A DNA stretch of 64,000 nucleotides from Microvirga brassicacearum. Lineage in GTDB: Bacteria > Pseudomonadota > Alphaproteobacteria > Rhizobiales > Beijerinckiaceae. Shown piece by piece: positions 1 through 64,000 of the stretch. A program made the position numbers and the translations under genes. Within the stretch, counting starts at the first letter, position 1, and the number at the start of each line of letters is the position of its first letter. The notes below the pieces were generated by a model. That model was not told the DNA's origin, ran no database searches, and was given only the letters and a program-made list of their open reading frames with translations. Location: the NCBI RefSeq assembly GCF_008757455.1, contig NZ_VCMV01000007.1, positions 62,001 through 126,000 on the forward strand, in the 5' to 3' direction.

Positions 1-49
1 TAGCTGAGAGACAACCGGCATCCGCGCGCGGCAGCCTGAGGGAGAGCCC

Positions 50-2050
50 ATGCTCGAGAGCGTTCTGATCGCGAATCGCGGCGAAATCGCCTGCCGCATC
101 ATCCGCACGGCCCGGCGCCTCGGCATGCGAACGATCGCAGTCTACTCGGAAGCGGATGCGAACGCGTTGTTTGTGGAGATGGCGGACGAGGCGTATCTGA
201 TCGGCCCGGCGCCCGCCCGCGACAGCTATCTTCAGATCGACCGGATCATCGCCGCGGCAAAACAATCCGGCGCCGCGTCCATCCATCCCGGCTACGGGTT
301 TTTGTCCGAGCGGGCGGAGTTCGCCGACGCCTGCGCCAAGACCGGCATCGTGTTCGTGGGACCTCCGGCGTCGGCCATCCGCGCCATGGGCCTGAAGGAT
401 GCGGCCAAGACCCTGGCGCAGCAGGCGGGCGTGCCGGTCGTTCCCGGCTATCACGGCGCGAAGCAGGAGCCGGATTTCCTGCGCCAGAAGGCCTATGAAA
501 TCGGCTACCCGGTGCTCATCAAGGCGGTTGCCGGCGGCGGCGGCAAGGGGATGCGGCGCGTCGACAAGGTGACGGATTTCGATGCCGCTCTCGAGAGTGC
601 GCAGCGCGAGGCCGCGAGCGCGTTCGGCGATCCGCGCGTGCTGGTGGAAAAATACATCCTGTCGCCGCGCCACATCGAAATTCAGGTCTTCGCGGATGCG
701 CATGGCAATGTGGTGCATCTGTTCGAGCGCGATTGTTCGCTGCAACGGCGGCACCAGAAGGTCATCGAGGAAGCGCCCGCGCCCGGCATGACGCCCGATA
801 TGCGCGCCGCCATGGGCAAGGCCGCGGTCGAGGCCGCAAGGGCGGTCGGCTATGTGGGTGCGGGGACTGTCGAGTTCATTGCCGATGGCCGCGACGGATT
901 GCGACCGGACCGGTTCTTTTTCATGGAAATGAACACGCGGCTGCAGGTGGAGCATCCGGTCACCGAGGCGATCACCGGCCTCGATCTCGTCGAGCTGCAG
1001 TTCCGGGCCGCATCAGGCGAGACGCTCCCATTCAAGCAGGAGGATCTCGCGATTGCGGGTCATGCGGTGGAGGCGCGGCTTTACGCCGAGGACCCTGAGC
1101 GGGAATTCCTGCCTTCGACCGGCAAGCTCTGGGCGCTGGAGTTTCCCGAGAGCGACGGGATCAGGATCGACACCGGGGTGCGCCCCGGCGACGAGGTCAC
1201 GCCGTATTACGATCCGATGATCGCCAAGGTGATTGCCCATGGCACGACCCGGGACGAGGCTTTGGCCTTGCTCGCCGATGCGCTCGGCGAAACGATCGTG
1301 GCGGGCCCGAAAACCAACGTGGCATTTCTCAAGAAGCTCTGCGAGGCTGACGACTTCAGGGCAGGGCGGTTCGATACGGATTTTATCGATCGCAATATCG
1401 AGGCGTTGGGCGCGGTGGCGCAGGAACCGGACGCGGAATCAATCCGCCTCGGCGTCTTAAGCCTGCTGGATCGCGATTTCGACGACCGCAATTACCGCGC
1501 CGCCACGAGAGACGGTTCAGTCGAATCGCCATGGAGCGACCACGATGGTTTTCAGCTCAGCGGAGCACGCCGCCAAACATATCCCGTGTCGGTGGATGGG
1601 GAACGAACCGAGGTGTCGCTCGCATGGCCGGGTTCGAGCGCGGCCGGCGAGGTGAACATTGCGGTGGCTCTGGCCGGACGATCCTCAGGCATGCTCGAGG
1701 ATTTTCGAACCCGCGATCCCCGCAAGTTCGTGTCCACGGAAAACGGCGTGATCGTGCTCCATCACGGCCGCCAGACGCGAGTCGCGCTTTTCGATCCCTT
1801 CGCCGTCGATCTCGAACATCTCGACGGCGGCGACTCGGTCAAGGCGCCGATGCACGGCAAGCTGATCGCGGTCTTCGTCAAGCCCGGCGACAGGGTCCAG
1901 AAGGGGCAGCGGCTCGCCGTTGTCGAAGCCATGAAGATGGAGCATGCGCTGGTCGCGCCCGCGGACGGGGAGGTGGCGGAAGTCTCGGCCGAGCCCGGTG
2001 CGCAAGTGGCCGAAGGGGCGCGGCTCATTGCCCTTAAGACGGAGGAATAG
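50..2050 (+). CDS. mccA: methylcrotonyl-CoA carboxylase, alpha (biotin carboxylase/BCCP) subunit
   Basis: This 666-residue protein is the biotin-bearing alpha chain of an acyl-CoA carboxylase. It starts with the biotin carboxylase signature (ANRGEIACRI, residues 8-17), has the glycine-rich ATP-grasp loop (GGGGKGM, about 164-170), and ends with a biotinyl domain whose EAMKMEH motif places the biotinylated lysine at residue 629. Length and N-terminal wording (AIRAMGLKDAAK) fit the methylcrotonyl-CoA subfamily of leucine breakdown better than the propionyl-CoA subfamily; that assignment is inference. The ATG has a GGGAG ribosome site about 6 bases upstream. The first three bases of the window are TAG and may be the stop of the upstream gene, expected to be the beta subunit, which is not visible. 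Confidence 0.9.
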   Translation: MLESVLIANRGEIACRIIRTARRLGMRTIAVYSEADANALFVEMADEAYLIGPAPARDSYLQIDRIIAAAKQSGAASIHPGYGFLSERAEFADACAKTGIVFVGPPASAIRAMGLKDAAKTLAQQAGVPVVPGYHGAKQEPDFLRQKAYEIGYPVLIKAVAGGGGKGMRRVDKVTDFDAALESAQREAASAFGDPRVLVEKYILSPRHIEIQVFADAHGNVVHLFERDCSLQRRHQKVIEEAPAPGMTPDMRAAMGKAAVEAARAVGYVGAGTVEFIADGRDGLRPDRFFFMEMNTRLQVEHPVTEAITGLDLVELQFRAASGETLPFKQEDLAIAGHAVEARLYAEDPEREFLPSTGKLWALEFPESDGIRIDTGVRPGDEVTPYYDPMIAKVIAHGTTRDEALALLADALGETIVAGPKTNVAFLKKLCEADDFRAGRFDTDFIDRNIEALGAVAQEPDAESIRLGVLSLLDRDFDDRNYRAATRDGSVESPWSDHDGFQLSGARRQTYPVSVDGERTEVSLAWPGSSAAGEVNIAVALAGRSSGMLEDFRTRDPRKFVSTENGVIVLHHGRQTRVALFDPFAVDLEHLDGGDSVKAPMHGKLIAVFVKPGDRVQKGQRLAVVEAMKMEHALVAPADGEVAEVSAEPGAQVAEGARLIALKTEE

Positions 2051-2104
2051 GATGCGGCGGATCGCCCTGTTCTCGCGCCTCCCGGCCCGTGATTGATATC
2101 CTGT

Positions 2105-2542
2105 ATGGCCCTGCACCTGCTCAAACTCTGCGTCGGCTGCGAGTCCATCGCGGATCTCGAAGGATGGATCGAGGAGAACCGCGCCCATCACAAACGGCTC
2201 GGACGACCTTTTGAGCAGACCCACACGACCCGGATGATGCCCAAGCGCGGCGACGAGCTTCTGGAGGGCGGGTCGCTTTACTGGGTCATTCGCGGGCAGA
2301 TCGCCTGTCGCCAGACCCTGCTGGCGATCACGCCCTTCACGGATGCGGACGGCATCGGCCGCTGCCGTCTGTCGCTCGATCAGACGGTGGTTGCCGTGGA
2401 GCCGCGCCCCTATCGGCCCTTCCAGGGCTGGCGCTATCTGGCCGCCAAGGATGCGCCCCGCGACATCGACATGGGAACCGGCGACGTTGCCAAGATGCCC
2501 GAGGACATGCGGCGGCAACTGGCCGAGATGGGATTGTTGTGA
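2105..2542 (+). CDS. DUF1489 family protein
   Basis: A 145-residue protein matching the alphaproteobacterial DUF1489 family: it opens with HLLKLCVGCES and ends in a conserved block about a tryptophan (FQGWRYL). The family has no known function. I chose the ATG at 2105 over one four codons upstream because homologues begin with M-[AST]-hydrophobic-LxKLCVG. There is no signal peptide or membrane segment. The stop overlaps the start of the next gene (TGATG), so the two are probably translated together. Confidence 0.85.
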   Translation: MALHLLKLCVGCESIADLEGWIEENRAHHKRLGRPFEQTHTTRMMPKRGDELLEGGSLYWVIRGQIACRQTLLAITPFTDADGIGRCRLSLDQTVVAVEPRPYRPFQGWRYLAAKDAPRDIDMGTGDVAKMPEDMRRQLAEMGLL

Positions 2543-2802
2543 TGAAGATTGTCTCATACCTCCTGATGCTCTGTGCCTTGAGCACTTTCGCGGCGGGAGC
2601 CGCCGGCGCGAAAGATTGCCGTGTGCCGCATCTGCCCGGCGCGCGAGCCGTGAAACCGCCTCCCGGCTGCGATCTGCCGGCCAAGCCCGACAGGGATGCT
2701 GCTTCGCGGCTCAAGCAGGATGGCGGGTTCGTGGACCTCGGGAACGGCACGAAAGTGAAGATCGGTGGCCGAGTCCGTGTCGATGTGGGCGCACGGCCGT
2801 AG
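2542..2802 (+). CDS. small secreted protein of unknown function
   Basis: An 86-residue product beginning with a clear Sec signal peptide (residues 1-22, hydrophobic, ending AAGAKD). The mature part is about 60 residues, has two cysteines that could form a disulfide in the periplasm, and is proline-rich in the middle. The tail (KVKIGGRVRVDVGARP) looks like a beta segment. It starts on the overlapping TGATG of the DUF1489 gene; a GTG one codon earlier is possible. I do not recognise a family. Confidence 0.7.
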   Translation: MKIVSYLLMLCALSTFAAGAAGAKDCRVPHLPGARAVKPPPGCDLPAKPDRDAASRLKQDGGFVDLGNGTKVKIGGRVRVDVGARP

Positions 2803-2929
2803 ATCACGTTCATGAGTTTTCCGTCGATTCGATCGAAACTCAGCCTTTTGAACCAGGAACTTCTCGGAACTCCGCCACTCGAATTGGCATTGGCTCAACA
2901 GTTCGGTTGAGTATGAGTGGGAGGTTGCC

Positions 2930-3286
2930 ATGTTCCTTGCGGTATCCGAAGGCTGGCACTGGCGTTATGAAGTCTGCGAGCATGCAGACGGCTACCTCGT
3001 CCAGATGCGCGATCTTGAAACCGGCGATCTCGACGAGGATTTCTCCACCGTATTCCGCACCATGCCCGTGGCTTTCGCCTATGCGGAGATGTCGGCTGCC
3101 TATGAGCGCTATGTGGCGACCGAGGGCGAGGAGGAGGATGCCGGCGAAACCGGGCTCGAACTCGCCACGACGGAACGCCACTTTGTGGATCTCAGCGACA
3201 GGCTCGGCGATTCAGGCGTTCATGGTGTGATGGTCGCGGCCTGGGAACAGGTGCGTCCGCCGGCCAAGCCGCGGGTCATTCACTAG
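2930..3286 (+). CDS. conserved hypothetical acidic protein
   Basis: A 118-residue soluble protein, markedly acidic in the middle (EGEEEDAGE). It is preceded by a strong GGGAGG ribosome site 5 bases before the ATG, which supports a real gene although no family is recognised. There is no signal peptide or membrane helix. It stands alone, 127 bases after the secreted small protein, and converges on panC. Confidence 0.65.
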   Translation: MFLAVSEGWHWRYEVCEHADGYLVQMRDLETGDLDEDFSTVFRTMPVAFAYAEMSAAYERYVATEGEEEDAGETGLELATTERHFVDLSDRLGDSGVHGVMVAAWEQVRPPAKPRVIH

Positions 3287-3295
3287 ATCGCGCGC

Positions 3296-4141
3296 TCAGA
3301 CGGCGAAATTGTCGATGAGGCGGGTGGTGCCCAGTTTTGCCGCGACCAGCAGCCGGAGCGGGCGCGCGGATTCCGCCGCCGGGGGAGCGAGCGTTTCGGC
3401 ATCTCTGGCTTCGAAATAATCGACCTGAAAATGAGCCTTGGACAGCACGGCGAAACCGGCCTCCACCACCTCGTCGCGATCGTCGCCCGCGCGGATGCCC
3501 TCGGCGCAGGATTTGAGGGTCTGATAGAGGATCGCCGCGTGTTCACGGTCCTCGGCGCTCAGGTAACGATTGCGCGACGACATCGCGAGGCCGCTCGGCT
3601 CGCGCAGCGTCGCCCCTGCGATGACGCGCACCGGCATGTAGAGATCCTGGACCATGCGGGTAATCACGCGGTGCTGTTGGTAATCCTTGTCGCCGAAAAT
3701 CGCCACATCGGGCTGCACCTGATTGAAAAGTTTCGTCACCACCGTCGCGACGCCCTCGAAATGAGTCGGACGGAACCGGTCCTCGAGACCGACGGTCGCC
3801 GGGCCTGCGACCTGTACGCGCGTACTATCGCCGGGCGGATACATTTCCTCAACGGAGGGCGCGAAAATCAGATCCGCTAACCCGGACAGCCTCTGGCGAT
3901 CCTCATCGAAACTGCGCGGATACTTCGACAGATCCTCGTTCGGCGCGAATTGCGTCGGGTTGACAAAGATCGAAACCACCACCTTGTCGGCTTCCGATCG
4001 CGCAAGCCGCACCAGGGACACATGCCCATCATGCAAGGCACCCATGGTGGGAACGAGAGCGATGCGCTGTCCGCTCCGACGCCACTCGGAGATCGCCTGG
4101 CGGAGAGCCGCGACGTGATCGACGACATTGGCAGGCGACAT
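3296..4141 (-). CDS. panC: pantothenate synthetase
   Basis: PanC joins pantoate and beta-alanine using ATP, the last step of pantothenate (vitamin B5, CoA precursor) synthesis in the cytoplasm. The 281-residue protein has the nucleotidyl-transferase HxGH motif (PTMGALHDGHVSLV, about residues 27-40) and the conserved FVNPTQF and AMSSRNRYL blocks. The reading frame is open upstream to 4339, but homologues begin with a short helix before the PTMGALH motif, so the ATG at 4141 is preferred. panB is not adjacent. It is divergent from the J-domain gene, with about 195 bases of shared promoter space. Confidence 0.95.
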   Translation of the reverse strand: MSPANVVDHVAALRQAISEWRRSGQRIALVPTMGALHDGHVSLVRLARSEADKVVVSIFVNPTQFAPNEDLSKYPRSFDEDRQRLSGLADLIFAPSVEEMYPPGDSTRVQVAGPATVGLEDRFRPTHFEGVATVVTKLFNQVQPDVAIFGDKDYQQHRVITRMVQDLYMPVRVIAGATLREPSGLAMSSRNRYLSAEDREHAAILYQTLKSCAEGIRAGDDRDEVVEAGFAVLSKAHFQVDYFEARDAETLAPPAAESARPLRLLVAAKLGTTRLIDNFAV

Positions 4142-4337
4142 TGCACACTCCGCAAAATACCGTTGCGACCGAAGGCTGGGCCTCCCGTCCTCCGTCGCAG
4201 CGTGCTGAAAGCCAGCCCGTCCCGAAATCGGACGCGAAAGCGCTCTACCAGAGGCCGCAGGGACTAGGCAATTACCGCTCGCGGTCTCATTTACAAGCAG
4301 CTTGTCTTTGCCCACATGACAAGCGGGAACAAATAAC

Positions 4338-5033
4338 ATGATGCTGCTCTACGGACTTGCCGCCTTTGGAGCCCTGTGGTGGCTGTCGAAAGTCTTTGTC
4401 CGGTCCGATACCAAAGCGGTTGCCAGGGCGGTCAAGATCATCGGCGGCGTACTGGCGCTCGGCGCGGCCGCTGTGCTGGGGATGAAGGGCCGCATCGACA
4501 TGGCGCTGCTGCTCGGCGGCGTCGGCGCATGGGCGCTTGGCTGGAGCGGTCTCAATCTCCCGGTGCCATGGCGCAAGTCCGGCGAAGGGCTCGCGCGCTT
4601 CAGGTCGGCGATGATCGAAATGGAAATCGATCGCCGCTCAGGCGCCGTGTCCGGTACCGTCCTCGCCGGCGGCTACATGGGCCGCCGCCTTGGCGATCTC
4701 GACCAGCCGTCCCTGCGCGCTCTCTACGGGGAGTGTCTTTCCTTCGATCCGGAGGGCGCCGCTTTCCTAGAGGCTTATTTTGACCGCCGGTTTCCCGGCT
4801 GGCGTGAATACGCTCAGGGCAATCGTGACACGCGGACGCGCACGCAGACGGGCGCGATGTCGAAAGAGGAAGCCTACCAGGTCCTGGGGCTTCAGCCGGG
4901 CGCGAGCCTCGACGAGATCCGCGAAGCGTATCGCCGGCTGATGAAGAAACTCCATCCCGACCAAGGGGGGACGGCGCACCTCGCGGCCAGGGTCAACCAG
5001 GCGAGAGAAGTTCTGTTGAGCCGACATCGCTGA
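4338..5033 (+). CDS. membrane-anchored J-domain protein
   Basis: A 231-residue protein with two or three hydrophobic segments near the N terminus (about residues 1-20, 34-48 and 54-68) and a J domain at the extreme C terminus (about 176-231). The domain carries the HPD motif that stimulates Hsp70 ATPase (KKLHPDQGG). A C-terminal J domain after membrane anchors resembles DjlA/TIM14-type co-chaperones that recruit DnaK to the inner membrane. The client is unknown. Start is the first of two adjacent ATG codons. Confidence 0.85.
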   Translation: MMLLYGLAAFGALWWLSKVFVRSDTKAVARAVKIIGGVLALGAAAVLGMKGRIDMALLLGGVGAWALGWSGLNLPVPWRKSGEGLARFRSAMIEMEIDRRSGAVSGTVLAGGYMGRRLGDLDQPSLRALYGECLSFDPEGAAFLEAYFDRRFPGWREYAQGNRDTRTRTQTGAMSKEEAYQVLGLQPGASLDEIREAYRRLMKKLHPDQGGTAHLAARVNQAREVLLSRHR

Positions 5034-5106
5034 TACTCCACACGCGATCCCGAGAAGGAAGTCCGTGGCGGTACAAACACACGTGCCGCCGCCGGTCGAT
5101 TTTTTA

Positions 5107-5131
5107 GATCACGACCTCACGGGACGTGATC
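5107..5131. repeat. short inverted repeat downstream of the J-domain gene
   Basis: GATCACG and CGTGATC form a perfect 7-base stem with an 11-base loop in the 160-base space between two convergent genes. There is a T-run on the wrong side for a plus-strand terminator and no U-tract on the minus strand, so it is not a classical intrinsic terminator. Confidence 0.4.
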
Positions 5132-5193
5132 AATGCCGACGAACTGGAGCATGGTGTCACCCAGAACTGCTCCCACGCTTTCGGCATCATGCC

Positions 5194-6756
5194 TCAGCCT
5201 CGCGCCGCGAAGCAGGTGAATCCGCTTTTCTTCAGTGCCTTGCAGGCATCCTGCGCGGCGCTCGATTCCTCGAAGCCCGAAAAGCGAGCCCGGTAGAGAG
5301 TATTGCCGCCAACCGTTACCTTTTCGGTAAAGGGCGATGCTTTCGGCACAAACTTGCCGGCGCGGTCGAGGACAGCCTTTGCCTTGTCCTCGTCATCCGT
5401 CGCCCCCAACTGGATCACCCACCCGGAAGCAGCCTGCCGTGCGGCGGGCTTGGCAGCCTCAGGCTCCGGGCTCACGGTTTCGGCATTGTCCAGCGACGCC
5501 GTCTTCACCGCGCTGGTTTGCGTCGGGGAGGATGCTGGCACGCGGGCTTCGATCTTTGCGGCGAGCGCCAGCTTCTGCTTTTCGGAAATCTCATCGGCCT
5601 CCTGCAGGGCCGCGAAGGCCTGTGCGTTCAGGGGCAGGGGCTGTGCGCCCTTCTGCCAGCGAACGCCGGAGGACGGCGTGGTGGTGCCGCTTGCGCCCGA
5701 CGCCGAGGCAACGACGGGGCGAAGGGTACTGATATCGAGCGGCTTGCGAGCCGGAGGCACGGGCGTCGGCTCGACGGCAGCGGCTGTTTCGACCGGTGCG
5801 CTCTGGGCCGGGATCGTCGCCGCCGGCGACGCGTCGGCCACCATGATCTCGCGGCTGCCGCCTTCGACGACCGGCGGAGCGATGCGGGCACCCGCATAGG
5901 CGCGGGGAAGATTGGTGCCGATCAAATTTGCCATGGTGTTGTCGCGGGACGACGCAGAACGGCCTCCCAGGACCACGGCGACCACATGACGGCTGTCGGT
6001 CTTGACGTTGGTCAGAACGTTGAAACCCGACGCGCCGATGAATCCGGTCTTGATGCCGTCCACACCCTCGACCCGGCCAAGGAGACGGTTGTGGTTGCGC
6101 ATGCTCTTGCCCGCGTAATTGAAAACGCGGGTGTTGAAATAAGTGTAGTACTTGGGAAATCGGTCCTGGATCGCCCGTCCGAGGATGGAGAGGTCCCGGG
6201 CCGTGGTCACCTGCTCGGGATCGGGAAGGCCGGACGCGTTCCGGTATACGGTGCGGGACATGCCGAGCTGGCGCGCCTTGCGGGTCATGCGGTCGGCGAA
6301 CGCGTCCTCGGATCCGGCGAGGTTTTCAGCCACTACCACCGCGATGTCGTTGGCGGATTTCGTCACCAGCGCGAGGATCGCGTCTTCGACCTCGATGGTC
6401 TGGCCGGGGGGCAGGCCGAGCTTCGAGGGAGACTGACGGGCCGCGTAAGCGGAAACGGTGAACGGGGTATTCAGCCTGACCCTGCCGGCCTCGAGCTGCT
6501 CGAAGAGCAGATAAAGCGTCATCACCTTGGTGATCGAGGCGGGATGGCGGATGGCGTCGGGATTCTCCGCGTCCAGGACCTTTCCGGTCTTGGCATCTAC
6601 AACGATGGATGCGCTCGGAGGATTGTATCCTCCGCCGGATTTCTTGCGGCGAGCAGCCTCCGCCGGGGAGGTGATAGCGATGACGAGCGAAGCCGCTGCC
6701 ACACCGACAAGAGCCAGTGTCCTTCGACGTCCGACCCAAACGCGTACCGAATTCAT
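5194..6756 (-). CDS. D-alanyl-D-alanine carboxypeptidase with C-terminal SPOR domain
   Basis: A 520-residue penicillin-binding protein of peptidase family S11 that trims the terminal D-alanine of peptidoglycan stem peptides in the periplasm. All three active-site motifs are present: SxxK (SITK, in HPASITKVM), SxN (SAN, in VTKSANDIA) and KTG (in GIKTGF). An N-terminal hydrophobic signal ends near SPAEAA. After the catalytic domain comes a long proline/alanine/threonine-rich linker and a C-terminal SPOR domain (about the last 75 residues) that binds denuded glycan, directing the protein to the septum. I chose the ATG at 6756; an upstream in-frame start at 6795 would add 13 residues ahead of the basic signal-peptide n-region. 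Confidence 0.92.
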   Translation of the reverse strand: MNSVRVWVGRRRTLALVGVAAASLVIAITSPAEAARRKKSGGGYNPPSASIVVDAKTGKVLDAENPDAIRHPASITKVMTLYLLFEQLEAGRVRLNTPFTVSAYAARQSPSKLGLPPGQTIEVEDAILALVTKSANDIAVVVAENLAGSEDAFADRMTRKARQLGMSRTVYRNASGLPDPEQVTTARDLSILGRAIQDRFPKYYTYFNTRVFNYAGKSMRNHNRLLGRVEGVDGIKTGFIGASGFNVLTNVKTDSRHVVAVVLGGRSASSRDNTMANLIGTNLPRAYAGARIAPPVVEGGSREIMVADASPAATIPAQSAPVETAAAVEPTPVPPARKPLDISTLRPVVASASGASGTTTPSSGVRWQKGAQPLPLNAQAFAALQEADEISEKQKLALAAKIEARVPASSPTQTSAVKTASLDNAETVSPEPEAAKPAARQAASGWVIQLGATDDEDKAKAVLDRAGKFVPKASPFTEKVTVGGNTLYRARFSGFEESSAAQDACKALKKSGFTCFAARG

Positions 6757-6903
6757 CCTGTAAAGGTCCCTGCTTAGCTTGGTCTCAGGCCCCACGCCGA
6801 CCGCTCCTTGGTGGAGATCGTTGCCGGCACAACACAGTCTCGGAAGTTAGGGGGATGCGGTTACGGGCGGGTTAACGCGAGGGAAATAGACGGAGGGTTA
6901 TAT

Positions 6904-6949
6904 TGCGGTGCACAATTTTCTTGACAATTATTGTGCGGTGCACATATTG
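6904..6949 (+). promoter_or_regulatory. phasin promoter with two TGC-N3-GCA operator-like sites
   Basis: A good sigma-70-like promoter lies here: TTGACA at 6921-6926 and CATATT at 6943-6948, 16 bases apart. Two identical 9-base elements TGCGGTGCA lie at 6904-6912 (just upstream of the -35) and 6934-6942 (inside the spacer), exactly 30 bases apart. TGC-N3-GCA elements near phasin genes are the type of site bound by the PHB-responsive repressor PhaR in alphaproteobacteria; assignment to PhaR is inference. Confidence 0.65.
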
Positions 6950-6995
6950 GGTTTTGACACATTCCAGCCCCCTAAGTCTAACCTTGAGGTCTCCC

Positions 6996-7331
6996 ATGAT
7001 TCCGTCTTTCGACCAATTCCAGAAATATGGCCAAGAAAACATGGAAGCCGCCATTCAGGCGGTCGGCACTTTTTCTAAAGGTGCGCAAGCGATTGCTGCC
7101 GAGTCAAGCGACTTTGCACGCAAGGCGATCGAGCGCAACTCCTCGGCCATAGAGCAGCTCGCGGGCGCAAAGACCATCGAGAAGGCGGTCGAAATCCAGA
7201 CCGAATACGTCAAGGGCGCTTATGAAGGCCTCGTGAGCCAGTCGACGAAGCTGGGCGAGCTCTATTCGTCCTTCGCTACGGAAGCGTTCAAGCCGATCCA
7301 GGGTCTCTATTCCAAATTCACGGCGGCGTAA
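6996..7331 (+). CDS. phasin family protein (PHB granule-associated)
   Basis: A 111-residue, almost entirely helical amphipathic protein of the Phasin_2 family. Phasins coat polyhydroxybutyrate granules, controlling their number and size. Features seen are the opening FDQFQKYGQENMEAA and the repeated alanine-rich helices, with no cysteine and no signal peptide. The ATG follows a GAGG-like site. The gene is monocistronic, with its own promoter and a strong terminator directly after it. The PHB synthase and depolymerase genes are not in the window, so PHB storage by this organism is inferred from this protein alone. Confidence 0.9.
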   Translation: MIPSFDQFQKYGQENMEAAIQAVGTFSKGAQAIAAESSDFARKAIERNSSAIEQLAGAKTIEKAVEIQTEYVKGAYEGLVSQSTKLGELYSSFATEAFKPIQGLYSKFTAA

Positions 7332-7361
7332 TCGCCCCCGTCCGATTTGTTGAGCCTTTCG

Positions 7362-7391
7362 ACGCCCGGCCTTCGCGCCGGGCGTTTTTTT
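7362..7391 (+). terminator. intrinsic terminator of the phasin gene
   Basis: A 9-base stem (ACGCCCGGC with GCCGGGCGT), a 6-base CTTCGC loop and a following run of seven T residues lie 30 bases after the phasin stop codon. This is a textbook Rho-independent terminator on the plus strand. Confidence 0.92.
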
Positions 7392-7563
7392 GTGACGCCC
7401 CCGCGCGCCGCGCCTCCGGCGAAAATGTCGCGCTTTCCGTGAACCGTGCGACCACCCACCTTGTTGATCTAGCGAAGCAGGTGGAGCGACTATACATTTG
7501 CATCAGCGACGCGGTCGCGAACGGGGCCGCGCCGCGGGTCATATGCAAGGGGTCGGTCGAAAC

Positions 7564-7956
7564 ATGATGCTGCGGATAGGTCAGGGCATTTCCGCTGGAG
7601 CCGAGCGCATATCCGTCACGGGCGCGGGGGCGCAAACGCCCGGCGGCGGCGATGACGGTCGCTCGGGAACGGCGATCGTCACAAAGACCAAACCACGGAC
7701 GAAACGGCCCAATCTCTACCGTGTTTTGCTTTTAAACGATGACTACACCCCGATGGAGTTCGTGGTGCATGTGCTGGAACGGTTCTTCAACAAGGACCGC
7801 GAAGGCGCCACGCGCATCATGCTCCACGTTCATCAGAACGGCGTCGGGGAATGTGGAGTATTTACTTACGAGGTGGCGGAAACGAAAGTGACGCAGGTGA
7901 TGGATTTCGCCCGCAAGCACCAGCACCCGCTGCAATGTGTAATGGAAAAGAATTAG
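7564..7956 (+). CDS. clpS: ATP-dependent Clp protease adaptor ClpS
   Basis: ClpS delivers N-end-rule substrates to the ClpAP protease. The core is unmistakable: [21 protein letters not shown] forms the N-degron pocket and is followed by the helical [27 protein letters not shown] block and the C-terminal HPLQCVMEK. About 35 N-terminal residues before the conserved domain are glycine-rich and likely disordered, matching the flexible N-terminal extension ClpS needs for substrate hand-off. The start is uncertain (adjacent ATG codons at 7564 and 7567, or further upstream). It lies 30 bases before clpA, the expected operon partner. Confidence 0.93.
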
Positions 7957-7986
7957 CCGAGACGCCGTCTCATTAAGGACAAGCCG

Positions 7987-10443
7987 TTGCCGAGCTTTTC
8001 TCGCAGTCTGGAACAAGCCTTACACCGCGCCCTTGCGATCGCAGGGGAGCGCCGTCATGAATATGCCACCCTCGAGCATTTGCTGCTCGCGCTGGTCGAC
8101 GACCAGGACGCGGCGGCTGTGATGCGGGCCTGCAATGTGGACGTGGACCTGCTGCGCCGTAATCTGGTGGAATATGTCGACGGCGAGCTTGCCAATCTGG
8201 TGTCGGACGGGCGCCAGGATTCAAAACCGACAGCGGGTTTTCAGCGCGTGATCCAGCGCGCCGTCATTCATGTTCAATCCTCGGGTCGCGACGAGGTGAC
8301 GGGGGCCAACGTGCTCGTGGCGATATTCGCCGAGCGAGAGAGCCATGCGGCCTATTTCCTGCAGGAGCAGGACATGACCCGTTACGACGCGGTCAATTAC
8401 ATCAGCCACGGCATCGCCAAGCGCCCCGGCCTGACGGAAGGCCGCGCCCCGCGCGGCGCCGAGGAGGAGAGCAACGAGCGCCCCGCATCCGACGAGAGCG
8501 AGGTTCGCCCTAAGAAAAAGGGCGACGCGCTCGATAGTTATTGCGTGAACCTCAACAAAAAGGCGAAGGACGGCAAGATCGATCCGCTCATCGGCCGCGA
8601 GATGGAGGTGCAGCGCACGATCCAGGTCCTGTGCCGGCGCCAGAAGAACAACCCGCTGCTCGTCGGTGATCCCGGCGTCGGCAAGACCGCCATTGCGGAA
8701 GGCCTTGCCCGCAAGATCATCAAGGGCGAGGTGCCCGAGGTGCTGCGGGACGCCACGGTCTTCGCCCTCGACATGGGCACGCTGCTGGCCGGCACCCGCT
8801 ATCGCGGCGATTTCGAAGAACGCCTCAAGCAGGTGATGAAAGAGATCGAAGCGCACCCGAACGCCATCATGTTCATCGACGAGATCCACACGGTGATCGG
8901 TGCAGGCGCGACCTCCGGCGGCGCCATGGACGCGTCGAACCTCCTGAAGCCGGCCCTGGCATCGGGAACTTTGCGCTGCATCGGCTCCACCACCTACAAG
9001 GAATATCGTCAGTATTTCGAGAAGGACCGCGCGCTGGTTCGGCGGTTCCAGAAGATCGACGTGAACGAGCCGTCGGTGCCCGACACCATCGAGATCGTGA
9101 AGGGCCTGAAGCCGTATTTCGAGGAATTCCACAAGCTCCGTTACACCAACGAGGCGGTGAAGGCGGCTGTCGAATTGTCGGCGCGCTACATCAATGACCG
9201 CAAGCTCCCCGACAAGGCGATCGATGTGATCGACGAGACCGGCGCTTCGCAAATGCTGTTGCCGGAGAACCGCCGCAAGAAGACCATCGGCATCAAGGAA
9301 ATCGAGGCGACCATTGCCACCATGGCGCGGATTCCGCCCAAGACCGTGTCGAAGGACGACGCTGAGGTTCTGGCGCATCTCCAGGAAACCCTCAAGCGGG
9401 TCGTCTACGGTCAGGACAAGGCGATCGATGCGCTGAGTTCGGCCATCAAGCTCGCCCGCGCGGGATTGCGCGATGCGGAAAAACCGATCGGCTCCTATCT
9501 GTTCGCCGGCCCCACCGGCGTCGGAAAGACCGAGGTCGCCAAGCAACTGGCGGTCTCGCTCGGCGTCGAGTTGTTGCGCTTCGACATGTCGGAATACATG
9601 GAGCGCCACACGGTCAGCCGCCTGATCGGCGCGCCTCCCGGTTATGTGGGCTTCGACCAGGGCGGCCTCTTGACCGATGGCATCGACCAGCATCCGCATT
9701 GCGTGCTGCTGCTCGACGAGATCGAGAAGGCGCACCCGGATCTGTTCAACATCCTGCTCCAGATCATGGATCATGGAAAGCTGACGGATCACAACGGCAA
9801 GCAGGTCGACTTCCGCAACGTCATTATCATCATGACCACCAATGCCGGCGCCGCCGACATGGCGCGCCCGGCCTATGGGTTCACCCGCTCCAAGCGGGAG
9901 GGAGACGATACCGAGGCGGTCAACAAGCTCTTCGCGCCGGAATTCCGCAACCGCCTGGACGCCATCATCTCGTTCGGCCACCTGCCGAAGGAGGTCGTGC
10001 AGAAGGTCGTCGACAAGTTCATCATGCAGCTCGAACTGCAGCTGGCCGACCGCAATGTGTCGATCGAACTGGCTGAAGAGGCCCGCGAGTGGCTGGTCGA
10101 GCATGGTTATGACGAGACCATGGGCGCCCGTCCGATGGCGCGCCTGATCCAGATGAGCATCAAGACCCAGCTCGCCGAGGACGTCCTGTTCGGCAGGTTG
10201 AAGAATGGCGGCGCCGTCCGGGTCGTGGTGAAGACCGACGATATCGGCCTCAAGACGCTCGACTTCGAGTACCCCGAGGGTCCGGCGAAGCCGAAACCCG
10301 AAAAGGTCGCGGCCAAGCGCAAGCCGAGGGTGAAGACGGCGGGATCGAGCAAGCCAAAAAAAACCGTGAAGCCGAAGGGATCGGGTGGTAATAGCGGCGG
10401 AGGCATCCGCACCGTTCCCAAGGTTCCGCTGGTTAAGGCATGA
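7987..10443 (+). CDS. clpA: ATP-dependent Clp protease ATP-binding subunit ClpA
   Basis: An 818-residue AAA+ unfoldase that feeds ClpP. It has the N domain that binds ClpS (residues 1-145), a first ATPase module with Walker A GDPGVGKT and Walker B MFIDEIH, and a second with GPTGVGKT and [11 protein letters not shown]. There is no long ClpB-type coiled-coil middle domain, which distinguishes it from ClpB. The start is a TTG, supported by an AAGGA site 7 bases upstream and by the N-terminal homology. The last 55 residues are a lysine/proline/glycine-rich tail absent from the enterobacterial protein. Its stop overlaps the next gene (ATGA). Confidence 0.96.
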
Positions 10444-10688
10444 CGACCGAATTGCACGAAGGCCCTCTCGAGGCCGCCCCGACCATCGCTCCGGCGAAGC
10501 TGTCCTGGCGCGAACAGCGCCGGAACCGCCGGCGCAAACGCGTGTGGTTCGAGGAGATCCTCGGGTGGATCCTCGTGCCGGTGATCGTGGTCGGCAGCTA
10601 TTGGCTGGCGGAGGGAATGCTCGCCGCGGTCGGCACGTCATTCTCGGCGATCTTCAACGGACTGACGACCATCACGCAGAATTTGTAG
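10440..10688 (+). CDS. small single-pass membrane protein co-translated with clpA
   Basis: An 82-residue protein whose ATG overlaps the clpA stop. It has a strongly basic patch (EQRRNRRRKRVW, about residues 25-36) followed by one or two hydrophobic helices (about 42-65), implying an N-in inner-membrane protein. No family recognised. Overlap with clpA suggests co-expression with the protease, though any functional link is inference. Confidence 0.65.
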   Translation: MTTELHEGPLEAAPTIAPAKLSWREQRRNRRRKRVWFEEILGWILVPVIVVGSYWLAEGMLAAVGTSFSAIFNGLTTITQNL

Positions 10689-10698
10689 GGTTCGCTCG

Positions 10699-10841
10699 CG
10701 TCTTTCCGGGGCCGCGAAGCGGAGCCCGGAACCCAGACGCGCTCGCCTTGCAGGACAAGGCAGCGACGGCCGGCACTGCTCGTTCTGATCCTTTAGCGTT
10801 TATAGGTTCCGGGCTCTCGCTCCGCTCGCCCCGGAATGACG
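10699..10841. repeat. palindromic dispersed repeat, family A copy 1
   Basis: A 143-base element with inverted ends: it opens CGTCTTTCCGGGGCCGCG and closes with the complementary CGCCCCGGAATGACG, and it carries internal GCGAAGCGGAGCCCGGAAC. Two more copies of the same design lie at 34529 and 34686. It fills the whole space between the small membrane gene and the convergent GNAT-like gene. Confidence 0.8.
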
Positions 10842-10844
10842 CGG

Positions 10845-12014
10845 CTATTCCTCCCCACGCCGGAACGGCGTCGCCGACGACAATTCGTCTGCGGCCTCCA
10901 GAACGTAGCGCCGCTCCTGCGCGAGGTAGTCGCTGACCGCGCGCTTCAGGCCCGGATCGGCAATATCATGGGCCGATGAGGTGATGACGGGCTTGTAGCC
11001 GCGCGCCAGCTTGTGCTCGCCTTGCGCTCCTGCCTCCACGCGATCGAGCCCGCGGGCGATGGCGAAATCCATCGCCTGATAGTAGCAGACCTCGAAATGC
11101 AGGAACGGATGATCCTCGATGCAGCCCCAGTTCCGCCCATAGAGCCTGCGATCGCCGATGAAATTGATGGCGCCTGCGATGTAGCGCCCGGACCGTTTTG
11201 CCATCACGAGCAGAACCCGCTCGCTCATCCGCTCGCCGATGAGGGAAAAGAACAGCCGATTGAGATAGGGCCGCCCCCATTTGCGCGAGCCGGTATCCAT
11301 GTAGAACGCGTAGAACGCGTCCCAATGCGCCTCGGTGATCTCGGGGCCGGTCAGCCATTCGATGGTGATGTCGTGAAGGACGGCATCGCGCCGCTCGCGG
11401 CGGATCACTTTGCGCTTGCGAGAGGAGAGGGCGGCAAGAAATTCCTCGAACGTCGCGTAGCCTTCGTTGAACCAATGAAACTGCTGGTCGTCCCGGCGCA
11501 AAAATCCGCGCGACGTGAAGGCGTCGAGATCAGTTTCCTGAAGGAACGTTGCGTGGATGGAGGACGCGCCGGTTTGCTGCCGGACAGCGCGCAGGCCTGC
11601 GATCAGGTGGTCGCGGATTTCCCCGGCGCGCGGTCCATCCGGCACGAGAAGGCGCGGGCCCGTCGCCGGAGTGAACGGCACCGCCACCTGAAGCTTGGGG
11701 TAGTAGCGCCCGCCCGCCCGCTCATAAGCGTCGGCCCATGCATGGTCGAAGACGTACTCGCCCATGGAATGGGACTTAAGATAGCAGGGTGCGGCACCGA
11801 GCAGCGCGCCGTCGCCGCCTTCGGCCAGGATGTGGAGGGGCGCCCAGCCGGTCTGTTTCCCGACGCAGCCGGAATCCTCGAGCGCGGAGAGAAAGGCGTA
11901 GGACACGAATGGGTTATGCGGGTCTTCGTCGCCACGTCCGGATGGCGCGCAGGCATCCCAGGACGCGGCCGAAACCGATCCCAGCCCTTGGATCATTTTT
12001 ACACGGAGCGTCAC
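10845..12014 (-). CDS. GNAT/FemAB-like N-acyltransferase (COG3146 family)
   Basis: A 389-residue soluble protein of the alphaproteobacterial and actinobacterial family often labelled peptidoglycan biosynthesis or recognition protein. Conserved stretches seen are ILAEGGDGALLGAAPCYLKSHS, VFDHAWADAYER and the C-terminal FEVCYYQAMDFAIARGL followed by AGAQGEHKLARGY, the acyl-CoA-type fold end. The biochemical substrate is not established. The first possible start is a GTG at 12014; an ATG six codons in (11996) is equally plausible, as neither has a clear ribosome site. Confidence 0.8.
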   Translation of the reverse strand: MTLRVKMIQGLGSVSAASWDACAPSGRGDEDPHNPFVSYAFLSALEDSGCVGKQTGWAPLHILAEGGDGALLGAAPCYLKSHSMGEYVFDHAWADAYERAGGRYYPKLQVAVPFTPATGPRLLVPDGPRAGEIRDHLIAGLRAVRQQTGASSIHATFLQETDLDAFTSRGFLRRDDQQFHWFNEGYATFEEFLAALSSRKRKVIRRERRDAVLHDITIEWLTGPEITEAHWDAFYAFYMDTGSRKWGRPYLNRLFFSLIGERMSERVLLVMAKRSGRYIAGAINFIGDRRLYGRNWGCIEDHPFLHFEVCYYQAMDFAIARGLDRVEAGAQGEHKLARGYKPVITSSAHDIADPGLKRAVSDYLAQERRYVLEAADELSSATPFRRGEE

Positions 12015-12100
12015 GTGAAAGCGGAATCTCGCCGTTGCCTCTCATAGGTAAGGTGATGGCGAGGTGCTGGCAATGCGACGGGGCGCCGAGGGCGCGCTTT

Positions 12101-12241
12101 TCCCTCCCCCTTGCGGGGGCTCAGGGTGGGGGTCGCAAAGTCAAGATGCGGCGTCTTCAAGTTCTCGCCGCTTCTTTCGATTTGCGTTCAACCCAGTCGT
12201 TCGACCCCCACCTCCAACTCCTCCCCGCAAGGGGGAGGAGA
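12101..12241. repeat. palindromic dispersed repeat, family B copy 1
   Basis: The ends are inverted copies: TCCCTCCCCCTTGCGGGGG followed by CAGGGTGGGGG on the left, and CCCCCACC then CTCCCCGCAAGGGGGAGG on the right. It lies in the 237-base space between two minus-strand genes. Two further copies lie at 50628-50890. Confidence 0.75.
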
Positions 12242-12251
12242 GCGGTCGGAC

Positions 12252-13004
12252 CTACGGCAGGAATCCCTCGAACACCATCTGGTCCGCGTTCTTCTCGGCC
12301 CGGGCGCGCTCTTCCGGGTTGCGCACGGTCCAGGCCATCACCGGCAGGTTGCCGAGGAGCCGGGACAGGAAGGGTCCGGCGCATGGCAAATCGTGCACTT
12401 TCCATGAGATGAATTGCGGCTGGGACTCGTTGAAATGCAGCAGGTTCGCCAACCGGTGCTTCTGCTCGGGGCTCAGGATGCTGTCGGTCTTTGAGGCGTA
12501 ATGCAGCTCACCGATGATTCCGCGCGAGACGTTCGGTGCCAGCGTCCGGAGCGCTTCCACGATGACCGGATCGAACGACTTGATGACGAACGGCCCATGG
12601 TAATCGGCCAGGATCTCGCAGACGCGCTTTGTCAGGCGCAGATCGCCGTCGAACTTGCTCTTGATCTCGATCACAAGCGGCACGCGCTTGGCGATCTGGC
12701 TCAAGAATCCCTGCAGCGACGGGATCTTGTCGCCCTTAACCGAGCCCGAGATCGTGATGGCGGTGAGATCCGCGAGCTTGCGGTCGATCACTCGGCCCTC
12801 GGCAGCGGTGACACGGGCGAGGTCGAAATCGTGGAACACCACGGCCTCGCCATCGGCGGTGAGCTGCACGTCGCACTCGATGGGAAACCCGTGAACGATT
12901 GCTGCCTCGGCGGCCGCGAGCGTGTTCTCGATGATGCCTTGCGTTTTGTTGTGAAGGCCGCGATGGGCGATGGGCTTCGCGACGAGCCAGCTTGGGGTGC
13001 TCAT
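12252..13004 (-). CDS. glycerophosphodiester phosphodiesterase
   Basis: A 250-residue cytoplasmic GDPD-family enzyme that hydrolyses glycerophosphodiesters to glycerol-3-phosphate and an alcohol. Catalytic and metal motifs are present: IAHRGLHNKTQGIIENT (HR and E-N), then the ECDVQLTADGEAVVFHD block containing the E-D pair and catalytic HD. There is no signal peptide, so it acts inside the cell. The start ATG overlaps the end of the upstream ridA gene by four bases (ATGA), so the pair forms an operon. Confidence 0.9.
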   Translation of the reverse strand: MSTPSWLVAKPIAHRGLHNKTQGIIENTLAAAEAAIVHGFPIECDVQLTADGEAVVFHDFDLARVTAAEGRVIDRKLADLTAITISGSVKGDKIPSLQGFLSQIAKRVPLVIEIKSKFDGDLRLTKRVCEILADYHGPFVIKSFDPVIVEALRTLAPNVSRGIIGELHYASKTDSILSPEQKHRLANLLHFNESQPQFISWKVHDLPCAGPFLSRLLGNLPVMAWTVRNPEERARAEKNADQMVFEGFLP

Positions 13005-13471
13005 TGGACTTCGAACATCCCTTCGACCTCGACGCAGACATCCAGCGGCAATTCGGCGACGCCGACCGTCGAGCGGGCGTGACGGCCCTTGTCCCCCAGA
13101 ACTTCGACCATCAGGTCGGAGGCGCCATTCATGACCGGCGCCAATGCTGCGAAGGTGGGTGTGGCGTTGATGAAGCCACCGAGGCGGACGCACCGCACGA
13201 CCCGGTCGAGATCGCCGATCGCCGCCCGCAATTGCGCAAGCAGGTTGATGGCGCAGAGGCGCGCCGCGGCCTGTCCGGCTTCAGGCGAAATTTCCGCTCC
13301 GAGCTTGCCCTTGTGGGCGTCGGCAAGCTTGCCGTCGGCACCGAGGCAGAGCTGGCCCGAAATGACGATCAGGTTGCCGGTCCGCACGAAGGGCACGTAA
13401 TTCGCCACCGGTGCCGCGGGCGTCGGCAGGGTGATGCCCAGTTCCTGGAGTTTCTTGTCGACATTGCTCAT
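13001..13471 (-). CDS. RidA family protein (reactive intermediate deaminase)
   Basis: A 156-residue member of the YjgF/YER057c/UK114 family. It carries the catalytic arginine segment RSTVGVAELPLDVCVEVE near the C terminus, where the arginine before the ST aligns with the arginine needed for imine deaminase activity. The slightly long length and the NLIVISGQLC block fit the group annotated as RidA-like in Hyphomicrobiales. The ATG at 13471 was chosen because homologues begin near MSNVDKKLQELGI. It is co-translated with the GDPD gene downstream. Confidence 0.88.
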   Translation of the reverse strand: MSNVDKKLQELGITLPTPAAPVANYVPFVRTGNLIVISGQLCLGADGKLADAHKGKLGAEISPEAGQAAARLCAINLLAQLRAAIGDLDRVVRCVRLGGFINATPTFAALAPVMNGASDLMVEVLGDKGRHARSTVGVAELPLDVCVEVEGMFEVQ

Positions 13472-13615
13472 GTGAAGCCTCGGCCTGATCGTTGATCCGG
13501 CCACGTTGTGGCGGATGAGCCAGAAGGACGCAAGGGGGCGGCAAGGAGAAGCAAGCTGCAACGTTGCGGTGGAGGAAGGACGCTTCTATCGTGGCTAAAG
13601 GAAAATGGAGAATGC

Positions 13616-14449
13616 ATGCGGTTCCTCGTCATCGTGTCCGGCCTGACCCTCGCGGCGCTCGCGCCGGCCGCCGCACAGCCGGTAAAGCCGACGGTGCAGC
13701 TCGTGCCGCATCGGGCGGTCTATGACCTCTCGCTCCTGCGCTCGCAGGGCGCCCGCGGTCTCGATTCCGCACGTGGTCGCATCGCGATGGATTTCGGCGG
13801 GGACGCCTGCGACGGCTATACGCTGAACTACCGTCAGGTCACCGTGCTCAACAGCAATGAGACCGGTGCCCGGACGGTTGACACGCAAACCGCCACCTAT
13901 GAGGCCGGCGACGGATTGTCGATGCGGTTCAAGACCACGTCGACAAGCGGCAGCACGGTTTCCAGCGGCGTCGATGGCGACGCGCAATTGCGGCCTGATG
14001 GCTCGCTTGACGTGCGGTTCAAACAACCTAGGAGCGCGGGTTTCTCGGCGGCAGGGCAGCCGGTCTTCCCGACCGAGCATCTCAAGCGCGTCATCGAGGC
14101 CGCCCGCCACGGACAGACGACTCTCGCGGTGAAGGTCTATGACGGCTCCGACGACGGCAGAAAGATCTACGATACGCTCGGGGTCATCGGCCGCAAGATC
14201 GAACCCGGAGCGGGCAGCGATCTCGACGAGGCGAGCCGGCAGGCGGACCTGCTGAGGGTCCCGCGCTGGCCCGTGACGATCAGCTATTTCGCCGATGGCT
14301 CCGCCGACCGCGTTCCAGCCTACACGGTGTCGTTCGAGCTCTATGAGAACGGCATCAGCCGCGCCTTGAAGCTCGATTACGGCGATTTCGTCTTGAAAGG
14401 CGATCTGCAGAATCTGCAAATCCAGCCGAGCACCGCCTGTCAGCGCTGA
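13616..14449 (+). CDS. eipB: cell envelope integrity protein EipB (DUF1849)
   Basis: A 277-residue periplasmic protein of the DUF1849/EipB family. EipB in Brucella is a beta-spiral protein needed for envelope integrity, stabilised by one disulfide. Here a Sec signal (about residues 1-20, ending PAAAQP) precedes the mature part, and only two cysteines remain after it: Cys65 (GGDACDGY) and Cys275 (STACQR). Their positions match the family disulfide joining the two ends. The start is set by a GGAG site about 7 bases before the ATG at 13616. The 3' end overlaps the convergent dinB by 10 bases. Confidence 0.88.
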
Positions 14450-15714
14450 GGTCTGCGCAACGCGATGCCCTTCTGCAGGGCGTCGATGCCGAACTTGTCG
14501 CGGATCTTGTCGATGGCCGATTCCATATGGGCCTGTTTCACCACACTCTGATCGGCAAGATCGCCGCGATCGGCCTCCACAGCGTCGCACAAATCCGCCG
14601 CCCCCACACCGATGAGGCGAAACGCGGTGCCGTCGCACGAGGCTTTCAGCAGCTGACGCGCCGGCTCGAACAGGCGGATCGCCAGCTGCGTCGGCGGCAG
14701 GCCCGAACGGGTGCGGGTCAGGATGCGGAACTCCGAATCCTTCAATTTCAGCGTGATGCTCTGCCCCGCGAGGTTTGCTGCCTTGAGACGGCGGGACACT
14801 TTCTCGGCAAGCCGCCACAGGATCGGTTCGAGGTCGTCGAAGGAGCGCAGATCGGTGTCGAACGTGGTCTCGGCCGAGACGCTTTTGGTCTCCCGCTCCG
14901 GCGTGACGCGGCGGTCGTCCTGTCCCCATGCGAGCTTCGCCAGCCGCTGTGAATCGCGACCGAGCGCCTCGTAGAGCGCCCGCAGCGAACCATCCCGCAG
15001 GTGGGCGATGCGCGTGATGCCAGCCCGCGCCAGCCGCGCCTGCGCGGCGGCGCCGATGCCCGGAATCATCGAGACCGGTTTGTCCGCCAGAAAATCCGCG
15101 GCCTCTTCCCGTCCGATGATCGAAAACCCGCGCGGCTTCTCGAAATCGGACGCGATCTTGGCCAGAAACTTGTTGTACGAGAGCCCGACCGAGATGGTGA
15201 TGCCGATCTCGTCCTCCACCCGGCGGACAAATCGCGCCAGGGTTACGGCGGCACTGCCGTGATGGAGCCGCTCGGTGCCGGAGAGGTCGAGGAAGGCCTC
15301 GTCGATGGAAACCGGCTCCACCAGCGGCGTCAGCTCCAGCATGAGCTGGCGCACCTCGCGGCCGGCGATGCGGTATTTCTCCATATTGGGCTTCACGACG
15401 ACCGCATGGGGACAGGCGTCGAGCGCCTTGAACATCGGCATGGCCGAACGCACGCCGTAGGTGCGGGCGACATAGCAGCAGGTCGCCACGACGCCGCGCT
15501 TGCCACCGCCGATAATGACCGGCTTGTCGGCAAGGCTAGGATTGTCCCGCTTCTCCACCGCGGCGAAGAATGCGTCGCAATCCACATGGGCGATGGAGAG
15601 GGTATCGCGCTCCTTGTGCCGGAGCAGGCGAGGGGAGCCGCAGACGGTGCAACGGGAAGCCGCAGGCCCCGTCGCGAAGGTCAGACAATCCCGGCAAAGG
15701 GGGGTGCCGCTCAC
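14440..15714 (-). CDS. dinB: DNA polymerase IV (Y family) with N-terminal zinc-ribbon-like motif
   Basis: A 424-residue translesion polymerase. The palm motifs are [12 protein letters not shown] and [11 protein letters not shown] with the catalytic acidic residues, followed by the helix-hairpin-helix segment [17 protein letters not shown] and the little-finger domain. Ahead of the polymerase is an extra segment of about 40 residues with two CxxC pairs (Cys7, Cys10, Cys22, Cys25) that could bind zinc. The start is a GTG at 15714. There is no beta-clamp consensus that I can place with confidence. imuA and dnaE2 are absent nearby, so it is a stand-alone DinB. Confidence 0.93.
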
Positions 15715-15722
15715 GGCGCTTG

Positions 15723-16019
15723 TTACTCGAACTCGGAGGGCGAAAGGGCCATGTGCGCGCCCATCAGCCGCTCGGGCTTCACATTCATTTCGCTCGCCAG
15801 CGCGATGAGAAGCGGCTCATCGGCGACCACGTAATCGAGAATGCCGGCGAAGAATCGGGGTGAGCCTGCGGCCTCGCGAATCGTGTCCGGCCGGAGGCCC
15901 GAGACGGCCATGAAGCGGCTCATCCTTTCCTCGTCGCCCATAATGGCCGAAAATGCCGCCACGGCGAGGGCTTCCGCCTCGTCGGCGGAGGTTTTTTGAG
16001 GCAGTGCGTGCATTTTCAC
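15723..16019 (-). CDS. DUF3572 family protein
   Basis: A 98-residue, all-helical cytoplasmic protein matching the alphaproteobacterial DUF3572 family ([33 protein letters not shown]). The function is unknown. It sits directly upstream of dinB on the same strand (8-base gap), so co-transcription is likely. The start is a GTG at 16019, with an ATG two codons later as an alternative. Confidence 0.85.
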
Positions 16020-16181
16020 GGCGGGATTCTCATTTCGTCAATAAGTTCGAAACTACGGTCATCATCGGATGAATATGTGGGCCGGTGAAGTCGGTTTTTG
16101 GTCACCTGTTCTTGTTTCAACGCACGATCTTTACGGCGAACCGGTATCCACCTCGCCTGATCATGCTTTAGGATCGCGGCA

Positions 16182-16565
16182 ATGAAAAAGACCGTGCTCA
16201 TCGTTGAGGACAATGAGCTCAACATGAAGCTCTTTAACGACCTCCTCGAAGCGCATGGCTATGCCACGCTCAAGACGGGGCACGGAATCGAGGCGATGGA
16301 GCTGGCGCGCGCCCACAAGCCCGATCTGATTCTCATGGACATCCAGCTGCCCGAAGTCTCCGGACTCGAGGTCACCCGCTGGCTCAAGGCCGATGACGAC
16401 CTCAAATCCATCCCGGTCATCGCCATCACGGCCTTCGCCATGAAGGGCGACGAGGAGCGGATCCGCGAGGGCGGCTGCGAGGCCTACCTGTCCAAGCCCA
16501 TCTCCGTCGCCAAGTTCATCGCCACGGTGAAAACCTATCTGGAAGCGGACGGCCCGACGCGTTGA
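16182..16565 (+). CDS. divK: single-domain response regulator DivK
   Basis: A 127-residue stand-alone receiver domain. The phosphorylation pocket is complete: acidic pair in VEDNE, phospho-acceptor Asp in [13 protein letters not shown] (about residue 53), Thr/Ser in ITAFAMKG and Lys in LSKPIS. The [17 protein letters not shown] opening is the DivK subfamily, which relays signals between PleC/DivJ-type kinases and the CtrA pathway in alphaproteobacterial cell-cycle control. pleD, normally directly downstream in many relatives, is not there. I could not find a TTAA-N7-TTAA CtrA site upstream. Confidence 0.93.
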
Positions 16566-16996
16566 TCCTGCCCCAAGGACGGGCTGCGCCGCGGGCTTAT
16601 CGACCGACTGCTGCTTAAGCCCGACGCTGGATAACCGAGCCTTGCCTTTGCGCCGGCACCTGCTAGCGTAGGAGTGACATTACAGAATATCAGGAATATC
16701 GGGCTCTTGTGTTGTCCGATGTTTCCTTTATGTTCACATCTCATACGCCCCTCGAAGGGGCAGTTATGCCTTACGGATGCTCAGGTCCGCCGCATCTCCT
16801 GGGAGTTCGTAGGCTCGGCCAGGCTGGGGACGATTGTTGCCTCTACAACACCGTCTCCAGCCGGCCACCTTTCCTGGCGCCCGTATCCGTTTCACTGCCA
16901 TCAACAGATCTTTCGCGGATTTGATGGGCCACCGCCTCGATCGAGGAATAGCGCTCGTCATCCTTGAGACGTTCCGTCCTTGCCACGGAGGATGAC
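16566..16996. other. long gap after divK where pleD is expected
   Basis: These 431 bases separate divK from the DinB-superfamily gene. The only sequence structure I can point to is a CCCCTCGAAGGGG hairpin near 16747-16759 and a possible 47-codon frame on the minus strand (listed separately). No remnant of a GGDEF or second receiver domain is recognisable in any frame. Part of the gap (about 16670-16740) is less GC-rich than its surroundings. Confidence 0.6.
16843..16986 (-). CDS. possible 47-residue protein
   Basis: A GTG-to-TAG frame of 48 codons coding for a very hydrophilic peptide (VARTERLKDDERYSSIEA at the start, basic at the end). The amino-acid mix of the first half and its GC-rich third positions look protein-like. 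Against it, no ribosome site precedes the GTG, and the start lies only 10 bases from the divergent GTG of the DinB-superfamily gene. No family is recognised; treat as a candidate only. Confidence 0.25.
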   Translation of the reverse strand: MARTERLKDDERYSSIEAVAHQIRERSVDGSETDTGARKGGRLETVL

Positions 16997-17596
16997 GTGC
17001 CCGCTTCGCAACGGCTGACTTTTCGTTCGCTGGCCTACAACAACGCCTGGGCGAACCACCGCCTGCTGTCGGCCTGCGCCGGACTCACGCAAGGCGAGTT
17101 CGAAGCGACCCGGACGAGTTTCTTTCCGTCTCTCCAATCGACCCTGAACCACATCCTCGCCGTCGACCGGTTCTATGTCGATGCGCTCGAAGGCGGAACG
17201 CTCGGTCTTGCGGCCTTCGCCAACCCTTTGCCCTGCCCAGCGGTCAAGGAGCTTCTGCCGGCTCAGGCGATGATCGACCGGCGTTTGATCGCGTGGTGCG
17301 AGGCCATCGGTGAGGGCACCCTCGATCAAATGATCCAGGTCCATCGCGGCACGACCATCCAGTCCGAGCGCGCCGACCGGTTGCTCCTGCACGTGTTCCA
17401 GCACCAGATCCACCATCGTGGCCAAGCCCATGCCATGCTGAGCGGCACGAAGGTCCCTCCGCCGCAACTCGACGAGTTCTTTGCCTGGGACGAAGCATCC
17501 TTTCGCGCCAGGGACTTCGCAGAACTCGGCTGGTCGGAAGAGATGATCTGGGACGACCGGCCCCAAACGAAAAAACCGCCCGATGGGGCGGTTTGA
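16997..17596 (+). CDS. DinB-superfamily (DUF664-like) metal-binding protein
   Basis: A 199-residue four-helix-bundle protein of the DinB/YfiT superfamily (unrelated to the DinB polymerase), whose members bind a metal through three histidines. Candidate ligands are visible in NHILAVDRFYVDAL (about 50-63) and in HVFQHQIHHRGQAHAML (about 140-156). Members act as thiol-dependent transferases or stress proteins; the substrate here is unknown. The GTG start is supported by a GGAGGA site five bases upstream. The last codons run through the terminator of rpmG on the opposite strand. Confidence 0.82.
   Translation: MPASQRLTFRSLAYNNAWANHRLLSACAGLTQGEFEATRTSFFPSLQSTLNHILAVDRFYVDALEGGTLGLAAFANPLPCPAVKELLPAQAMIDRRLIAWCEAIGEGTLDQMIQVHRGTTIQSERADRLLLHVFQHQIHHRGQAHAMLSGTKVPPPQLDEFFAWDEASFRARDFAELGWSEEMIWDDRPQTKKPPDGAV
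17569..17594 (-). terminator. intrinsic terminator of rpmG overlapping the DinB-superfamily gene
   Basis: A 9-base stem (AAACCGCCC at 17573-17581 with GGGCGGTTT at 17586-17594) with a GATG loop is followed on the minus strand by a T-tract (the A-run at 17569-17575 on the plus strand). It terminates rpmG. It lies inside the last codons of the convergent gene. Confidence 0.88.
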
Positions 17597-17625
17597 ACTC
17601 TCGATATCGGCGTCAAGCGTCGCCG

Positions 17626-17793
17626 TTACTTGATCTTGTGTTCCTTGAACTCGACATGCTTGCGCGCGACGGGGTCGTATTTCTTCATCGCGAGCTTGTC
17701 GGTCTGCGTGCGGGAGTTCTTCTTCGTCACGTAGAAATAGCCGGTGTCTGCGGTCGAGACGAGCTTGATCTTGATGGTGGCGGCTTTGGCCAT
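17626..17793 (-). CDS. rpmG: 50S ribosomal protein L33
   Basis: The 55-residue L33 begins [18 protein letters not shown] and continues with [34 protein letters not shown]. It lacks the zinc-binding CxxC pairs, so it is the cysteine-free (C-minus) form. It has its own promoter space (about 140 bases) upstream and a strong terminator downstream. In many relatives rpmG follows pleD. Confidence 0.96.
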
Positions 17794-17933
17794 GGTCGGA
17801 CCTCTATGTTTTAGGGTTTCGGAGCTTCCATTGAGCCGAAACGCAAAGGCCGGGCGAACCCGGCCGAAAATCGTTGCGATCCCATGCCCCATCGCGCCGG
17901 TTTCGTCAAGAGTTTCGAGCGCTTTGGTGGACT

Positions 17934-19115
17934 TCAGCCGCTGAGCCCGCCAATGGGCTGTGCCTGGATCCGGCTGCGCTCGCCCAGCCAGATCAGGGGG
18001 AGAGCCGCCAGCGGAAACAGGGCCGCGACCCAGCCGAGATCCATGGCGCTTCCGAACCGCAAGGCGAGGCCGCCGATCAGGGAGCCGAGCGCCACGCCGA
18101 GATAGAGGGCCGATCCGTTGAGCGACAGCGCGAGCGGGGCGCTGCCGGGCGCGATCGCCAGAATGCGGCTCGCCTGGGCGGGTGGAAACGACCACGACGT
18201 GATTCCCCAGGGAAGCAGCATGGCAATGAAGGTCGGCCCCACCCATGAGGCGGGAAGGTGCGCTATCACCGAGAACAGGAACAGCATGCCGGTATTGACG
18301 ATCAGTGCGGCGACCACGATGCGCTGCGCTCCCCACCGATCAGCCATCTGGCCGCCGGCGTAATTTCCGATGGCGGCGCCGATCCCATAGATCAGGAGCA
18401 CCGTTGGAAGCATCTCCCGGCCGAGACCGGCCTCGATCGCCATGGGGGCGATATAGGTGAGAACCGCAAAACCGCCGGTCATATACAGCAACGTGGTCAT
18501 GAGAGTCGGCAGGATCCTTGGCTGAGACAGGACCTTGAGACGCGCCTTGAGCGACAACCTGTCGCCGCGCAGACCGGCCGGCACCATGACCCAGAGCGCC
18601 GCAGCCGCGGTGAAACCGGCGCCGGCGATGACCATGTATGTTCCTCTCCAGCCGGCAAAGGAGGCGATGAACGCCCCCAGAGGCGCACCGAACGCGACGG
18701 CAAGCGACGTTCCGCCGATGATGATGGAGATCGCCCGTGCGCGATGGTCGGCATGGGAGATGGCGACCGCCGTCGCCTGGGCCGTCGCCGCATAAAGGCC
18801 GGCCGCGCAGGCAATGGTCATCCGGGCGATCATCAGGACCGCGTAAGTGGGGGCGAGGCTTGCGCCGAGTGCCCCGATGGCAAAGGCGAGCGCGCTGGCG
18901 GTGAGCACTCGGCGACGGTCTCGGGCACCTGTCAGGGCCGTCAGGATGGGAGATCCGATGGCGTAGGTGAGGGCGAATGCCACGACGAGATAGCCAGCCT
19001 CGACGACGGTGACTCCGGTATCCTCGGAGATTTGCGGCAACAGCGAGGAGATCACGAAGCCTTCGGCGCCGATGGCAAACGTGCCGAGCGCGAGCCAGAA
19101 AAGTCGCTTGTTCAT
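17934..19115 (-). CDS. MFS transporter (DHA1 drug-efflux type)
   Basis: A 393-residue, 12-helix major facilitator protein. It opens with [25 protein letters not shown], typical of AraJ/NepI-like DHA1 exporters, and has the loop 2-3 motif as TGARDRRRV and the antiporter-type [11 protein letters not shown] segment in helix 5. The substrate is unknown. It is divergently transcribed from an ArsR-type regulator with two palindromic sites in the 111-base space, strongly suggesting local, ligand-induced control of efflux. The ATG at 19115 is preferred over an upstream frame reaching 19184. Confidence 0.88.
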
Positions 19116-19124
19116 GGGATTGCC

Positions 19125-19198
19125 TTGTTCAAGGTTTATTGAACAATGGATCTCGGCGACTCCGCATGTCAAGACATAGTTCAAGGAGCATTGAACAA
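19125..19198. promoter_or_regulatory. two matched palindromic operators between MFS and ArsR genes
   Basis: Site 1 (19125-19146) is a perfect palindrome: TTGTTCAA, six bases, TTGAACAA. Site 2 (19177-19198) is TAGTTCAA, six bases, TTGAACAA, with one mismatch. The centres are 52 bases apart, about five helical turns, so a regulator would bind both on the same face. They cover the region just upstream of the MFS start and the promoter space of the regulator. Binding by the adjacent ArsR protein is inference. Confidence 0.75.
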
Positions 19199-19226
19199 CC
19201 TAGCGGGAATCGGTAAGGATGGCCCT

Positions 19227-19559
19227 ATGACTGGCCTGGCCCATCCCGATATCGACGAGATCGTTCTATCAGACGTGCTGGCGGCGCTCGGTGACGAAAC
19301 GCGGCTCGCGATCGTCGCGACTTTGGCGCGCAACGAGCACGCGGCCATGACCTGCAGCCAGTTTCTTGAGTTCGGTTCGAAAACAGCCCTGAGCTACCAT
19401 TTTGCCAAGCTGCGCGAAGCGGGGCTGATCTCTGTCCGGCCCGAAGGAACACGGCGTTTGATCAGCCTGCGCCGTGCCGATCTCGACCAGCGTTTCCCAG
19501 GCCTCCTCGATTCGCTCATCGCCTGTCACGCGGCGTCGCCTGCAGGAGCGGAGCCCTAA
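19227..19559 (+). CDS. ArsR-family transcriptional regulator
   Basis: A 110-residue winged-helix protein. The core LSDVLAALGDETRLAIVATLARNE is the ArsR helix 2-3 region, followed by the recognition helix SKTALSYHFAKLREAGLISVRPEGTRRLISLRR. It lacks the metal-binding cysteine motif (ELCVCDL), so a metal sensor is unlikely; members with this form usually respond to small organic ligands. A GTAAGGA-like site supports the ATG at 19227. It probably represses itself and the divergent MFS gene through the palindromes between them. Its stop overlaps the 3' end of the convergent Nudix gene by four bases. Confidence 0.88.
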   Translation: MTGLAHPDIDEIVLSDVLAALGDETRLAIVATLARNEHAAMTCSQFLEFGSKTALSYHFAKLREAGLISVRPEGTRRLISLRRADLDQRFPGLLDSLIACHAASPAGAEP

Positions 19560-20314
19560 AGCCTCTCGCAGATCGAGCGGCCGCTGCGGTGATAGTAGAA
19601 CGGCACCGGCAGTTCGGGGGCGAAGCCGTTGGCCAGCCGGTCTTCCAGATCTGCCAGGATGATGCGGGTGATGATCGGGAGATCGAGCGCTCGCGCCTGC
19701 GTGAGCGTTACCCAGGCGAGTTCGACCAGCTCGGATTCCGGTCCCACCACGCCGTCTGTCACGTGGCCGATGGCGCGGCGGTCGATGGCGAAAAAGCGCG
19801 TGTCGAAGCGCCTGGCGCGCTTTGACGGCGTGATCGCGCGGGCGATGACCTGAAGCGCTTCGAGATCCGGCAGCACGCCATGCTGCCGGAACGCCTCCCA
19901 GCCGCCATTCGGAACCCGCTCGGGGCCGCCGTAGGCGCGGCTGCCGAACAGGATGCCGGTTTCCTCATACATCTCGCGGATTGCGGCGAGTGCGAGTGCG
20001 CGACCGCGCTGGGGGGAGGGCCGTGCCACATGCGCCATCAGGGCTTGTTCGGCGCGCGGATGCAAGGCACCGACGACGGGCATGGCTGCATCGCCGGGCT
20101 CGATTCGCCCGCCCGGAAACACGAACTTGCCGGGCATGAACTTCAGGCCCGCATGGCGCTTGCCCATCAGGAGTTTCGGTGTGCGACCCGTCCGGTCGAT
20201 GACGATCAGGGTGGCCGAGTCGAACGGGCGGATTCGCGGCTTGTTGACCGGAATGGGGGCTGCCTCAGCGAGCGCCGACGTCACGGGATTCGTCGTTTTC
20301 ACCAGCGCGTCCAT
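19556..20314 (-). CDS. Nudix hydrolase
   Basis: A 252-residue Nudix protein. The box is split by a long insert: FPGGRIEPGD then about 35 residues and then REMYEETGILFG, with the REXXEE core intact for metal-bound diphosphate hydrolysis. The layout (N-terminal RIRPFDSATLIVIDR, insert in the box, length about 250) resembles the CoA or NADH pyrophosphatase-like NUDT19 group; the substrate is not established. The annotated ATG overlaps the upstream DUF983 gene by 50 bases; a GTG at 20284 is an alternative. Confidence 0.88.
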   Translation of the reverse strand: MDALVKTTNPVTSALAEAAPIPVNKPRIRPFDSATLIVIDRTGRTPKLLMGKRHAGLKFMPGKFVFPGGRIEPGDAAMPVVGALHPRAEQALMAHVARPSPQRGRALALAAIREMYEETGILFGSRAYGGPERVPNGGWEAFRQHGVLPDLEALQVIARAITPSKRARRFDTRFFAIDRRAIGHVTDGVVGPESELVELAWVTLTQARALDLPIITRIILADLEDRLANGFAPELPVPFYYHRSGRSICERL

Positions 20315-20732
20315 CCGTCGTCAGACCTTTCTCTGCGAGCGCTTTCGCCCTCCCGAAACCATGCATGCCCAACGCGAACTGCAACCCCACCACCGCGCCC
20401 TTGACCGGCTGAAGCAGCGCGAGGCAAAGGGCCAGCGTCAAAATCGGCCATACGGTGACCTGGACTGCCAGCGGCACCTCGAAACGTGTCTCCGACATGA
20501 GAATGCAATAACCGATCACGTGCCCGACGATGAACATGACGATATAGGGCGGCATGTCGTCGGCGCGGTGATGGTGGAATTCCGTGCCGCAGCACGCGCA
20601 GGTATCGTTTACCTTCAGATACCGTCCGAACAACCGGCTCTCACCGCAGGCCGGGCACCGTCCAAAAAATCCGCGCTTCATGGCCGTGTAGCGACTGACC
20701 GCTTGCGGCAGCGGCATTGCGAGGTCTGGCAT
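20265..20732 (-). CDS. DUF983 family zinc-ribbon membrane protein
   Basis: A 155-residue inner-membrane protein of the alphaproteobacterial DUF983 family. A four-cysteine zinc ribbon (CPAC and CACC, about residues 26-49) precedes two transmembrane helices (about 63-80 and 90-110). The function is unknown. It overlaps the Nudix gene and follows rnr with an 11-base gap, so rnr, this gene and the Nudix gene probably form one transcription unit. Confidence 0.88.
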   Translation of the reverse strand: MPDLAMPLPQAVSRYTAMKRGFFGRCPACGESRLFGRYLKVNDTCACCGTEFHHHRADDMPPYIVMFIVGHVIGYCILMSETRFEVPLAVQVTVWPILTLALCLALLQPVKGAVVGLQFALGMHGFGRAKALAEKGLTTDGRAGENDESRDVGAR

Positions 20733-20743
20733 CTCTCATCCTG

Positions 20744-23047
20744 TCAGGCGGTGCGTTGCCGCCCGCCCTTGTTCTTGACGCGCGGCGTGGTGCGTCTGCT
20801 CGGCGTCGCCGATTTCGATCCGCGCCCGCCTTTGCTCCCCGTGGCTTTGCGGCTGAAACGCCCTTCGGAGAGCAATTCGAACCTTAAAGCCCCGGCAACC
20901 GGCGCTGCCTCGACCAGCTTGACCTGAACCCGATCGCCGAGACGGTAGGTTTCTCCCGTGCGCTCGCCCCGCATGGAATGCGTCCTGTCGTCGTACCGGT
21001 AATAATCGGCCCCGATGGTCGCCGCCGGCACGAAGCCATCCGCGCCGGTCTCATCGAGCTTGATGAAGAGCCCCGATTTGGTGACGCCGGAGATCTGGCC
21101 TTCGAATGTGGCGCCGATGCGGTCGGCGAGGAAATGGGCGATCAGGCGATCATTGGTCTCGCGCTCCGCCGCCATGGCGCGCCGTTCCGCCGCCGAAATC
21201 CGGGCGCTGATCTCGATCAGTTCCGCGCGCGTCGTGTCGGGCGGCAGGCCGTCCTTGCCGAGCTTGAGCGAGGCGATCAGCGCGCGATGCACGATGAGAT
21301 CTGCATAGCGGCGGATCGGCGACGTGAAATGGGCGTAGCGCTTCAGGTTGAGGCCAAAATGGCCGTAATTCTCAGCGGAATACTCGGCCTGGGATTGGGA
21401 GCGCAGCACGACCTCGTTGATGAAGAGCTGGTGTTCCGATCCGTCGACGGTTCGCAGGATGCGGTTGAAAAGCTCTGGCCGGATCGGGCCTTGCGTCGGC
21501 AGCTTCAGGGCGATGGAGGCGAGCACCTCGCTCAGGGCGCGCATCTTCTCGAGCGAAGGCTCGTCATGGACCCGGTAGATCAGGTCGGACTTGGCCTTCT
21601 CCAACGTCTCGGCGGCCGAGACGTTGGCGAGAATCATGAATTCCTCGATCAGCTTGTGGGCTTCCAGCCGCTCGGGCACGAGCACGCGATCGACGGTCCC
21701 GTCGGGTTTGAGCAGGATCTTGCGCTCGGGAAGATCGAGAAACAGCGGCTCGCGGATGTCGCGCGCCTTCTTCACCGCCGCATAGGCATCCCACAGGGGT
21801 TTCAGGATCGGGGCGAGCAGGGGACCGGTCGTGTCGTCCGGCCTGCCGTCGATGGCGGCCTGCGCCTGCTGGTACGACAGCTTCGCCGCCGAGCGCATCA
21901 TGATCCGGTGAAAGGCATGGCTGCGCTTGCGGCCATCCGCCCCGATGATCATCTGCACGGCGATGGCGGGGCGGGGCTCGTGCGGGCGAAGCGAGCAGAG
22001 ATCGTTGGAGATCCGCTCCGGCAGCATCGGCACCACGCGATCGGGGAAATACACCGAATTGCCGCGCTCCTGGGCCTCCCGGTCGAGCGCCGTGCCGGGC
22101 CGCACATAGGCGGCCACATCGGCGATGGCGACTGTGACGATGAATCCGCCGGCATTCTCCGGGTTTTCATCCGGCATCGCATGGACCGCATCGTCATGAT
22201 CCTTGGCGTCGGGCGGATCGATGGTGATAAGCGGCAGATCGCGCCAATCCTCGCGGCCCGCCAGTTGCGCGGGCTCGGCCCTGTCGGCCTCCGCCTGCAC
22301 GTCGGAGGAAAAGACGTTGGGAATGTTGTGGGTGTGAATTGCGATCAGGCTGACGGCTTTCTCGGATTTCACCGATCCGAGCCGCTCCTTCACCTTGGCG
22401 TGCGGGAGGCCGATGCGCGGATGCTTGACCACGGAAGTGGCGACCAGATCGCCATCCTGCGCGCCGCCCTCGTCGCCGGGGAGAATGTGGATTTCCCGCT
22501 CGCGCGATTTCTTTTCGACCGGGATCAACCGCCCGCCTCCCTCAGGCAGGGGGCGGAAGATGCCGAGGACCTGGGCGCGCTGCTTCTCGAGAATCTTCGT
22601 CACGCGCCCGGCATAATGATGGATGTCGCCGGCTTTCAGGGGATTGACCCGGATCAGCGCGCGATCGCCGATGCCCGGAACGGGAGAGCCGGGGCGGGGC
22701 TTGCGGGGCATCGAGATGATGATGGTGGGGATCGGGCCGTGCTCTTCGGCATCCCATTCGGTCGGCTCGGCAATCAACTCGCCATCGCGATCGCGCCGCT
22801 TGATGTCGGCCAGAACGACGGGGGGCAGCTGGCCCGCCCGGTGAACGTTCTTGCCGCGACGATCGACAACGCCTTCGATTTCGAGGTCCTTCAGCATCTG
22901 CTTGAGCCAGATCCGGTCGCCGCCCTTGATGTTGAAGGCCTGCGAAATCTCGCGCTTGCCAACCTTGCCCGGCGTCTCGGCAATGAAGGCGACGATCTGT
23001 TCGCGGGTGGGAAGGCCGGGGGCGGCGGGTTTGGTGCGCTTAGCCAA
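20744..23047 (-). CDS. rnr: ribonuclease R (RNB-family 3'-5' exoribonuclease)
   Basis: A 767-residue RNase R. In order: an N-terminal winged helix (LPTREQIVAFIAETPGKVGKREI), cold-shock domains, the RNB catalytic domain with the aspartates in TIDPPDAKDHDDAVHA, the HFTSPIRRYADLIVHR segment, an S1 domain (FEGQISGVTKSGLFIKL), and a basic lysine/arginine-rich tail that assists structured-RNA decay. It degrades structured mRNA and rRNA in the cytoplasm. The start is a TTG at 23047 without a clear Shine-Dalgarno site; no in-frame upstream start exists and the N terminus aligns with the family. Confidence 0.94.
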   Translation of the reverse strand: MAKRTKPAAPGLPTREQIVAFIAETPGKVGKREISQAFNIKGGDRIWLKQMLKDLEIEGVVDRRGKNVHRAGQLPPVVLADIKRRDRDGELIAEPTEWDAEEHGPIPTIIISMPRKPRPGSPVPGIGDRALIRVNPLKAGDIHHYAGRVTKILEKQRAQVLGIFRPLPEGGGRLIPVEKKSREREIHILPGDEGGAQDGDLVATSVVKHPRIGLPHAKVKERLGSVKSEKAVSLIAIHTHNIPNVFSSDVQAEADRAEPAQLAGREDWRDLPLITIDPPDAKDHDDAVHAMPDENPENAGGFIVTVAIADVAAYVRPGTALDREAQERGNSVYFPDRVVPMLPERISNDLCSLRPHEPRPAIAVQMIIGADGRKRSHAFHRIMMRSAAKLSYQQAQAAIDGRPDDTTGPLLAPILKPLWDAYAAVKKARDIREPLFLDLPERKILLKPDGTVDRVLVPERLEAHKLIEEFMILANVSAAETLEKAKSDLIYRVHDEPSLEKMRALSEVLASIALKLPTQGPIRPELFNRILRTVDGSEHQLFINEVVLRSQSQAEYSAENYGHFGLNLKRYAHFTSPIRRYADLIVHRALIASLKLGKDGLPPDTTRAELIEISARISAAERRAMAAERETNDRLIAHFLADRIGATFEGQISGVTKSGLFIKLDETGADGFVPAATIGADYYRYDDRTHSMRGERTGETYRLGDRVQVKLVEAAPVAGALRFELLSEGRFSRKATGSKGGRGSKSATPSRRTTPRVKNKGGRQRTA

Positions 23048-23635
23048 AGGAGAAACTCGAAAAATCCATCAGGTCTTGTCGCACGTGGGAGAGAGGGCGG
23101 CTAGCCTGCCGCGACGTGGGAGTGTCACCTCATCAAGTGGGACGGGCGTGAACAAAAAAAAGGCCTCCTTTGCAGAGGCCTTTAAGGGACCGGCTCGTGG
23201 GGGCAGAATGAGCCGGTGATACCTAAAAACGACTGGATCCGAGGAAGGTTCCGGGAGATTCGAGAAATTTCAAAATTTCTTTGCGCCGGAGTGGGAGAGC
23301 CTGCACTTGCCGGCGTGGATTCCTGCTGGCGGAGAGCGCGCGGATCCTTCGCTTCAATGGGAGTCGCGGTCGGCGCACAATTGCTTCGGCTTCATTTCAT
23401 GAGCAAACACGCCGATCGGTTACGGCATGTGCTTCCTCCGATTCGGATCAGCGCTAGGGCCTCGGCATTGTGAGAGCGCGACAATCGTCAAAAATTCCTC
23501 GCCGCATCCGAGCTCTTAATGGAAGCGGCAAATCGATGGCATATTTTCAACATTAGCTTGATTTTCCTAGAAGCTTGGCGTCTGAAGGTTCCCTAACGTC
23601 AGCCGTTTTGCGGCAATTGGTTTTGAGGAATGGCA
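23048..23635. other. long intergenic region with orphan terminator
   Basis: These 588 bases between rnr and an outer-membrane protein gene hold no convincing gene. A strong minus-strand terminator lies at 23154-23183 and a further stem at 23189-23217, with nothing annotated that would end there. A minus-strand GGAGG followed by a two-codon frame (ATG CCG TAA) near 23424 and a 13-codon frame just below it were noted, but neither can be called a gene. The last 150 bases are AT-richer and probably contain the promoter of the downstream gene. Confidence 0.6.
23154..23217 (-). terminator. orphan minus-strand terminator with second stem-loop
   Basis: On the minus strand, an 8-base stem (ACCGGCTC/GAGCCGGT, at 23217-23189) is followed by a 9-base stem (AAAGGCCTC/GAGGCCTTT, at 23183-23159) and a run of about eight T residues. 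This is a very good intrinsic terminator, yet no gene ends upstream of it on that strand for over 2 kb. Confidence 0.8.
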
Positions 23636-24451
23636 ATGTTCGTCGGCAAAAATGCGATCGCAATATTCACCGTCCTGTCGGGTGTAGCGACGGGCTCCTG
23701 CGCCTTCGGGGTTTCTGCGCTTGCGGCAGATCCTATCGTTGTGAAGCAGGTTGCGCCGGCTGTGGTCGCCGACACATGGTCCATCCAGGTCACGCCATAT
23801 TTTTGGATGGCAGGGCTCAAGGGACCGGTGCGCGTTGGACCTCGCTTGCCGCAGGTCGAGGTGGATCAGTCGTTCTCGGATATCTTTGACGACCTCGACG
23901 GCGCGTTCACTGGCCTTGCTGTTGTTCGCTATGGGCGCTTCGGCTTCTCGGCCGATCTGTCTTATACGGGGACGACGACGGCCGTCCCAACTCCCAGTCC
24001 CATGTTCGGGAGAGGACATATCAGCGAAGAAGTGTTCTTTGCGACCGTTGCCGGATCCTACACCGTCCTTGAAAACAGCAATGGTTCGCTTGACGTCATG
24101 GGCGGGATCCGCATCTGGTCCTGGGATTCCGCACTGGAGCTGCCGCTTGCCGGCCTCGGTATTTCGCTTAACGCCTCACAGGACAAATCCTGGGTGGACC
24201 CGGTGATCGGGTTGAAGGGACGGATCAATCTGACCGACAAGTTCTTTCTCGTCGGCTACGGCGACATCGGCGGGTTTGCAGGTGGATCCGACTACACTTG
24301 GCAACTCCTTGGGACGATCGGTTACCAGGCGACAGAGAACATCGCGCTTTCGGCCGGCTACAGGCACTTGGCGGTCAAGTACGAGGACAAGGGCTACGAG
24401 CGGGACGTGGCGTTCTCCGGCCCGATCCTGGGTGCGACTTTCAAGTTTTGA
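23636..24451 (+). CDS. outer-membrane beta-barrel protein
   Basis: A 271-residue exported protein with a signal peptide (residues 1-31, ending VSALAADP), then about eight amphipathic beta strands with aromatic girdles (VTPYFWMAGLKG, IGYQATENIALSAGYRHLAVKYED). The last residue is phenylalanine (GATFKF), the usual BamA-targeting signature. No TonB box or plug is present. It resembles small OmpW-like or generic outer-membrane proteins, and the ligand is unknown. The GAGGA site fits the ATG at 23636 rather than the one at 23630. It is followed by a broken second outer-membrane gene. Confidence 0.8.
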   Translation: MFVGKNAIAIFTVLSGVATGSCAFGVSALAADPIVVKQVAPAVVADTWSIQVTPYFWMAGLKGPVRVGPRLPQVEVDQSFSDIFDDLDGAFTGLAVVRYGRFGFSADLSYTGTTTAVPTPSPMFGRGHISEEVFFATVAGSYTVLENSNGSLDVMGGIRIWSWDSALELPLAGLGISLNASQDKSWVDPVIGLKGRINLTDKFFLVGYGDIGGFAGGSDYTWQLLGTIGYQATENIALSAGYRHLAVKYEDKGYERDVAFSGPILGATFKF

Positions 24452-24498
24452 CGGTGGTTCCACGTCACTTTGCCGATGTTCCCCGCCGGACGAAACGA

Positions 24499-25286
24499 AT
24501 GATCTTCACCCGAACCGCGATTGCGGCGGCGCTCGTCGTTGGTTGCGTTGATTCCGGTTCCGCACAAGATTCATCCGGGCAGAACGATGCCAACAACCCG
24601 CTGACGCCGAAGGTCACGCTGAACGTACAGGACTACTACACGCCGTCGAGCATCGGCTCTCCTGGCACCCGGCCCAATCAGTTTCTCCTGAGAGGCCTCA
24701 TTCCATCCGATCTGTTCGGGGCGCCTCAGTTGATGCGCTTTACGCTCCCGATCGAATCCGTCTCTTCGCCTCAGATCGGCTCGGATGAGGGGTTCGGCGA
24801 CCTCACATTGATGGACGTGTTCATCGTCCCGGGGCAGGAGGTCTCGTTTGGCTTCGGCCCTATCCTCGTCGCGCCGACAGCAGAAGTGATCTTCTTGGGG
24901 CTGGCAAATGGCAGGCTGGGGCCGCCGCAGTGATCATGGTTCCGAAGAGCTGGGGAATTTTCGGTGGCTTGCTGACGTTTCAGCAATCGTTTGCCGGCGA
25001 TCGAGATCGCGCTGATGTCGAAAGCCTGACCTTTGAGCCCCTCGTCACCGTCAACCTGCCGCAAGGATTCTACGTTCGATCCTCGGCCACCTGGTCGTTT
25101 GATATCGAGAACGACACTTTCGTGATTCCGGTCGGCCTTGGAATCGGCAAGGTGTGGCACCTGTCGAAAGCAGCGACGTTGAATACGTATGTTGAGCCGC
25201 AATACAGCGTTTTCCACCAGGGAACGGGAATTCCCCGGTGGCAGATCTTCGCAGGCGTCAACCTGCAGCTGGCAATTGGAAAGTAA
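24499..25286 (+). pseudogene. frameshifted outer-membrane transporter-like gene
   Basis: Two adjacent frames together give one protein. The first (24499-24933) has a signal peptide ending GSAQD and reads through LVAPTAE, then turns to non-homologous residues and stops. The second frame continues from about 24895 (LGAGKWQAGAAAVIMVPKSWG) to a beta-strand C terminus at 25286 (NLQLAIGK). Joining them needs one missing base near 24882-24892, in acagcagaagtgatc. The joined product of about 262 residues would be a barrel of the type often annotated neuromedin U or transporter. It could be a real inactivation or a sequencing error. Confidence 0.78.
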
Positions 25287-25467
25287 CGACCCGGGGTCGG
25301 AACGCCATCTCGAACAAACGACGCATCGAACGTTGCGAACTCTCGGACGTGTCCGCGTCATCCTTCAACTGAGCGATAAATCGAGGTGCTGCCGCTGCAT
25401 ATTCTCATCGTCGGCCGCGTGCCCCTGACGAGGCGGGCGCCGCCGGCGATGAGAAGAGCGTTCTAAC

Positions 25468-26568
25468 TCACTGCTTCGGAAAGGCGATCGCCGTTGGCGT
25501 CGGGTTGGCTTTCAATGGTGCGATCTGCAAGGTCTTCGCGTCGAGATCGAAGCTCATCAGATCGACCGACCGCAGAACCTGATCCTCATAGCTTTTGATG
25601 TAGTAGCGTTTGGCACGAAGGTCGGCGACCGACGACCATTGGGTATATTCGAGCTGCCCGCCCTTCGGGTCGGTGCGGATGAAGCCGATCGGGATATCGA
25701 AATTGTTGAGAATGTGCTCGGCGAGACGGACGGTCTGAGGACCGTCGGGGAGCTGCTTGGCTGATGCGACATATCCAAGTGCGCGAATGAAACGCGACGG
25801 CGGCGTCGGGTCTCCAGGAATTCCAAGAAGGCCGGAACCCTGTCCGAAGGGCGCAATCGTCTGTCCGGCAATCTTCAGGGACGGCGCGTCCACCGGCGTG
25901 ATGTTCACGTAGTTGCTGACGTTGTTGATGTGCCAGTCGAAGGTCGGCGAATTTGTCAGAACCCCGAGCGGATTGTCGTGGATTTTCAGTTTTCCGTCGA
26001 TCGGCTCGATCACGATCGAGGCTCCGGTCGCGTCATGAAACGCAAAATGGAGCGGGAGCGTGAAGTTGATGCCCGGCGTCGGGACATCGATGATCGAGAT
26101 CTTTGCCGCCGCCGCCTTCACCTCTGCGACGGTCGCGAAATTCGTCAGCGCCCAAGTCAGAAACTCCCATGGGGCGAGAGAGGAGCTCGGGTCGGCATCC
26201 TTGGGAGCCGTGTAGCTCGCGAAGCCGGGAAAGTACAACGCGCCACCGGCGAGGCCTTTCTCGTTCATGCCGTCCGACACGACCGGTTTTCCCAGATTGA
26301 TGACGCCAGCCAGCGCGTAGCGGCTCTTCCACTTGAACGTCGTCGTATTGTCGGGACCCGTGCCCACATAACCATAATTGCGAGGGATGACCGCCAGTTC
26401 GGATTGGATGTTGAACGCATATTCCATGGTGCGGCCATAGACGGGCGTGCCATCGGCAGCGGTCAGAAGAATGTTCGTGCAGGCCTGCGCGGCCGGTGCG
26501 ACCGCCATGGTGCTTGCCAGAGTAAGAGCGGTTAGCCGACCAAATATTCCAGATAGACGACGAGACAT
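25468..26568 (-). CDS. secreted linear amide C-N hydrolase (choloylglycine hydrolase/penicillin V acylase family)
   Basis: A 366-residue Ntn hydrolase. A signal peptide (residues 1-29, ending PAAQA) is followed immediately by Cys30, so cleavage would expose the catalytic N-terminal cysteine. Other active-site blocks are YGRTMEYAFN and the LTNSPTFDWHINN segment with the oxyanion asparagine. Gram-negative members hydrolyse penicillin V and, in several studied cases, acyl-homoserine lactones; the substrate here is unknown. Placed beside two outer-membrane proteins in an accessory-looking segment. Two palindromes lie upstream. Confidence 0.9.
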   Translation of the reverse strand: MSRRLSGIFGRLTALTLASTMAVAPAAQACTNILLTAADGTPVYGRTMEYAFNIQSELAVIPRNYGYVGTGPDNTTTFKWKSRYALAGVINLGKPVVSDGMNEKGLAGGALYFPGFASYTAPKDADPSSSLAPWEFLTWALTNFATVAEVKAAAAKISIIDVPTPGINFTLPLHFAFHDATGASIVIEPIDGKLKIHDNPLGVLTNSPTFDWHINNVSNYVNITPVDAPSLKIAGQTIAPFGQGSGLLGIPGDPTPPSRFIRALGYVASAKQLPDGPQTVRLAEHILNNFDIPIGFIRTDPKGGQLEYTQWSSVADLRAKRYYIKSYEDQVLRSVDLMSFDLDAKTLQIAPLKANPTPTAIAFPKQ

Positions 26569-26909
26569 TCACTTACTCCGTTTCATGCAGTGAACATGCC
26601 TACTACCCCTGCTGACGTAAGGGAACAAGTCCTAGGACTTGGAAGAGATGTCTGTTCGAACAGGAAGGTAAATTCCAGTGCGCTCGCTCTACGGTGCGGG
26701 CTGCTGAGGTTCGCTCCGGCCGTTCGGCGACGGCGTGGCGTCATTCCTCGCTCCCAGTCGGGCGGGCCTTCTCAAAAGGTCGCAGCTCGATAGCGGGCGA
26801 ACCACGACCTGCAAGCCGCTCAAACTCGTCCGGGGACGCCAGCGGCGGGGCGCAATGAGAGAGTGGTATGGCCGGGGAGAATGAGACACTCGCACCGGCC
26901 CACACAGCC
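26569..26909. other. intergenic region with two perfect palindromes
   Basis: These 341 bases between the divergent-facing ends hold no gene that I can support. Two perfect palindromes stand upstream of the amidase: a 16-base one (CAAGTCCTAGGACTTG, 26626-26641) and a 12-base one (CTGTTCGAACAG, 26652-26663), whose centres are 24 bases apart. Confidence 0.6.
26626..26663. promoter_or_regulatory. paired palindromes upstream of the amidase gene
   Basis: The perfect 16-base palindrome at 26626-26641 begins 58 bases upstream of the amidase start; the perfect 12-base palindrome follows at 26652-26663. Perfect symmetry of this length is unlikely by chance in intergenic DNA, so a dimeric regulator site is the simplest reading. 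The regulator is unknown. Confidence 0.45.
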
Positions 26910-28970
26910 TCAGATATCCAGCGCTTCCTCATTGGCGAAGGCCGCCCGTTCCTGAATGAACGCGAACCTTGCCTCGGGTTTGTTGCCCATCAGCCGTTCG
27001 ACGGCATCGCCGGTTTCCGGCCGCTCGTCGGCATCGATCACCACTTTCAGAAGCATGCGCTTCTTCGGATCCATGGTGGTTTCCTTGAGCTGCGCCGGCA
27101 GCATTTCGCCCAGGCCCTTGAAGCGACCGATCTCGACCTTTCCGCTGCCCTTGAAGGCGGACTTCATGAGCCGGTCCTTGTCGGCGTCGTCACGGGCATA
27201 GACGGTCTTGGCACCTTGGGTCAGCCGGTAGAGCGGCGGCACCGCGAGATAGAGATGACCGGCGTCGATCAGGCGCGGCATCTGGCGGTAAAAGAAGGTG
27301 ATGAGGAGCGAGGCGATGTGGGCGCCGTCCACATCCGCGTCCGTCATGATGACGACCCGCTCGTAGCGCAGGTCGGCGTCCCGATAGGCGGTGCCCATGC
27401 CGCAGCCCAAAGCCTGCACGAGATCGGACAATTGCTGGTTCTGGTGCAGCTTGTCGCGCCCCGCCGACGCCACGTTGAGGATCTTGCCGCGCAACGGCAG
27501 GATCGCCTGGCTCTTGCGGTCGCGCGCCTGCTTGGCCGAACCGCCCGCCGAATCGCCCTCGACGATGAAGAGTTCCGACCCCGCCGCGCCCGCGTTGGAG
27601 CAATCGGCGAGCTTGCCGGGCAGGCGCAGCTTGCGGGTCGCGGTCTTGCGGGCGACTTCCTTTTCCTGCCGGCGGCGCAAGCGCTCATCGGCCCGGTCCA
27701 TGACCCATTCGAGGATCTTGTTGGCCTGAAGCGGGGAGGCGGCGAGCCAATGGTCGAAGGTGTCGCGGATGGCGCTCTCGACGATGCGGCCGGCCTCCAA
27801 GGTCGCGAGCTTGTCTTTGGTCTGACCCTGGAATTCCGGCTCGCGGATGAACACCGACAGCATGGAGGCGCAGGTCGACATCACATCGTCGGTGGTGGCC
27901 GGCGCCATGCGCTTCTGCTGGCCGACCCGCTCGGCATGGTCGCGCAGGCCGCGCAGCAGGGCGATGCGCAGACCGTTTTCGTGCGTGCCGCCCTCGGGCG
28001 TCGGCACGGTGTTGCAATAGGAGGATGAGAATCCATCCTCATGCGCCATCCAGGCCACCGCCCATTCAAGCGAGCCATGGCCGCCCGGCTTGGTGATCTT
28101 GCCGGAGAAGATCTGGTCCGACACCAGCTCTTTCCCCTCGATGTCGTGCGCCAGATAATCCTTCAGGCCGTTGGGAAACTTGAACGTCGCCTCGGCCGGC
28201 ACGCTGTCGATTCCGGCGAGCAGCGAGGGCGCGCATTTCCAGCGGATTTCCACGCCACCGAACAGATAGGCCTTGGAGCGCGCCATTTTGAACAGGCGGC
28301 GCGGCTGGAAATGGGCATCCTTGCCGAAAATCTGGTGATCGGGCTTGAAGCGCACCCTGGTGCCGCGCCGATTGAGCACGCGGCCAACCGTTTCGAGCTT
28401 CGTCTGCGGCAGGCCGCGGGAAAACACCTGGCGATAGAGCGTCTGGCCGCGCGCGACCTCGACCTCGAGAGTTTCCGACAGCGCGTTCACCACCGAGACG
28501 CCGACACCGTGCAGGCCGCCCGAGGTTTCATAGACCTTCGAGTCGAATTTCCCACCCGCGTGCAGCGTGGTCATGATGACTTCGAGGGCCGATTTCTTCG
28601 GGAATTTCGGATGCGGATCGACCGGGATGCCGCGACCGTTATCCAACACCGAAAGCCAGCCGCCTTCCTCCAACTCGACCTCGATGAAAGTCGCGTGTCC
28701 GGCCACCGCCTCGTCCATCGAATTGTCGATGACCTCGGCGAAGAGGTGGTGGAAGGCCTTCTCGTCCGTGCCGCCGATATACATGCCGGGACGCCGCCGC
28801 ACCGGCTCCAGCCCTTCGAGCACCTCGATGTCGGACGCGTCATAGCCGCTCTCGTCCGGCGTGCCTTTGGGAACCGCGCGGGCGAGTTTCGCCGTGGCCG
28901 CTTTCGCTGGTGCGCTGCGCCTGACCGGCGCCGCATCGCCCCCGAAGAGATCGTCGTCGTTATGGGTCAT
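26910..28970 (-). CDS. parE: DNA topoisomerase IV subunit B
   Basis: A 686-residue ATPase subunit of topoisomerase IV, which separates replicated chromosomes. Seen are the GHKL ATP-binding motifs (EVIDNSMDEAVAGHA, VLDNGRGIPVD, TSGGLHGVGVSVVNALS), the QTK-like transducer region, and the TOPRIM domain with FIVEGDSAGGSAKQARDR and the DADVDGAHI metal site. It has the MATTLHAGGKFD-type wording of ParE, and no long GyrB insert. The N terminus is uncertain: the ATG at 28970 has an AAGG site, while an ATG at 29018 would add 16 basic residues. parC is not in the window. Confidence 0.93.
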   Translation of the reverse strand: MTHNDDDLFGGDAAPVRRSAPAKAATAKLARAVPKGTPDESGYDASDIEVLEGLEPVRRRPGMYIGGTDEKAFHHLFAEVIDNSMDEAVAGHATFIEVELEEGGWLSVLDNGRGIPVDPHPKFPKKSALEVIMTTLHAGGKFDSKVYETSGGLHGVGVSVVNALSETLEVEVARGQTLYRQVFSRGLPQTKLETVGRVLNRRGTRVRFKPDHQIFGKDAHFQPRRLFKMARSKAYLFGGVEIRWKCAPSLLAGIDSVPAEATFKFPNGLKDYLAHDIEGKELVSDQIFSGKITKPGGHGSLEWAVAWMAHEDGFSSSYCNTVPTPEGGTHENGLRIALLRGLRDHAERVGQQKRMAPATTDDVMSTCASMLSVFIREPEFQGQTKDKLATLEAGRIVESAIRDTFDHWLAASPLQANKILEWVMDRADERLRRRQEKEVARKTATRKLRLPGKLADCSNAGAAGSELFIVEGDSAGGSAKQARDRKSQAILPLRGKILNVASAGRDKLHQNQQLSDLVQALGCGMGTAYRDADLRYERVVIMTDADVDGAHIASLLITFFYRQMPRLIDAGHLYLAVPPLYRLTQGAKTVYARDDADKDRLMKSAFKGSGKVEIGRFKGLGEMLPAQLKETTMDPKKRMLLKVVIDADERPETGDAVERLMGNKPEARFAFIQERAAFANEEALDI

Positions 28971-29101
28971 TGGGACCTTGGTCCGTCGTGATTCGCGTTT
29001 CGCCGATGGAGCACTCATACCTCATGTCATACGTGAACAAATCAGAAACGTGAAGGCTTGCTCGATGATTGCGAGCCATAAAAGAAATTGCGCGCCGGCG
29101 C

Positions 29102-29157
29102 CATCTCCGTGTGGAGAGGCATCCACCGCGACCGGAGGTTCGAACCGCCCGGAGATG
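29102..29157 (+). other. possible three-way-junction structure upstream of a small membrane gene
   Basis: CATCTCCG (29102-29109) pairs with CGGAGATG (29150-29157), enclosing a GTGGA/TCCAC hairpin (29111-29126) and the self-complementary GGTTCGAACC (29138-29147). It lies in the 269-base space between parE and the small membrane gene. Could be a leader structure for either strand; no family match. Confidence 0.35.
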
Positions 29158-29239
29158 AACGCAATTGCCCGATTCCGCCTAAAGAATGGCTGTTCGCTTA
29201 CGGCAGGAACTGTTTAACTCCGGTTCACGTTAAGGCACT

Positions 29240-29452
29240 ATGGTGAACAAGCTTGACGGGAGACCAGACGTGACGCGGATTGTGGCAGCGACCCATCATA
29301 TTCATCTCGATCGTGCTGCACGCAATGCCGGCGAAGCGTTCGCCTTCGACGAGCCCGATACGGCGCCGGTCGCTCAGAAATCCAACCGGCTCAACGCCCT
29401 ATGGGGCGCGGTCGCGGCGGTCGCTCTCACCGCGCTGTATTTCTTCATCTGA
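29240..29452 (+). CDS. small single-pass membrane protein
   Basis: A 70-residue protein with a soluble N-terminal half and one transmembrane helix at the very C terminus (WGAVAAVALTALYFFI), so tail-anchored in the inner membrane. The upstream TAAGG could serve as a ribosome site. No family recognised. Its last 54 bases overlap the convergent MgtC-like gene, which weakens the call slightly. Confidence 0.55.
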   Translation: MVNKLDGRPDVTRIVAATHHIHLDRAARNAGEAFAFDEPDTAPVAQKSNRLNALWGAVAAVALTALYFFI

Positions 29453-29935
29453 CGCTTTCGACGAGCCCTTCGGCCTTTTGAGCGCGCGACCAAAAAAGTG
29501 CTCGACGGACTTTCCGAAGACCAGAAGCGCGAGCGCGATCACCGTGCCGACGAAGGTGAGAAACCATTCTCCGAGCCCCGCCGACACGCCGAAAGTCGCC
29601 GCGATCAAGACCGTGGCGGCGGTGGTGAGGCCGTGAATTTCCAGCCGCTCCGGTTCGCGGAGAATCACCCCGGCGCCAAGGAATCCCAACCCCGTCAGAA
29701 CGCCCTGAATGATGCGGCTGGCCGCATCCCGATGGATCGTCAAGTCGCCGAGATCCGATCCGGCGAGCACGACAACGGCTGAACCCAGCGACACCAACCC
29801 CAGGGTCCGCATGCCCATCGGCTTGTCGTGAAGGTCGCGGTTGAGCCCGATCACCATCCCGGCACAGGTCGCCGCAATCAGTCGCAACAGGATCTCCAGG
29901 TGCACGTCGGTGATCAGATCAGCCCAGGTTTTCAT
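29399..29935 (-). CDS. MgtC/SapB family inner-membrane protein
   Basis: A 178-residue membrane protein with five predicted helices. The MgtC/SapB signature is clear: LLRLIAATCAGMVIGLNRDLHDKPMGMRTLGLVSLGSA and later GVLTGLGFLGAGVILRE and GLTTAATVLIAATFGVSAGLG. It lacks the soluble C-terminal domain of Salmonella MgtC and instead ends with about 30 charged residues, so it is of the generic SapB type. A Mg-stress or ATP-homeostasis role is known only for some members. Downstream of topA with an 17-base gap on the same strand. Confidence 0.9.
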   Translation of the reverse strand: MKTWADLITDVHLEILLRLIAATCAGMVIGLNRDLHDKPMGMRTLGLVSLGSAVVVLAGSDLGDLTIHRDAASRIIQGVLTGLGFLGAGVILREPERLEIHGLTTAATVLIAATFGVSAGLGEWFLTFVGTVIALALLVFGKSVEHFFGRALKRPKGSSKASDEEIQRGESDRRDRAP

Positions 29936-29952
29936 CAGGTTGGCCCGATTTT

Positions 29953-32700
29953 CTAAACTGCCTTCTTGGTAGCAGCTTTCTTGACTGCGACCTTCTTCGG
30001 CGCCGCTTTCTTGGCCGCTGGTTTCTTGGTTGCGCTCTTAGTCGCGGTTTTCTTCGCGACAGTCTTGGTAGCAGTCACCGGCGCCTTTTTAGTTGCGGTC
30101 TTCTTGGCAGCGGCCTTCTTCGCCGGCGCCTTCTTGGCAGCGATCTTGCGGCCGCGCGACGGCTTCTTCGACGGGCCCGCGGCCCGACGCGCCACGAGCA
30201 GCGCAATCGCTTCGTCGAGCGTGACCGCCTCGGCGGTTATCGATTTCGGCAGCGTGGCGTTGGTCTCGCCATCCGTCACGTAAGGCCCGAAGCGCCCGGC
30301 CTTCACCACGATGGGCTTGGCCGATTCCGGATCCTCGCCGAGCGGACGTCCCGGATCGGCGGCGCCACGACGGAATCCGCCGCCATTCTCCTTGGCGACG
30401 ATCAAGTCGATCGCCCGATTCCCGCCGATTTCCAGCACATCGTCTTCGTTGCCGATATTGGCGTAGGTCTTGCCATGCTGAACATACGGTCCATAGCGGC
30501 CGATGCTGGCAAAGATCGGCTCGCCCGAGACCGGATGCTTCGCCACTTCGCGCGGCAGGGCGAGCAGTTTCAGCGCCGTCTCAAGGTCGATCGAGGCCGG
30601 CGAGCGGCCCTTCGGCAGCGACGAACGCTTCGGCTTCTCGCCTTCGCCGAGTTGAACGAACGGGCCGAACCGGCCATCGCGGATGGTGACCTGCTGGCCG
30701 CTCTCGGGATCGTCGCCCAGAACACGAACGCCCGGCTGGCCGCCATTCTCGGACGTGCCTTCGCCTTCGCCATTGGCGCCGGTTGCGGCGAGCTGACGGG
30801 TGAACTTGCATTCCGGGTAGTTCGAGCAGCCGATGAACGCGCCGAACTTGCCGAGCTTCAGCGAGAGCTGGCCGGTGCCGCAGGTCGGACAGGTGCGCGG
30901 GTTGGAGCCGTCGCCCTTGTCGGGGAAGATATGGGGGCCGAGCAACTCATTAAGCGAGTCCAGCACCTGCGTGGTGCGCAGGTCGGTCGTCTCGCCGATG
31001 GCCGCCGAGAAGTCGCGCCAGAAATCGCGCAGAACCTGCTTCCAATCGACCTCGTGGTTGGAAACACGATCGAGCTGCTCTTCCAGATCCGCGGTGAAGT
31101 CGTATTCCACATAGCGGCGGAAGAAGCTCTCGAGGAAGGCGATGACGAGCCGGCCCTTGTCCTCGGGAACCAAACGCTTCTTGTCGATCCGCACATATTC
31201 GCGGTCGCGCAGCACCTGCAACACCGCCGCGTAGGTGGAGGGACGGCCGATGCCGAGTTCTTCCATGCGCTTGACGAGGCTCGCCTCCGAGAAACGCGGC
31301 GGCGGCTCGGTGAAATGCTGCGTCGAGACGATGCGGCGGCGGGTCAGCGCGTCGCCCTTGCTCATGGGCGGCAGGCGGCCCTCATCCTCGTCCGCCTCGT
31401 CGTCCTTGCTCTCATTGTAGAGCGTCAGGAAGCCGTCGAACTTGATGACCTGACCGGTGGCGCGCAGGTCGAGCCTGCGTGGGCCGACCTCGGCCAGAAT
31501 GTCGGCCGTGGTGCGCTCGAGCTGGGCCGATTCCATCTGGCTCGCAATCGTGCGGGTCCAGATCAGCTCGTACAGCCGGGCCTGCTCGGGTTCGAGATAC
31601 TTCGCCACTTGCTTGGGCAGGCGGCTGATGTCGGTGGGCCGAATGGCCTCGTGCGCTTCCTGCGCGTTCTTGGCCTTCACCGTATATTTGCGGGGAACGC
31701 CCGGCACGTAGTTGTCGCCATATTCCTTGCCGATGACGCGGCGGATGTCCTGCACGGCCGGCGGATCGATATCGACGCCGTCGGTTCGCATATAGGTAAT
31801 GAGACCGACGGTCTCGCCGCCAATCTCGACGCCTTCATAGAGACGCTGCGCCACCCGCATGGCCTGGGCCGGCGCCAGCCCCAGCTTGCGCGAGGCCTCC
31901 TGCTGCAGGGTCGAGGTGGTGAAAGGCGGGTAGGGATGGCGTTTCGCCGGCTTCGCCTCGATGTTCGACACCGAGAAAGTCGCCAGTTCGAGGTCGCGCT
32001 TGAAGGCCTCGGCCTCCTCGCCCTTGCCGATGTCGAGCCGGGTAATCTTCTTTCCGTCGGCTCCCACAAGGCGGGCATCGAACACGCCGCCATCCTTGGT
32101 CGCCAGCGTCGCAACCAGCGACCAGTATTCCTGGGACTTGAAGGTCTCGATCTCGAGTTCGCGGTCGCAGACGAGGCGCAGGGCCACCGATTGGACGCGG
32201 CCGGCCGAGCGTGCGCCCGGCAGCTTGCGCCACAGAACCGGCGACAGGTTGAACCCGACGAGATAATCAAGCGCACGGCGTGCCAGATAGGCATCGACCA
32301 GCGCCTGATCGATCTGGCGCGGATTGCGAAGCGCGGTCAGCACCGAATCCTTAGTGATCGCGTTGAAGGTCACGCGCTCGACCGGCAGATCCTTGAGGAC
32401 GCGCTTCTCCCGCAGGGCTTCGAGAACGTGCCAGGAAATGGCCTCGCCTTCGCGATCCGGGTCGGTCGCCAGAATGAGCTTGTCGGCGCCCTTGATGGCG
32501 CGGGCGATATCGTTCAGCCGTTTGCCGCCCCGGTCGTCGAGGGTCCAGATCATCTTGAAATCGTTTTCGGGATCGACCGAGCCGTCCTTGGCCGGCAGGT
32601 CGCGGATATGCCCGAAGGAGGCCAGGACCTCGTAATCCTTGCCGAGATATTTGTTGATCGTCTTGGCCTTGGCGGGCGACTCGACGACGAGGATTTTCAT
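29953..32700 (-). CDS. topA: DNA topoisomerase I
   Basis: A 915-residue type IA topoisomerase that relaxes negative supercoils. The TOPRIM domain has KILVVESPAKAKTI and ATDPDREGEAISWH; the active-site tyrosine lies in GLITYMRTDGV. After the core comes one four-cysteine zinc finger (CPTCG to CSNYPEC), followed by several repeated topo-C-like modules (GRFGPFVQLGEGEKPKR, GRYGPYVQHGKTYANI, GRFGPYVTDGETNATLP) and a 65-residue lysine/alanine tail of histone H1 type. ATG 32700 begins exactly at the conserved MKILVVESPAKAK. Confidence 0.96.
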   Translation of the reverse strand: MKILVVESPAKAKTINKYLGKDYEVLASFGHIRDLPAKDGSVDPENDFKMIWTLDDRGGKRLNDIARAIKGADKLILATDPDREGEAISWHVLEALREKRVLKDLPVERVTFNAITKDSVLTALRNPRQIDQALVDAYLARRALDYLVGFNLSPVLWRKLPGARSAGRVQSVALRLVCDRELEIETFKSQEYWSLVATLATKDGGVFDARLVGADGKKITRLDIGKGEEAEAFKRDLELATFSVSNIEAKPAKRHPYPPFTTSTLQQEASRKLGLAPAQAMRVAQRLYEGVEIGGETVGLITYMRTDGVDIDPPAVQDIRRVIGKEYGDNYVPGVPRKYTVKAKNAQEAHEAIRPTDISRLPKQVAKYLEPEQARLYELIWTRTIASQMESAQLERTTADILAEVGPRRLDLRATGQVIKFDGFLTLYNESKDDEADEDEGRLPPMSKGDALTRRRIVSTQHFTEPPPRFSEASLVKRMEELGIGRPSTYAAVLQVLRDREYVRIDKKRLVPEDKGRLVIAFLESFFRRYVEYDFTADLEEQLDRVSNHEVDWKQVLRDFWRDFSAAIGETTDLRTTQVLDSLNELLGPHIFPDKGDGSNPRTCPTCGTGQLSLKLGKFGAFIGCSNYPECKFTRQLAATGANGEGEGTSENGGQPGVRVLGDDPESGQQVTIRDGRFGPFVQLGEGEKPKRSSLPKGRSPASIDLETALKLLALPREVAKHPVSGEPIFASIGRYGPYVQHGKTYANIGNEDDVLEIGGNRAIDLIVAKENGGGFRRGAADPGRPLGEDPESAKPIVVKAGRFGPYVTDGETNATLPKSITAEAVTLDEAIALLVARRAAGPSKKPSRGRKIAAKKAPAKKAAAKKTATKKAPVTATKTVAKKTATKSATKKPAAKKAAPKKVAVKKAATKKAV

Positions 32701-32834
32701 GTGCGACTTCCTAATAGCCGCGAGCGGACGCTCGGTGGTCACGGCAAAAACCGGCAGCCAAGCCTGACTGCCGTGGGGGCGGATAAGTGGTTGATGATCG
32801 CCGACAAGTCAAATCGGTCTAGAAGGCGAACCCG

Positions 32835-34466
32835 CTATATGGTCTGAAACACCCGCTCCAGCAAGGCGTCGGTCGCACCGCCCAGATCATTGCTCCCGAT
32901 CAGGCCGGCCGGCCGGGCGAGGCGGGAGCGAGCCCAGGCCTCGGCGATTTCGGGCGGGGCCGAGGCCGCCAGCGCCGCGGTCGCCGCCAATGCAAACAGC
33001 CGGTCGGCGATGAAGCGGGCTCGCGCCTCGGCCTCCGGGGATTTAAGCGCCTGGATGATCTCGCTGGCGGTGTCCCGGGCGCCCGGGAGGTGATCGACGC
33101 CGCTCATGAGGCTGGCGAGAACGGCGGCCGCAGCCTGGGGTTCGCGGTTTTCCGTGCGCAGGATATCGAGCGCGATCACATTGCCGGAACCTTCCCAGAT
33201 CGCGTTGACGGGTGCCTCCCGGTAGAGGCGGGGCAGGGGACTCTCTTCCACATAGCCGTTGCCGCCGAGGCACTCCATCAGCTCATAGAGGAGGCGCGGC
33301 GCCGCCTTGCAGATCCCGAATTTCGCCGCGGGCGTGATGAGACGGGCGAAGGCGGCCTCGGTGCTGTCGGCGCCGTCGAAACTCCGTGCCAGCCGCATGG
33401 ACAGGGCGGTCATCGCCTCCGATTCCAGCGCAAGGTCGGCCAGCACGCTGCGCATGAGCGGCTGGTCGATGAGTCTCTTCCGGAAGACCTCGCGGTGGCG
33501 AGCGTGATGATGGGCGAGAACGAGGCCCATCCGCACGAGCCCGGCCGAGGCGACGGCGCAATCGAGCCGCGTCAGCTGGACCATCTTGAGGATAGTGGTG
33601 ATGCCGCGACCTTCCTCGCCGATGCGCCACGCGAATGCCTGCTCGAACTCCACCTCGGCGGAAGCGTTCGAGCGATTGCCGAGCTTGTCCTTCAGCCGCA
33701 GCAGGCGCAGCGCGTTCAAGGAGCCATCCGGCCGAAACCGCGGCAGCAGGAAGCAGGTAAGCCCGCCGGGCGCCTGCGCCAGCACCAGAAAGGCATCGCA
33801 CATGGGCGCCGACATGAACCATTTGTGCCCGGTGAGCGCATATTCGTCGCCCGTGACGAGGATGGCTGTCGTGGTATTCGCCCGAACATCGGTACCGCCC
33901 TGCTTCTCGGTCATGCCCATGCCGAGGGTCACGGAGGTCTTGTCCCAGAACGGAATGAAGCGGGGATCGTATTCCCGCGAGAGAATTTTCGGCAGCCATT
34001 CGGCAAGCCGTTCCGGGCTCGCACTGAGCGCCGCCACGGAAGCATGCGTCATCGTCAGCGGGCAGACATGGCCAGCCTCTATTCCCGAAATCATGAAGAG
34101 GCGGGCGGCGCGGGCGACGGATTTGCGGCCCTCGTCGTCGCCGGCGATCCGCTCGTCCCAGGTCGAAGCATGAAGCCCATCGGCCATGCTGGCCGTCATC
34201 AGGGAATGGTAGGCAGGGTGGAATTCCACCACGTCGAGCCGGTGGCCGACGGGATCGTGGGTCCGCAGGCGCGGCGGGTTTTCATTGGCCAGGCGACCGC
34301 GCTCGAAACGCTGCCCGCTGCCCCAGCGCTTGCCGAAGGAGGCAAGGCCCTCCGCGTCGAGATCCACATGGTTGGCAGCCAGCGCATCGAGCAGCGGCCT
34401 GTCGGTCGAGGTCAGGTCGAAATCGACAAGAGGCGGTGTCTGGTTGAAAACCTCGTGCGGATCCAT
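32835..34466 (-). CDS. aidB: AidB-like acyl-CoA dehydrogenase
   Basis: A 543-residue flavoprotein of the AidB branch of acyl-CoA dehydrogenases. Seen are FDLTSTDRPLLDAL in the N-terminal extension, TLGMGMTEKQGGTDVRANTT (FAD-binding), TGHKWFMSAPMCDAFLVLAQA, and the C-terminal CLGGNGYVEESPLPRLYREAPVNAIWEGSGN. AidB is part of the adaptive alkylation response in E. coli and binds DNA; isovaleryl-CoA activity is weak. Whether it is controlled by Ada here cannot be seen. ada and alkB are not adjacent. Confidence 0.92.
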   Translation of the reverse strand: MDPHEVFNQTPPLVDFDLTSTDRPLLDALAANHVDLDAEGLASFGKRWGSGQRFERGRLANENPPRLRTHDPVGHRLDVVEFHPAYHSLMTASMADGLHASTWDERIAGDDEGRKSVARAARLFMISGIEAGHVCPLTMTHASVAALSASPERLAEWLPKILSREYDPRFIPFWDKTSVTLGMGMTEKQGGTDVRANTTTAILVTGDEYALTGHKWFMSAPMCDAFLVLAQAPGGLTCFLLPRFRPDGSLNALRLLRLKDKLGNRSNASAEVEFEQAFAWRIGEEGRGITTILKMVQLTRLDCAVASAGLVRMGLVLAHHHARHREVFRKRLIDQPLMRSVLADLALESEAMTALSMRLARSFDGADSTEAAFARLITPAAKFGICKAAPRLLYELMECLGGNGYVEESPLPRLYREAPVNAIWEGSGNVIALDILRTENREPQAAAAVLASLMSGVDHLPGARDTASEIIQALKSPEAEARARFIADRLFALAATAALAASAPPEIAEAWARSRLARPAGLIGSNDLGGATDALLERVFQTI

Positions 34467-34528
34467 GGCGGTTCCTGCTCTGCCTGATGGGGAAGTCTAG
34501 CGCCCGCCAGTCGATTTTTACACCATCC

Positions 34529-34673
34529 CGTCATTCCGGGGCCGCGCCAGCGGAACCCGGAACTCATACCCGCTGAGATTCCCGAACAGGGCGCCATCGG
34601 AGCCGTCGCGCTTCTTTTCACCGGTCGGCGTTTATGGGTTCCGGGTTCGCGTTTCACGCGCCCCGGAATGACG
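34529..34673. repeat. palindromic dispersed repeat, family A copy 2
   Basis: A 145-base element opening CGTCATTCCGGGGCCGCG and ending CGCGCCCCGGAATGACG, with the same design as copies at 10699 and 34686. Twelve bases separate it from copy 3. Confidence 0.85.
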
Positions 34674-34685
34674 TTGGCGCCACCC

Positions 34686-34819
34686 CGTCATTCCGGGGCC
34701 GCGCAGCGGAGCCCGGAACCCATACGCGCAGAGGTCGCTGGATAGACCCGTCCATCACGCAGCCTTCGAACGACAGCGCATATCCGTTCCAGGTTCGCGC
34801 TTCGCGCTCCGGAATGACG
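34686..34819. repeat. palindromic dispersed repeat, family A copy 3
   Basis: A 134-base direct repeat of copy 2 with a different interior but the same inverted ends (CGTCATTCCGGGGCC and TCCGGAATGACG). Together with copy 2 it fills most of the 424-base space between aidB and pyrB. Confidence 0.85.
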
Positions 34820-34890
34820 GCGAATAAAGCGTTAGGCGGCGTGCCACGCTTGCCGCCTTCTTCAACTCCCCGTATAGCCATCGTTTTAAG

Positions 34891-35838
34891 ATGAGTGACA
34901 CACCCCGACCCGTTTTTCCCCATCGCCACCTGCTCGGAATCGAGGGGTTGTCCGCGCTGGATCTCACCGCCTTACTCGATCTTGCCGACGAGCAGGTCGA
35001 GGTCAGCCGGCAGGTCGAGAAGAAAAAATCGACCCTCCGCGGCCGCACCCAGATCAACCTGTTCTTCGAGCCGTCGACGCGCACCCAATCCTCGTTCGAA
35101 ATCGCCGGCAAGCGCCTTGGCGCCGATGTGATGAACATGTCGGTCGCGTCCTCCTCGGTGAAGAAGGGCGAGACGCTAGTCGATACGGCCGCGACCCTGA
35201 ATGCCATGCGGCCCGACCTCATTATCGTGCGCCACCACGCGGCAGGCGCCGTGCATCTGCTCGCGCAGAAGGTCGATTGCTCGGTGGTCAATGCCGGCGA
35301 CGGCGCGCACGAGCACCCGACACAGGCGCTGCTCGACGCGCTCACGATCCGCCGCAACAAGGGCGGCATCGAGGGGCTTACGGTGGCGATCTGCGGCGAC
35401 ATCGTGCATTCGCGGGTCGCCCGCTCGAACATGCTGCTGCTGGCGACCCTTGGCGCGCGCGTGCGCCTCGTCGCCCCATCGACCCTGCTGCCGCCCGGAA
35501 TCGAAGGGCTCGGCTTCGAGACCTTCACGGACATGCGCCGTGGGCTGGACGGCGCCGATATCGTCATGATGCTGCGCTTGCAGCGCGAGCGCATGAACGG
35601 CTCGTTCGTGCCGTCCACCAAAGAATATTTCCGCTTCTACGGTCTCGATCAGGAAAAGCTTTCCTGGGCGAAGCCCGATGCGCTGGTGATGCATCCGGGA
35701 CCGATGAATCGCGGCGTCGAAATCTCCTCAGAAGTCGCCGATGGCGCGCAATCGCTGATCCGCGAGCAGGTTGAAATGGGCGTGGCCGTGCGCATGGCGG
35801 TGCTGGAGGCTCTGGCGAGCCATTTGCCGAATCGATAG
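34891..35838 (+). CDS. pyrB: aspartate carbamoyltransferase catalytic subunit
   Basis: A 315-residue enzyme that condenses carbamoyl phosphate and aspartate, the first committed step of pyrimidine synthesis. Motifs are the carbamoyl-phosphate loop [30 protein letters not shown], the [10 protein letters not shown] helix, and the aspartate-loop [10 protein letters not shown]. The regulatory pyrI is absent. Only four bases separate its stop from the repeat that precedes the DUF559 gene; pyrC follows that insertion, so pyrB and pyrC are an operon interrupted by the element. Confidence 0.96.
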
Positions 35839-35841
35839 AAA

Positions 35842-35898
35842 CCTTCCCTCTCCCCTCTGCGGGAGAGGGTGGCCGCCGAAGGCGGTCGGGAGAGGGGC
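35842..35898 (+). repeat. hairpin repeat, family C copy 1 (left flank of DUF559 gene)
   Basis: A 57-base element of nested symmetry: CCCTCTCCCC at the left end, a central GGCCGCC-GAA-GGCGGTC stem, and GGGAGAGGGG at the right end. It is the reverse complement of copy 2 at 36270-36326. Its right end (GAGAGGGG) lies just before the DUF559 ATG and would act as its ribosome site. Confidence 0.85.
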
Positions 35899-35899
35899 C

Positions 35900-36340
35900 A
35901 TGACGATCAGAAAAAACCAGGTCCCCACCGCACTCCGCGACTTCGCAAAGGAGCAACGCTCCCTTCAGACTCGTGCCGAAGATCGGTTCTGGCAGCAGGT
36001 TCGGGCGGGCCGATTCCACGGCTATAAATTCAAGCGACAGGTTCCCATCGCTCCATACATCGTGGATTTCCTTTGTTCTGCCGCGAGGGTGATCGTCGAA
36101 CTCGACGGGCCGCCACATGACACGCCTGAACAGCGAGCGCACGATCGAGCGCGGGATGCGTTTCTTCAGCGCCAGGGCTTTCAGGTGCTGCGCTTTTCGA
36201 ATGATGTGATGCTGGGTAACGGCAATCTGGTGCTTGACTCTGTGCGCGCGGCAATTGAATCCCAGCTCTGCCCCTCTCCCGACCTGCTTCGCAGGCCACC
36301 CTCTCCCGCAGAGGGGAGAGGGAGAGGGAAACCCGCATGA
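35900..36340 (+). CDS. DUF559 endonuclease-like protein inside repeat-flanked cassette
   Basis: A 146-residue protein of the DUF559 family, a relative of the very-short-patch repair (Vsr) endonuclease fold. The core has KFKRQVPIAPYIVDFLCSAARVIVELDGPPHD, where the aspartate of VDF and the E-x-D pair of VELDG match the metal-binding acids of PD-(D/E)XK enzymes. The last about 23 residues (CPSPDLLRRPPSPAEGRGRG) are translated from the flanking repeat copy 2, so the true protein fold probably ends near residue 123. The gene starts at the edge of copy 1 and its stop overlaps the pyrC start (ATGA). Its function is unknown. Confidence 0.82.
   Translation: MTIRKNQVPTALRDFAKEQRSLQTRAEDRFWQQVRAGRFHGYKFKRQVPIAPYIVDFLCSAARVIVELDGPPHDTPEQRAHDRARDAFLQRQGFQVLRFSNDVMLGNGNLVLDSVRAAIESQLCPSPDLLRRPPSPAEGRGRGKPA
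36270..36326 (-). repeat. hairpin repeat, family C copy 2 (right flank of DUF559 gene)
   Basis: Inverted copy of the element at 35842. The central stem differs in sequence (CCTGC-TTC-GCAGG instead of CCGCC-TTC-GGCGG), yet both strands of the stem changed together, so pairing is preserved. Its plus-strand purine-rich right end (GAGGGGAGAGGGAGAGGG) lies just before the pyrC ATG. Confidence 0.85.
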
Positions 36341-37635
36341 CGTCGTCTCATCCTCCGCTCCTCCTGAAAAACGCCTGGCTCGTCGATCCCGCCACCGGGC
36401 ACGAGGAACGCGGGGGCGTGCTGATCGAGGGTGGGCTCATCAAGGCACTCGGTCCCGCCGTTGCGGCTCCCGAGGGCGCCGAGGTGATCGATTGCGGCGG
36501 GCAGGTGCTGGCGCCGGGTCTGATCGACATGCGGGCGTTCATCGGGGAGCCGGGAGCGGCGCACCGCGAGACCCTGAAAAGCGCCGGCGAGGCGGCGGCG
36601 GCGGGCGGCGTCACCACAATCGTGTCGATGCCGGATACCAACCCGGTGATCGATGATCCGGCCATGGTCGATTTCGTCCAGCGTCGGGCGCGCGATACCT
36701 CGATCGTCAATATTCGTCCTGCGGCCGCCCTCACCAAGGGGTTGCTGGGGCAGGAGATGGCCGAGATCGGCCTTTTGCGCGAGGCGGGCGCGATCATGTT
36801 TACCGACGGGGCGCGCTCCATCACCAACGCCCAGGTGATGCGCCGTGCCCTGACCTATGCGCGCGATTTCGATGCCCTCATCGTCCATCATGTGGAGGAT
36901 CCCGACCTTGTCGGCCAGGGGGTGATGAACGAAGGGGAATTTGCCGCCCGGCTCGGTTTGCCCGGCATCCCGCGGGAGGCCGAAACGGTGATGCTGGAGC
37001 GCGACATGCGTCTCGTTCGCCTCACCGGTGGGCGCTACCACGCCGCGATGATCTCCTGCGCCGATTCGGCGGACATCATCCGCACCGCAAAGGCGGCGGG
37101 CCTTCCGGTAACCTGCGGGGTATCGATCAACAATCTGGCGCTGAACGAAAACGACATCGGTGATTACCGCACGTTCTTCAAGCTCTCGCCGCCGCTGCGT
37201 GACGAGGACGATCGGCAGGCGATGATCGCCGCGCTCGCGGACGGCACCATCGACGTCATCGTGTCCGATCACAATCCACAGGATGTGGAGACCAAGCGGC
37301 TGCCATTTGCCGAGGCCGAAGACGGCGCAGTCGGGCTCGAAACATTGCTGTCCGCGGCCCTGCGGCTCCTCCACGCGGATCTCATTTCGCTGCCTCAGCT
37401 CCTGCGCGCACTCTCCACCAGACCCGCTGAAATCCTTGGTTTGCCGGCCGGGCGGCTCGAATGCGGCGCGCCTGCGGATCTCATCGTGTTCGATCCCGAC
37501 GCGCCCTACGTTCTCGACAAACGGCAATTGCGCTCGCTATCCAAGAACACGCCGTTCGAGGAAGCCCGTCTGGAAGGGCAGGTGACGCTGACGCTGGTTG
37601 CGGGCAGGATCGTGTTCGACCGCCGGTCCACCTGA
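36337..37635 (+). CDS. pyrC: dihydroorotase-family protein (PyrC, HxH motif lost)
   Basis: A 432-residue amidohydrolase of the dihydroorotase group encoded after pyrB. The overall family layout is clear: LAPGLIDMR, AAAAGGVTTIVSMPDTNPVIDDP, SDHNPQDVETKRLPFAEAEDG and the C-terminal RPAEILGLPAGRL. However, the metal-binding HxH of active enzymes is replaced by MRAFIGEPG (positions about 66-74), and the carboxylated lysine is not evident. This type is found beside pyrB in other alphaproteobacteria and may serve as a non-catalytic partner for aspartate carbamoyltransferase, as in Pseudomonas. Inference: an active dihydroorotase should exist elsewhere in the genome. Confidence 0.9.
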   Translation: MTSSHPPLLLKNAWLVDPATGHEERGGVLIEGGLIKALGPAVAAPEGAEVIDCGGQVLAPGLIDMRAFIGEPGAAHRETLKSAGEAAAAGGVTTIVSMPDTNPVIDDPAMVDFVQRRARDTSIVNIRPAAALTKGLLGQEMAEIGLLREAGAIMFTDGARSITNAQVMRRALTYARDFDALIVHHVEDPDLVGQGVMNEGEFAARLGLPGIPREAETVMLERDMRLVRLTGGRYHAAMISCADSADIIRTAKAAGLPVTCGVSINNLALNENDIGDYRTFFKLSPPLRDEDDRQAMIAALADGTIDVIVSDHNPQDVETKRLPFAEAEDGAVGLETLLSAALRLLHADLISLPQLLRALSTRPAEILGLPAGRLECGAPADLIVFDPDAPYVLDKRQLRSLSKNTPFEEARLEGQVTLTLVAGRIVFDRRST

Positions 37636-37651
37636 AGGGAAACGATAGCGA

Positions 37652-38254
37652 ATGTCCGACGACGCCCACCTGCTCTTCCTGCTGGCCGCCCTTGTCGTCG
37701 GCTATCTCCTCGGCTCCATCCCGTTCGGCGTCATCTTCACCCGCATGGCGGGGTTGGGCGATATCCGGAAGGTCGGTTCCGGCAATATCGGCGCCACCAA
37801 TGTGCTGCGGACCGGCCGCAAGGGTCTCGCGGCCGCGACCTTGATCGGCGATGCCCTAAAAGGGACCGCGGCCGTTCTCCTCGCGCGCTACTGGGCGGAC
37901 GATCTCGGCGCGGTGGCGGCGCTCGGCGCCTTTCTCGGGCACCTGTTTCCCGTCTGGCTCGGGTTCAAGGGCGGCAAGGGCGTGGCGACCTTTCTCGGCG
38001 TGCTGCTCGGATTGCAGCCGCTGGCAGCTTTGGCCTTCGTGGTGATCTGGCTCGGGCTTGCCTTCACGACACGTTATTCGTCGCTTTCCGCCCTGGTGGC
38101 GAGCGCAGCCTCGCCCATCGTGCTGTGGCTCCTCGACGAGCCGCAGATGGCCGGCGTCGCATTCATCCTCGCGGCCTTGCTGTGGTGGAAGCATAGCGAG
38201 AACATCCACCGGCTGCTCGAGGGCACCGAAGGCCGAATTGGACAGAAGGGTTGA
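37652..38254 (+). CDS. plsY: glycerol-3-phosphate acyltransferase
   Basis: A 200-residue inner-membrane enzyme that uses acyl-phosphate to acylate glycerol-3-phosphate, the first step of phospholipid synthesis. The three PlsY motifs are present: [26 protein letters not shown] and the [18 protein letters not shown] loop. Five transmembrane segments. It follows pyrC with a 16-base gap and ends overlapping dprA, forming a pyrC-plsY-dprA run. Confidence 0.95.
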
Positions 38255-39459
38255 GCGCCGGCGCATTGCTGACGGATGAGCAGCGCCTCGACTGGCTGCG
38301 CCTGATCCGTTCCGAGAATGTCGGCCCACGGACTTTCCGCGCCCTCATCAACCAATATGGCGGCGCATCGGCGGCGCTGGAAGCGCTGCCGGATCTCGCC
38401 CGCAGGAGCGGACGGGCGGCGCTGAAAGTCACGAGCCGCGCCGCAGCCGAGAAGGAACTCGCCGCCGCCGCACGGCTCGGCATCCGTTTCATCGCCATGG
38501 GCGAACCGGACTATCCCAAGACCCTCCAGGCCGCCGATACCGCGCCGCCGCTGATCGGCGTTCGCGGATCGACCGAGATCCTTTCGCGGCCGGCTGTGGC
38601 GATGGTCGGCTCCCGCAATGCTTCGGCGGCCGGGCTCACCTTTGCCGAGCGCCTGTCGCGGCAATTGGGGGAATTCGGCTACGTGATCGTGTCGGGCCTT
38701 GCCCGCGGGATCGACACGCGAGCCCACAAGGCGACCCTTGCCAGTGGCACCATCGCGGTGCTCGCCGGCGGTCAGGATCGCGTCTATCCGCCCGAGAACG
38801 AGCCGCTTCTGCTCGCCATCATCGAGAATGGCGGGGCGGTGATCTCGGAGATGCCTATGGGGTGGGAGCCGCGCGGCCGCGATTTTCCGCGCCGCAACCG
38901 GATCGTTTCCGGCCTCTCCTACGGGGTCGTGGTGGTGGAGGCGGCGCGCCGCTCCGGCTCGCTCATCACCGCGCGCTTCGCCCTCGAGCAGGGCCGGGAG
39001 GTGTTTGCCGTCCCCGGCTCGCCGCTCGATCCGCGCGCGGAGGGAACAAACGATCTCATCCGCGACGGCGCAACGCTCTGCGCCGGGCTTGAACATGTGA
39101 CGAACGTGCTGGAGCCGCTGGTCGCAGCCGGTCCGAAACTCGATCCGGATATGGGCGAGCCGCTCCACCTTCTCGGCACCGAGGAATTGTGGGACGAACT
39201 CGATTTGCCCGAGATCGGCCGTCCAGCCGTCGGCATGGTGCTGCCGGATGCCGGCTTGCTGGATGAAGCCGGCGACGGTGACCGGATCGAAATCGATCTC
39301 GTCTCGCTGCTGGGGCCTTCGCCGGTGCCGGTCGACGATCTCGCGCGGCAATCGGGGCTCTCCATCCGGCATGTGCAGATGGCGCTGCTGGAGCTGGAAA
39401 TCGCCGGGCGGCTGGAGCGCCATGGCGGCAATGCGGTATCGCTGATCGCGACGTCCTGA
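38251..39459 (+). CDS. dprA: DNA-processing protein DprA
   Basis: A 402-residue protein that protects incoming single-stranded DNA and loads RecA, needed for natural transformation and other DNA uptake. The Rossmann domain is complete ([80 protein letters not shown]). Ahead of it is a helical N-terminal domain; behind it a C-terminal winged helix ([20 protein letters not shown]). Starts with TTG 38251 overlapping the plsY stop, with an AGAAGGG site. Confidence 0.94.
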
Positions 39460-39462
39460 GCG

Positions 39463-39705
39463 TCAGGATTCCGGGTTGCTCGCCTGCACGACCCGAATCG
39501 CTTCGAGTCTCGCCATGTCGAGCAGATAGGCCAGCAGGTCGAGCCGCGAACGGCGCGCCAGCGACGCCAGCTCGATGGTGAAATCCGCCACGAATTTCGC
39601 CGTCTCGACGGGATCGGCGCCGCCCTTCAGCAGGCCTTCCGCGCCGGCAGCAGCCGCAGCGCCAGGGGTTGATAAACTTTTGGTTGTGCTCGGCGTCTTG
39701 GACAT
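39463..39705 (-). CDS. conserved hypothetical protein
   Basis: An 80-residue protein, alanine/threonine-rich at the N terminus and helical after residue 40 (FVADFTIELASLARRSRLDLLAYLLDMARLEAIRV). The C-terminal helix resembles small alphaproteobacterial proteins encoded after dprA in Hyphomicrobiales. The function is unknown. It is convergent with dprA, with a three-base gap. The ATG at 39705 is preferred to the upstream start at 39765. Confidence 0.6.
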   Translation of the reverse strand: MSKTPSTTKSLSTPGAAAAAGAEGLLKGGADPVETAKFVADFTIELASLARRSRLDLLAYLLDMARLEAIRVVQASNPES

Positions 39706-39803
39706 GAGACCTTTGGCTGGCAGTAACGTTGCAATGTCGCTCAATAACAATACAACCGCCGGCACACAACAAAAATTAAATAACCGTAAGTTGTGATCGT
39801 TTC

Positions 39804-40730
39804 CTACCCGAGCAGAACAATCAGCAATGGCATCGATCCCATGGCCACCAGCGTCTGCAGGGTCAGGATCTCGGCCATCAGGGGCGCGTTGCCGCCCATC
39901 TGCCGCGCGAGCACGAAGGCGGAGCTTGCCGAGGGCACGGAGGCGGCGATGATCGCTACTGCGAGGTCGTCGCCCGTCACCCCGCCGAGGCGCGCCACGC
40001 TGACCACCACCAGCGGCAGGACCAGCAATTTCAGAACACCCGACACCGCATGCGCGACCCCAGGCCGCGCGAGACGACGGATGTCGAGTCCCGCTCCGAC
40101 CACCAGAAGGCCCGCCGCGAGGGCCGCTCTTCCCAGGAACTCGACATAGCTGCCGATGGGCTGCGGCAGGGGCGGCGCCAGGAGGTTGAGGCTGATTCCG
40201 ATGGCGCAGGACCAGATAAACGGGTTCGCCGCGAAGGAGCGCAGGATTTCATAGGGGCTTTGACGGGCCTGGCCCGCAAAGCGGATGAACACATAGAAGG
40301 CGAGGAGGTTGAGCAGCGGCACCATGGCGGCGATCGCAACCGCAATCAGCGCGACGCCGCGATGCCCGAACAGGCTGCCGGCGACGGACAGGCCGATGAA
40401 GGTGTTCCAGCGTGTCGCGCCCTGGAAGATCGACGTGAAGCTCGGCCCGTCGATGGCAAAGCGGCGGGCCAGCAGCGGGCGCAAAGCCAGCGTGATGACG
40501 GTGATCACCAGGATGCCGACCACCAGCGCGCCGCCGACTCCCGCGACCGGAACCTCCCGGAGATTGGCGCGCAAGAGCGTATCGATGATGAGGGCGGGAA
40601 AGAAGATCGTGTAGGTCGTCCGCTCCAGCCCGGCCCATTGCCGATCGTCGACAAAGTTGGTGGCGCGGCAGAGCCAGCCTGTCGCGATGATCAGAAAGGT
40701 CGGGATAAGACTGGCGAAGACCGCTGACAT
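39804..40730 (-). CDS. AEC (auxin efflux carrier) family transporter
   Basis: A 308-residue membrane protein with ten helices of the bile/auxin-carrier fold. The AEC signature pieces are seen: LIPTFLIIATGWLCRATNFVD at the start, the QGATRWNTFIGLSVAGSLFG half-repeat, and the C-terminal ASVPSASSAFVLARQMGGN followed by ILTLQTLVAMGSMPL. Members export malonate, malate or unknown organic anions. No regulator or enzyme neighbour suggests a substrate. Confidence 0.88.
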   Translation of the reverse strand: MSAVFASLIPTFLIIATGWLCRATNFVDDRQWAGLERTTYTIFFPALIIDTLLRANLREVPVAGVGGALVVGILVITVITLALRPLLARRFAIDGPSFTSIFQGATRWNTFIGLSVAGSLFGHRGVALIAVAIAAMVPLLNLLAFYVFIRFAGQARQSPYEILRSFAANPFIWSCAIGISLNLLAPPLPQPIGSYVEFLGRAALAAGLLVVGAGLDIRRLARPGVAHAVSGVLKLLVLPLVVVSVARLGGVTGDDLAVAIIAASVPSASSAFVLARQMGGNAPLMAEILTLQTLVAMGSMPLLIVLLG

Positions 40731-40884
40731 GAGGGAGCCGGAAAGAAGAGCGCGGCGGGGCGCGGTTTTCGGTGGGCATCGCCGGATGTGCATTTCCGGA
40801 TGTGCTCGAGGCGCTTAGCCTCTATTGAGATCCTTCACAAGCGAGCCGCCGAATGATCACCGGCATGTTTTTGGTCGAGGCGTC

Positions 40885-41307
40885 ATGATTCAGGTGACCA
40901 ATTCTCTGTCGATCGACGAGGATGAGCTGCAGGAAAGCTTCATCCGCGCATCGGGCCCCGGCGGCCAGAACGTCCATAAGGTTTCGACCGCGGTGCAATT
41001 GCGCTTCGATGTTCGCCGCTCGCCGAACCTGCCCGATGACGTGCGCCAGCGGCTCGAGCGGCTGGCCGGCCAGCGCCTGACCAATGACGGCGTTCTCATC
41101 ATCACGGCGCAACGCTTCCGCACGCAGGAGCGCAACCGCGAGGATGCGCAGGCGCGTCTCGTCGAGCTGATCCGACAGGCGACCGAACGCCCGAAACCGC
41201 GACGCCCGACGCGCCCGACCCTGGCCTCGAAAGAGCGGCGGCTGGAATCCAAGGGGCGGCGCGCGGATATCAAGAAGGGGCGGGGCGCGAAGGGCAGTTT
41301 CGACTGA
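40885..41307 (+). CDS. arfB: alternative ribosome-rescue factor ArfB (peptidyl-tRNA hydrolase)
   Basis: A 140-residue release-factor-like protein that hydrolyses peptidyl-tRNA on stalled ribosomes independently of a stop codon. The catalytic GGQ is in SFIRASGPGGQNVHKVST (about residues 27-29), and the C-terminal basic tail (KPRRPTRPTLASKERRLESKGRRADIKKGRG) enters the empty mRNA channel. The lack of codon-recognition domains distinguishes it from RF1 and RF2. The ATG at 40885 was chosen because the domain begins four residues later. Confidence 0.93.
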   Translation: MIQVTNSLSIDEDELQESFIRASGPGGQNVHKVSTAVQLRFDVRRSPNLPDDVRQRLERLAGQRLTNDGVLIITAQRFRTQERNREDAQARLVELIRQATERPKPRRPTRPTLASKERRLESKGRRADIKKGRGAKGSFD

Positions 41308-41423
41308 AACGAACAGGCGCGAGTTCGAGCGCAGGAAACGGATCGCGCCGATCGCCGCCGGCTCTAAGCTGGGAGGCCAGCTAAAGCCTCCGCCTTGAAA
41401 AAGGCGAAGCGCCTGTCCCACAG

Positions 41424-41529
41424 CCTCATCCTGAGGAGCCGCGAAGCGGCGTCTCGAAGGACGAGGCGTCTCCAGTAGGCACAGGACGACCCTTCGAGAC
41501 GCAGCCTTTGGCTGCTCCTCAGGATGAGG
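41424..41529. repeat. inverted repeat pair, family D
   Basis: CCTCATCCTGAGGAGCCG followed by GGCGTCTCGAAGGACGAGG (41424-41466) is met by its inverted partner (CCCTTCGAGACGCAGCC, then GGCTGCTCCTCAGGATGAGG, 41489-41529). This is the common Hyphomicrobiales palindromic element. The right arm ends eight bases before the EamA ATG, so its GAGGGG edge likely provides the ribosome site. Confidence 0.82.
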
Positions 41530-41537
41530 GGAAGTAT

Positions 41538-42524
41538 ATGACCCACAGTTTTCAGGAGCCGCGCGTGAATCGCCGTACAAGCACATCTCTTTCCAGTCCC
41601 ACCATCAACCGCATCATGAGCTGGCACGAGTGGGCGATGCTGCTTGCGCTCTCGGTGCTGTGGGGCGGCTCGTTCTTCTTCACCGGCATCGCCGTGAAGG
41701 AGCTGCCGCCTTTCAGCATCGTGGTGCTGCGGGTCGGGCTTGCGGCGATCATCCTGCTGGCCGTCTTGCGGTTGTCAGGCATCCGCATGCCGACGGATCC
41801 GAGAGCCTGGGCGGCGTTCATTGCCATGGGGCTGATGAACAACGTGGTGCCGTTCTGTCTCATCGTCTGGGGTCAGACCCATATCGCGTCGGGTCTGGCA
41901 TCCATCCTCAACGCCACGACGCCGCTTTTCGGCGTCCTGGCGGCGAATTATCTCACCAGCGACGAGAAGATGACCGGCAACCGGCTCGCCGGCGTGCTGG
42001 TGGGGTTCGTCGGGGTCGTTTTCCTCATCGGACCGGCGGTCCTGGAGCAATCGGGGGCGAACATCGCGGCGCAGACGGCCTGCCTTGCGGCGGCATTCTC
42101 CTATGCGCTCGCGGGGATCTACGGGCGGCGCTTCAAGCGCATGGGCGTTGCGCCGATGGCCACCGCCACCGGTCAGGTGACTGCGTCCGCCATCCTTCTG
42201 CTTCCGCTGGCACTGATCGTCGATCGGCCATGGGTCCTGCCGATGCCGGGTCTCGATACCTGGGCGGCGATCGCCGGCATCGCGATCCTTTCGACGGCGC
42301 TTGCCTATGTGCTGTATTTCCGCATCCTGTCGACCGCCGGCGCAACCAACCTCCTCCTGGTCACTTTCCTGATCCCCGTCAGCGCGATCCTGCTCGGCTC
42401 CCTGGTGCTCGGGGAAAGGCTGGACCCGAGGCATTTTGCGGGCATGGCGCTGATCGGCGCGGGGCTGGCGGCGATCGATGGACGGCTCTTGCGGACGCTG
42501 AGGTCGAAACCTGCAAAACTCTGA
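41538..42524 (+). CDS. EamA/DMT family permease
   Basis: A 328-residue inner-membrane protein with two EamA domains (ten helices). Conserved pieces are LSVLWGGSFFFTGIAVKELPPFSIVVLRVG at the start of domain 1 and GIAILSTALAYVLYFRILSTAGATNLLLVTFLIPVSAILLGSL in domain 2. Members export amino acids and other metabolites; the substrate is unknown. The first plausible ATG is at 41538, right after the repeat. One at 41616 (MSWHEWAM) would give a more usual N terminus and may be the real start. Confidence 0.88.
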   Translation: MTHSFQEPRVNRRTSTSLSSPTINRIMSWHEWAMLLALSVLWGGSFFFTGIAVKELPPFSIVVLRVGLAAIILLAVLRLSGIRMPTDPRAWAAFIAMGLMNNVVPFCLIVWGQTHIASGLASILNATTPLFGVLAANYLTSDEKMTGNRLAGVLVGFVGVVFLIGPAVLEQSGANIAAQTACLAAAFSYALAGIYGRRFKRMGVAPMATATGQVTASAILLLPLALIVDRPWVLPMPGLDTWAAIAGIAILSTALAYVLYFRILSTAGATNLLLVTFLIPVSAILLGSLVLGERLDPRHFAGMALIGAGLAAIDGRLLRTLRSKPAKL

Positions 42525-42588
42525 GGTCTCCACCTCCTCCGAACCTTCACCCGCGGAACGGGGCGGCGAAGGAGGGCGTTTTTTCCGC

Positions 42589-43101
42589 ATGTCTTACCGC
42601 CGTTTCCCGATCGTTTACGATGTGGTGTTCTTCATTGCCCTGCTGGCGACCGCGCTGGCGCTTGGCGCTGCGCTCGCCCACGTCCTCGAGCTGCCGAACA
42701 AGATCGGGCTTCCGCGCGATGAGTATTTCATCGTCCAGCAGGTCTATCGCGGGTGGGACAGGCTCGCCTTTCTCCTGCTCGTCGAGCTTGCGGCGATGAT
42801 CGCGCTTGCGGTGATGTCTCGTCGGCGACCGCGGGTCTTCTGGCCTGTCGTCGGGGCGATCTTCTGTCTTCTGTCCGCACAGCTGCTGTTCTGGCTCTTC
42901 ACCTTTCCGGCAAACGTCGCGACCGAGAACTGGACGCGGATGCCCAATGATTGGGGGAGGCTCCGCACGCAATGGGAATATTCGCACCTAGCAGGCGCCA
43001 TATTCCAGGTTCTCGCCATGGCGGCGCTCATCGTCGCGGCGCTGGCCCATGCCCGAACGGGCGCGGTGGCGCGAGCTCCCTATTCGTCGCCGGGCGGATA
43101 G
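42589..43101 (+). CDS. DUF1772-like membrane protein
   Basis: A 170-residue protein with four transmembrane helices (about residues 9-31, 58-76, 82-104 and 136-155) and a conserved-looking acidic loop between helices one and two (ELPNKIGLPRDEYFIVQQVYRGWD). It resembles the DUF1772/anthrone-oxygenase-like group, with low certainty. The function is unknown. The last 22 bases overlap the convergent epmB. Confidence 0.65.
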   Translation: MSYRRFPIVYDVVFFIALLATALALGAALAHVLELPNKIGLPRDEYFIVQQVYRGWDRLAFLLLVELAAMIALAVMSRRRPRVFWPVVGAIFCLLSAQLLFWLFTFPANVATENWTRMPNDWGRLRTQWEYSHLAGAIFQVLAMAALIVAALAHARTGAVARAPYSSPGG

Positions 43102-44135
43102 GCATGCTCGGCGCCCCGGAAATCCGCAACCGCATAGCAGCCGTCGCTGGTTTGCCGAATGCTTCTCGCTCCGATCTCCGCCTTCCCGTATCCGCCGGGA
43201 ATGTCGAGGATGTAGGTCGGTTGGCACAGGCCGGAGATGCGGCCGCGCAAGGCTGTCACGAGCGCCTGTCCCTCGGCGATCGAGAGGCGGAAATGGCTGG
43301 TGCCGGGGGCGAGGTCCGGGTGGTGGAGGTAGTAGGGCTTGATCCGCGTCTCCACGAAGGCGCGCATGAGATCGGCGAGCACATCGGCATCGTCGTTGAC
43401 GCCGCGCAGCAGCACCGATTGGCTGATCATGACGATGCCCGCATCGACGAGGCGCGCGCAGGCCCTGCGGGCTTGCTCTGTCAATTCGCGCGGATGATTG
43501 GCGTGAAGCGCCACATAGGTGGTCCTGCCGCTGGATTTCAGGGCAGCGATCAGGGCCTCGTCCACATGGTCCGGCTCGACCACGGGAACCCGCGTGTGGA
43601 AGCGTACGATCTTCACATGCTCGATGGCGGCAAGCCGCCGCATGATCTCTTCGAGCCGGCGCGGCGACAGCACCAGCGGATCGCCGCCGGTGAGGATCAC
43701 CTCCCAGATCTCGCGGTGTTCGGCGATATAGGCGAAAGCCGCATCCATGGCGTCTGGCGAGAGCGTGCCCAAACCTTGCGGCCCGACCATCTCGCGGCGG
43801 AAGCAGAAGCGGCAATAGACCGGGCAGATATGGACGGCCTTGAGCAGAACCCGGTCGGGATAGCGGTGCACGATGCCTTCGACGGGACTGTGAGCAAGAT
43901 CGCCGATGGGATCGGTGCGTTCGTCCGGTCTCGTTGAAAGCTCCGCGCCGGTCGGGACGAACTGGCGCGCAATGGGGTCGGCAGGATCATTCGGGTCGAT
44001 GAGGGCCGCCATCGCGGGACTGACGGCCACGGCGTACAGCGCGGCCACCCGCTCGATGTCCTGCTGCAGCTCCGGCGAAATCATCCCGGCATCGATCAGT
44101 TCGGCCGGTGTGCGCAACGTGCGGGAGATGTTCAA
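43080..44135 (-). CDS. epmB: EF-P lysine 2,3-aminomutase (radical SAM)
   Basis: A 351-residue radical-SAM enzyme of the lysine 2,3-aminomutase family. The [4Fe-4S]-SAM site is CPVYCRFC (CxxxCxxC), preceded by VLLKAVHI; PLP- and substrate-binding segments are TGGDPLVLSPRRL and the later HYRIKPYYLHH-like part (RIKPYYLHHPDLAPGT). EpmB converts lysine to (R)-beta-lysine for the modification of EF-P. Placement next to epmA and efp makes this role likely. The TTG at 44135 overlaps the epmA stop (TTGA); a GTG at 44162 would overlap further. Confidence 0.87.
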   Translation of the reverse strand: MNISRTLRTPAELIDAGMISPELQQDIERVAALYAVAVSPAMAALIDPNDPADPIARQFVPTGAELSTRPDERTDPIGDLAHSPVEGIVHRYPDRVLLKAVHICPVYCRFCFRREMVGPQGLGTLSPDAMDAAFAYIAEHREIWEVILTGGDPLVLSPRRLEEIMRRLAAIEHVKIVRFHTRVPVVEPDHVDEALIAALKSSGRTTYVALHANHPRELTEQARRACARLVDAGIVMISQSVLLRGVNDDADVLADLMRAFVETRIKPYYLHHPDLAPGTSHFRLSIAEGQALVTALRGRISGLCQPTYILDIPGGYGKAEIGARSIRQTSDGCYAVADFRGAEHAYPPGDE

Positions 44136-45223
44136 CGGCCGATCTCCGGCAGCGGCGTCCACAGCACCTGTTCGATGCGGGAGGCGCCGGTCGCCAGCAT
44201 CACGAGGCGGTCGAAGCCGAGGGCGATGCCGGAGGCCTCCGGCATCAGCGCGAGCGCTGCCAGAAAATCCTCATCCACCGGATAACTCTCGCCATAGACC
44301 CGCATCTTTTCCGCCATTTCCGCCGCGAACCGGCGCGCCTGCTCGGCCGGGTCCGTCAACTCGCCGAAGGCGTTGGCCAATTCGACCCCGCAGGCATAGA
44401 ACTCGAACCGCTCCGCCACGCGTGGATCGCGGGCGGTCGGACGGGCGAGCGCTGCCTCTGCGACCGGGTACTCATCGAGGATCGTGGCGCGCCCAAGGCC
44501 GAGATTGGGCTCGACCCGCTCCACGATGACGCGGCTGAAAAGGTCCGACCAGGTGTCGTCCTTTGCCACCCGCAGGCCTGCGGCTTGCAGCGACGCCGCG
44601 AGAGACGCCGCATCGGTCGAGCCGTCGGGCGCGATCGACGACAAGAGATCGATACCCGCGAACCGCTCGAAGGCCTCAGCGACGCTCAGGCGCTCGGGTT
44701 CCTGAAAGGGGTCGGTCTCGCGGCCGCGGAAGGAGAGGGTGCGGGTCCCCGCCACATCGGCAGCCAGCGCCAGCATCTCCCCGCAATCGCGCATCAGCGC
44801 CTCGTAGGGTTGGCCGGCGCGATACCATTCCAGCATCGTGAATTCCGGGTGGTGGAGCGGCCCGCGCTCGCGATTGCGATAGACATGGGCGAAGCAGGAA
44901 ATCTTGCGTTCGCCCGCGGCCAGCAGCTTCTTGCAGGCGAATTCCGGCGAGGTGTGCAGGTAGAGCGGGGTCCTGTCGCCGCCAGCGGACACCGCTTCGG
45001 TCGCAAAAGCATGAAGATGCGCCTCATTCCCCGGCGAGACCTGAAGCGTCGCCGTATCGACTTCGATGAAACCGCGCTCCGCGAAAAACCCGCGCAGGGC
45101 CGCCTGGATGTGATTCCGCGCCATGAGGAACGGACGCCGGTCCGCATGGACGTGCGGCGTCCACCACGGTGAAGCGGCGGGCAGGGATGGGGACGCGGGC
45201 AGGGCCGCTTTCTTGGTTTCCAC
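44132..45223 (-). CDS. epmA: EF-P beta-lysyltransferase (lysyl-tRNA synthetase-like)
   Basis: A 363-residue class II aminoacyl-tRNA-synthetase paralogue without the anticodon-binding domain. Class II motifs: motif 1 near RGFFAERGFIEVDT, motif 2 CFAHVYRNRERGPLHHPEFTMLEWYR, motif 3 GIALGFDRLVML. EpmA activates beta-lysine and attaches it to the conserved lysine of EF-P. It has a GTG start at 45223. It is divergent from efp with a 143-base shared promoter, and translationally coupled to epmB. Confidence 0.92.
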   Translation of the reverse strand: METKKAALPASPSLPAASPWWTPHVHADRRPFLMARNHIQAALRGFFAERGFIEVDTATLQVSPGNEAHLHAFATEAVSAGGDRTPLYLHTSPEFACKKLLAAGERKISCFAHVYRNRERGPLHHPEFTMLEWYRAGQPYEALMRDCGEMLALAADVAGTRTLSFRGRETDPFQEPERLSVAEAFERFAGIDLLSSIAPDGSTDAASLAASLQAAGLRVAKDDTWSDLFSRVIVERVEPNLGLGRATILDEYPVAEAALARPTARDPRVAERFEFYACGVELANAFGELTDPAEQARRFAAEMAEKMRVYGESYPVDEDFLAALALMPEASGIALGFDRLVMLATGASRIEQVLWTPLPEIGR

Positions 45224-45366
45224 GATCCGGTTCAGGTTTTGGCCGCTCAGGCTGGCGATTTGCTTAAAGATAGGCTAGTGCGGCGTTGAAACAGTTTTCA
45301 GGCGTCGTCCGGGGCCAGTTCTCCCGTCCCTTCGACGTGCCCTATGTGTCACAAGGAACGCTTTCC

Positions 45367-45933
45367 GTGAAGGTCATCGCCTCTACGCTCCGCAAAGGCA
45401 ACGTCGTCGATGTCGACGGCAGGCTTTATGTGGTTCTCACCGCCCAGAACATCCACCCCGGCAAGGGCACGCCTGTCACCCAGCTCGATATGCGCCGCAT
45501 CTCCGACGGTGTGAAGGTCTCCGAGCGGTATCGCACCACCGAGCAGGTCGAGCGTGCGTTCGTGGAAGACCGAGAGCACACCTTCCTCTACGCCGACGGC
45601 GACGGCTACCATTTCATGAACCCCGAAAACTTCGACCAGGTTCAGGTGCCGGCGGACATCGTGGGCGACATGAAGGTCTACCTTCAGGAGGGCATGCCGG
45701 TGATGCTCTCGACCCATAACGGCCTCCCGATCTCGCTCGAACTGCCCGCGCGCGTGACGCTGGAAATCGTCGAGACCGAGCCGGTCGTGAAGGGCCAGAC
45801 GGCTTCCTCCTCGTACAAGCCCGCGATCCTGTCAAACGGCGCGCGCACCCTTGTGCCGGGACACATCGTTCCCGGAACCCGCGTGGTCATCATGACGGAA
45901 GACGGTTCCTACGTGGAACGCGCCAAGGATTGA
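45367..45933 (+). CDS. efp: elongation factor P
   Basis: A 188-residue three-domain factor that rescues ribosomes stalled at polyproline stretches. Domain I holds the modifiable lysine in NIHPGKGTP (Lys33 counted from the GTG start, equivalent to Lys34 of E. coli). Domain III has the [19 protein letters not shown] tail. The GTG start is preferred because family members begin MKVIAST; an AAGGA site stands about nine bases ahead. The upstream ATG at 45286 would add 27 unrelated residues. It lies next to its own modification genes epmA and epmB. Confidence 0.95.
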
Positions 45934-45976
45934 TCTTGGGAGACGAGTTGCGGCGTTCGATGCTGCAACTCGATCA

Positions 45977-46381
45977 CTAGACAGCGGCTGCGATTGCCTC
46001 GATCTCGAGCATGAGATCCGGTCTCACCAGGTCTGGGATGATGTGCGTCGTCCAAGTCGGCACGTGATCGCCAAGGATTTCTTTTGAGATCGCGGTCACC
46101 CTCGCCCGGGCATCATCTCCGATCGGGCGAAATCTCTCCACGATCAGTACCGTGCACTTCACGATGTCCGTCAGAGACATTCCGCCTGCCTCAACGTTCA
46201 GGATGATGTTTTGCAGAGCATAGCGCCACTGTTCCTCATAGGTGATGCCAAGCAATCCCTCCGGAGACATCCCAATCTGCCCGGAAATCAGCAACAACCG
46301 GGCATTCGGCGGTATGGACACCGAATGTGTGTAGCGCCCAATTGGCGGCGCGACTGTAACAGGATTCCGAAAAACGATCAT
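45977..46381 (-). CDS. Rid family protein lacking the catalytic arginine
   Basis: A 134-residue YjgF/UK114-like protein. It has the family landmarks RLLLISGQIGMSPEG and EEQWRYALQNIILNVEAGGMSLTDIVKCTVLIV. In the position of the active-site arginine it reads VPTWTTHIIPDLVRPDLMLEIEA, so the arginine is replaced and deaminase activity is uncertain. It is divergent from an aminotransferase gene, with about 110 bases between the two starts. Confidence 0.85.
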   Translation of the reverse strand: MIVFRNPVTVAPPIGRYTHSVSIPPNARLLLISGQIGMSPEGLLGITYEEQWRYALQNIILNVEAGGMSLTDIVKCTVLIVERFRPIGDDARARVTAISKEILGDHVPTWTTHIIPDLVRPDLMLEIEAIAAAV

Positions 46382-46491
46382 GTGAACTCCGGCCGGGCAA
46401 ATGTTACGTCATAGCGCCAGTATTCTTGATCCACAGTACGGTCAAGGCGATAGCTGCTTTCTTGCCAACCGCTCCCACAGGACAGTGCTTC

Positions 46492-47676
46492 ATGACAACC
46501 GCCACGCCTGCCGCGATCAACCCGCTGGTTGCCGATGTCGGCAGCCCGCCGATCCCCGAGGCGCAAGGCTGGCTGGCGCGATATGACGGCTCGCGCGGTC
46601 CGGTGATCAACCTTTCGCAGGCCGTTCCGGGATCGGCTCCGCACCCCTCGATGCTGGAGCGTCTGGCGGCCAGCGCCGGCTCGGCCGCATCGGCAAAATA
46701 CGGGCCGATCAATGGCGACGACGAGCTTTGCGCCACCTATGCGGCCGACCTGTCGGCGCTCTATGGCGGACGAATCGAGCCGCGGGATACGGCAATCACG
46801 GCAGGCTGCAATCTCGCGTTCTTCGCCACCATGATGCTGCTCGCCCGCCACGGCGACGCGATCCTGCTGCCGGCGCCGTGGTACTTCAACCATCAGATGT
46901 CCCTCGACATGCTCGGGATCGAGCCGCGTCCGCTGCCGTGCCGGGCGGATGCCGGATTCGTGCCCCGCATCGAGGATGCGGAGCCGCTGATCGACGGCAA
47001 GGTCCGGGCCATCGTCCTCGTGACGCCCAACAACCCGACCGGTGCGGTCTATCCCGATCAAGTGATCAAAAGTTTCGCCGACCTGTGTCGCCGGAAGGGA
47101 ATTTCTCTCGTACTGGACGAGACATACCGGGATTTTCTGCCGAATGAAATTAGCAAGGCGCACGGCCTCTTCGCCAGCGAGGCGTGGCGCGACACGGTCA
47201 TCCAGCTCTATTCGTTCTCGAAATCCTACGCGATTCCCGGCCACCGGACGGGCGCGATCACGGCGGATCATGCTGTCATCGATCAGGTGGCGAAAATCCT
47301 CGACTGCATCCAGATCTGCCCGCCGCGGACGGCGCAATCGGCGCTGCCATGGGCGATCGACAACCTGCGCGGCTGGCGCGAGGAAAACCGGCACGAGATC
47401 AACCATCGCGCGGAGGTCTTCCGGAAGGCCATCGCGCCGCTGCCGGGATGGCGGATCGAGTCGGCGGGAGCCTATTTCGCCTATCTGACCCACCCGTTCG
47501 CAGACAAGAGCGCTCAAGCGGTGGCAGCGAAGCTGGCGACCGAACGCGGCGTTCTCGTGCTGCCCGGCAGCTATTTCGGGCCTGGGCAGGAGCGTCAGCT
47601 GCGCGTGGCGTTCGCCAATGTGGGAGCGGATGTGCTGGTCGGCCTGACGGATCGCTTGCGCGGTTTTTCCGTCTGA
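46492..47676 (+). CDS. PLP-dependent aminotransferase, class I/II
   Basis: A 394-residue fold-type I aminotransferase. The PLP lysine is in LYSFSKSYAIPGHRTGAI, preceded by LVTPNNPTGAVYP and LVLDETYRDFLPN, with the carboxylate-binding arginine in RVAF near the C terminus. Amino-acid specificity cannot be assigned; it resembles aspartate or alanine/valine-type enzymes. An AGGA site nine bases upstream supports ATG 46492. It is divergent from a Rid protein; Rid proteins often remove imine products of PLP enzymes, but this copy lacks the catalytic arginine. Confidence 0.9.
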   Translation: MTTATPAAINPLVADVGSPPIPEAQGWLARYDGSRGPVINLSQAVPGSAPHPSMLERLAASAGSAASAKYGPINGDDELCATYAADLSALYGGRIEPRDTAITAGCNLAFFATMMLLARHGDAILLPAPWYFNHQMSLDMLGIEPRPLPCRADAGFVPRIEDAEPLIDGKVRAIVLVTPNNPTGAVYPDQVIKSFADLCRRKGISLVLDETYRDFLPNEISKAHGLFASEAWRDTVIQLYSFSKSYAIPGHRTGAITADHAVIDQVAKILDCIQICPPRTAQSALPWAIDNLRGWREENRHEINHRAEVFRKAIAPLPGWRIESAGAYFAYLTHPFADKSAQAVAAKLATERGVLVLPGSYFGPGQERQLRVAFANVGADVLVGLTDRLRGFSV

Positions 47677-47803
47677 AGGCCTTCGCGGCCGTTCATAAAC
47701 CCGGCGCCAGCCCCGAAACACGGCCCGCGCCCTTGGCGAAAAAGAGGGCGACAGGTACTCTCAGGCGAAACCGGCGTCGGATGCCGATGCCAAGGATTGA
47801 GTT

Positions 47804-48922
47804 TTGACTGTGAAGTACGATGCGATTGCCGGGTCCCAGGAGGCGCGGTCGGGCCCGGTCTCGGGTTCCGAGCGGGATTCGCGCGGGGCCGAGCCCACGT
47901 CAGGATCGTCGCAGATTTCCGAGAAGCGCCGCTCGAGTCGCACCTACGCTGCCCTTGACCTCGGCACCAACAATTGCCGCCTCCTGATCGCCGAGCCGGC
48001 CCATTTCGGCTTCCGGGTCGTGGATGCGTTCTCGCGCATCGTCCGTCTCGGCGAAGGCTTGGGGCATGGCAACCAGCTCGGGGCGGACGCGATCGAGCGG
48101 ACCATCGATGCGCTCCGGGTCTGCCGCGACAAGATGGATACCCGAGCAGTGGCGCGCGCCCGCCTGGTAGCGACGGAAGCGTGCCGTCTTGCCGAAAACG
48201 GCCCCGCATTCATCGACCGGGTTCGCGAGGAACTCGGGATCACGCTCGAGATCGTCGACCGCAAGACAGAAGCTTATCTGGCGGTGACGGGTTGCGCCTC
48301 GCTGGCCGATCCCGACGCGGATTCCGTCGTCGTGTTCGATATCGGCGGCGGGTCGACGGAAATTGCCTGGCTCGACGGGCCGGCCACCAACATGCTGGTC
48401 GATCCATGCCGGCGTATCCGCGCCTGGGATTCGCTTGCGGTCGGCGTGGTGACGCTGGCTGAGCGCCACGGCGGCGTGCAGGTGACGGCCGAGAGCTTTC
48501 GCGGCATGGTCGAGGAAGTGTCGGACCTGCTCGTCAATTTCAATCTGGCGGCGTCCGGCTCGGGCGAGGGCGCCAATTTCCATCTCCTCGGCACCTCGGG
48601 CACGGTCACGACCGTCGGCGGCATTCATCTCGGCCTGCAGCGCTATGATCGGCGCCGCGTTGACGGTATGTGGATGCAAGACACCGAGATCTCTGCGGTT
48701 CTCGAACGATTGCTGAATTCGGATTTTGATCAACGGGCGGCCAATCCCTGCATCGGGCGCGAGCGAGCCGATCTCGTTCTGGCGGGCTGCGCCATTCTCG
48801 AGGCGATCCGGATGGCGTTTCCGTCGGATCGATTGCGGATTGCCGATCGCGGGCTTCGCGAAGGAATTTTGATGAACATGATGCGCGATGATGGGGTCTG
48901 GCTGCAGGGGGCTTATCGATGA
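47804..48922 (+). CDS. exopolyphosphatase/pppGpp-phosphohydrolase family protein
   Basis: A 372-residue Ppx/GppA family protein of the actin-like ATPase fold. The two phosphate-binding loops are [18 protein letters not shown] (about 47-64) and [18 protein letters not shown]. The HD domain that follows in E. coli Ppx is missing, and the protein starts with an unusual 45-residue serine-rich leader. It cleaves polyphosphate or pppGpp in the cytoplasm. The TTG start at 47804 has an AAGGA site. Its stop overlaps the rlmE start (ATGA), forming an operon. Confidence 0.9.
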
Positions 48923-49623
48923 GCACCAGCAAGCCCGGATCGGGTGTCCGCAACATGAAGCAGCGGGTGAAGACCGCGAACAAGCGTTCGCTGTCGTCCA
49001 AGATCTGGCTCGAGCGCCAACTCAACGATCCCTATGTGGCGCGGGCGAAGCGCGAGGGCTATCGGTCCCGCGCGGCGTTCAAGCTGCTGGAGATTGACGA
49101 CAAGTACAATCTTCTGAAACCCGGCCAGCGTGTGGTCGACCTTGGCGCGGCCCCCGGCGGCTGGTCGCAGATTGCCGCGCGCAAGGTGGGCGCGAAGGGT
49201 CGCGTGGTCGGCATCGACCTGCTGCACATCGACCCGATGCCCGGCGTCGAATTCATCGAACTCGACTTCCTCGATGAAGGCGCTCCCGGGAAACTCATGG
49301 AGCTTCTGGGCGGACCCGCCGACGTGGTGATGTCCGACATGGCGGCGAACACCACCGGCCACAAGAAGACCGACCACCTGCGCATCATGGGGCTGGCGGA
49401 GGCGGCAATCTTCTTCGCGCGCGAGGTGCTGGCGCCGGGCGGCAGCTTCATCGCCAAGGTGTTCCAGGGCGGCACCGAAGGGCAGCTCCTGACCGACCTG
49501 AAGCGCGATTTCGCGGTCGTCCGTCACGTGAAGCCGGCGGCGAGCCGTTCGGATTCGGCGGAACTGTATGTGATGGCGACCGGTTTCAGAGGCACGGCCG
49601 GCAACGAGAAGCCCGACTACTAG
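48919..49623 (+). CDS. rlmE: 23S rRNA (uridine-2552 2'-O)-methyltransferase RlmE
   Basis: A 234-residue FtsJ-family enzyme that 2'-O-methylates U2552 in the A loop of 23S rRNA late in 50S assembly. SAM binding is seen in [20 protein letters not shown] and the catalytic K-D-K-E set in [26 protein letters not shown] and [10 protein letters not shown] 30-residue basic extension precedes the core. It is translationally coupled to the Ppx gene. Confidence 0.95.
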
Positions 49624-49630
49624 CGCTCCG

Positions 49631-49663
49631 GATGAGTTTGGATAAGTCCGGCCCAAACTCATC
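49631..49663. repeat. hairpin after rlmE
   Basis: GATGAGTTTGG and CCAAACTCATC form a perfect 11-base stem with an 11-base loop eight bases after the rlmE stop. There is no T-run, so it may be a dispersed hairpin repeat or a processing signal rather than a Rho-independent terminator. Confidence 0.55.
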
Positions 49664-49685
49664 GTGATCCGAGGGGACAGCTCTC

Positions 49686-50621
49686 ATGGCTCCGCACCGC
49701 GTCGGCATCATCGGCTTCGGCAAGATCGCGCAGGACCAGCACCTGCCGGCCATTCGGGCCAATCCCGATTTCGAGTTGCTGGCCGTGTCGAGCCAGCGCG
49801 GCCTTTCGCCGGAGGACGCCAAGTACACGTTCGTCGATTATCGCGAGATGCTGAAGCTTCCCGATCTCGATGCTGTGGCGATCTGCACGCCGCCGCAGGT
49901 CCGGCACGACATCGCCAAGCAGGCGCTTCAGGCGGGCAAGAGCGCGCTCCTCGAAAAGCCGCCCGCCGCGACCTTAAGTGAGCTCGAAGACCTGAAACGC
50001 ATCGCCTCATCCGCACGCAAAACGCTATTCACCGCCTGGCACGCCCAGCACAATGACGGCGTGGACGCGGCCGCCAAGGCGCTGCAAGGACAGGCCATCA
50101 AACGTCTGCTGATCACCTGGAAAGAGGATGTGCGGCAATGGCATCCGGGCCAGCAATGGATCTGGCAGGCGGGCGGGTTCGGCATCTTCGATCCCGGCAT
50201 CAATGCCCTGTCGATCCTCACCCGCATCGCCCCGCAACCGATCTTCATCAAACAGGCGACACTGGAATTTCCCGCCAATCGCGATGCGCCGATCGCCGCG
50301 AGCCTCGTCTTCGCATCCGGGTCGGTAGGCGAGGACCTGCGGGCCGAGTTCGACTGGCGCCAGACCGGCCCGCAGACCTGGGACATTGAGATCGACACGG
50401 CGGCGGGCCAGCACCTCCTGCTGACGAAAGGCGCGGCGCGGCTCGAATTCGACGGCAAGGTCGTGGTCGACGAAACCCCGGCCGAATATACGGGCGTCTA
50501 CCAACAATTCGACACGCTTCTGAAAGCCGGAACCTCCGACGTGGAAGACATGCCATTCCGGCTCGTGGCGGATGCGTTCATGATCGGCAAGCGGGTGCCG
50601 GTGGAAGCGTTCGAGGATTAG
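49686..50621 (+). CDS. Gfo/Idh/MocA oxidoreductase, D-galactose or L-arabinose 1-dehydrogenase-like
   Basis: A 311-residue NAD(P)-dependent oxidoreductase. Rossmann motif VGIIGFGKIAQDQHLPAI, the EKP motif (LLEKPPAA) and the substrate segment QWHPGQQWIWQAGGFGIFDPGINALSI match L-arabinose/D-galactose 1-dehydrogenases of Azospirillum and rhizobia. These oxidise the sugar to the lactone as the first step of non-phosphorylating breakdown. Specificity between the two sugars cannot be resolved. No other pathway gene is adjacent. Confidence 0.85.
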   Translation: MAPHRVGIIGFGKIAQDQHLPAIRANPDFELLAVSSQRGLSPEDAKYTFVDYREMLKLPDLDAVAICTPPQVRHDIAKQALQAGKSALLEKPPAATLSELEDLKRIASSARKTLFTAWHAQHNDGVDAAAKALQGQAIKRLLITWKEDVRQWHPGQQWIWQAGGFGIFDPGINALSILTRIAPQPIFIKQATLEFPANRDAPIAASLVFASGSVGEDLRAEFDWRQTGPQTWDIEIDTAAGQHLLLTKGAARLEFDGKVVVDETPAEYTGVYQQFDTLLKAGTSDVEDMPFRLVADAFMIGKRVPVEAFED

Positions 50622-50627
50622 GGCATT

Positions 50628-50731
50628 TCCCTTCCCTTTGTAGGAGGATCAGGGTGGGGTGTTGGCGCAAATCTCAAATCGTGTGGCGCCCACACCCCCA
50701 CCTCCAACTCCTCCCCACAAGGGGGAGGAGA
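50628..50731. repeat. palindromic dispersed repeat, family B copy 2
   Basis: TTCCCTTCCCTTTGTAGG and CAGGGTGGGG at the left, then CACCCCCACC and CTCCCCACAAGGGGGAGG at the right: inverted ends as in copy 1 at 12101. It stands directly after the sugar dehydrogenase gene. Confidence 0.75.
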
Positions 50732-50787
50732 GCCCCGGTGGCGCCTGGTAGCGTTGGCTTTTACCTGAACTCCGGCACCGCGCGGTT

Positions 50788-50890
50788 TCCCTCCCCCTTG
50801 TGGGGAGGGTCAGGGTGGGGGTGTGAGCGCCAACCTCGATTCAGTTGGCGCCAGCGCCCGACCTCCAACTCCCACCAAAGGGAGGAGAGT
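50788..50890. repeat. palindromic dispersed repeat, family B copy 3
   Basis: CCCTCCCCCTTGTGGGGAGG followed by CAGGGTGGGG; on the right ACCTCCAACTCCCACCAAAGG GAGGAG closes it, slightly degraded. Tandem with copy 2, 57 bases away. Confidence 0.75.
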
Positions 50891-50913
50891 CCGCCCGGAT
50901 TCTGCACCAAATT

Positions 50914-51768
50914 TCACCCCAGATGCTTCTTCAAGAACGCCACGGTCCTCCTCCATGCCAGATCCGCCGCGCCCTTGTCGTAACGGGCTGCGTTGGCGTC
51001 ATTGTTGAAGGCGTGGTTGGCGCCCTTGTACAGGTGGATCTCGTAGGTCTTGCCTGCTTGTCTCAACGCCGCCTCATAGGCCGGGATGCCCGCGTTGATG
51101 CGCTCGTCCAAGCCGGCGTAATGCAGCATCAGCGCCGCGTTGATCTTCGGCACGTCCTCGGCCTTGGGCTGGCCGCCGTAATAGGCGATTCCGGCGGCAA
51201 GATCGGGTTCCGCCACCGCCAGGTTGTTGACCGCGCCGCCGCCCCAGCAGAAGCCGATCGCGCCGACCTTGCCATTGCTGTCCGGGTGACCCTTCAAATA
51301 CGCCACGGCGGCCCGACCATAGGCGATGACGTCGGGCTGCTTGAGCTGGCCGATCATGTCGCGGCCCTTGTCCTCGTCGGTCGGCGTGCCGCCCATGGGC
51401 GAAAGATAGTCGAGGCCGAGCGCCAGGAACCCCTCGGTGGCCATGCGCCGGGTCACGTCCTTGATGTGCGGATTGAGCCCGCGGTTCTCGTGGATCACGA
51501 TGACGGCGGGCAGCTTGCCGCCGGTCTTGGGCCGGACGAGATAGCCCTTCAGGCCCGGTGCACCGGGAATATCCACCATCTCGGCCGTGATGCGCGGGTC
51601 GCTCTCGGGGATGGTCTGCGCCTGCGCGTAGTTGTTCTGCAGGATCGGCAGGAGGGCGCTGGCGGCGGCTGTGCTGCCGACGAGGGTCGCCAGCCGGTCG
51701 ATGAAAGCGCGGCGGTTCATACCGCCATGGGTGAAATCGTCATAGAGATCGATGATGCGCTTATCCAT
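50914..51768 (-). CDS. dienelactone hydrolase family protein, exported
   Basis: A 284-residue alpha/beta hydrolase. The nucleophile is a cysteine in GAIGFCWGGGAV, with the acid Asp in YAGLDERINAG and the His in GANHAFNND, the Cys-Asp-His triad of the dienelactone hydrolase family. The N terminus (NRRAFIDRLATLVGSTAAASALLPIL) is a Tat-like signal, so the enzyme should be exported. Substrates of exported members are mostly unknown. The start at 51768 has a GGA-containing site; an ATG nine codons upstream (51795) is less likely. Confidence 0.87.
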   Translation of the reverse strand: MDKRIIDLYDDFTHGGMNRRAFIDRLATLVGSTAAASALLPILQNNYAQAQTIPESDPRITAEMVDIPGAPGLKGYLVRPKTGGKLPAVIVIHENRGLNPHIKDVTRRMATEGFLALGLDYLSPMGGTPTDEDKGRDMIGQLKQPDVIAYGRAAVAYLKGHPDSNGKVGAIGFCWGGGAVNNLAVAEPDLAAGIAYYGGQPKAEDVPKINAALMLHYAGLDERINAGIPAYEAALRQAGKTYEIHLYKGANHAFNNDANAARYDKGAADLAWRRTVAFLKKHLG

Positions 51769-51807
51769 GCAGGGGTCCTCGTTGCGTCCCCCCAAGATAG
51801 CGCAGGC

Positions 51808-53241
51808 TCAGCGCGGTTCCACCGTCACCTCGAGGCCTGTGGACGGCGCTTGTTGCCGGAACGCCCGGTGGCCGGACATCTCGGCGCCGGCGTCGGGCGG
51901 AAGTTTGAGAAATGCCAGCGACGACAGCGCCGCAAGGGCCGCCACCGCCCAGAACGCGACCGCGAAATCCTCGGCCCCGATGTCCTCGGCGCCCCGCATG
52001 CGGGCCGAGGCTTCCAGCACGCCGGCGCCGAGCGCGACACCGATGCTCAGGGAAAGCTGCTGCGCGACGCTGGACAGGCTCGTGGCCGAGCTCATGTCCC
52101 GATGCGAGACGTCGGCGTACGCGATGGCATTGAGGCTGGTGAATTGCATCGAGCGGAAGCAGCCGCCGGCGAACAGGATCGTCATGATGATCCAGTGCGG
52201 CGTCGAGGGGGTGAAGAAGCCGTTGAGGGCGATGAAGGCGGCGCCGATGATGGCGTTGACCACCAGCAGGCGGCGAAAGCCGGTCAGCTCCAGCACACGC
52301 TTCGCCAGGGTCTTGGTGAACAGGGCGCCCACGGCGGAAATGAAGGTGAGCGATCCGGAGGCGAGCGGCGACAAGCCGAATCCGATCTGCAGCAGCAGCG
52401 GCAGCAGAAATGGAATGGCGCCAATGCCGATGCGAAAGAGCGATCCGCCCACGATGCTGGCGCGGAAGGTCGGCAGCTTCAGCAGCCCGAGCTGCATCAC
52501 CGGATGGGGTGTCCGCCTCGCATGCAGGACGAAGAGCACGACGCAGATCGTGCCGAGGATGACGCAGGCGATCGAGACCGAACGCGGGATCAGGTGCCCG
52601 CCCGACGCAAAGCCCAGCATCAGGAGGGCAAGCCCGACCCCGGAGAGCAGGAAGCCGACGACGTCCAGCGACGGGATGTTGTCTTCCTTGATGTTGGGGA
52701 TGAAGCGGATCGAAAGGACAATTCCCAGGACGCCGATCGGGATGTTGATGAAGAAGATCCACCGCCAGTCGAAATAGGTGGTGATGAACCCGCCGAGAAT
52801 GGGGCCGAAGATCGGCCCCACCATTGCCGGAATGGTCAGCATCGCCAGAGCCTGCACGACCTCGTTGCGCGGGACGCTGCGCAACAGCACCAGCCGCCCC
52901 ACCGGCACCATCATGGCGCCGCCCATCCCCTGCAGGAAGCGCGCCACGACGAAGCCCTCGAGCGAGTTGGCGAAGGCGCAGGCGAGCGAGCCCGCCATGA
53001 ACACCGCGAGAGCCGCGGTGAAAATCTTCTGGGCGCCGAACCTGTCGGCCATCCAGCCGGAAATCGGAATGAAGACGGCAAGCCCGAGGAGATAGGATGT
53101 GATGGCGAGCTTGAGCGAGATCGGGTCCACCCCGATATCGCTGGCGATCATCGGCAGCGATGTGGCGATGACCGTGGAATCCGTGTTCTCCATGAACAGG
53201 GCGGTGGCGATGATCAGGGGGAGGAGGCGCGAGGGTCGCAT
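51808..53241 (-). CDS. DHA2-family MFS exporter (EmrB/QacA type)
   Basis: A 477-residue, 14-helix major facilitator protein. It has the DHA2 pieces NTDSTVIATSLPMIASDI in helix 1, the motif A loop SGWMADRFGAQKIF, and motif C GPIFGPILGGFIT in helix 5. Members expel drugs and other hydrophobic compounds. It is followed by the dienelactone hydrolase gene (40 bases between genes on the same strand). No TetR regulator or membrane-fusion partner is adjacent. Confidence 0.9.
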   Translation of the reverse strand: MRPSRLLPLIIATALFMENTDSTVIATSLPMIASDIGVDPISLKLAITSYLLGLAVFIPISGWMADRFGAQKIFTAALAVFMAGSLACAFANSLEGFVVARFLQGMGGAMMVPVGRLVLLRSVPRNEVVQALAMLTIPAMVGPIFGPILGGFITTYFDWRWIFFINIPIGVLGIVLSIRFIPNIKEDNIPSLDVVGFLLSGVGLALLMLGFASGGHLIPRSVSIACVILGTICVVLFVLHARRTPHPVMQLGLLKLPTFRASIVGGSLFRIGIGAIPFLLPLLLQIGFGLSPLASGSLTFISAVGALFTKTLAKRVLELTGFRRLLVVNAIIGAAFIALNGFFTPSTPHWIIMTILFAGGCFRSMQFTSLNAIAYADVSHRDMSSATSLSSVAQQLSLSIGVALGAGVLEASARMRGAEDIGAEDFAVAFWAVAALAALSSLAFLKLPPDAGAEMSGHRAFRQQAPSTGLEVTVEPR

Positions 53242-53370
53242 GAGTCTGTGGAATTAACGGCATGCGCGAAAGTTGCAAACCAAATCGACGCACGGCAGGT
53301 GTTCGGCGATTGCCTGCGCGGAACGCTTTGCGAAAGCCAAAGCCCGTGCTACGGACCCTCGCCAACCTGA

Positions 53371-54909
<1,539 letters not shown>

Positions 54910-54927
54910 GGCGCTTGAGAGACCCAT

Positions 54928-55359
54928 ATGAGCATCACCGCCATTCTCCTGCCGGTCTTCGTGCAGGTCGGCCTGACCTTGCTGCTGCTGATCTGGACGG
55001 GCCGCGCCCGCGTCGGGCTGATCCGCAAGGGCGACGTGAAGGTGCGCGATGTGGCGCTCGGGCAACCAAACTGGCCGACCCGCACCCAGCAGGTGTCCAA
55101 CACCTACGCGAACCAGTTCGAGCTGCCGGTGCTGTTCTACGTGCTCGTGGCGCTGGCGCTGATCACGCGCAAGGCCGATCTTGTTTTCGTCGTCCTGTCG
55201 TGGATGTTCGTCGTGACGCGGCTCTTTCACGCGGGCGTCTACACCACGTCCAATCGGCTCCAGCAGCGGTTCACCGTGTTCCTCATCGGCGCGATCATCC
55301 TGATACTGATGTGGGTCATCTTCGCCTTGCGGATCTTTGCTGCCGAAGCCGGCATCTAG
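54928..55359 (+). CDS. MAPEG family membrane protein
   Basis: A 143-residue protein with four transmembrane helices of the MAPEG superfamily (membrane-associated eicosanoid and glutathione metabolism). Typical features are the NQFELPVLFYVLVALALITRKADLVFVVLSWMFVVTRLFHAGVY block. Bacterial members are mostly uncharacterised; some conjugate glutathione. It sits between guaB and the RsmB-like gene, co-directional with both. Confidence 0.85.
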   Translation: MSITAILLPVFVQVGLTLLLLIWTGRARVGLIRKGDVKVRDVALGQPNWPTRTQQVSNTYANQFELPVLFYVLVALALITRKADLVFVVLSWMFVVTRLFHAGVYTTSNRLQQRFTVFLIGAIILILMWVIFALRIFAAEAGI

Positions 55360-55423
55360 CTCCTTGTTTCGTCGCCGCACGTTGCAAAAACAATGTGCGG
55401 CCAAAATTGATTGTGATGTTTCC

Positions 55424-56719
55424 ATGACGCCAGCAGCGCGCCTGTCCGCCGCCATCGAGGTTCTCGGCGATATCGAAACCCGCCGCCGCCCCGCGACGGA
55501 TGCCCTCAAGGATTGGGGCCTCTCCCATCGCTTCGCCGGCTCGAAGGACAGGGCGGCGATCGCGAGCCTCGTGTACGACTCGCTTCGACGTAAAGCCTCG
55601 GCCGCCTGGGTCATGGGTGAGAACACGCCCCGCGCCGTCGTGCTCGGCATGCTGGTGCTTCAGCGCGGCCTGTCTTTCGCGGATATCGCCCGGCTGTTCT
55701 CCGGCGAGAGGTTTGCTCCCGAACCAGTCACGGGCGAAGAGCGGGCGCGGATCGAAGCCGCCGATTTGAAGAACGCCCCGGCGCCGGTCGCGGGCGACTT
55801 CCCGGATTGGATCGAGCCATCGCTTCGCGCATTCTTCGGCGATGATCTCGTGCCCGAATTGCAGGCGCTGACCGCCCGCGCGCCGCTCGACCTGCGCGTG
55901 AACGCGCTGAAGGTGGATAGCCGCTCGGAAGCGCACGACGCGCTGCCGCATCTCGGCGCGGTCCAGACGCCGCTTTCGCCCTGGGGCCTGCGCATCCAGC
56001 CCGGCGAGGATGGGCGCGGCCCGGCGGTTCAATCGGAGCCGGAATTCATCAAAGGATGGATCGAGATCCAGGACGAAGGCTCTCAACTTGCTGCGATTCT
56101 CTCAGGCGTGCAGCCGGACGAGCAGGTCGTCGATCTTTGTGCCGGCGGCGGCGGCAAGACATTGGCGCTGGCCGCGATGATGAACAATCACGGCCAGCTC
56201 TACGCCACCGATTCCGACGCCCGCCGCCTCGCGCCGATTCACGAGCGGGTGACCAGGGCCGGGATCCGCAACCTTCAGATCCGGACCCCGCGTGCACGCG
56301 CCGACGCGGTCGGCGATCTCGACGGCAAGATGGATTGCGTCGTCGTCGACGCGCCCTGCACCGGCATCGGCACATGGCGGCGGAACCCGGATGCGAAATG
56401 GCGCCTGCGCCCCGGCAGTCTCGACGTCCGCCGCAACGAGCAGGCGGCGGTGCTCGACCGGGCAGGCGCATTGGTGAAACCCGGCGGCCGCATCATCTAC
56501 ATCACCTGCTCGATCCTGCCGGAGGAGAACGATGACGCGGTGGCGGCCTTCCTCGAGCGCACCGACGGCTTTGCGGCGGTGCCGGTCGCCGAGGTGCTCG
56601 AGCGGGCCGAGATGGAAAAGCTCGCGCCGCTTGTCCGCAACACCCGGCATGGCCTGCAGATGACGCCCCTGAAGACCGGCACGGACGGGTTCTATGTGGC
56701 GGTGCTTCGGAAAAGCTGA
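55424..56719 (+). CDS. RsmB/NOP-type rRNA (cytosine-5) methyltransferase
   Basis: A 431-residue class I methyltransferase with an N-terminal helical NusB-like domain ([26 protein letters not shown]) and a catalytic domain. SAM-binding is [19 protein letters not shown]; the two conserved cysteines of m5C enzymes are in [15 protein letters not shown] (release) and [11 protein letters not shown] (nucleophile). The rRNA position, presumably C967-like, is inference. ATG 55424 starts the conserved region; upstream sequence to 55337 is not homologous. Followed by guaA after 56 bases. Confidence 0.92.
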
Positions 56720-56775
56720 AGCCGCCGCATGACCGACCGTTGCTCCCCGAACCTCAAAACCGTAGAAACCCGCTC

Positions 56776-58350
56776 ATGACCCAGTCCAAAGAGAAAACGC
56801 CCGTTCACGACAAGATCCTCATCGTCGATTTCGGCTCTCAGGTGACCCAGCTCATCGCCCGCCGCGTTCGGGAGGAGGGGGTGTATTCCGAGGTCGTGCC
56901 GTTCCAGAAGGCCGAACAGGCCTTCCGCGAGATGAAGCCGAAAGGCGTGATCCTCTCGGGTGGACCGGAATCGGTGACGCTGCAGACGTCCCCGCGCACT
57001 CCGCAATCGCTGCTCGAAGCGGGCGTTCCGGTCTTCGGCATCTGCTACGGCCAGCAGACGATGGCGTCCCAGCTCGGCGGTGAGGTGGAGGGTGGCCACC
57101 ATTCGGAATTCGGACGCGCCGAGGTCGAGGTGCTGACCGAGAGTCCGATCTTTCAGGGCGTCTGGCAGGTCGGCCACAAATATCCGGTCTGGATGAGCCA
57201 CGGCGACCGGGTGACCCGGCTGCCGGAGGGATTCGAGACCCTGGCGGTTTCGCCGAACGCTCCCTTTGCGGTCGTCGCCGACGAGGCGCGCAAGTTCTAC
57301 GCCGTCCAGTTTCATCCGGAAGTGGTGCATACACCGGATGGCGCGCAGCTCATCCGCAACTTCGTGCGCCACATCGCCGGCTGCAAAGGCGACTGGACCA
57401 TGAAGGCGTTCCGCGACGAGGCGATCGAGCGCATTCGCGCGCAGGTCGGCAAGGGGCGCGTCATCTGCGGATTGTCCGGTGGCGTCGATTCGGCCGTGGC
57501 GGCGGTGCTCATCCATGAGGCCATCGGCGACCAACTCACCTGCGTGTTCGTCGATCACGGGCTGATGCGCGAGGCAGAGGCCGACCAGGTCGTCACGCTG
57601 TTCCGCGATTCCTACAACATCCCGCTCGTACACGTGCAGGCGCAGGATCTCTTCATCGGCGCGCTCGAGGGCGTGTCCGACCCGGAGGTCAAGCGCAAGA
57701 CCATCGGCAAGCTTTTCATCGACGTGTTCGACGCGGAGGCCAAAAAGATCGGCGGCGCCGATTTCCTCGCGCAAGGGACGCTCTATCCGGACGTGATCGA
57801 GAGCGTGTCGTTTACCGGCGGACCGTCGGTGACCATCAAGAGCCACCACAATGTTGGCGGGCTGCCCGAGCGCATGAACATGAAGCTCGTCGAGCCGTTG
57901 CGCGAATTGTTCAAGGACGAGGTCCGCGTGCTCGGGCGCGAGCTCGGATTGCCGGAAGCATTCGTCGGCCGCCATCCGTTCCCCGGCCCCGGCCTCGCCA
58001 TCCGCATTCCGGGCGAGATCACCCGCGAGAAGCTCGATATTCTGCGCAAGGCCGACACGGTCTATCTCGACGAGATCCGCAAGGCCGGCCTCTACGACGA
58101 CATCTGGCAGGCCTTCGCGGTGCTGTTGCCGGTCAAGACCGTCGGCGTCATGGGCGACGGACGCACCTACGATTTCGTCTGCGCGCTGCGCGCCGTCACC
58201 TCGGTCGACGGCATGACGGCGGATTTCTACCCCTTCGAGATGGCCTTCCTCGGCCGCGTCGCGACGCGCATCATCAACGAGGTCAAGGGCATCAACCGGG
58301 TGACCTACGACATCACCTCGAAGCCGCCTGGGACGATCGAGTGGGAATAG
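56776..58350 (+). CDS. guaA: GMP synthase (glutamine-hydrolysing)
   Basis: A 524-residue enzyme converting XMP to GMP. Class I glutamine amidotransferase domain (nucleophile cysteine in GICYGQQTM, triad HPE in [10 protein letters not shown]), then the PP-loop ATP pyrophosphatase [17 protein letters not shown], then the C-terminal dimerisation domain ending [11 protein letters not shown] 56776 begins the MTQSKEK leader. Grouped with guaB in the common alphaproteobacterial order guaB-MAPEG-rsmB-guaA. Confidence 0.97.
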
Positions 58351-58488
58351 GGAAGCGGGGGCAATAGCGTAGTTTCGCCCTGCGCCTCAACGTCTCGAAA
58401 AAGTTTGCGGGACGATGTCGATTTCCGAAAACTCTGTTCGTCGTTTCGATGTCAGGCCGATGAGGCTGGCTCAAACAGGAGACAGACG

Positions 58489-58890
58489 ATGCGTGTGATG
58501 GTGTTGGTGAAGGCGACGGACGACAGCGAGAAGGGCTTTCTCCCCACGCCCGAGGCGATGGAGGCTATGGCGGCGATGGGCAGATTTAATGACGAGCTTC
58601 GCAATGCCGGCATCCTGCTCGCCGCCGATGGCCTCAAGCCCTCGTCGCAGGGCAAGCGTATTGCATTCAATGGTCCTGGCCGCACGGTCATTGACGGGCC
58701 TTTCGCCGAGACCCGCGAGCTGGTCGCCGGCTTCTGGCTCTGGGAAGTCAAGGACATGGACGAGGCGGTCGCTTGGGTAAAGCGCTGCCCCAATCCCATG
58801 CCGGGACCGAGCGAGATCGAAATCCGGCCCCTGTACGAGATGGCTGATTGGCAACGCAACTCTGACGCTGGAGGTCACGGAAATCCCTGA
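58489..58890 (+). CDS. YciI-family (DGPF domain) protein
   Basis: A 133-residue dimeric ferredoxin-like protein. The family core MRVMVLVKATDDSEKG and the DGPFAETRELVAGFWLWEVKDMDEAVAWVKRCP block, which includes the conserved DGPF, are clear. The function of these proteins is poorly known; they are often encoded with sigma factors or ArsR-SRPBCC pairs, as here. It is preceded by a strong AGGAG site. Confidence 0.88.
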   Translation: MRVMVLVKATDDSEKGFLPTPEAMEAMAAMGRFNDELRNAGILLAADGLKPSSQGKRIAFNGPGRTVIDGPFAETRELVAGFWLWEVKDMDEAVAWVKRCPNPMPGPSEIEIRPLYEMADWQRNSDAGGHGNP

Positions 58891-59115
58891 CCAGACGCGC
58901 GAGAGGCTCAGCGGCAACTCAGCCTGTCGGCCACAGCCGGCTTGCCAATTTACTGTTCGGGCCGGCCGAGTGGCCGAGCCCGCTTTGAATTCGAGGCTGC
59001 GGCCAAGCTCGCCCCATCAAACCGATGAGACCTCACACCTCGGCGTGTGTGATGCCCTCGACCTGATCTCCCGCGCCAATCACGCGACCGCGCGACGATG
59101 GAGGTCGCCGCAATC

Positions 59116-59151
59116 AATTAGACTTGACTAATTAATTAGCGATCACTAATT
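59116..59151 (+). promoter_or_regulatory. two abutting 18-base palindromes at the ArsR start codon
   Basis: AATTAG-N6-CTAATT occurs at 59116-59133 and again, without any gap, at 59134-59151. The second copy ends two bases before the ArsR ATG at 59154, so a bound regulator would cover the -10 region, start site and leader. The AT-rich patch stands out in GC-rich surroundings. Binding by the ArsR product is inference. Confidence 0.75.
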
Positions 59152-59153
59152 TA

Positions 59154-59489
59154 ATGGGCATGATTGAAACCGCCCCCATCAACGCTGTCATGCGCGCCCT
59201 TGCTGATCCCACGCGCCGAGCCGTGTTCGAGCGTGTCGTCGGGTCCGACGAGATTACCGTGGTCGAGCTGACGCGGGGGAGTGGGGTGACGCAAGGCGCC
59301 ATCTCTCAACACCTCAAGTCATTGAAGCAGGCCGGCCTGGTCGCCGAGCGTCCCGAGGGCCGGAAGGTCTATTATCGCGCCCAGCCTGAGGGCCTCGAGC
59401 CCCTCGTCGATTGGATGAACCATTACGGCGTCTTCTGGCGCGAGCGGTTCGCCAGCCTCCGAACCCTCTTGAAGGAGATCGATCCATGA
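59154..59489 (+). CDS. ArsR-family transcriptional regulator
   Basis: A 111-residue winged-helix protein. Conserved pieces are MRALADPTRRAVFERVVGSDEITVVEL and the recognition helix GVTQGAISQHLKSLKQAGLVAERPEGRKVYYRAQPEGLEPLVDWM. No metal-site cysteines, so probably responds to an organic or stress signal. This type is usually coupled to an SRPBCC protein, as here: the stop overlaps the next start (ATGA). Two possible ATGs lie six bases apart (59154 and 59160). Confidence 0.9.
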   Translation: MGMIETAPINAVMRALADPTRRAVFERVVGSDEITVVELTRGSGVTQGAISQHLKSLKQAGLVAERPEGRKVYYRAQPEGLEPLVDWMNHYGVFWRERFASLRTLLKEIDP

Positions 59490-59950
59490 ACGACGCCGCG
59501 TTGACGTCCGACACGCGAAACATCGTGGTTGACGAGGTCTTCCCCCATGCGCCGGAGACGATCTGGAAAACGCTGACAACCGGCGAACTGATCGGCCGCT
59601 GGATGATGGCGCCGAGAGGGTTCGAGCCCGTGGAGGGCAACCACTTCACGTTCCAGACGACGCCGGCCGGCGCGTGGGACGGTGTCATTCACTGTGAGGT
59701 GTTGGAGGCGATGCCGAACGAACGTCTCGCCTATGCGTGGAAAGGCGGCCACGAGGGAAATGTCGGATACGGCTCACGGCTGGACACCGTCGTCACGTGG
59801 ATCCTGTCCAAGGTTGAAAACGGAACGCGCCTTCGCCTGGTTCATTCCGGCTTCGTCACGCCGAAGAACGACTCTGCCTTCAACAGCATGAGCGAAGGTT
59901 GGAAGAAGGTTGTTCGAAACATCGGCGCCGTCACCGGCGAGAAGCACTGA
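59486..59950 (+). CDS. SRPBCC (AHSA1/START-like) domain protein
   Basis: A 154-residue hydrophobic-ligand-binding fold of the Aha1/SRPBCC superfamily. Typical ends are VVDEVFPHAPETIWKTLTTGELIGRWMM and the C-terminal NSMSEGWKKVVRNIGAV. It is translationally coupled to the ArsR regulator, so it probably binds or modifies the compound that the regulator senses. The ligand is unknown. Confidence 0.88.
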   Translation: MNDAALTSDTRNIVVDEVFPHAPETIWKTLTTGELIGRWMMAPRGFEPVEGNHFTFQTTPAGAWDGVIHCEVLEAMPNERLAYAWKGGHEGNVGYGSRLDTVVTWILSKVENGTRLRLVHSGFVTPKNDSAFNSMSEGWKKVVRNIGAVTGEKH

Positions 59951-60005
59951 CGGAGACGATCGCCGTCCGGAGTTTCGGTGGACGCTTTATTGCAGGAGAG
60001 AAGAC

Positions 60006-60416
60006 ATGAGCGAGCCTTATACCGGTGGATGCGCCTGCGGCGCGATCCGTTATGAAATCTCTGCCGAACCGGTGACGAACGACTGCCAGTGTCGCGACTG
60101 TCAGCATGAGAGCGGCACCGGGCACGGATCCCACCTGACCTTCCCGCGCGCAGGCGTGAAGCTCACGGGCGAAGCGAAGCACTGGGACATGGTTGGCGAT
60201 AGGGGCAATGTGAAGACACGCGCCTTCTGTCCCACCTGCGGGTCACCGGTCTATACGACGTTTGCGGCGATGCCCGAATTTTTCACCGTGCGCGCTGCAA
60301 GCCTTGACGATCCAAGCCGATACAAGCCGCAAATGGTGACGTATAGCGTGCGCGGTTACGTCTGGGACCACGTTGATCCGGCCCTGCCGAAATTCGACAA
60401 GATGCCGCCGATGTGA
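60006..60416 (+). CDS. GFA-family (CENP-V/formaldehyde-activating-like) zinc protein
   Basis: A 136-residue protein with the Gfa zinc-binding cysteine pattern: GGCACGAIRYE, then CQCRDCQ and FCPTCGSP. Gfa of Paracoccus was once thought to catalyse glutathione-formaldehyde adduct formation, but that is disputed; general function is unknown. It follows the ArsR-SRPBCC pair in the same direction. Confidence 0.9.
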   Translation: MSEPYTGGCACGAIRYEISAEPVTNDCQCRDCQHESGTGHGSHLTFPRAGVKLTGEAKHWDMVGDRGNVKTRAFCPTCGSPVYTTFAAMPEFFTVRAASLDDPSRYKPQMVTYSVRGYVWDHVDPALPKFDKMPPM

Positions 60417-60472
60417 AATGCAGCCTGACTTGTCTGTGCATGACATCCGAGTGAACCGCGTGAAGAGCCGAC

Positions 60473-61069
60473 ATGATTGAGCATAAGGGGCTGCCGGTTC
60501 GTGCATTTGAGTCGCAAGACATGTGGGAAAAGTGGCTGGCTGAACACGCGGGCGTCTCACGTGGCCTTTGGGTGAAGTTTGCCAAGAAAACCTCGGGTGT
60601 TCCCAGCGTCGGCAAATCCGAAGCCATCGAGACGGCGCTCGCTTTCGGATGGATCGACGGACAGCTTGATCGGTTCGGTGACCAGTTCTGGCTTGTCCGC
60701 TTCACTCCCCGGGGCCCCAAGAGCAAATGGTCACAGATCAATGTGGCCACCGTCACAAGGCTTCTGGCCTCCGGACGAATGACTGCATCAGGTCTCGCCG
60801 AAGTCGAGAAGGCCAAGGCCGACGGACGTTGGGACGCCGCCTATGCGCCACAGAGCAAAGCCGAGATTCCGGAGGACATGCAGGCAGCGCTCGATGCCGA
60901 GCCGGCCGCAAAAGCGTTCTTTGCAACGCTGACGGGCGCCAATCGGTACGCGGTTCTCTACCGCATCCACGACGCGAAGACGGAAAAGACCCGCCGGGCA
61001 CGCATTGAGAAGTTCGTGGCGATGCTCGCCCGCGGTCAGACGATTCATCCGGCGAAGGCTTCAAAATGA
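60473..61069 (+). CDS. YdeI/OmpD-associated family protein
   Basis: A 198-residue soluble protein of the YdeI-like (bacteriocin-protection) family: SQDMWEKWLAEHAGVSRGLWVKFAKKTSG, IETALAFGWIDGQLDRFGDQFWLVRFTPRGPKSKWSQIN and the C-terminal EIPEDMQAALDAEPAAKAFFATLTGANRYAVLYRIHDAKTEKTRRARIEKFVAML. The function is unresolved. It sits at the end of the ArsR-SRPBCC-GFA run. Confidence 0.9.
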   Translation: MIEHKGLPVRAFESQDMWEKWLAEHAGVSRGLWVKFAKKTSGVPSVGKSEAIETALAFGWIDGQLDRFGDQFWLVRFTPRGPKSKWSQINVATVTRLLASGRMTASGLAEVEKAKADGRWDAAYAPQSKAEIPEDMQAALDAEPAAKAFFATLTGANRYAVLYRIHDAKTEKTRRARIEKFVAMLARGQTIHPAKASK

Positions 61070-61105
61070 CGGCGATGATTTCCGGCCATCCCGCTTTCGC
61101 GCAAC

Positions 61106-62029
61106 CTACCGCCTGCTGAGATATTTCATCCCGGTATCGCACATGATCGTCACGATGGTTGCGCCGGGTCCCAGCTGTTCCGCCAACCGCAAGGCTGCGA
61201 CGACATTGGCGCCGGTGGAGGTGCCTGCGAAAAGGCCTTCCTCGCGAGCCAGCCGCATGGTCATGGCGGAAGCTTCTTCGGTTGAGACCTGTTCGATCTG
61301 GTCGGCGATATCCTGATGCCAGAGCGGCACGACATAACCCGCTCCGATCCCATCGATTTTATGAGCGCCTGTCGGGCCGCCCGACAAAACCGGCGATTCG
61401 GCGGGCTCCACGGCGGCGATTCTGATCTGTTCGTTGCGGCGGCGTAAGGCCTCGCCGGTCCCGCGAAGGGATGCCGCGGTGCCGACGCACTGGACGAAGC
61501 CGTCGATCCGTCCCTCTGTCTGATTCCAGATTTCTTCCGCCATTTTGTGATAGGCGGCGATCTGGTCCCGGTTGTTCATCTGGTCGGTCCAGAAGCTTCC
61601 GGTTTCGAGCGCGATGATGCGAGCAGCCTCGATCATGTCGCGGGTGAGTTTCTCCGTCATGCGCCCGCTCTCGCTCGGCACGATCTGAAGCCTCGCCCCG
61701 AGGATTGCCATGTGATCGCGTTTCTCTCGCGCGAAGGCATCCGAGGTTACGATGTGCAGGGAATATCCCTTCACCGCGCAGACCAGAGCCAAGGACACGC
61801 CGGTGCTGCCGCCGGTATATTCGACCACGGACCCACCCGTTGCCAAGCGTCCGTCCGCCTCCGCGGCCTCGATCATGGCAAGCGCCATCCGGTCCTTCAT
61901 GCTGCCGGTGGGGTTCTCGTTTTCCAGTTTCAGCAGGATGCGGGAACCGTTTCCGGCCCTGATGCGGCGCAGAGCCAACAGGGAGGTGTTGCCGATGCAA
62001 TGCAGGATGTTTTGCTGCAAATCGGTCAT
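61106..62029 (-). CDS. cysteine synthase-like PLP enzyme
   Basis: A 307-residue fold-type II PLP enzyme of the CysK/CBS family. The PLP lysine is in NPTGSMKDRMAL. The substrate loop normally TSGNTG reads TGGSTG here (VEYTGGSTGVSLAL), so the asparagine is a serine. The phosphate-binding loop is GTAASLRGTG (in GFVQCVGTAASLRGTGEAL). It may be an O-acetylserine sulfhydrylase or a related cystathionine-type enzyme; the loop change makes substrate uncertain. Divergent from a MarR regulator, with 100 bases between the starts. Confidence 0.82.
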   Translation of the reverse strand: MTDLQQNILHCIGNTSLLALRRIRAGNGSRILLKLENENPTGSMKDRMALAMIEAAEADGRLATGGSVVEYTGGSTGVSLALVCAVKGYSLHIVTSDAFAREKRDHMAILGARLQIVPSESGRMTEKLTRDMIEAARIIALETGSFWTDQMNNRDQIAAYHKMAEEIWNQTEGRIDGFVQCVGTAASLRGTGEALRRRNEQIRIAAVEPAESPVLSGGPTGAHKIDGIGAGYVVPLWHQDIADQIEQVSTEEASAMTMRLAREEGLFAGTSTGANVVAALRLAEQLGPGATIVTIMCDTGMKYLSRR

Positions 62030-62129
62030 GATGCCCGTCCCCCTTGTGTGATCCGGTCGATGAACCGGGTGGTGGCGAGGTTCACGAAAGGCTTTCCATG
62101 TACCTACATATTCTATAACGGATACATCC

Positions 62130-62597
62130 ATGAACCCTCCGAGGCAACCGCGAAAGACTTTGCGCACGGACGCCAGCGCCCTGGTCGAGACATGCGCCGG
62201 CTGGAACAGCCGTCTGGCCGCGCGCCGCATCACTCTGTTTCTCGATCGCGAGATGGCTGGCCTTGGCCTCACCGTGGCGCAACTCGGCCTGATGGCGCAG
62301 ATCGCGGTCATGTCGGACGACACGCTGGGCGCCTTGGCCCAGCGCACCGGCCTGGAGCAGTCGACCCTGTCGCGCAACTTGCGCACGCTCGAAAACGAGG
62401 GGCTGATCGAAATCGCCGTGGTGGAAACCGATCTGCGGCGCCGGGCGGTGTGGCTTACCGAGACGGGCGCGCGGCGGTTGGAGGCTGCCATTCCTGTCTG
62501 GCGCAGGGCGCATGCCAAGCTGGCGACGCTTCTCTCGCCCGATCTGGCGCGCCTATTGGCGAACCAGTCTGAGGCCCTGACCGGCGATCCAACATAA
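62130..62597 (+). CDS. MarR-family transcriptional regulator
   Basis: A 155-residue winged-helix regulator: LTVAQLGLMAQIAVMSDDTLGALAQRTGLEQSTLSRNLRTLENEGLIEIAVVETDLRRRAVWLTETGARRLEAA holds the recognition helix and wing. It is divergent from the cysteine-synthase-like gene and is likely to control it. No convincing long palindrome was seen in the 100 bases between them; only short ATGTA/TACAT arms around 62098-62127. ATG follows a weak ribosome site. Confidence 0.88.
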   Translation: MNPPRQPRKTLRTDASALVETCAGWNSRLAARRITLFLDREMAGLGLTVAQLGLMAQIAVMSDDTLGALAQRTGLEQSTLSRNLRTLENEGLIEIAVVETDLRRRAVWLTETGARRLEAAIPVWRRAHAKLATLLSPDLARLLANQSEALTGDPT

Positions 62598-62630
62598 CTT
62601 TCCGATCTGGATGGACGAGACGCGAAACGA

Positions 62631-62661
62631 AAAGGGCAGCTCCTGAAAGCTGCCCTTTCTC
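62631..62661. terminator. bidirectional terminator between marR and the TRAP gene
   Basis: An 11-base stem (AAAGGGCAGCT at 62631-62641 with AGCTGCCCTTT at 62648-62658), six-base loop, short T-tracts on both strands. It lies between the two convergent genes and can serve both. Confidence 0.82.
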
Positions 62662-62679
62662 ACGTCTCCAGACGTTCGT

Positions 62680-63999
62680 TTATGGAATTTTCGGCGGGGC
62701 GTCGAAGTTGAGCCCCGGCAAGTCGCCGCCGCCGGGTGAAAGGCCCGGCATCAGGATCTCGTCAAGGCTCTTCTGCACCGCCGCAGGATCGACGGTAGTG
62801 CCGCTGCCCTTGTAGTGCATGACGATGTTCGGAAAGAGCACGACGATCGCCACCATGATGAGCTGGATGATGACGAACGGAATCGCCCCCCAGTAGATCT
62901 GGCCCGTGGTGACCGGCTCCATGCGCTTGCCCGTGACCCGGTCGATATAGGGAACTTTGGGCGCCACCGAGCGCAGGAAGAAGAGCGCGAAACCGAAGGG
63001 CGGATGCATGAAGGACGTCTGCATGTTGACGCCGAGCATCACGCCGAACCAGATCAGATCGATGCCGAGCTTCTCCGCCGGAGGGCCGAGCAGCGGCACG
63101 ATGATGAAGGCAAGCTCGAAGAAGTCGAGGAAGAACGCGAGGAGGAACACCAGGGCGTTGGTGAAGATCAGGAAGCCCGTCTGTCCACCCGGCAGCGAGG
63201 TCAGCAGATGCTCGACCCAGATATGTCCGTTCACCCCGTAGAAGGTGAGCGAGAAGACGCGCGCGCCGATGAGGATGAAGAGAACGAACGCCGAGAGCTT
63301 CGCGGTTGCTTCCGTCGCCTGTCTTACGAGCGTGAAGTTGAAGCGGTTCGGATTGTTGTCGAGCCTGCGCTTGATGGCGGCGAGGATCAGCGATCCGAGC
63401 GCGCCCATGGCGCCGCCTTCGGTCGGCGTTGCCAGACCGATGAAGATCGTGCCGAGAACGAGGAAGATCAGCAGGAGCGGCGGCACCATCACGAAGGTGA
63501 CTTGCGTCGCCATGCTGGACATGAGCCGGAACCCGGTGAATTTCTGGATGATCCCGACGATTAGCGCATAGACGGCGCCGGCGATGATCATCTCCATCAG
63601 AAGCGCCCAGGAACTGTATCCGTTCCGGCTCAGATAGACATATCCGCCGATCAGGGCTGCCACCAGTAGGGCCGACAGCACCACCCGGCGAGCACCGAGA
63701 AACAGGTTCATCAGCGCGCAGATGAGCGCGACGACGGTCGCGACGCAGATGGTCAGGATGACGAAATCCGCGCCGGCGCGGGTCTCGGTCTGCGACAGCA
63801 CGTAATAGCCGACGAAACCTGAGAAGAGTACGAGAACGCCGAGCTGCCAGACGCCGCGCGCGCCGTTCGGCTCGCGAAAGCCGATTGCCTCCTGAGGCAG
63901 GCCGGGGGCGGATTTCGGGAAGATGAGCGCCATCAGCAGCACGTAGCCGGAATAGAGGCCCGCCAGGATGATGCCGGGAAGAAAAGCGCCCTCATACAT
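62680..63999 (-). CDS. TRAP transporter large permease (DctM type), 5' end cut by the window
   Basis: The visible 439 residues are the C-terminal part of a DctM-type subunit of a tripartite ATP-independent periplasmic transporter, which imports organic acids driven by the sodium or proton gradient. Recognisable pieces are LATPTEGGAMGALGSLILAAIKRR, FVLFILIGARVFSLTF, FLDFFELAFIIVPLLGPPAEKLG and the FGVMLGVNMQTSFMHPPFGFALFFLRSVAP segment. The usual protein is about 600 residues and the ATG at 63999 falls inside a helix, so the start lies outside the window. The region after helix about 10 ends with an unusual proline-glycine tail. The small permease and solute-binding protein are expected upstream. 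Confidence 0.9.
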   Translation of the reverse strand: MYEGAFLPGIILAGLYSGYVLLMALIFPKSAPGLPQEAIGFREPNGARGVWQLGVLVLFSGFVGYYVLSQTETRAGADFVILTICVATVVALICALMNLFLGARRVVLSALLVAALIGGYVYLSRNGYSSWALLMEMIIAGAVYALIVGIIQKFTGFRLMSSMATQVTFVMVPPLLLIFLVLGTIFIGLATPTEGGAMGALGSLILAAIKRRLDNNPNRFNFTLVRQATEATAKLSAFVLFILIGARVFSLTFYGVNGHIWVEHLLTSLPGGQTGFLIFTNALVFLLAFFLDFFELAFIIVPLLGPPAEKLGIDLIWFGVMLGVNMQTSFMHPPFGFALFFLRSVAPKVPYIDRVTGKRMEPVTTGQIYWGAIPFVIIQLIMVAIVVLFPNIVMHYKGSGTTVDPAAVQKSLDEILMPGLSPGGGDLPGLNFDAPPKIP

Positions 64000-64000
64000 G

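What the first reader, a model, noticed from the sequence alone, without database searches (positions are those of the whole stretch)
35842..36326. DUF559 gene enclosed by inverted copies of a hairpin repeat between pyrB and pyrC
A Vsr-like endonuclease-family gene is the only cargo between two inverted 57-base repeats. The central stems of the two copies differ in sequence (CCGCC/GGCGG versus CCTGC/GCAGG) but remain paired, so the hairpin is preserved. The cassette sits in the pyrB-pyrC operon, four bases after the pyrB stop. The layout resembles REP elements mobilised by RAYT transposases. A DUF559 protein acting on such hairpins, as a mobility or maintenance enzyme, would be a new system. 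Seen: repeats, covariation and position. Inference: mobility or nuclease role.
Basis: partly seen in the sequence, partly recalled or inferred. Interest (0 to 1): 0.78.

Follow-up and report, generated by a model that had tools for sequence, protein, structure and literature searches.

The report
Nuclease gene paired with triplex-forming repeats
A small gene for a DNA-cutting enzyme of unknown job sits between two folded DNA repeats, and the same pairing was found around most related genes examined, so the enzyme is probably what spreads or maintains a class of bacterial repeat DNA whose origin was unexplained.

Summary
In detail: a DUF559 (Vsr-like) gene lies between 54-nt inverted repeats (93%) in pyrB-pyrC of a Microvirga genome. 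This exact hairpin is not dispersed there (two copies, both beside this gene), but the layout is general. All four DUF559 genes of the genome have inverted pyrimidine/purine hairpins, of three arm types. Of 128 DUF559 representatives (<70% identical), 108 have such a hairpin within 300 nt; shuffled flanks gave 0.3. The two sides of a gene share arm sequence in 44 of 56 cases (7.4 expected). Of 241 alphaproteobacterial genomes, 47 of 60 with strong DUF559 have five or more such hairpins, against 11 of 181 others. The hairpins belong to the published intrastrand triplex motif class, whose describers found no transposase or integrase beside it. Dispersed copies read here are mostly inverted doublets; DUF559 loci resemble them with the gene as filling. 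Best reading: DUF559 is the dedicated nuclease of a REP/RAYT-like element family built on an unrelated enzyme. Association, matching sides and genome-level coupling are shown; cleavage and transposition are inferred. No clean empty site was found, and the pyrB-pyrC cassettes look mostly vertically inherited.

The parts
34891..35838 (+). pyrB (aspartate carbamoyltransferase), upstream neighbour
35845..35898 (+). left hairpin unit: pyrimidine arm, purine arm, apical stem-loop, second purine arm (triplex-motif layout)
   Evidence: orthologous units
35900..36340 (+). DUF559 / Vsr-like nuclease gene, 146 aa from ATG, stop overlaps pyrC start
   Evidence: conserved E27 D56 E67 D69 H73 D82
36270..36323 (-). 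right hairpin unit, inverted copy, inside the DUF559 reading frame (tail PSPDLLRRPPSPAEGRG)
36337..37635 (+). pyrC-like dihydroorotase, downstream neighbour

Best explanation
DUF559 genes and polypyrimidine/polypurine hairpin units (the intrastrand triplex motif class) form one genetic element family. A unit is: pyrimidine arm, loop, purine arm, often an apical stem-loop, second purine arm. Two units in inverted orientation with a short spacer are the non-autonomous form; the same two units around (or a doublet beside) a DUF559 gene are the enzyme-coding form. Most likely mechanism: the Vsr/EDxHD-type nuclease recognises its own unit when it is extruded as a hairpin or triplex, probably on single-stranded DNA during replication, nicks it, and repair copies or excises the unit-bounded DNA. 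Shown: anatomy, two-sided matching, sequence constraint on the right unit, genome-level coupling, near-invariant putative active site, some deletions ending in the hairpins. Inferred: recognition, cutting, copying, mobility.
For: Hairpin within 300 nt in 108 of 128 DUF559 representatives (56 both sides, 52 one, 20 none); dinucleotide-shuffled flanks 0.0 both, 0.3 one. Of 80 named loci, 67 of the 77 with enough flank have one (31 both, 36 one, 10 none); 132 of 945 fifty-nt bins within 300 nt are occupied against 30 of 5014 from 300 to 2000 nt; bearers include bins titled Anaerolineae, Bacteroidota, Peribacteria. Same genus and order, within 250 nt: 47 both, 23 one, 0 none of 70; random same-genus positions 0 both and 101 one of 20000; background ORFs 0 both and 5 one of 290. 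Two sides share an arm 8-mer in 44 of 56 versus 7.4 expected. Genomes: 47 of 60 with strong DUF559 have at least 5 hairpins versus 11 of 181 others; in 26 families holding both states 23 higher, 1 lower, 2 tied. Own genome: 32 hairpins, reversed pattern 0; nine doublet copies of at least 118 nt at 80-100% identity (query included) share units with the DUF559 locus on contig C43. 152 of 223 hairpins have a further purine arm. Right unit 1 of 53 columns variable. Putative active-site residues 98-100% in 127. Solved relatives 3hrl E 2.7e-35 and, weakly, a mobile intron protein 3r3p E 0.0026.
Against: No precise empty site with a target duplication. Seven pyrB-pyrC cassettes diverge in step with pyrB-pyrC (r 0.81 over 21 pairs), so this copy looks old and mostly vertical. 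20 of 128 representatives lack a hairpin by the strict finder; 13 of 60 strong-DUF559 genomes have fewer than 5 and 11 of 181 others have 5 or more. Recent near-identical DUF559 copies at two loci of one genome were not searched for. The 3r3p match is weak and covers 46 positions. Caulobacter VsrA, a DUF559 protein, was proposed to do mismatch repair (PMC12907096, passages).
Confidence: 0.6

Rival explanations
1. Drive or maintenance without transposition: DUF559 behaves like a free-standing homing or conversion nuclease. It cuts alleles around its units and repair from a sister copy re-installs gene and units, so the pair persists and homogenises but rarely jumps.
For: Vertical-looking pyrB-pyrC cassettes; frozen right unit; cassettes on 7 separate tips of the 48-genome tree (which cannot tell gain from loss); a mobile intron protein among the solved relatives; two Sinorhizobium lineages carry different right-hand doublets at one DUF559 locus.
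Against: Does not by itself explain tens to hundreds of dispersed hairpins in many DUF559 genomes. No intron, intein or interrupted gene at pyrB-pyrC.
Confidence: 0.2
2. Passenger: the hairpins are moved by something else or arise on their own, and DUF559 genes insert into, or are carried by, hairpin-rich spots.
For: 11 of 181 genomes without strong DUF559 have at least 5 hairpins; G276 has 26, and 7 of its 8 listed ones are of the type around the DUF559 gene of its relative G208.
Against: Two sides of a gene tend to carry the same arm type, and different DUF559 genes in one genome carry different types; genome coupling holds within families. Loss of the enzyme gene would also leave orphan hairpins.
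Confidence: 0.1
3. Ordinary regulation: the hairpins are terminators or mRNA stabilisers that insulate a small gene.
For: Position at the ends of the gene; hairpin-forming sequence.
Against: Background ORFs rarely have them (0 of 290 both sides, 5 one); the right unit lies inside the reading frame and the gene overlaps pyrC; the same units occur as doublets with no gene between; the triplex-motif paper cites earlier work that found no promoter or terminator activity (PMC4666352, Discussion part 1).
Confidence: 0.04
4. DUF559 is a Vsr-type mismatch-repair enzyme tied to cytosine methylation; the hairpins are incidental or its genomic hot spots.
For: Caulobacter VsrA contains DUF559, and the SOS response in cells lacking the ScmA methyltransferase depends on it (PMC12907096, passages).
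Against: The immediate neighbours here are pyrB and pyrC, not a methyltransferase; the idea does not predict hairpin coupling. A DNA-cutting enzyme of another kind could give the same SOS result. Flanks of the Caulobacter genes were not examined.
Confidence: 0.06

Closest known systems
RAYT transposases with REP/REPIN repeats (PMC2817692, abstract and outline read)
   Same: One small nuclease gene between two inverted palindromes, inverted doublets dispersed without the gene, repeat and gene types go together, presence of the gene goes with repeat abundance.
   Different: Unrelated enzyme (PD-(D/E)XK/Vsr-like by recall, no tyrosine transposase match); repeats are pyrimidine/purine triplex-type motifs without GTAG or CGTC tag.
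Intrastrand triplex motif TM_ECO, 3610 copies in 262 proteobacterial genomes (PMC4666352; abstract, sections 15, 16, 18, part 1 of 20 and search passages read)
   Same: The repeat class: pyrimidine arm, purine arm, second purine arm, some in inverted pairs. In E. coli KE47 an inverted pair of this motif starts 12 nt after the DUF559 domain of ycjD.
   Different: That paper assigns no enzyme and reports no transposase or integrase near the motifs; its main text has no hit for endonuclease, Vsr or ycjD. The window units have a longer second loop.
EDxHD/Vsr-like homing endonuclease I-Bth0305I (3r3p; one search lists it as mobile intron protein, the enzyme name is recalled)
   Same: Weak profile similarity (E 0.0026) over 46 positions; mobility enzyme of a mobile element (recalled).
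   Different: No intron or intein here; the gene lies between genes; flanking hairpins are not known to me there (recalled).
DUF559 protein structure 3hrl
   Same: Same family by profile, E 2.7e-35.
   Different: Listed only as an endonuclease-like protein; no function in the output.

Membership tests
DUF559 (PF04480) | Profile match above curated cut-off | tested here: met
   118 bits against 20.6, (NCBIfam PRK09767 matches only below its cut-off, 78.7 of 218)
DUF559 (PF04480) | Putative catalytic residues of the PD-(D/E)XK/EDxHD type intact | tested here: met
   E27, D56, E67, D69, H73, D82 at 98-100% in 127 proteins; assignment as catalytic is recalled
Intrastrand triplex motif (TM) class | Pyrimidine arm, purine arm, second purine arm | tested here: met
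   Seen in both window units; 152 of 223 hairpins near representatives have a further purine arm within 55 nt
Intrastrand triplex motif (TM) class | Exact TM_ECO pattern with a 3-nt second loop | tested here: not met
   Window units have about 18 nt between the two purine arms: a related subtype, not TM_ECO itself
REP / RAYT | Enzyme is an HUH tyrosine transposase | tested here: not met
   Pfam gives DUF559 and MTES_1575 only; NCBIfam a DUF559 model; PADLOC a partial match to DpdF, E 2.5e-6
REP / RAYT | GTAG or CGTC tag at the palindrome | tested here: not met
   Absent within both window units, read; tag definition from the title and start of the abstract of PMC3733652 in the listing
REP / RAYT | Enzyme gene flanked by inverted repeats; repeat abundance follows the gene | tested here: met
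   both-sided in 56 of 128 representatives, one-sided in 52
Homing endonuclease gene | Lies in an intron or intein, or interrupts a gene | tested here: not met
   Between intact pyrB and pyrC ORFs
Insertion sequence / transposon | Precise insertion with target duplication, or observed transposition | tested here: inconclusive
   No clean empty site found
Vsr mismatch-repair nuclease | T:G mismatch nicking | not testable with these tools
   needs biochemistry

The most novel reading that the evidence does not exclude
DUF559 is the enzyme of a new class of bacterial mobile element, in which a Vsr-like nuclease recognises triplex- or hairpin-folded repeat units and propagates them; the intrastrand triplex repeats of hundreds of genomes, E. 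coli included, are its non-autonomous copies.
Probability: 0.5. Interest if true: 0.92.

Novelty: categorically new. Interest (0 to 1): 0.85.

Why it matters
Triplex-forming repeats are reported from hundreds of bacterial genomes and linked to genome instability, and their source was open: the authors who described them report never finding transposases or integrases beside the E. coli copies (PMC4666352, passage). A dedicated nuclease family tied to them would explain their spread, give DUF559 (strong in 60 of 241 alphaproteobacterial genomes here, and present as ycjD in E. coli) a job, and add a second, unrelated solution to the problem solved by RAYT and REP. It is directly testable with one small protein and short DNA oligonucleotides.

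Tried and rejected
Tried without result or against the reading. (1) Clean empty sites: at pyrB-pyrC 29 of 48 genomes have 0-42 nt and no hairpin, but cassette junctions carry extra flanking bases, so no exact insertion could be read. (2) E. coli: at least 80% of the sapF-ycjD-fabI query is in 3361 of 5426 genomes; in the six genomes fetched without ycjD, sapF is followed by an efflux operon gene, so this is a swap, not an empty site (also PMC12817139, passages). Two triplex-motif sites that differ between strains are a replacement by another repeat and a ragged deletion. A strain-by-strain test of ycjD against motif number failed because 17 of 18 E. coli records were not searchable; the paper's figures (23 motifs in MG1655, 29 in 55989, 1 in IHE3034) are suggestive but I did not check ycjD in 55989 or IHE3034. 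(3) Sinorhizobium: a seeming DUF559-free site holds a truncated DUF559 gene whose deletion ends in the hairpin; an apparent 124-nt difference between two near-identical strains was an alignment effect. (4) Rfam finds nothing at the repeats at gathering score. (5) Hairpin arm type on a DUF559 tree changes 25 times against a shuffled mean of 47.3, minimum 39, but shared ancestry of orthologous loci inflates this, so it is not main evidence. (6) An early inverted-match score (median 21 against 10.5 for cross-paired flanks) was replaced by the hairpin counts. Considered and rejected: RAYT membership, intron homing, terminator-only reading.

Rows dropped: one search used 70 of 73 loci (short flanks); one search used 199 loci with at least 240 nt on both sides, drawn from 127 distinct proteins (128 of 130 kept, the others with stops or too short) and 76 of the 80 named loci, then reduced to 128 representatives; one search set aside 3 of 80 as short. 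One search counts and family codes were typed by hand; 22 genomes with only weak DUF559 matches were counted as without. (57 loci: 22 both, 20 one, 15 none) holds two E. coli loci, one Geobacillus locus and one locus twice. The five PDB matches below the two best are PvuRts1I twice (E 0.012) and three chance-level toxin chains (E 0.8-1).

Full report
What is in the window. A 441-nt gene (35900-36340, 146 aa, PF04480 E 2.2e-34) lies between pyrB and pyrC and between two inverted 54-nt units (35845-35898, 36270-36323; 93%). Each unit reads pyrimidine arm, loop, purine arm, apical stem-loop, second purine arm. The second unit is inside the DUF559 reading frame, which stops at ATGA over the pyrC start; of seven pyrB-pyrC cassettes five keep this 4-nt overlap and two overlap by 7 nt. 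A pattern for this unit hits four places in the genome: the two window units and two of another type.

The genome. Three other DUF559 genes exist. All four have inverted pyrimidine/purine hairpins on their flanks, of three arm types. A pattern for one hairpin class hits 32 places in 5.2 Mb, the reversed pattern none; five of the 32 lie beside DUF559 genes. Of nine stretches read, six are two units in inverted orientation around a spacer of roughly 30 nt; the rest are the DUF559 locus itself, a contig end, and a looser pair. A BLAST search with one doublet gave 39 matches (pieces and both strands counted apart), nine of them at least 118 nt long at 80-100%, the query included, and also hit all four units around the DUF559 gene on contig C43. 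So doublet and DUF559 locus share ends and differ in the filling.

Is the link general? Same genus and order, within 250 nt: 47 of 70 loci have a hairpin on both sides and 23 on one. Same-genus background: 4 hairpins in 400 kb; random positions 0 both and 101 one of 20000; ORFs 0 both and 5 one of 290. Eighty loci found by protein search in named genomes: of 77 with enough flank, 31 both, 36 one, 10 none; 132 of 945 fifty-nt bins within 300 nt are occupied, 30 of 5014 from 300 to 2000 nt. They include Xanthomonas, Methylobacterium, Rhizobium, and bins titled Anaerolineae, Bacteroidota and Peribacteria. The 57 other loci (class sample, multi-copy genomes, plasmids) gave 22, 20 and 15. After reduction to 128 representatives under 70% identity: 56 both, 52 one, 20 none; dinucleotide-shuffled flanks 0.0, 0.3, 127.7. 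The two sides of one gene share an arm 8-mer in 44 of 56 cases, 7.4 expected on random pairing.

Genome level. Of 241 alphaproteobacterial genomes (completeness filter 95), 60 have a strong DUF559 match and 47 of these have five or more hairpins of one pattern; 11 of the other 181 do (odds ratio 56). In 26 families with both states, DUF559 genomes have more hairpins in 23, fewer in 1, equal in 2. In G208 the eight listed hairpins (of 22) carry the arm and loop sequence found around its DUF559 gene, and none of the eight is on that contig.

Evolution at pyrB-pyrC. The seven cassettes sit on seven separate tips (7 changes; gain and loss cannot be told apart), yet diverge in step with pyrB-pyrC (r 0.81). 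The simplest account is an old cassette lost many times, partly by deletion between the direct copies of the pyrimidine arm, which would leave the lone hairpin. A Sinorhizobium DUF559 gene is likewise truncated by a deletion ending in a hairpin. The right unit has 1 variable column of 53, while no same-length window of the gene has fewer than 13: the DNA itself is under constraint or homogenised, although it is coding.

The enzyme. In 127 DUF559 proteins E27, D56, E67, D69, H73 and D82 are 98-100% conserved. Profile search of solved structures gives 3hrl (E 2.7e-35) and, weakly, 3r3p, a mobile intron protein (E 0.0026), and PvuRts1I (E 0.012). That these residues form an EDxHD/Vsr-type site is recalled knowledge.

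What is known. The repeats fall in the class of intrastrand triplex motifs (PMC4666352; abstract, sections 15, 16, 18, the first part of 20 and search passages read): 3610 copies of one type in 262 genomes, five inverted pairs in E. coli MG1655, linked to instability, and no transposase or integrase found beside them. Its main text has no hit for endonuclease, Vsr or ycjD. E. coli YcjD is annotated as a DUF559 protein; in strain KE47 an inverted pair of the E. coli motif starts 12 nt after its DUF559 domain. Among the papers listed by searches (titles and abstract starts; several lists are capped) I saw none that links the two; subscription journals are mostly not held. Caulobacter VsrA, a DUF559 protein, causes a DNA damage response and was proposed as a mismatch-repair enzyme (PMC12907096, passages). 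The RAYT paper names the same kinds of evidence: inverted flanks, co-evolution, and abundance tracking the gene (PMC2817692, abstract and outline).

Judgement. The pairing of DUF559 with triplex-type repeats is established by several counts. That the protein acts on the repeats is likely (about 0.8). That it moves them is the best single explanation (0.6) but unproven; a homing-like or conversion role without jumping is the main rival. The system works like RAYT with REP but is not a member: the enzyme and the repeat tags differ. I call it categorically new because neither the enzyme family nor this repeat class belongs to a known mobility system that I could find; if a reader prefers to group by layout, it is an unrelated counterpart of RAYT and REP.

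Noticed in passing
window 12204-12243, 50694-50733 and 50789-50809: Copies of a CTCCTCCCC..GGGGAGGAG repeat (98% alike) and a CCCTCCCCC hairpin about 80 nt from one of them, with no DUF559 gene between: probably non-autonomous copies of another type.
   Followed up: partly
window 10699-10841 and 34628-34729: A second dispersed repeat family (CCGGAATGACG / CATTCCGGGGCCGCG) in two places, one just upstream of pyrB.
   Followed up: no
window 16766-16871: EcpR1 small RNA (RF02500), just above the gathering score (60.7 against 60).
   Followed up: no
L082, L083, L089, L103, L118 pyrB-pyrC gap: Five relatives carry a different gene of about 370 nt, alike by eye, in the same gap, so pyrB-pyrC may be a repeated insertion spot.
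   Followed up: no
L090 pyrB-pyrC gap: DUF559 gene replaced by unrelated sequence, with only the DUF559 C-terminal stub and the right unit kept.
   Followed up: no
L165 (Sphingomonas parapaucimobilis): A DUF559 gene with an inverted repeat pair at its ends lies between two transhydrogenase genes: again inside an operon.
   Followed up: partly
L235-L243 (E. coli KE47): The nine E. coli triplex motifs read share a stretch (about GGACAGTCC, by eye) directly before the pyrimidine arm, so the E. coli unit is longer than the published motif.
   Followed up: no
E. coli sapF-fabI (L163, L169, L170): The DUF559 gene ycjD and an efflux operon are alternative occupants of one site in different E. coli strains.
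   Followed up: partly
G080 (unnamed alphaproteobacterium, 3.4 Mb): Eight DUF559 matches at E 1.5e-25 or better (ten in all) and 199 hairpins in one single-contig genome; six of the eight fetched loci have hairpins on both sides, of several types.
   Followed up: partly
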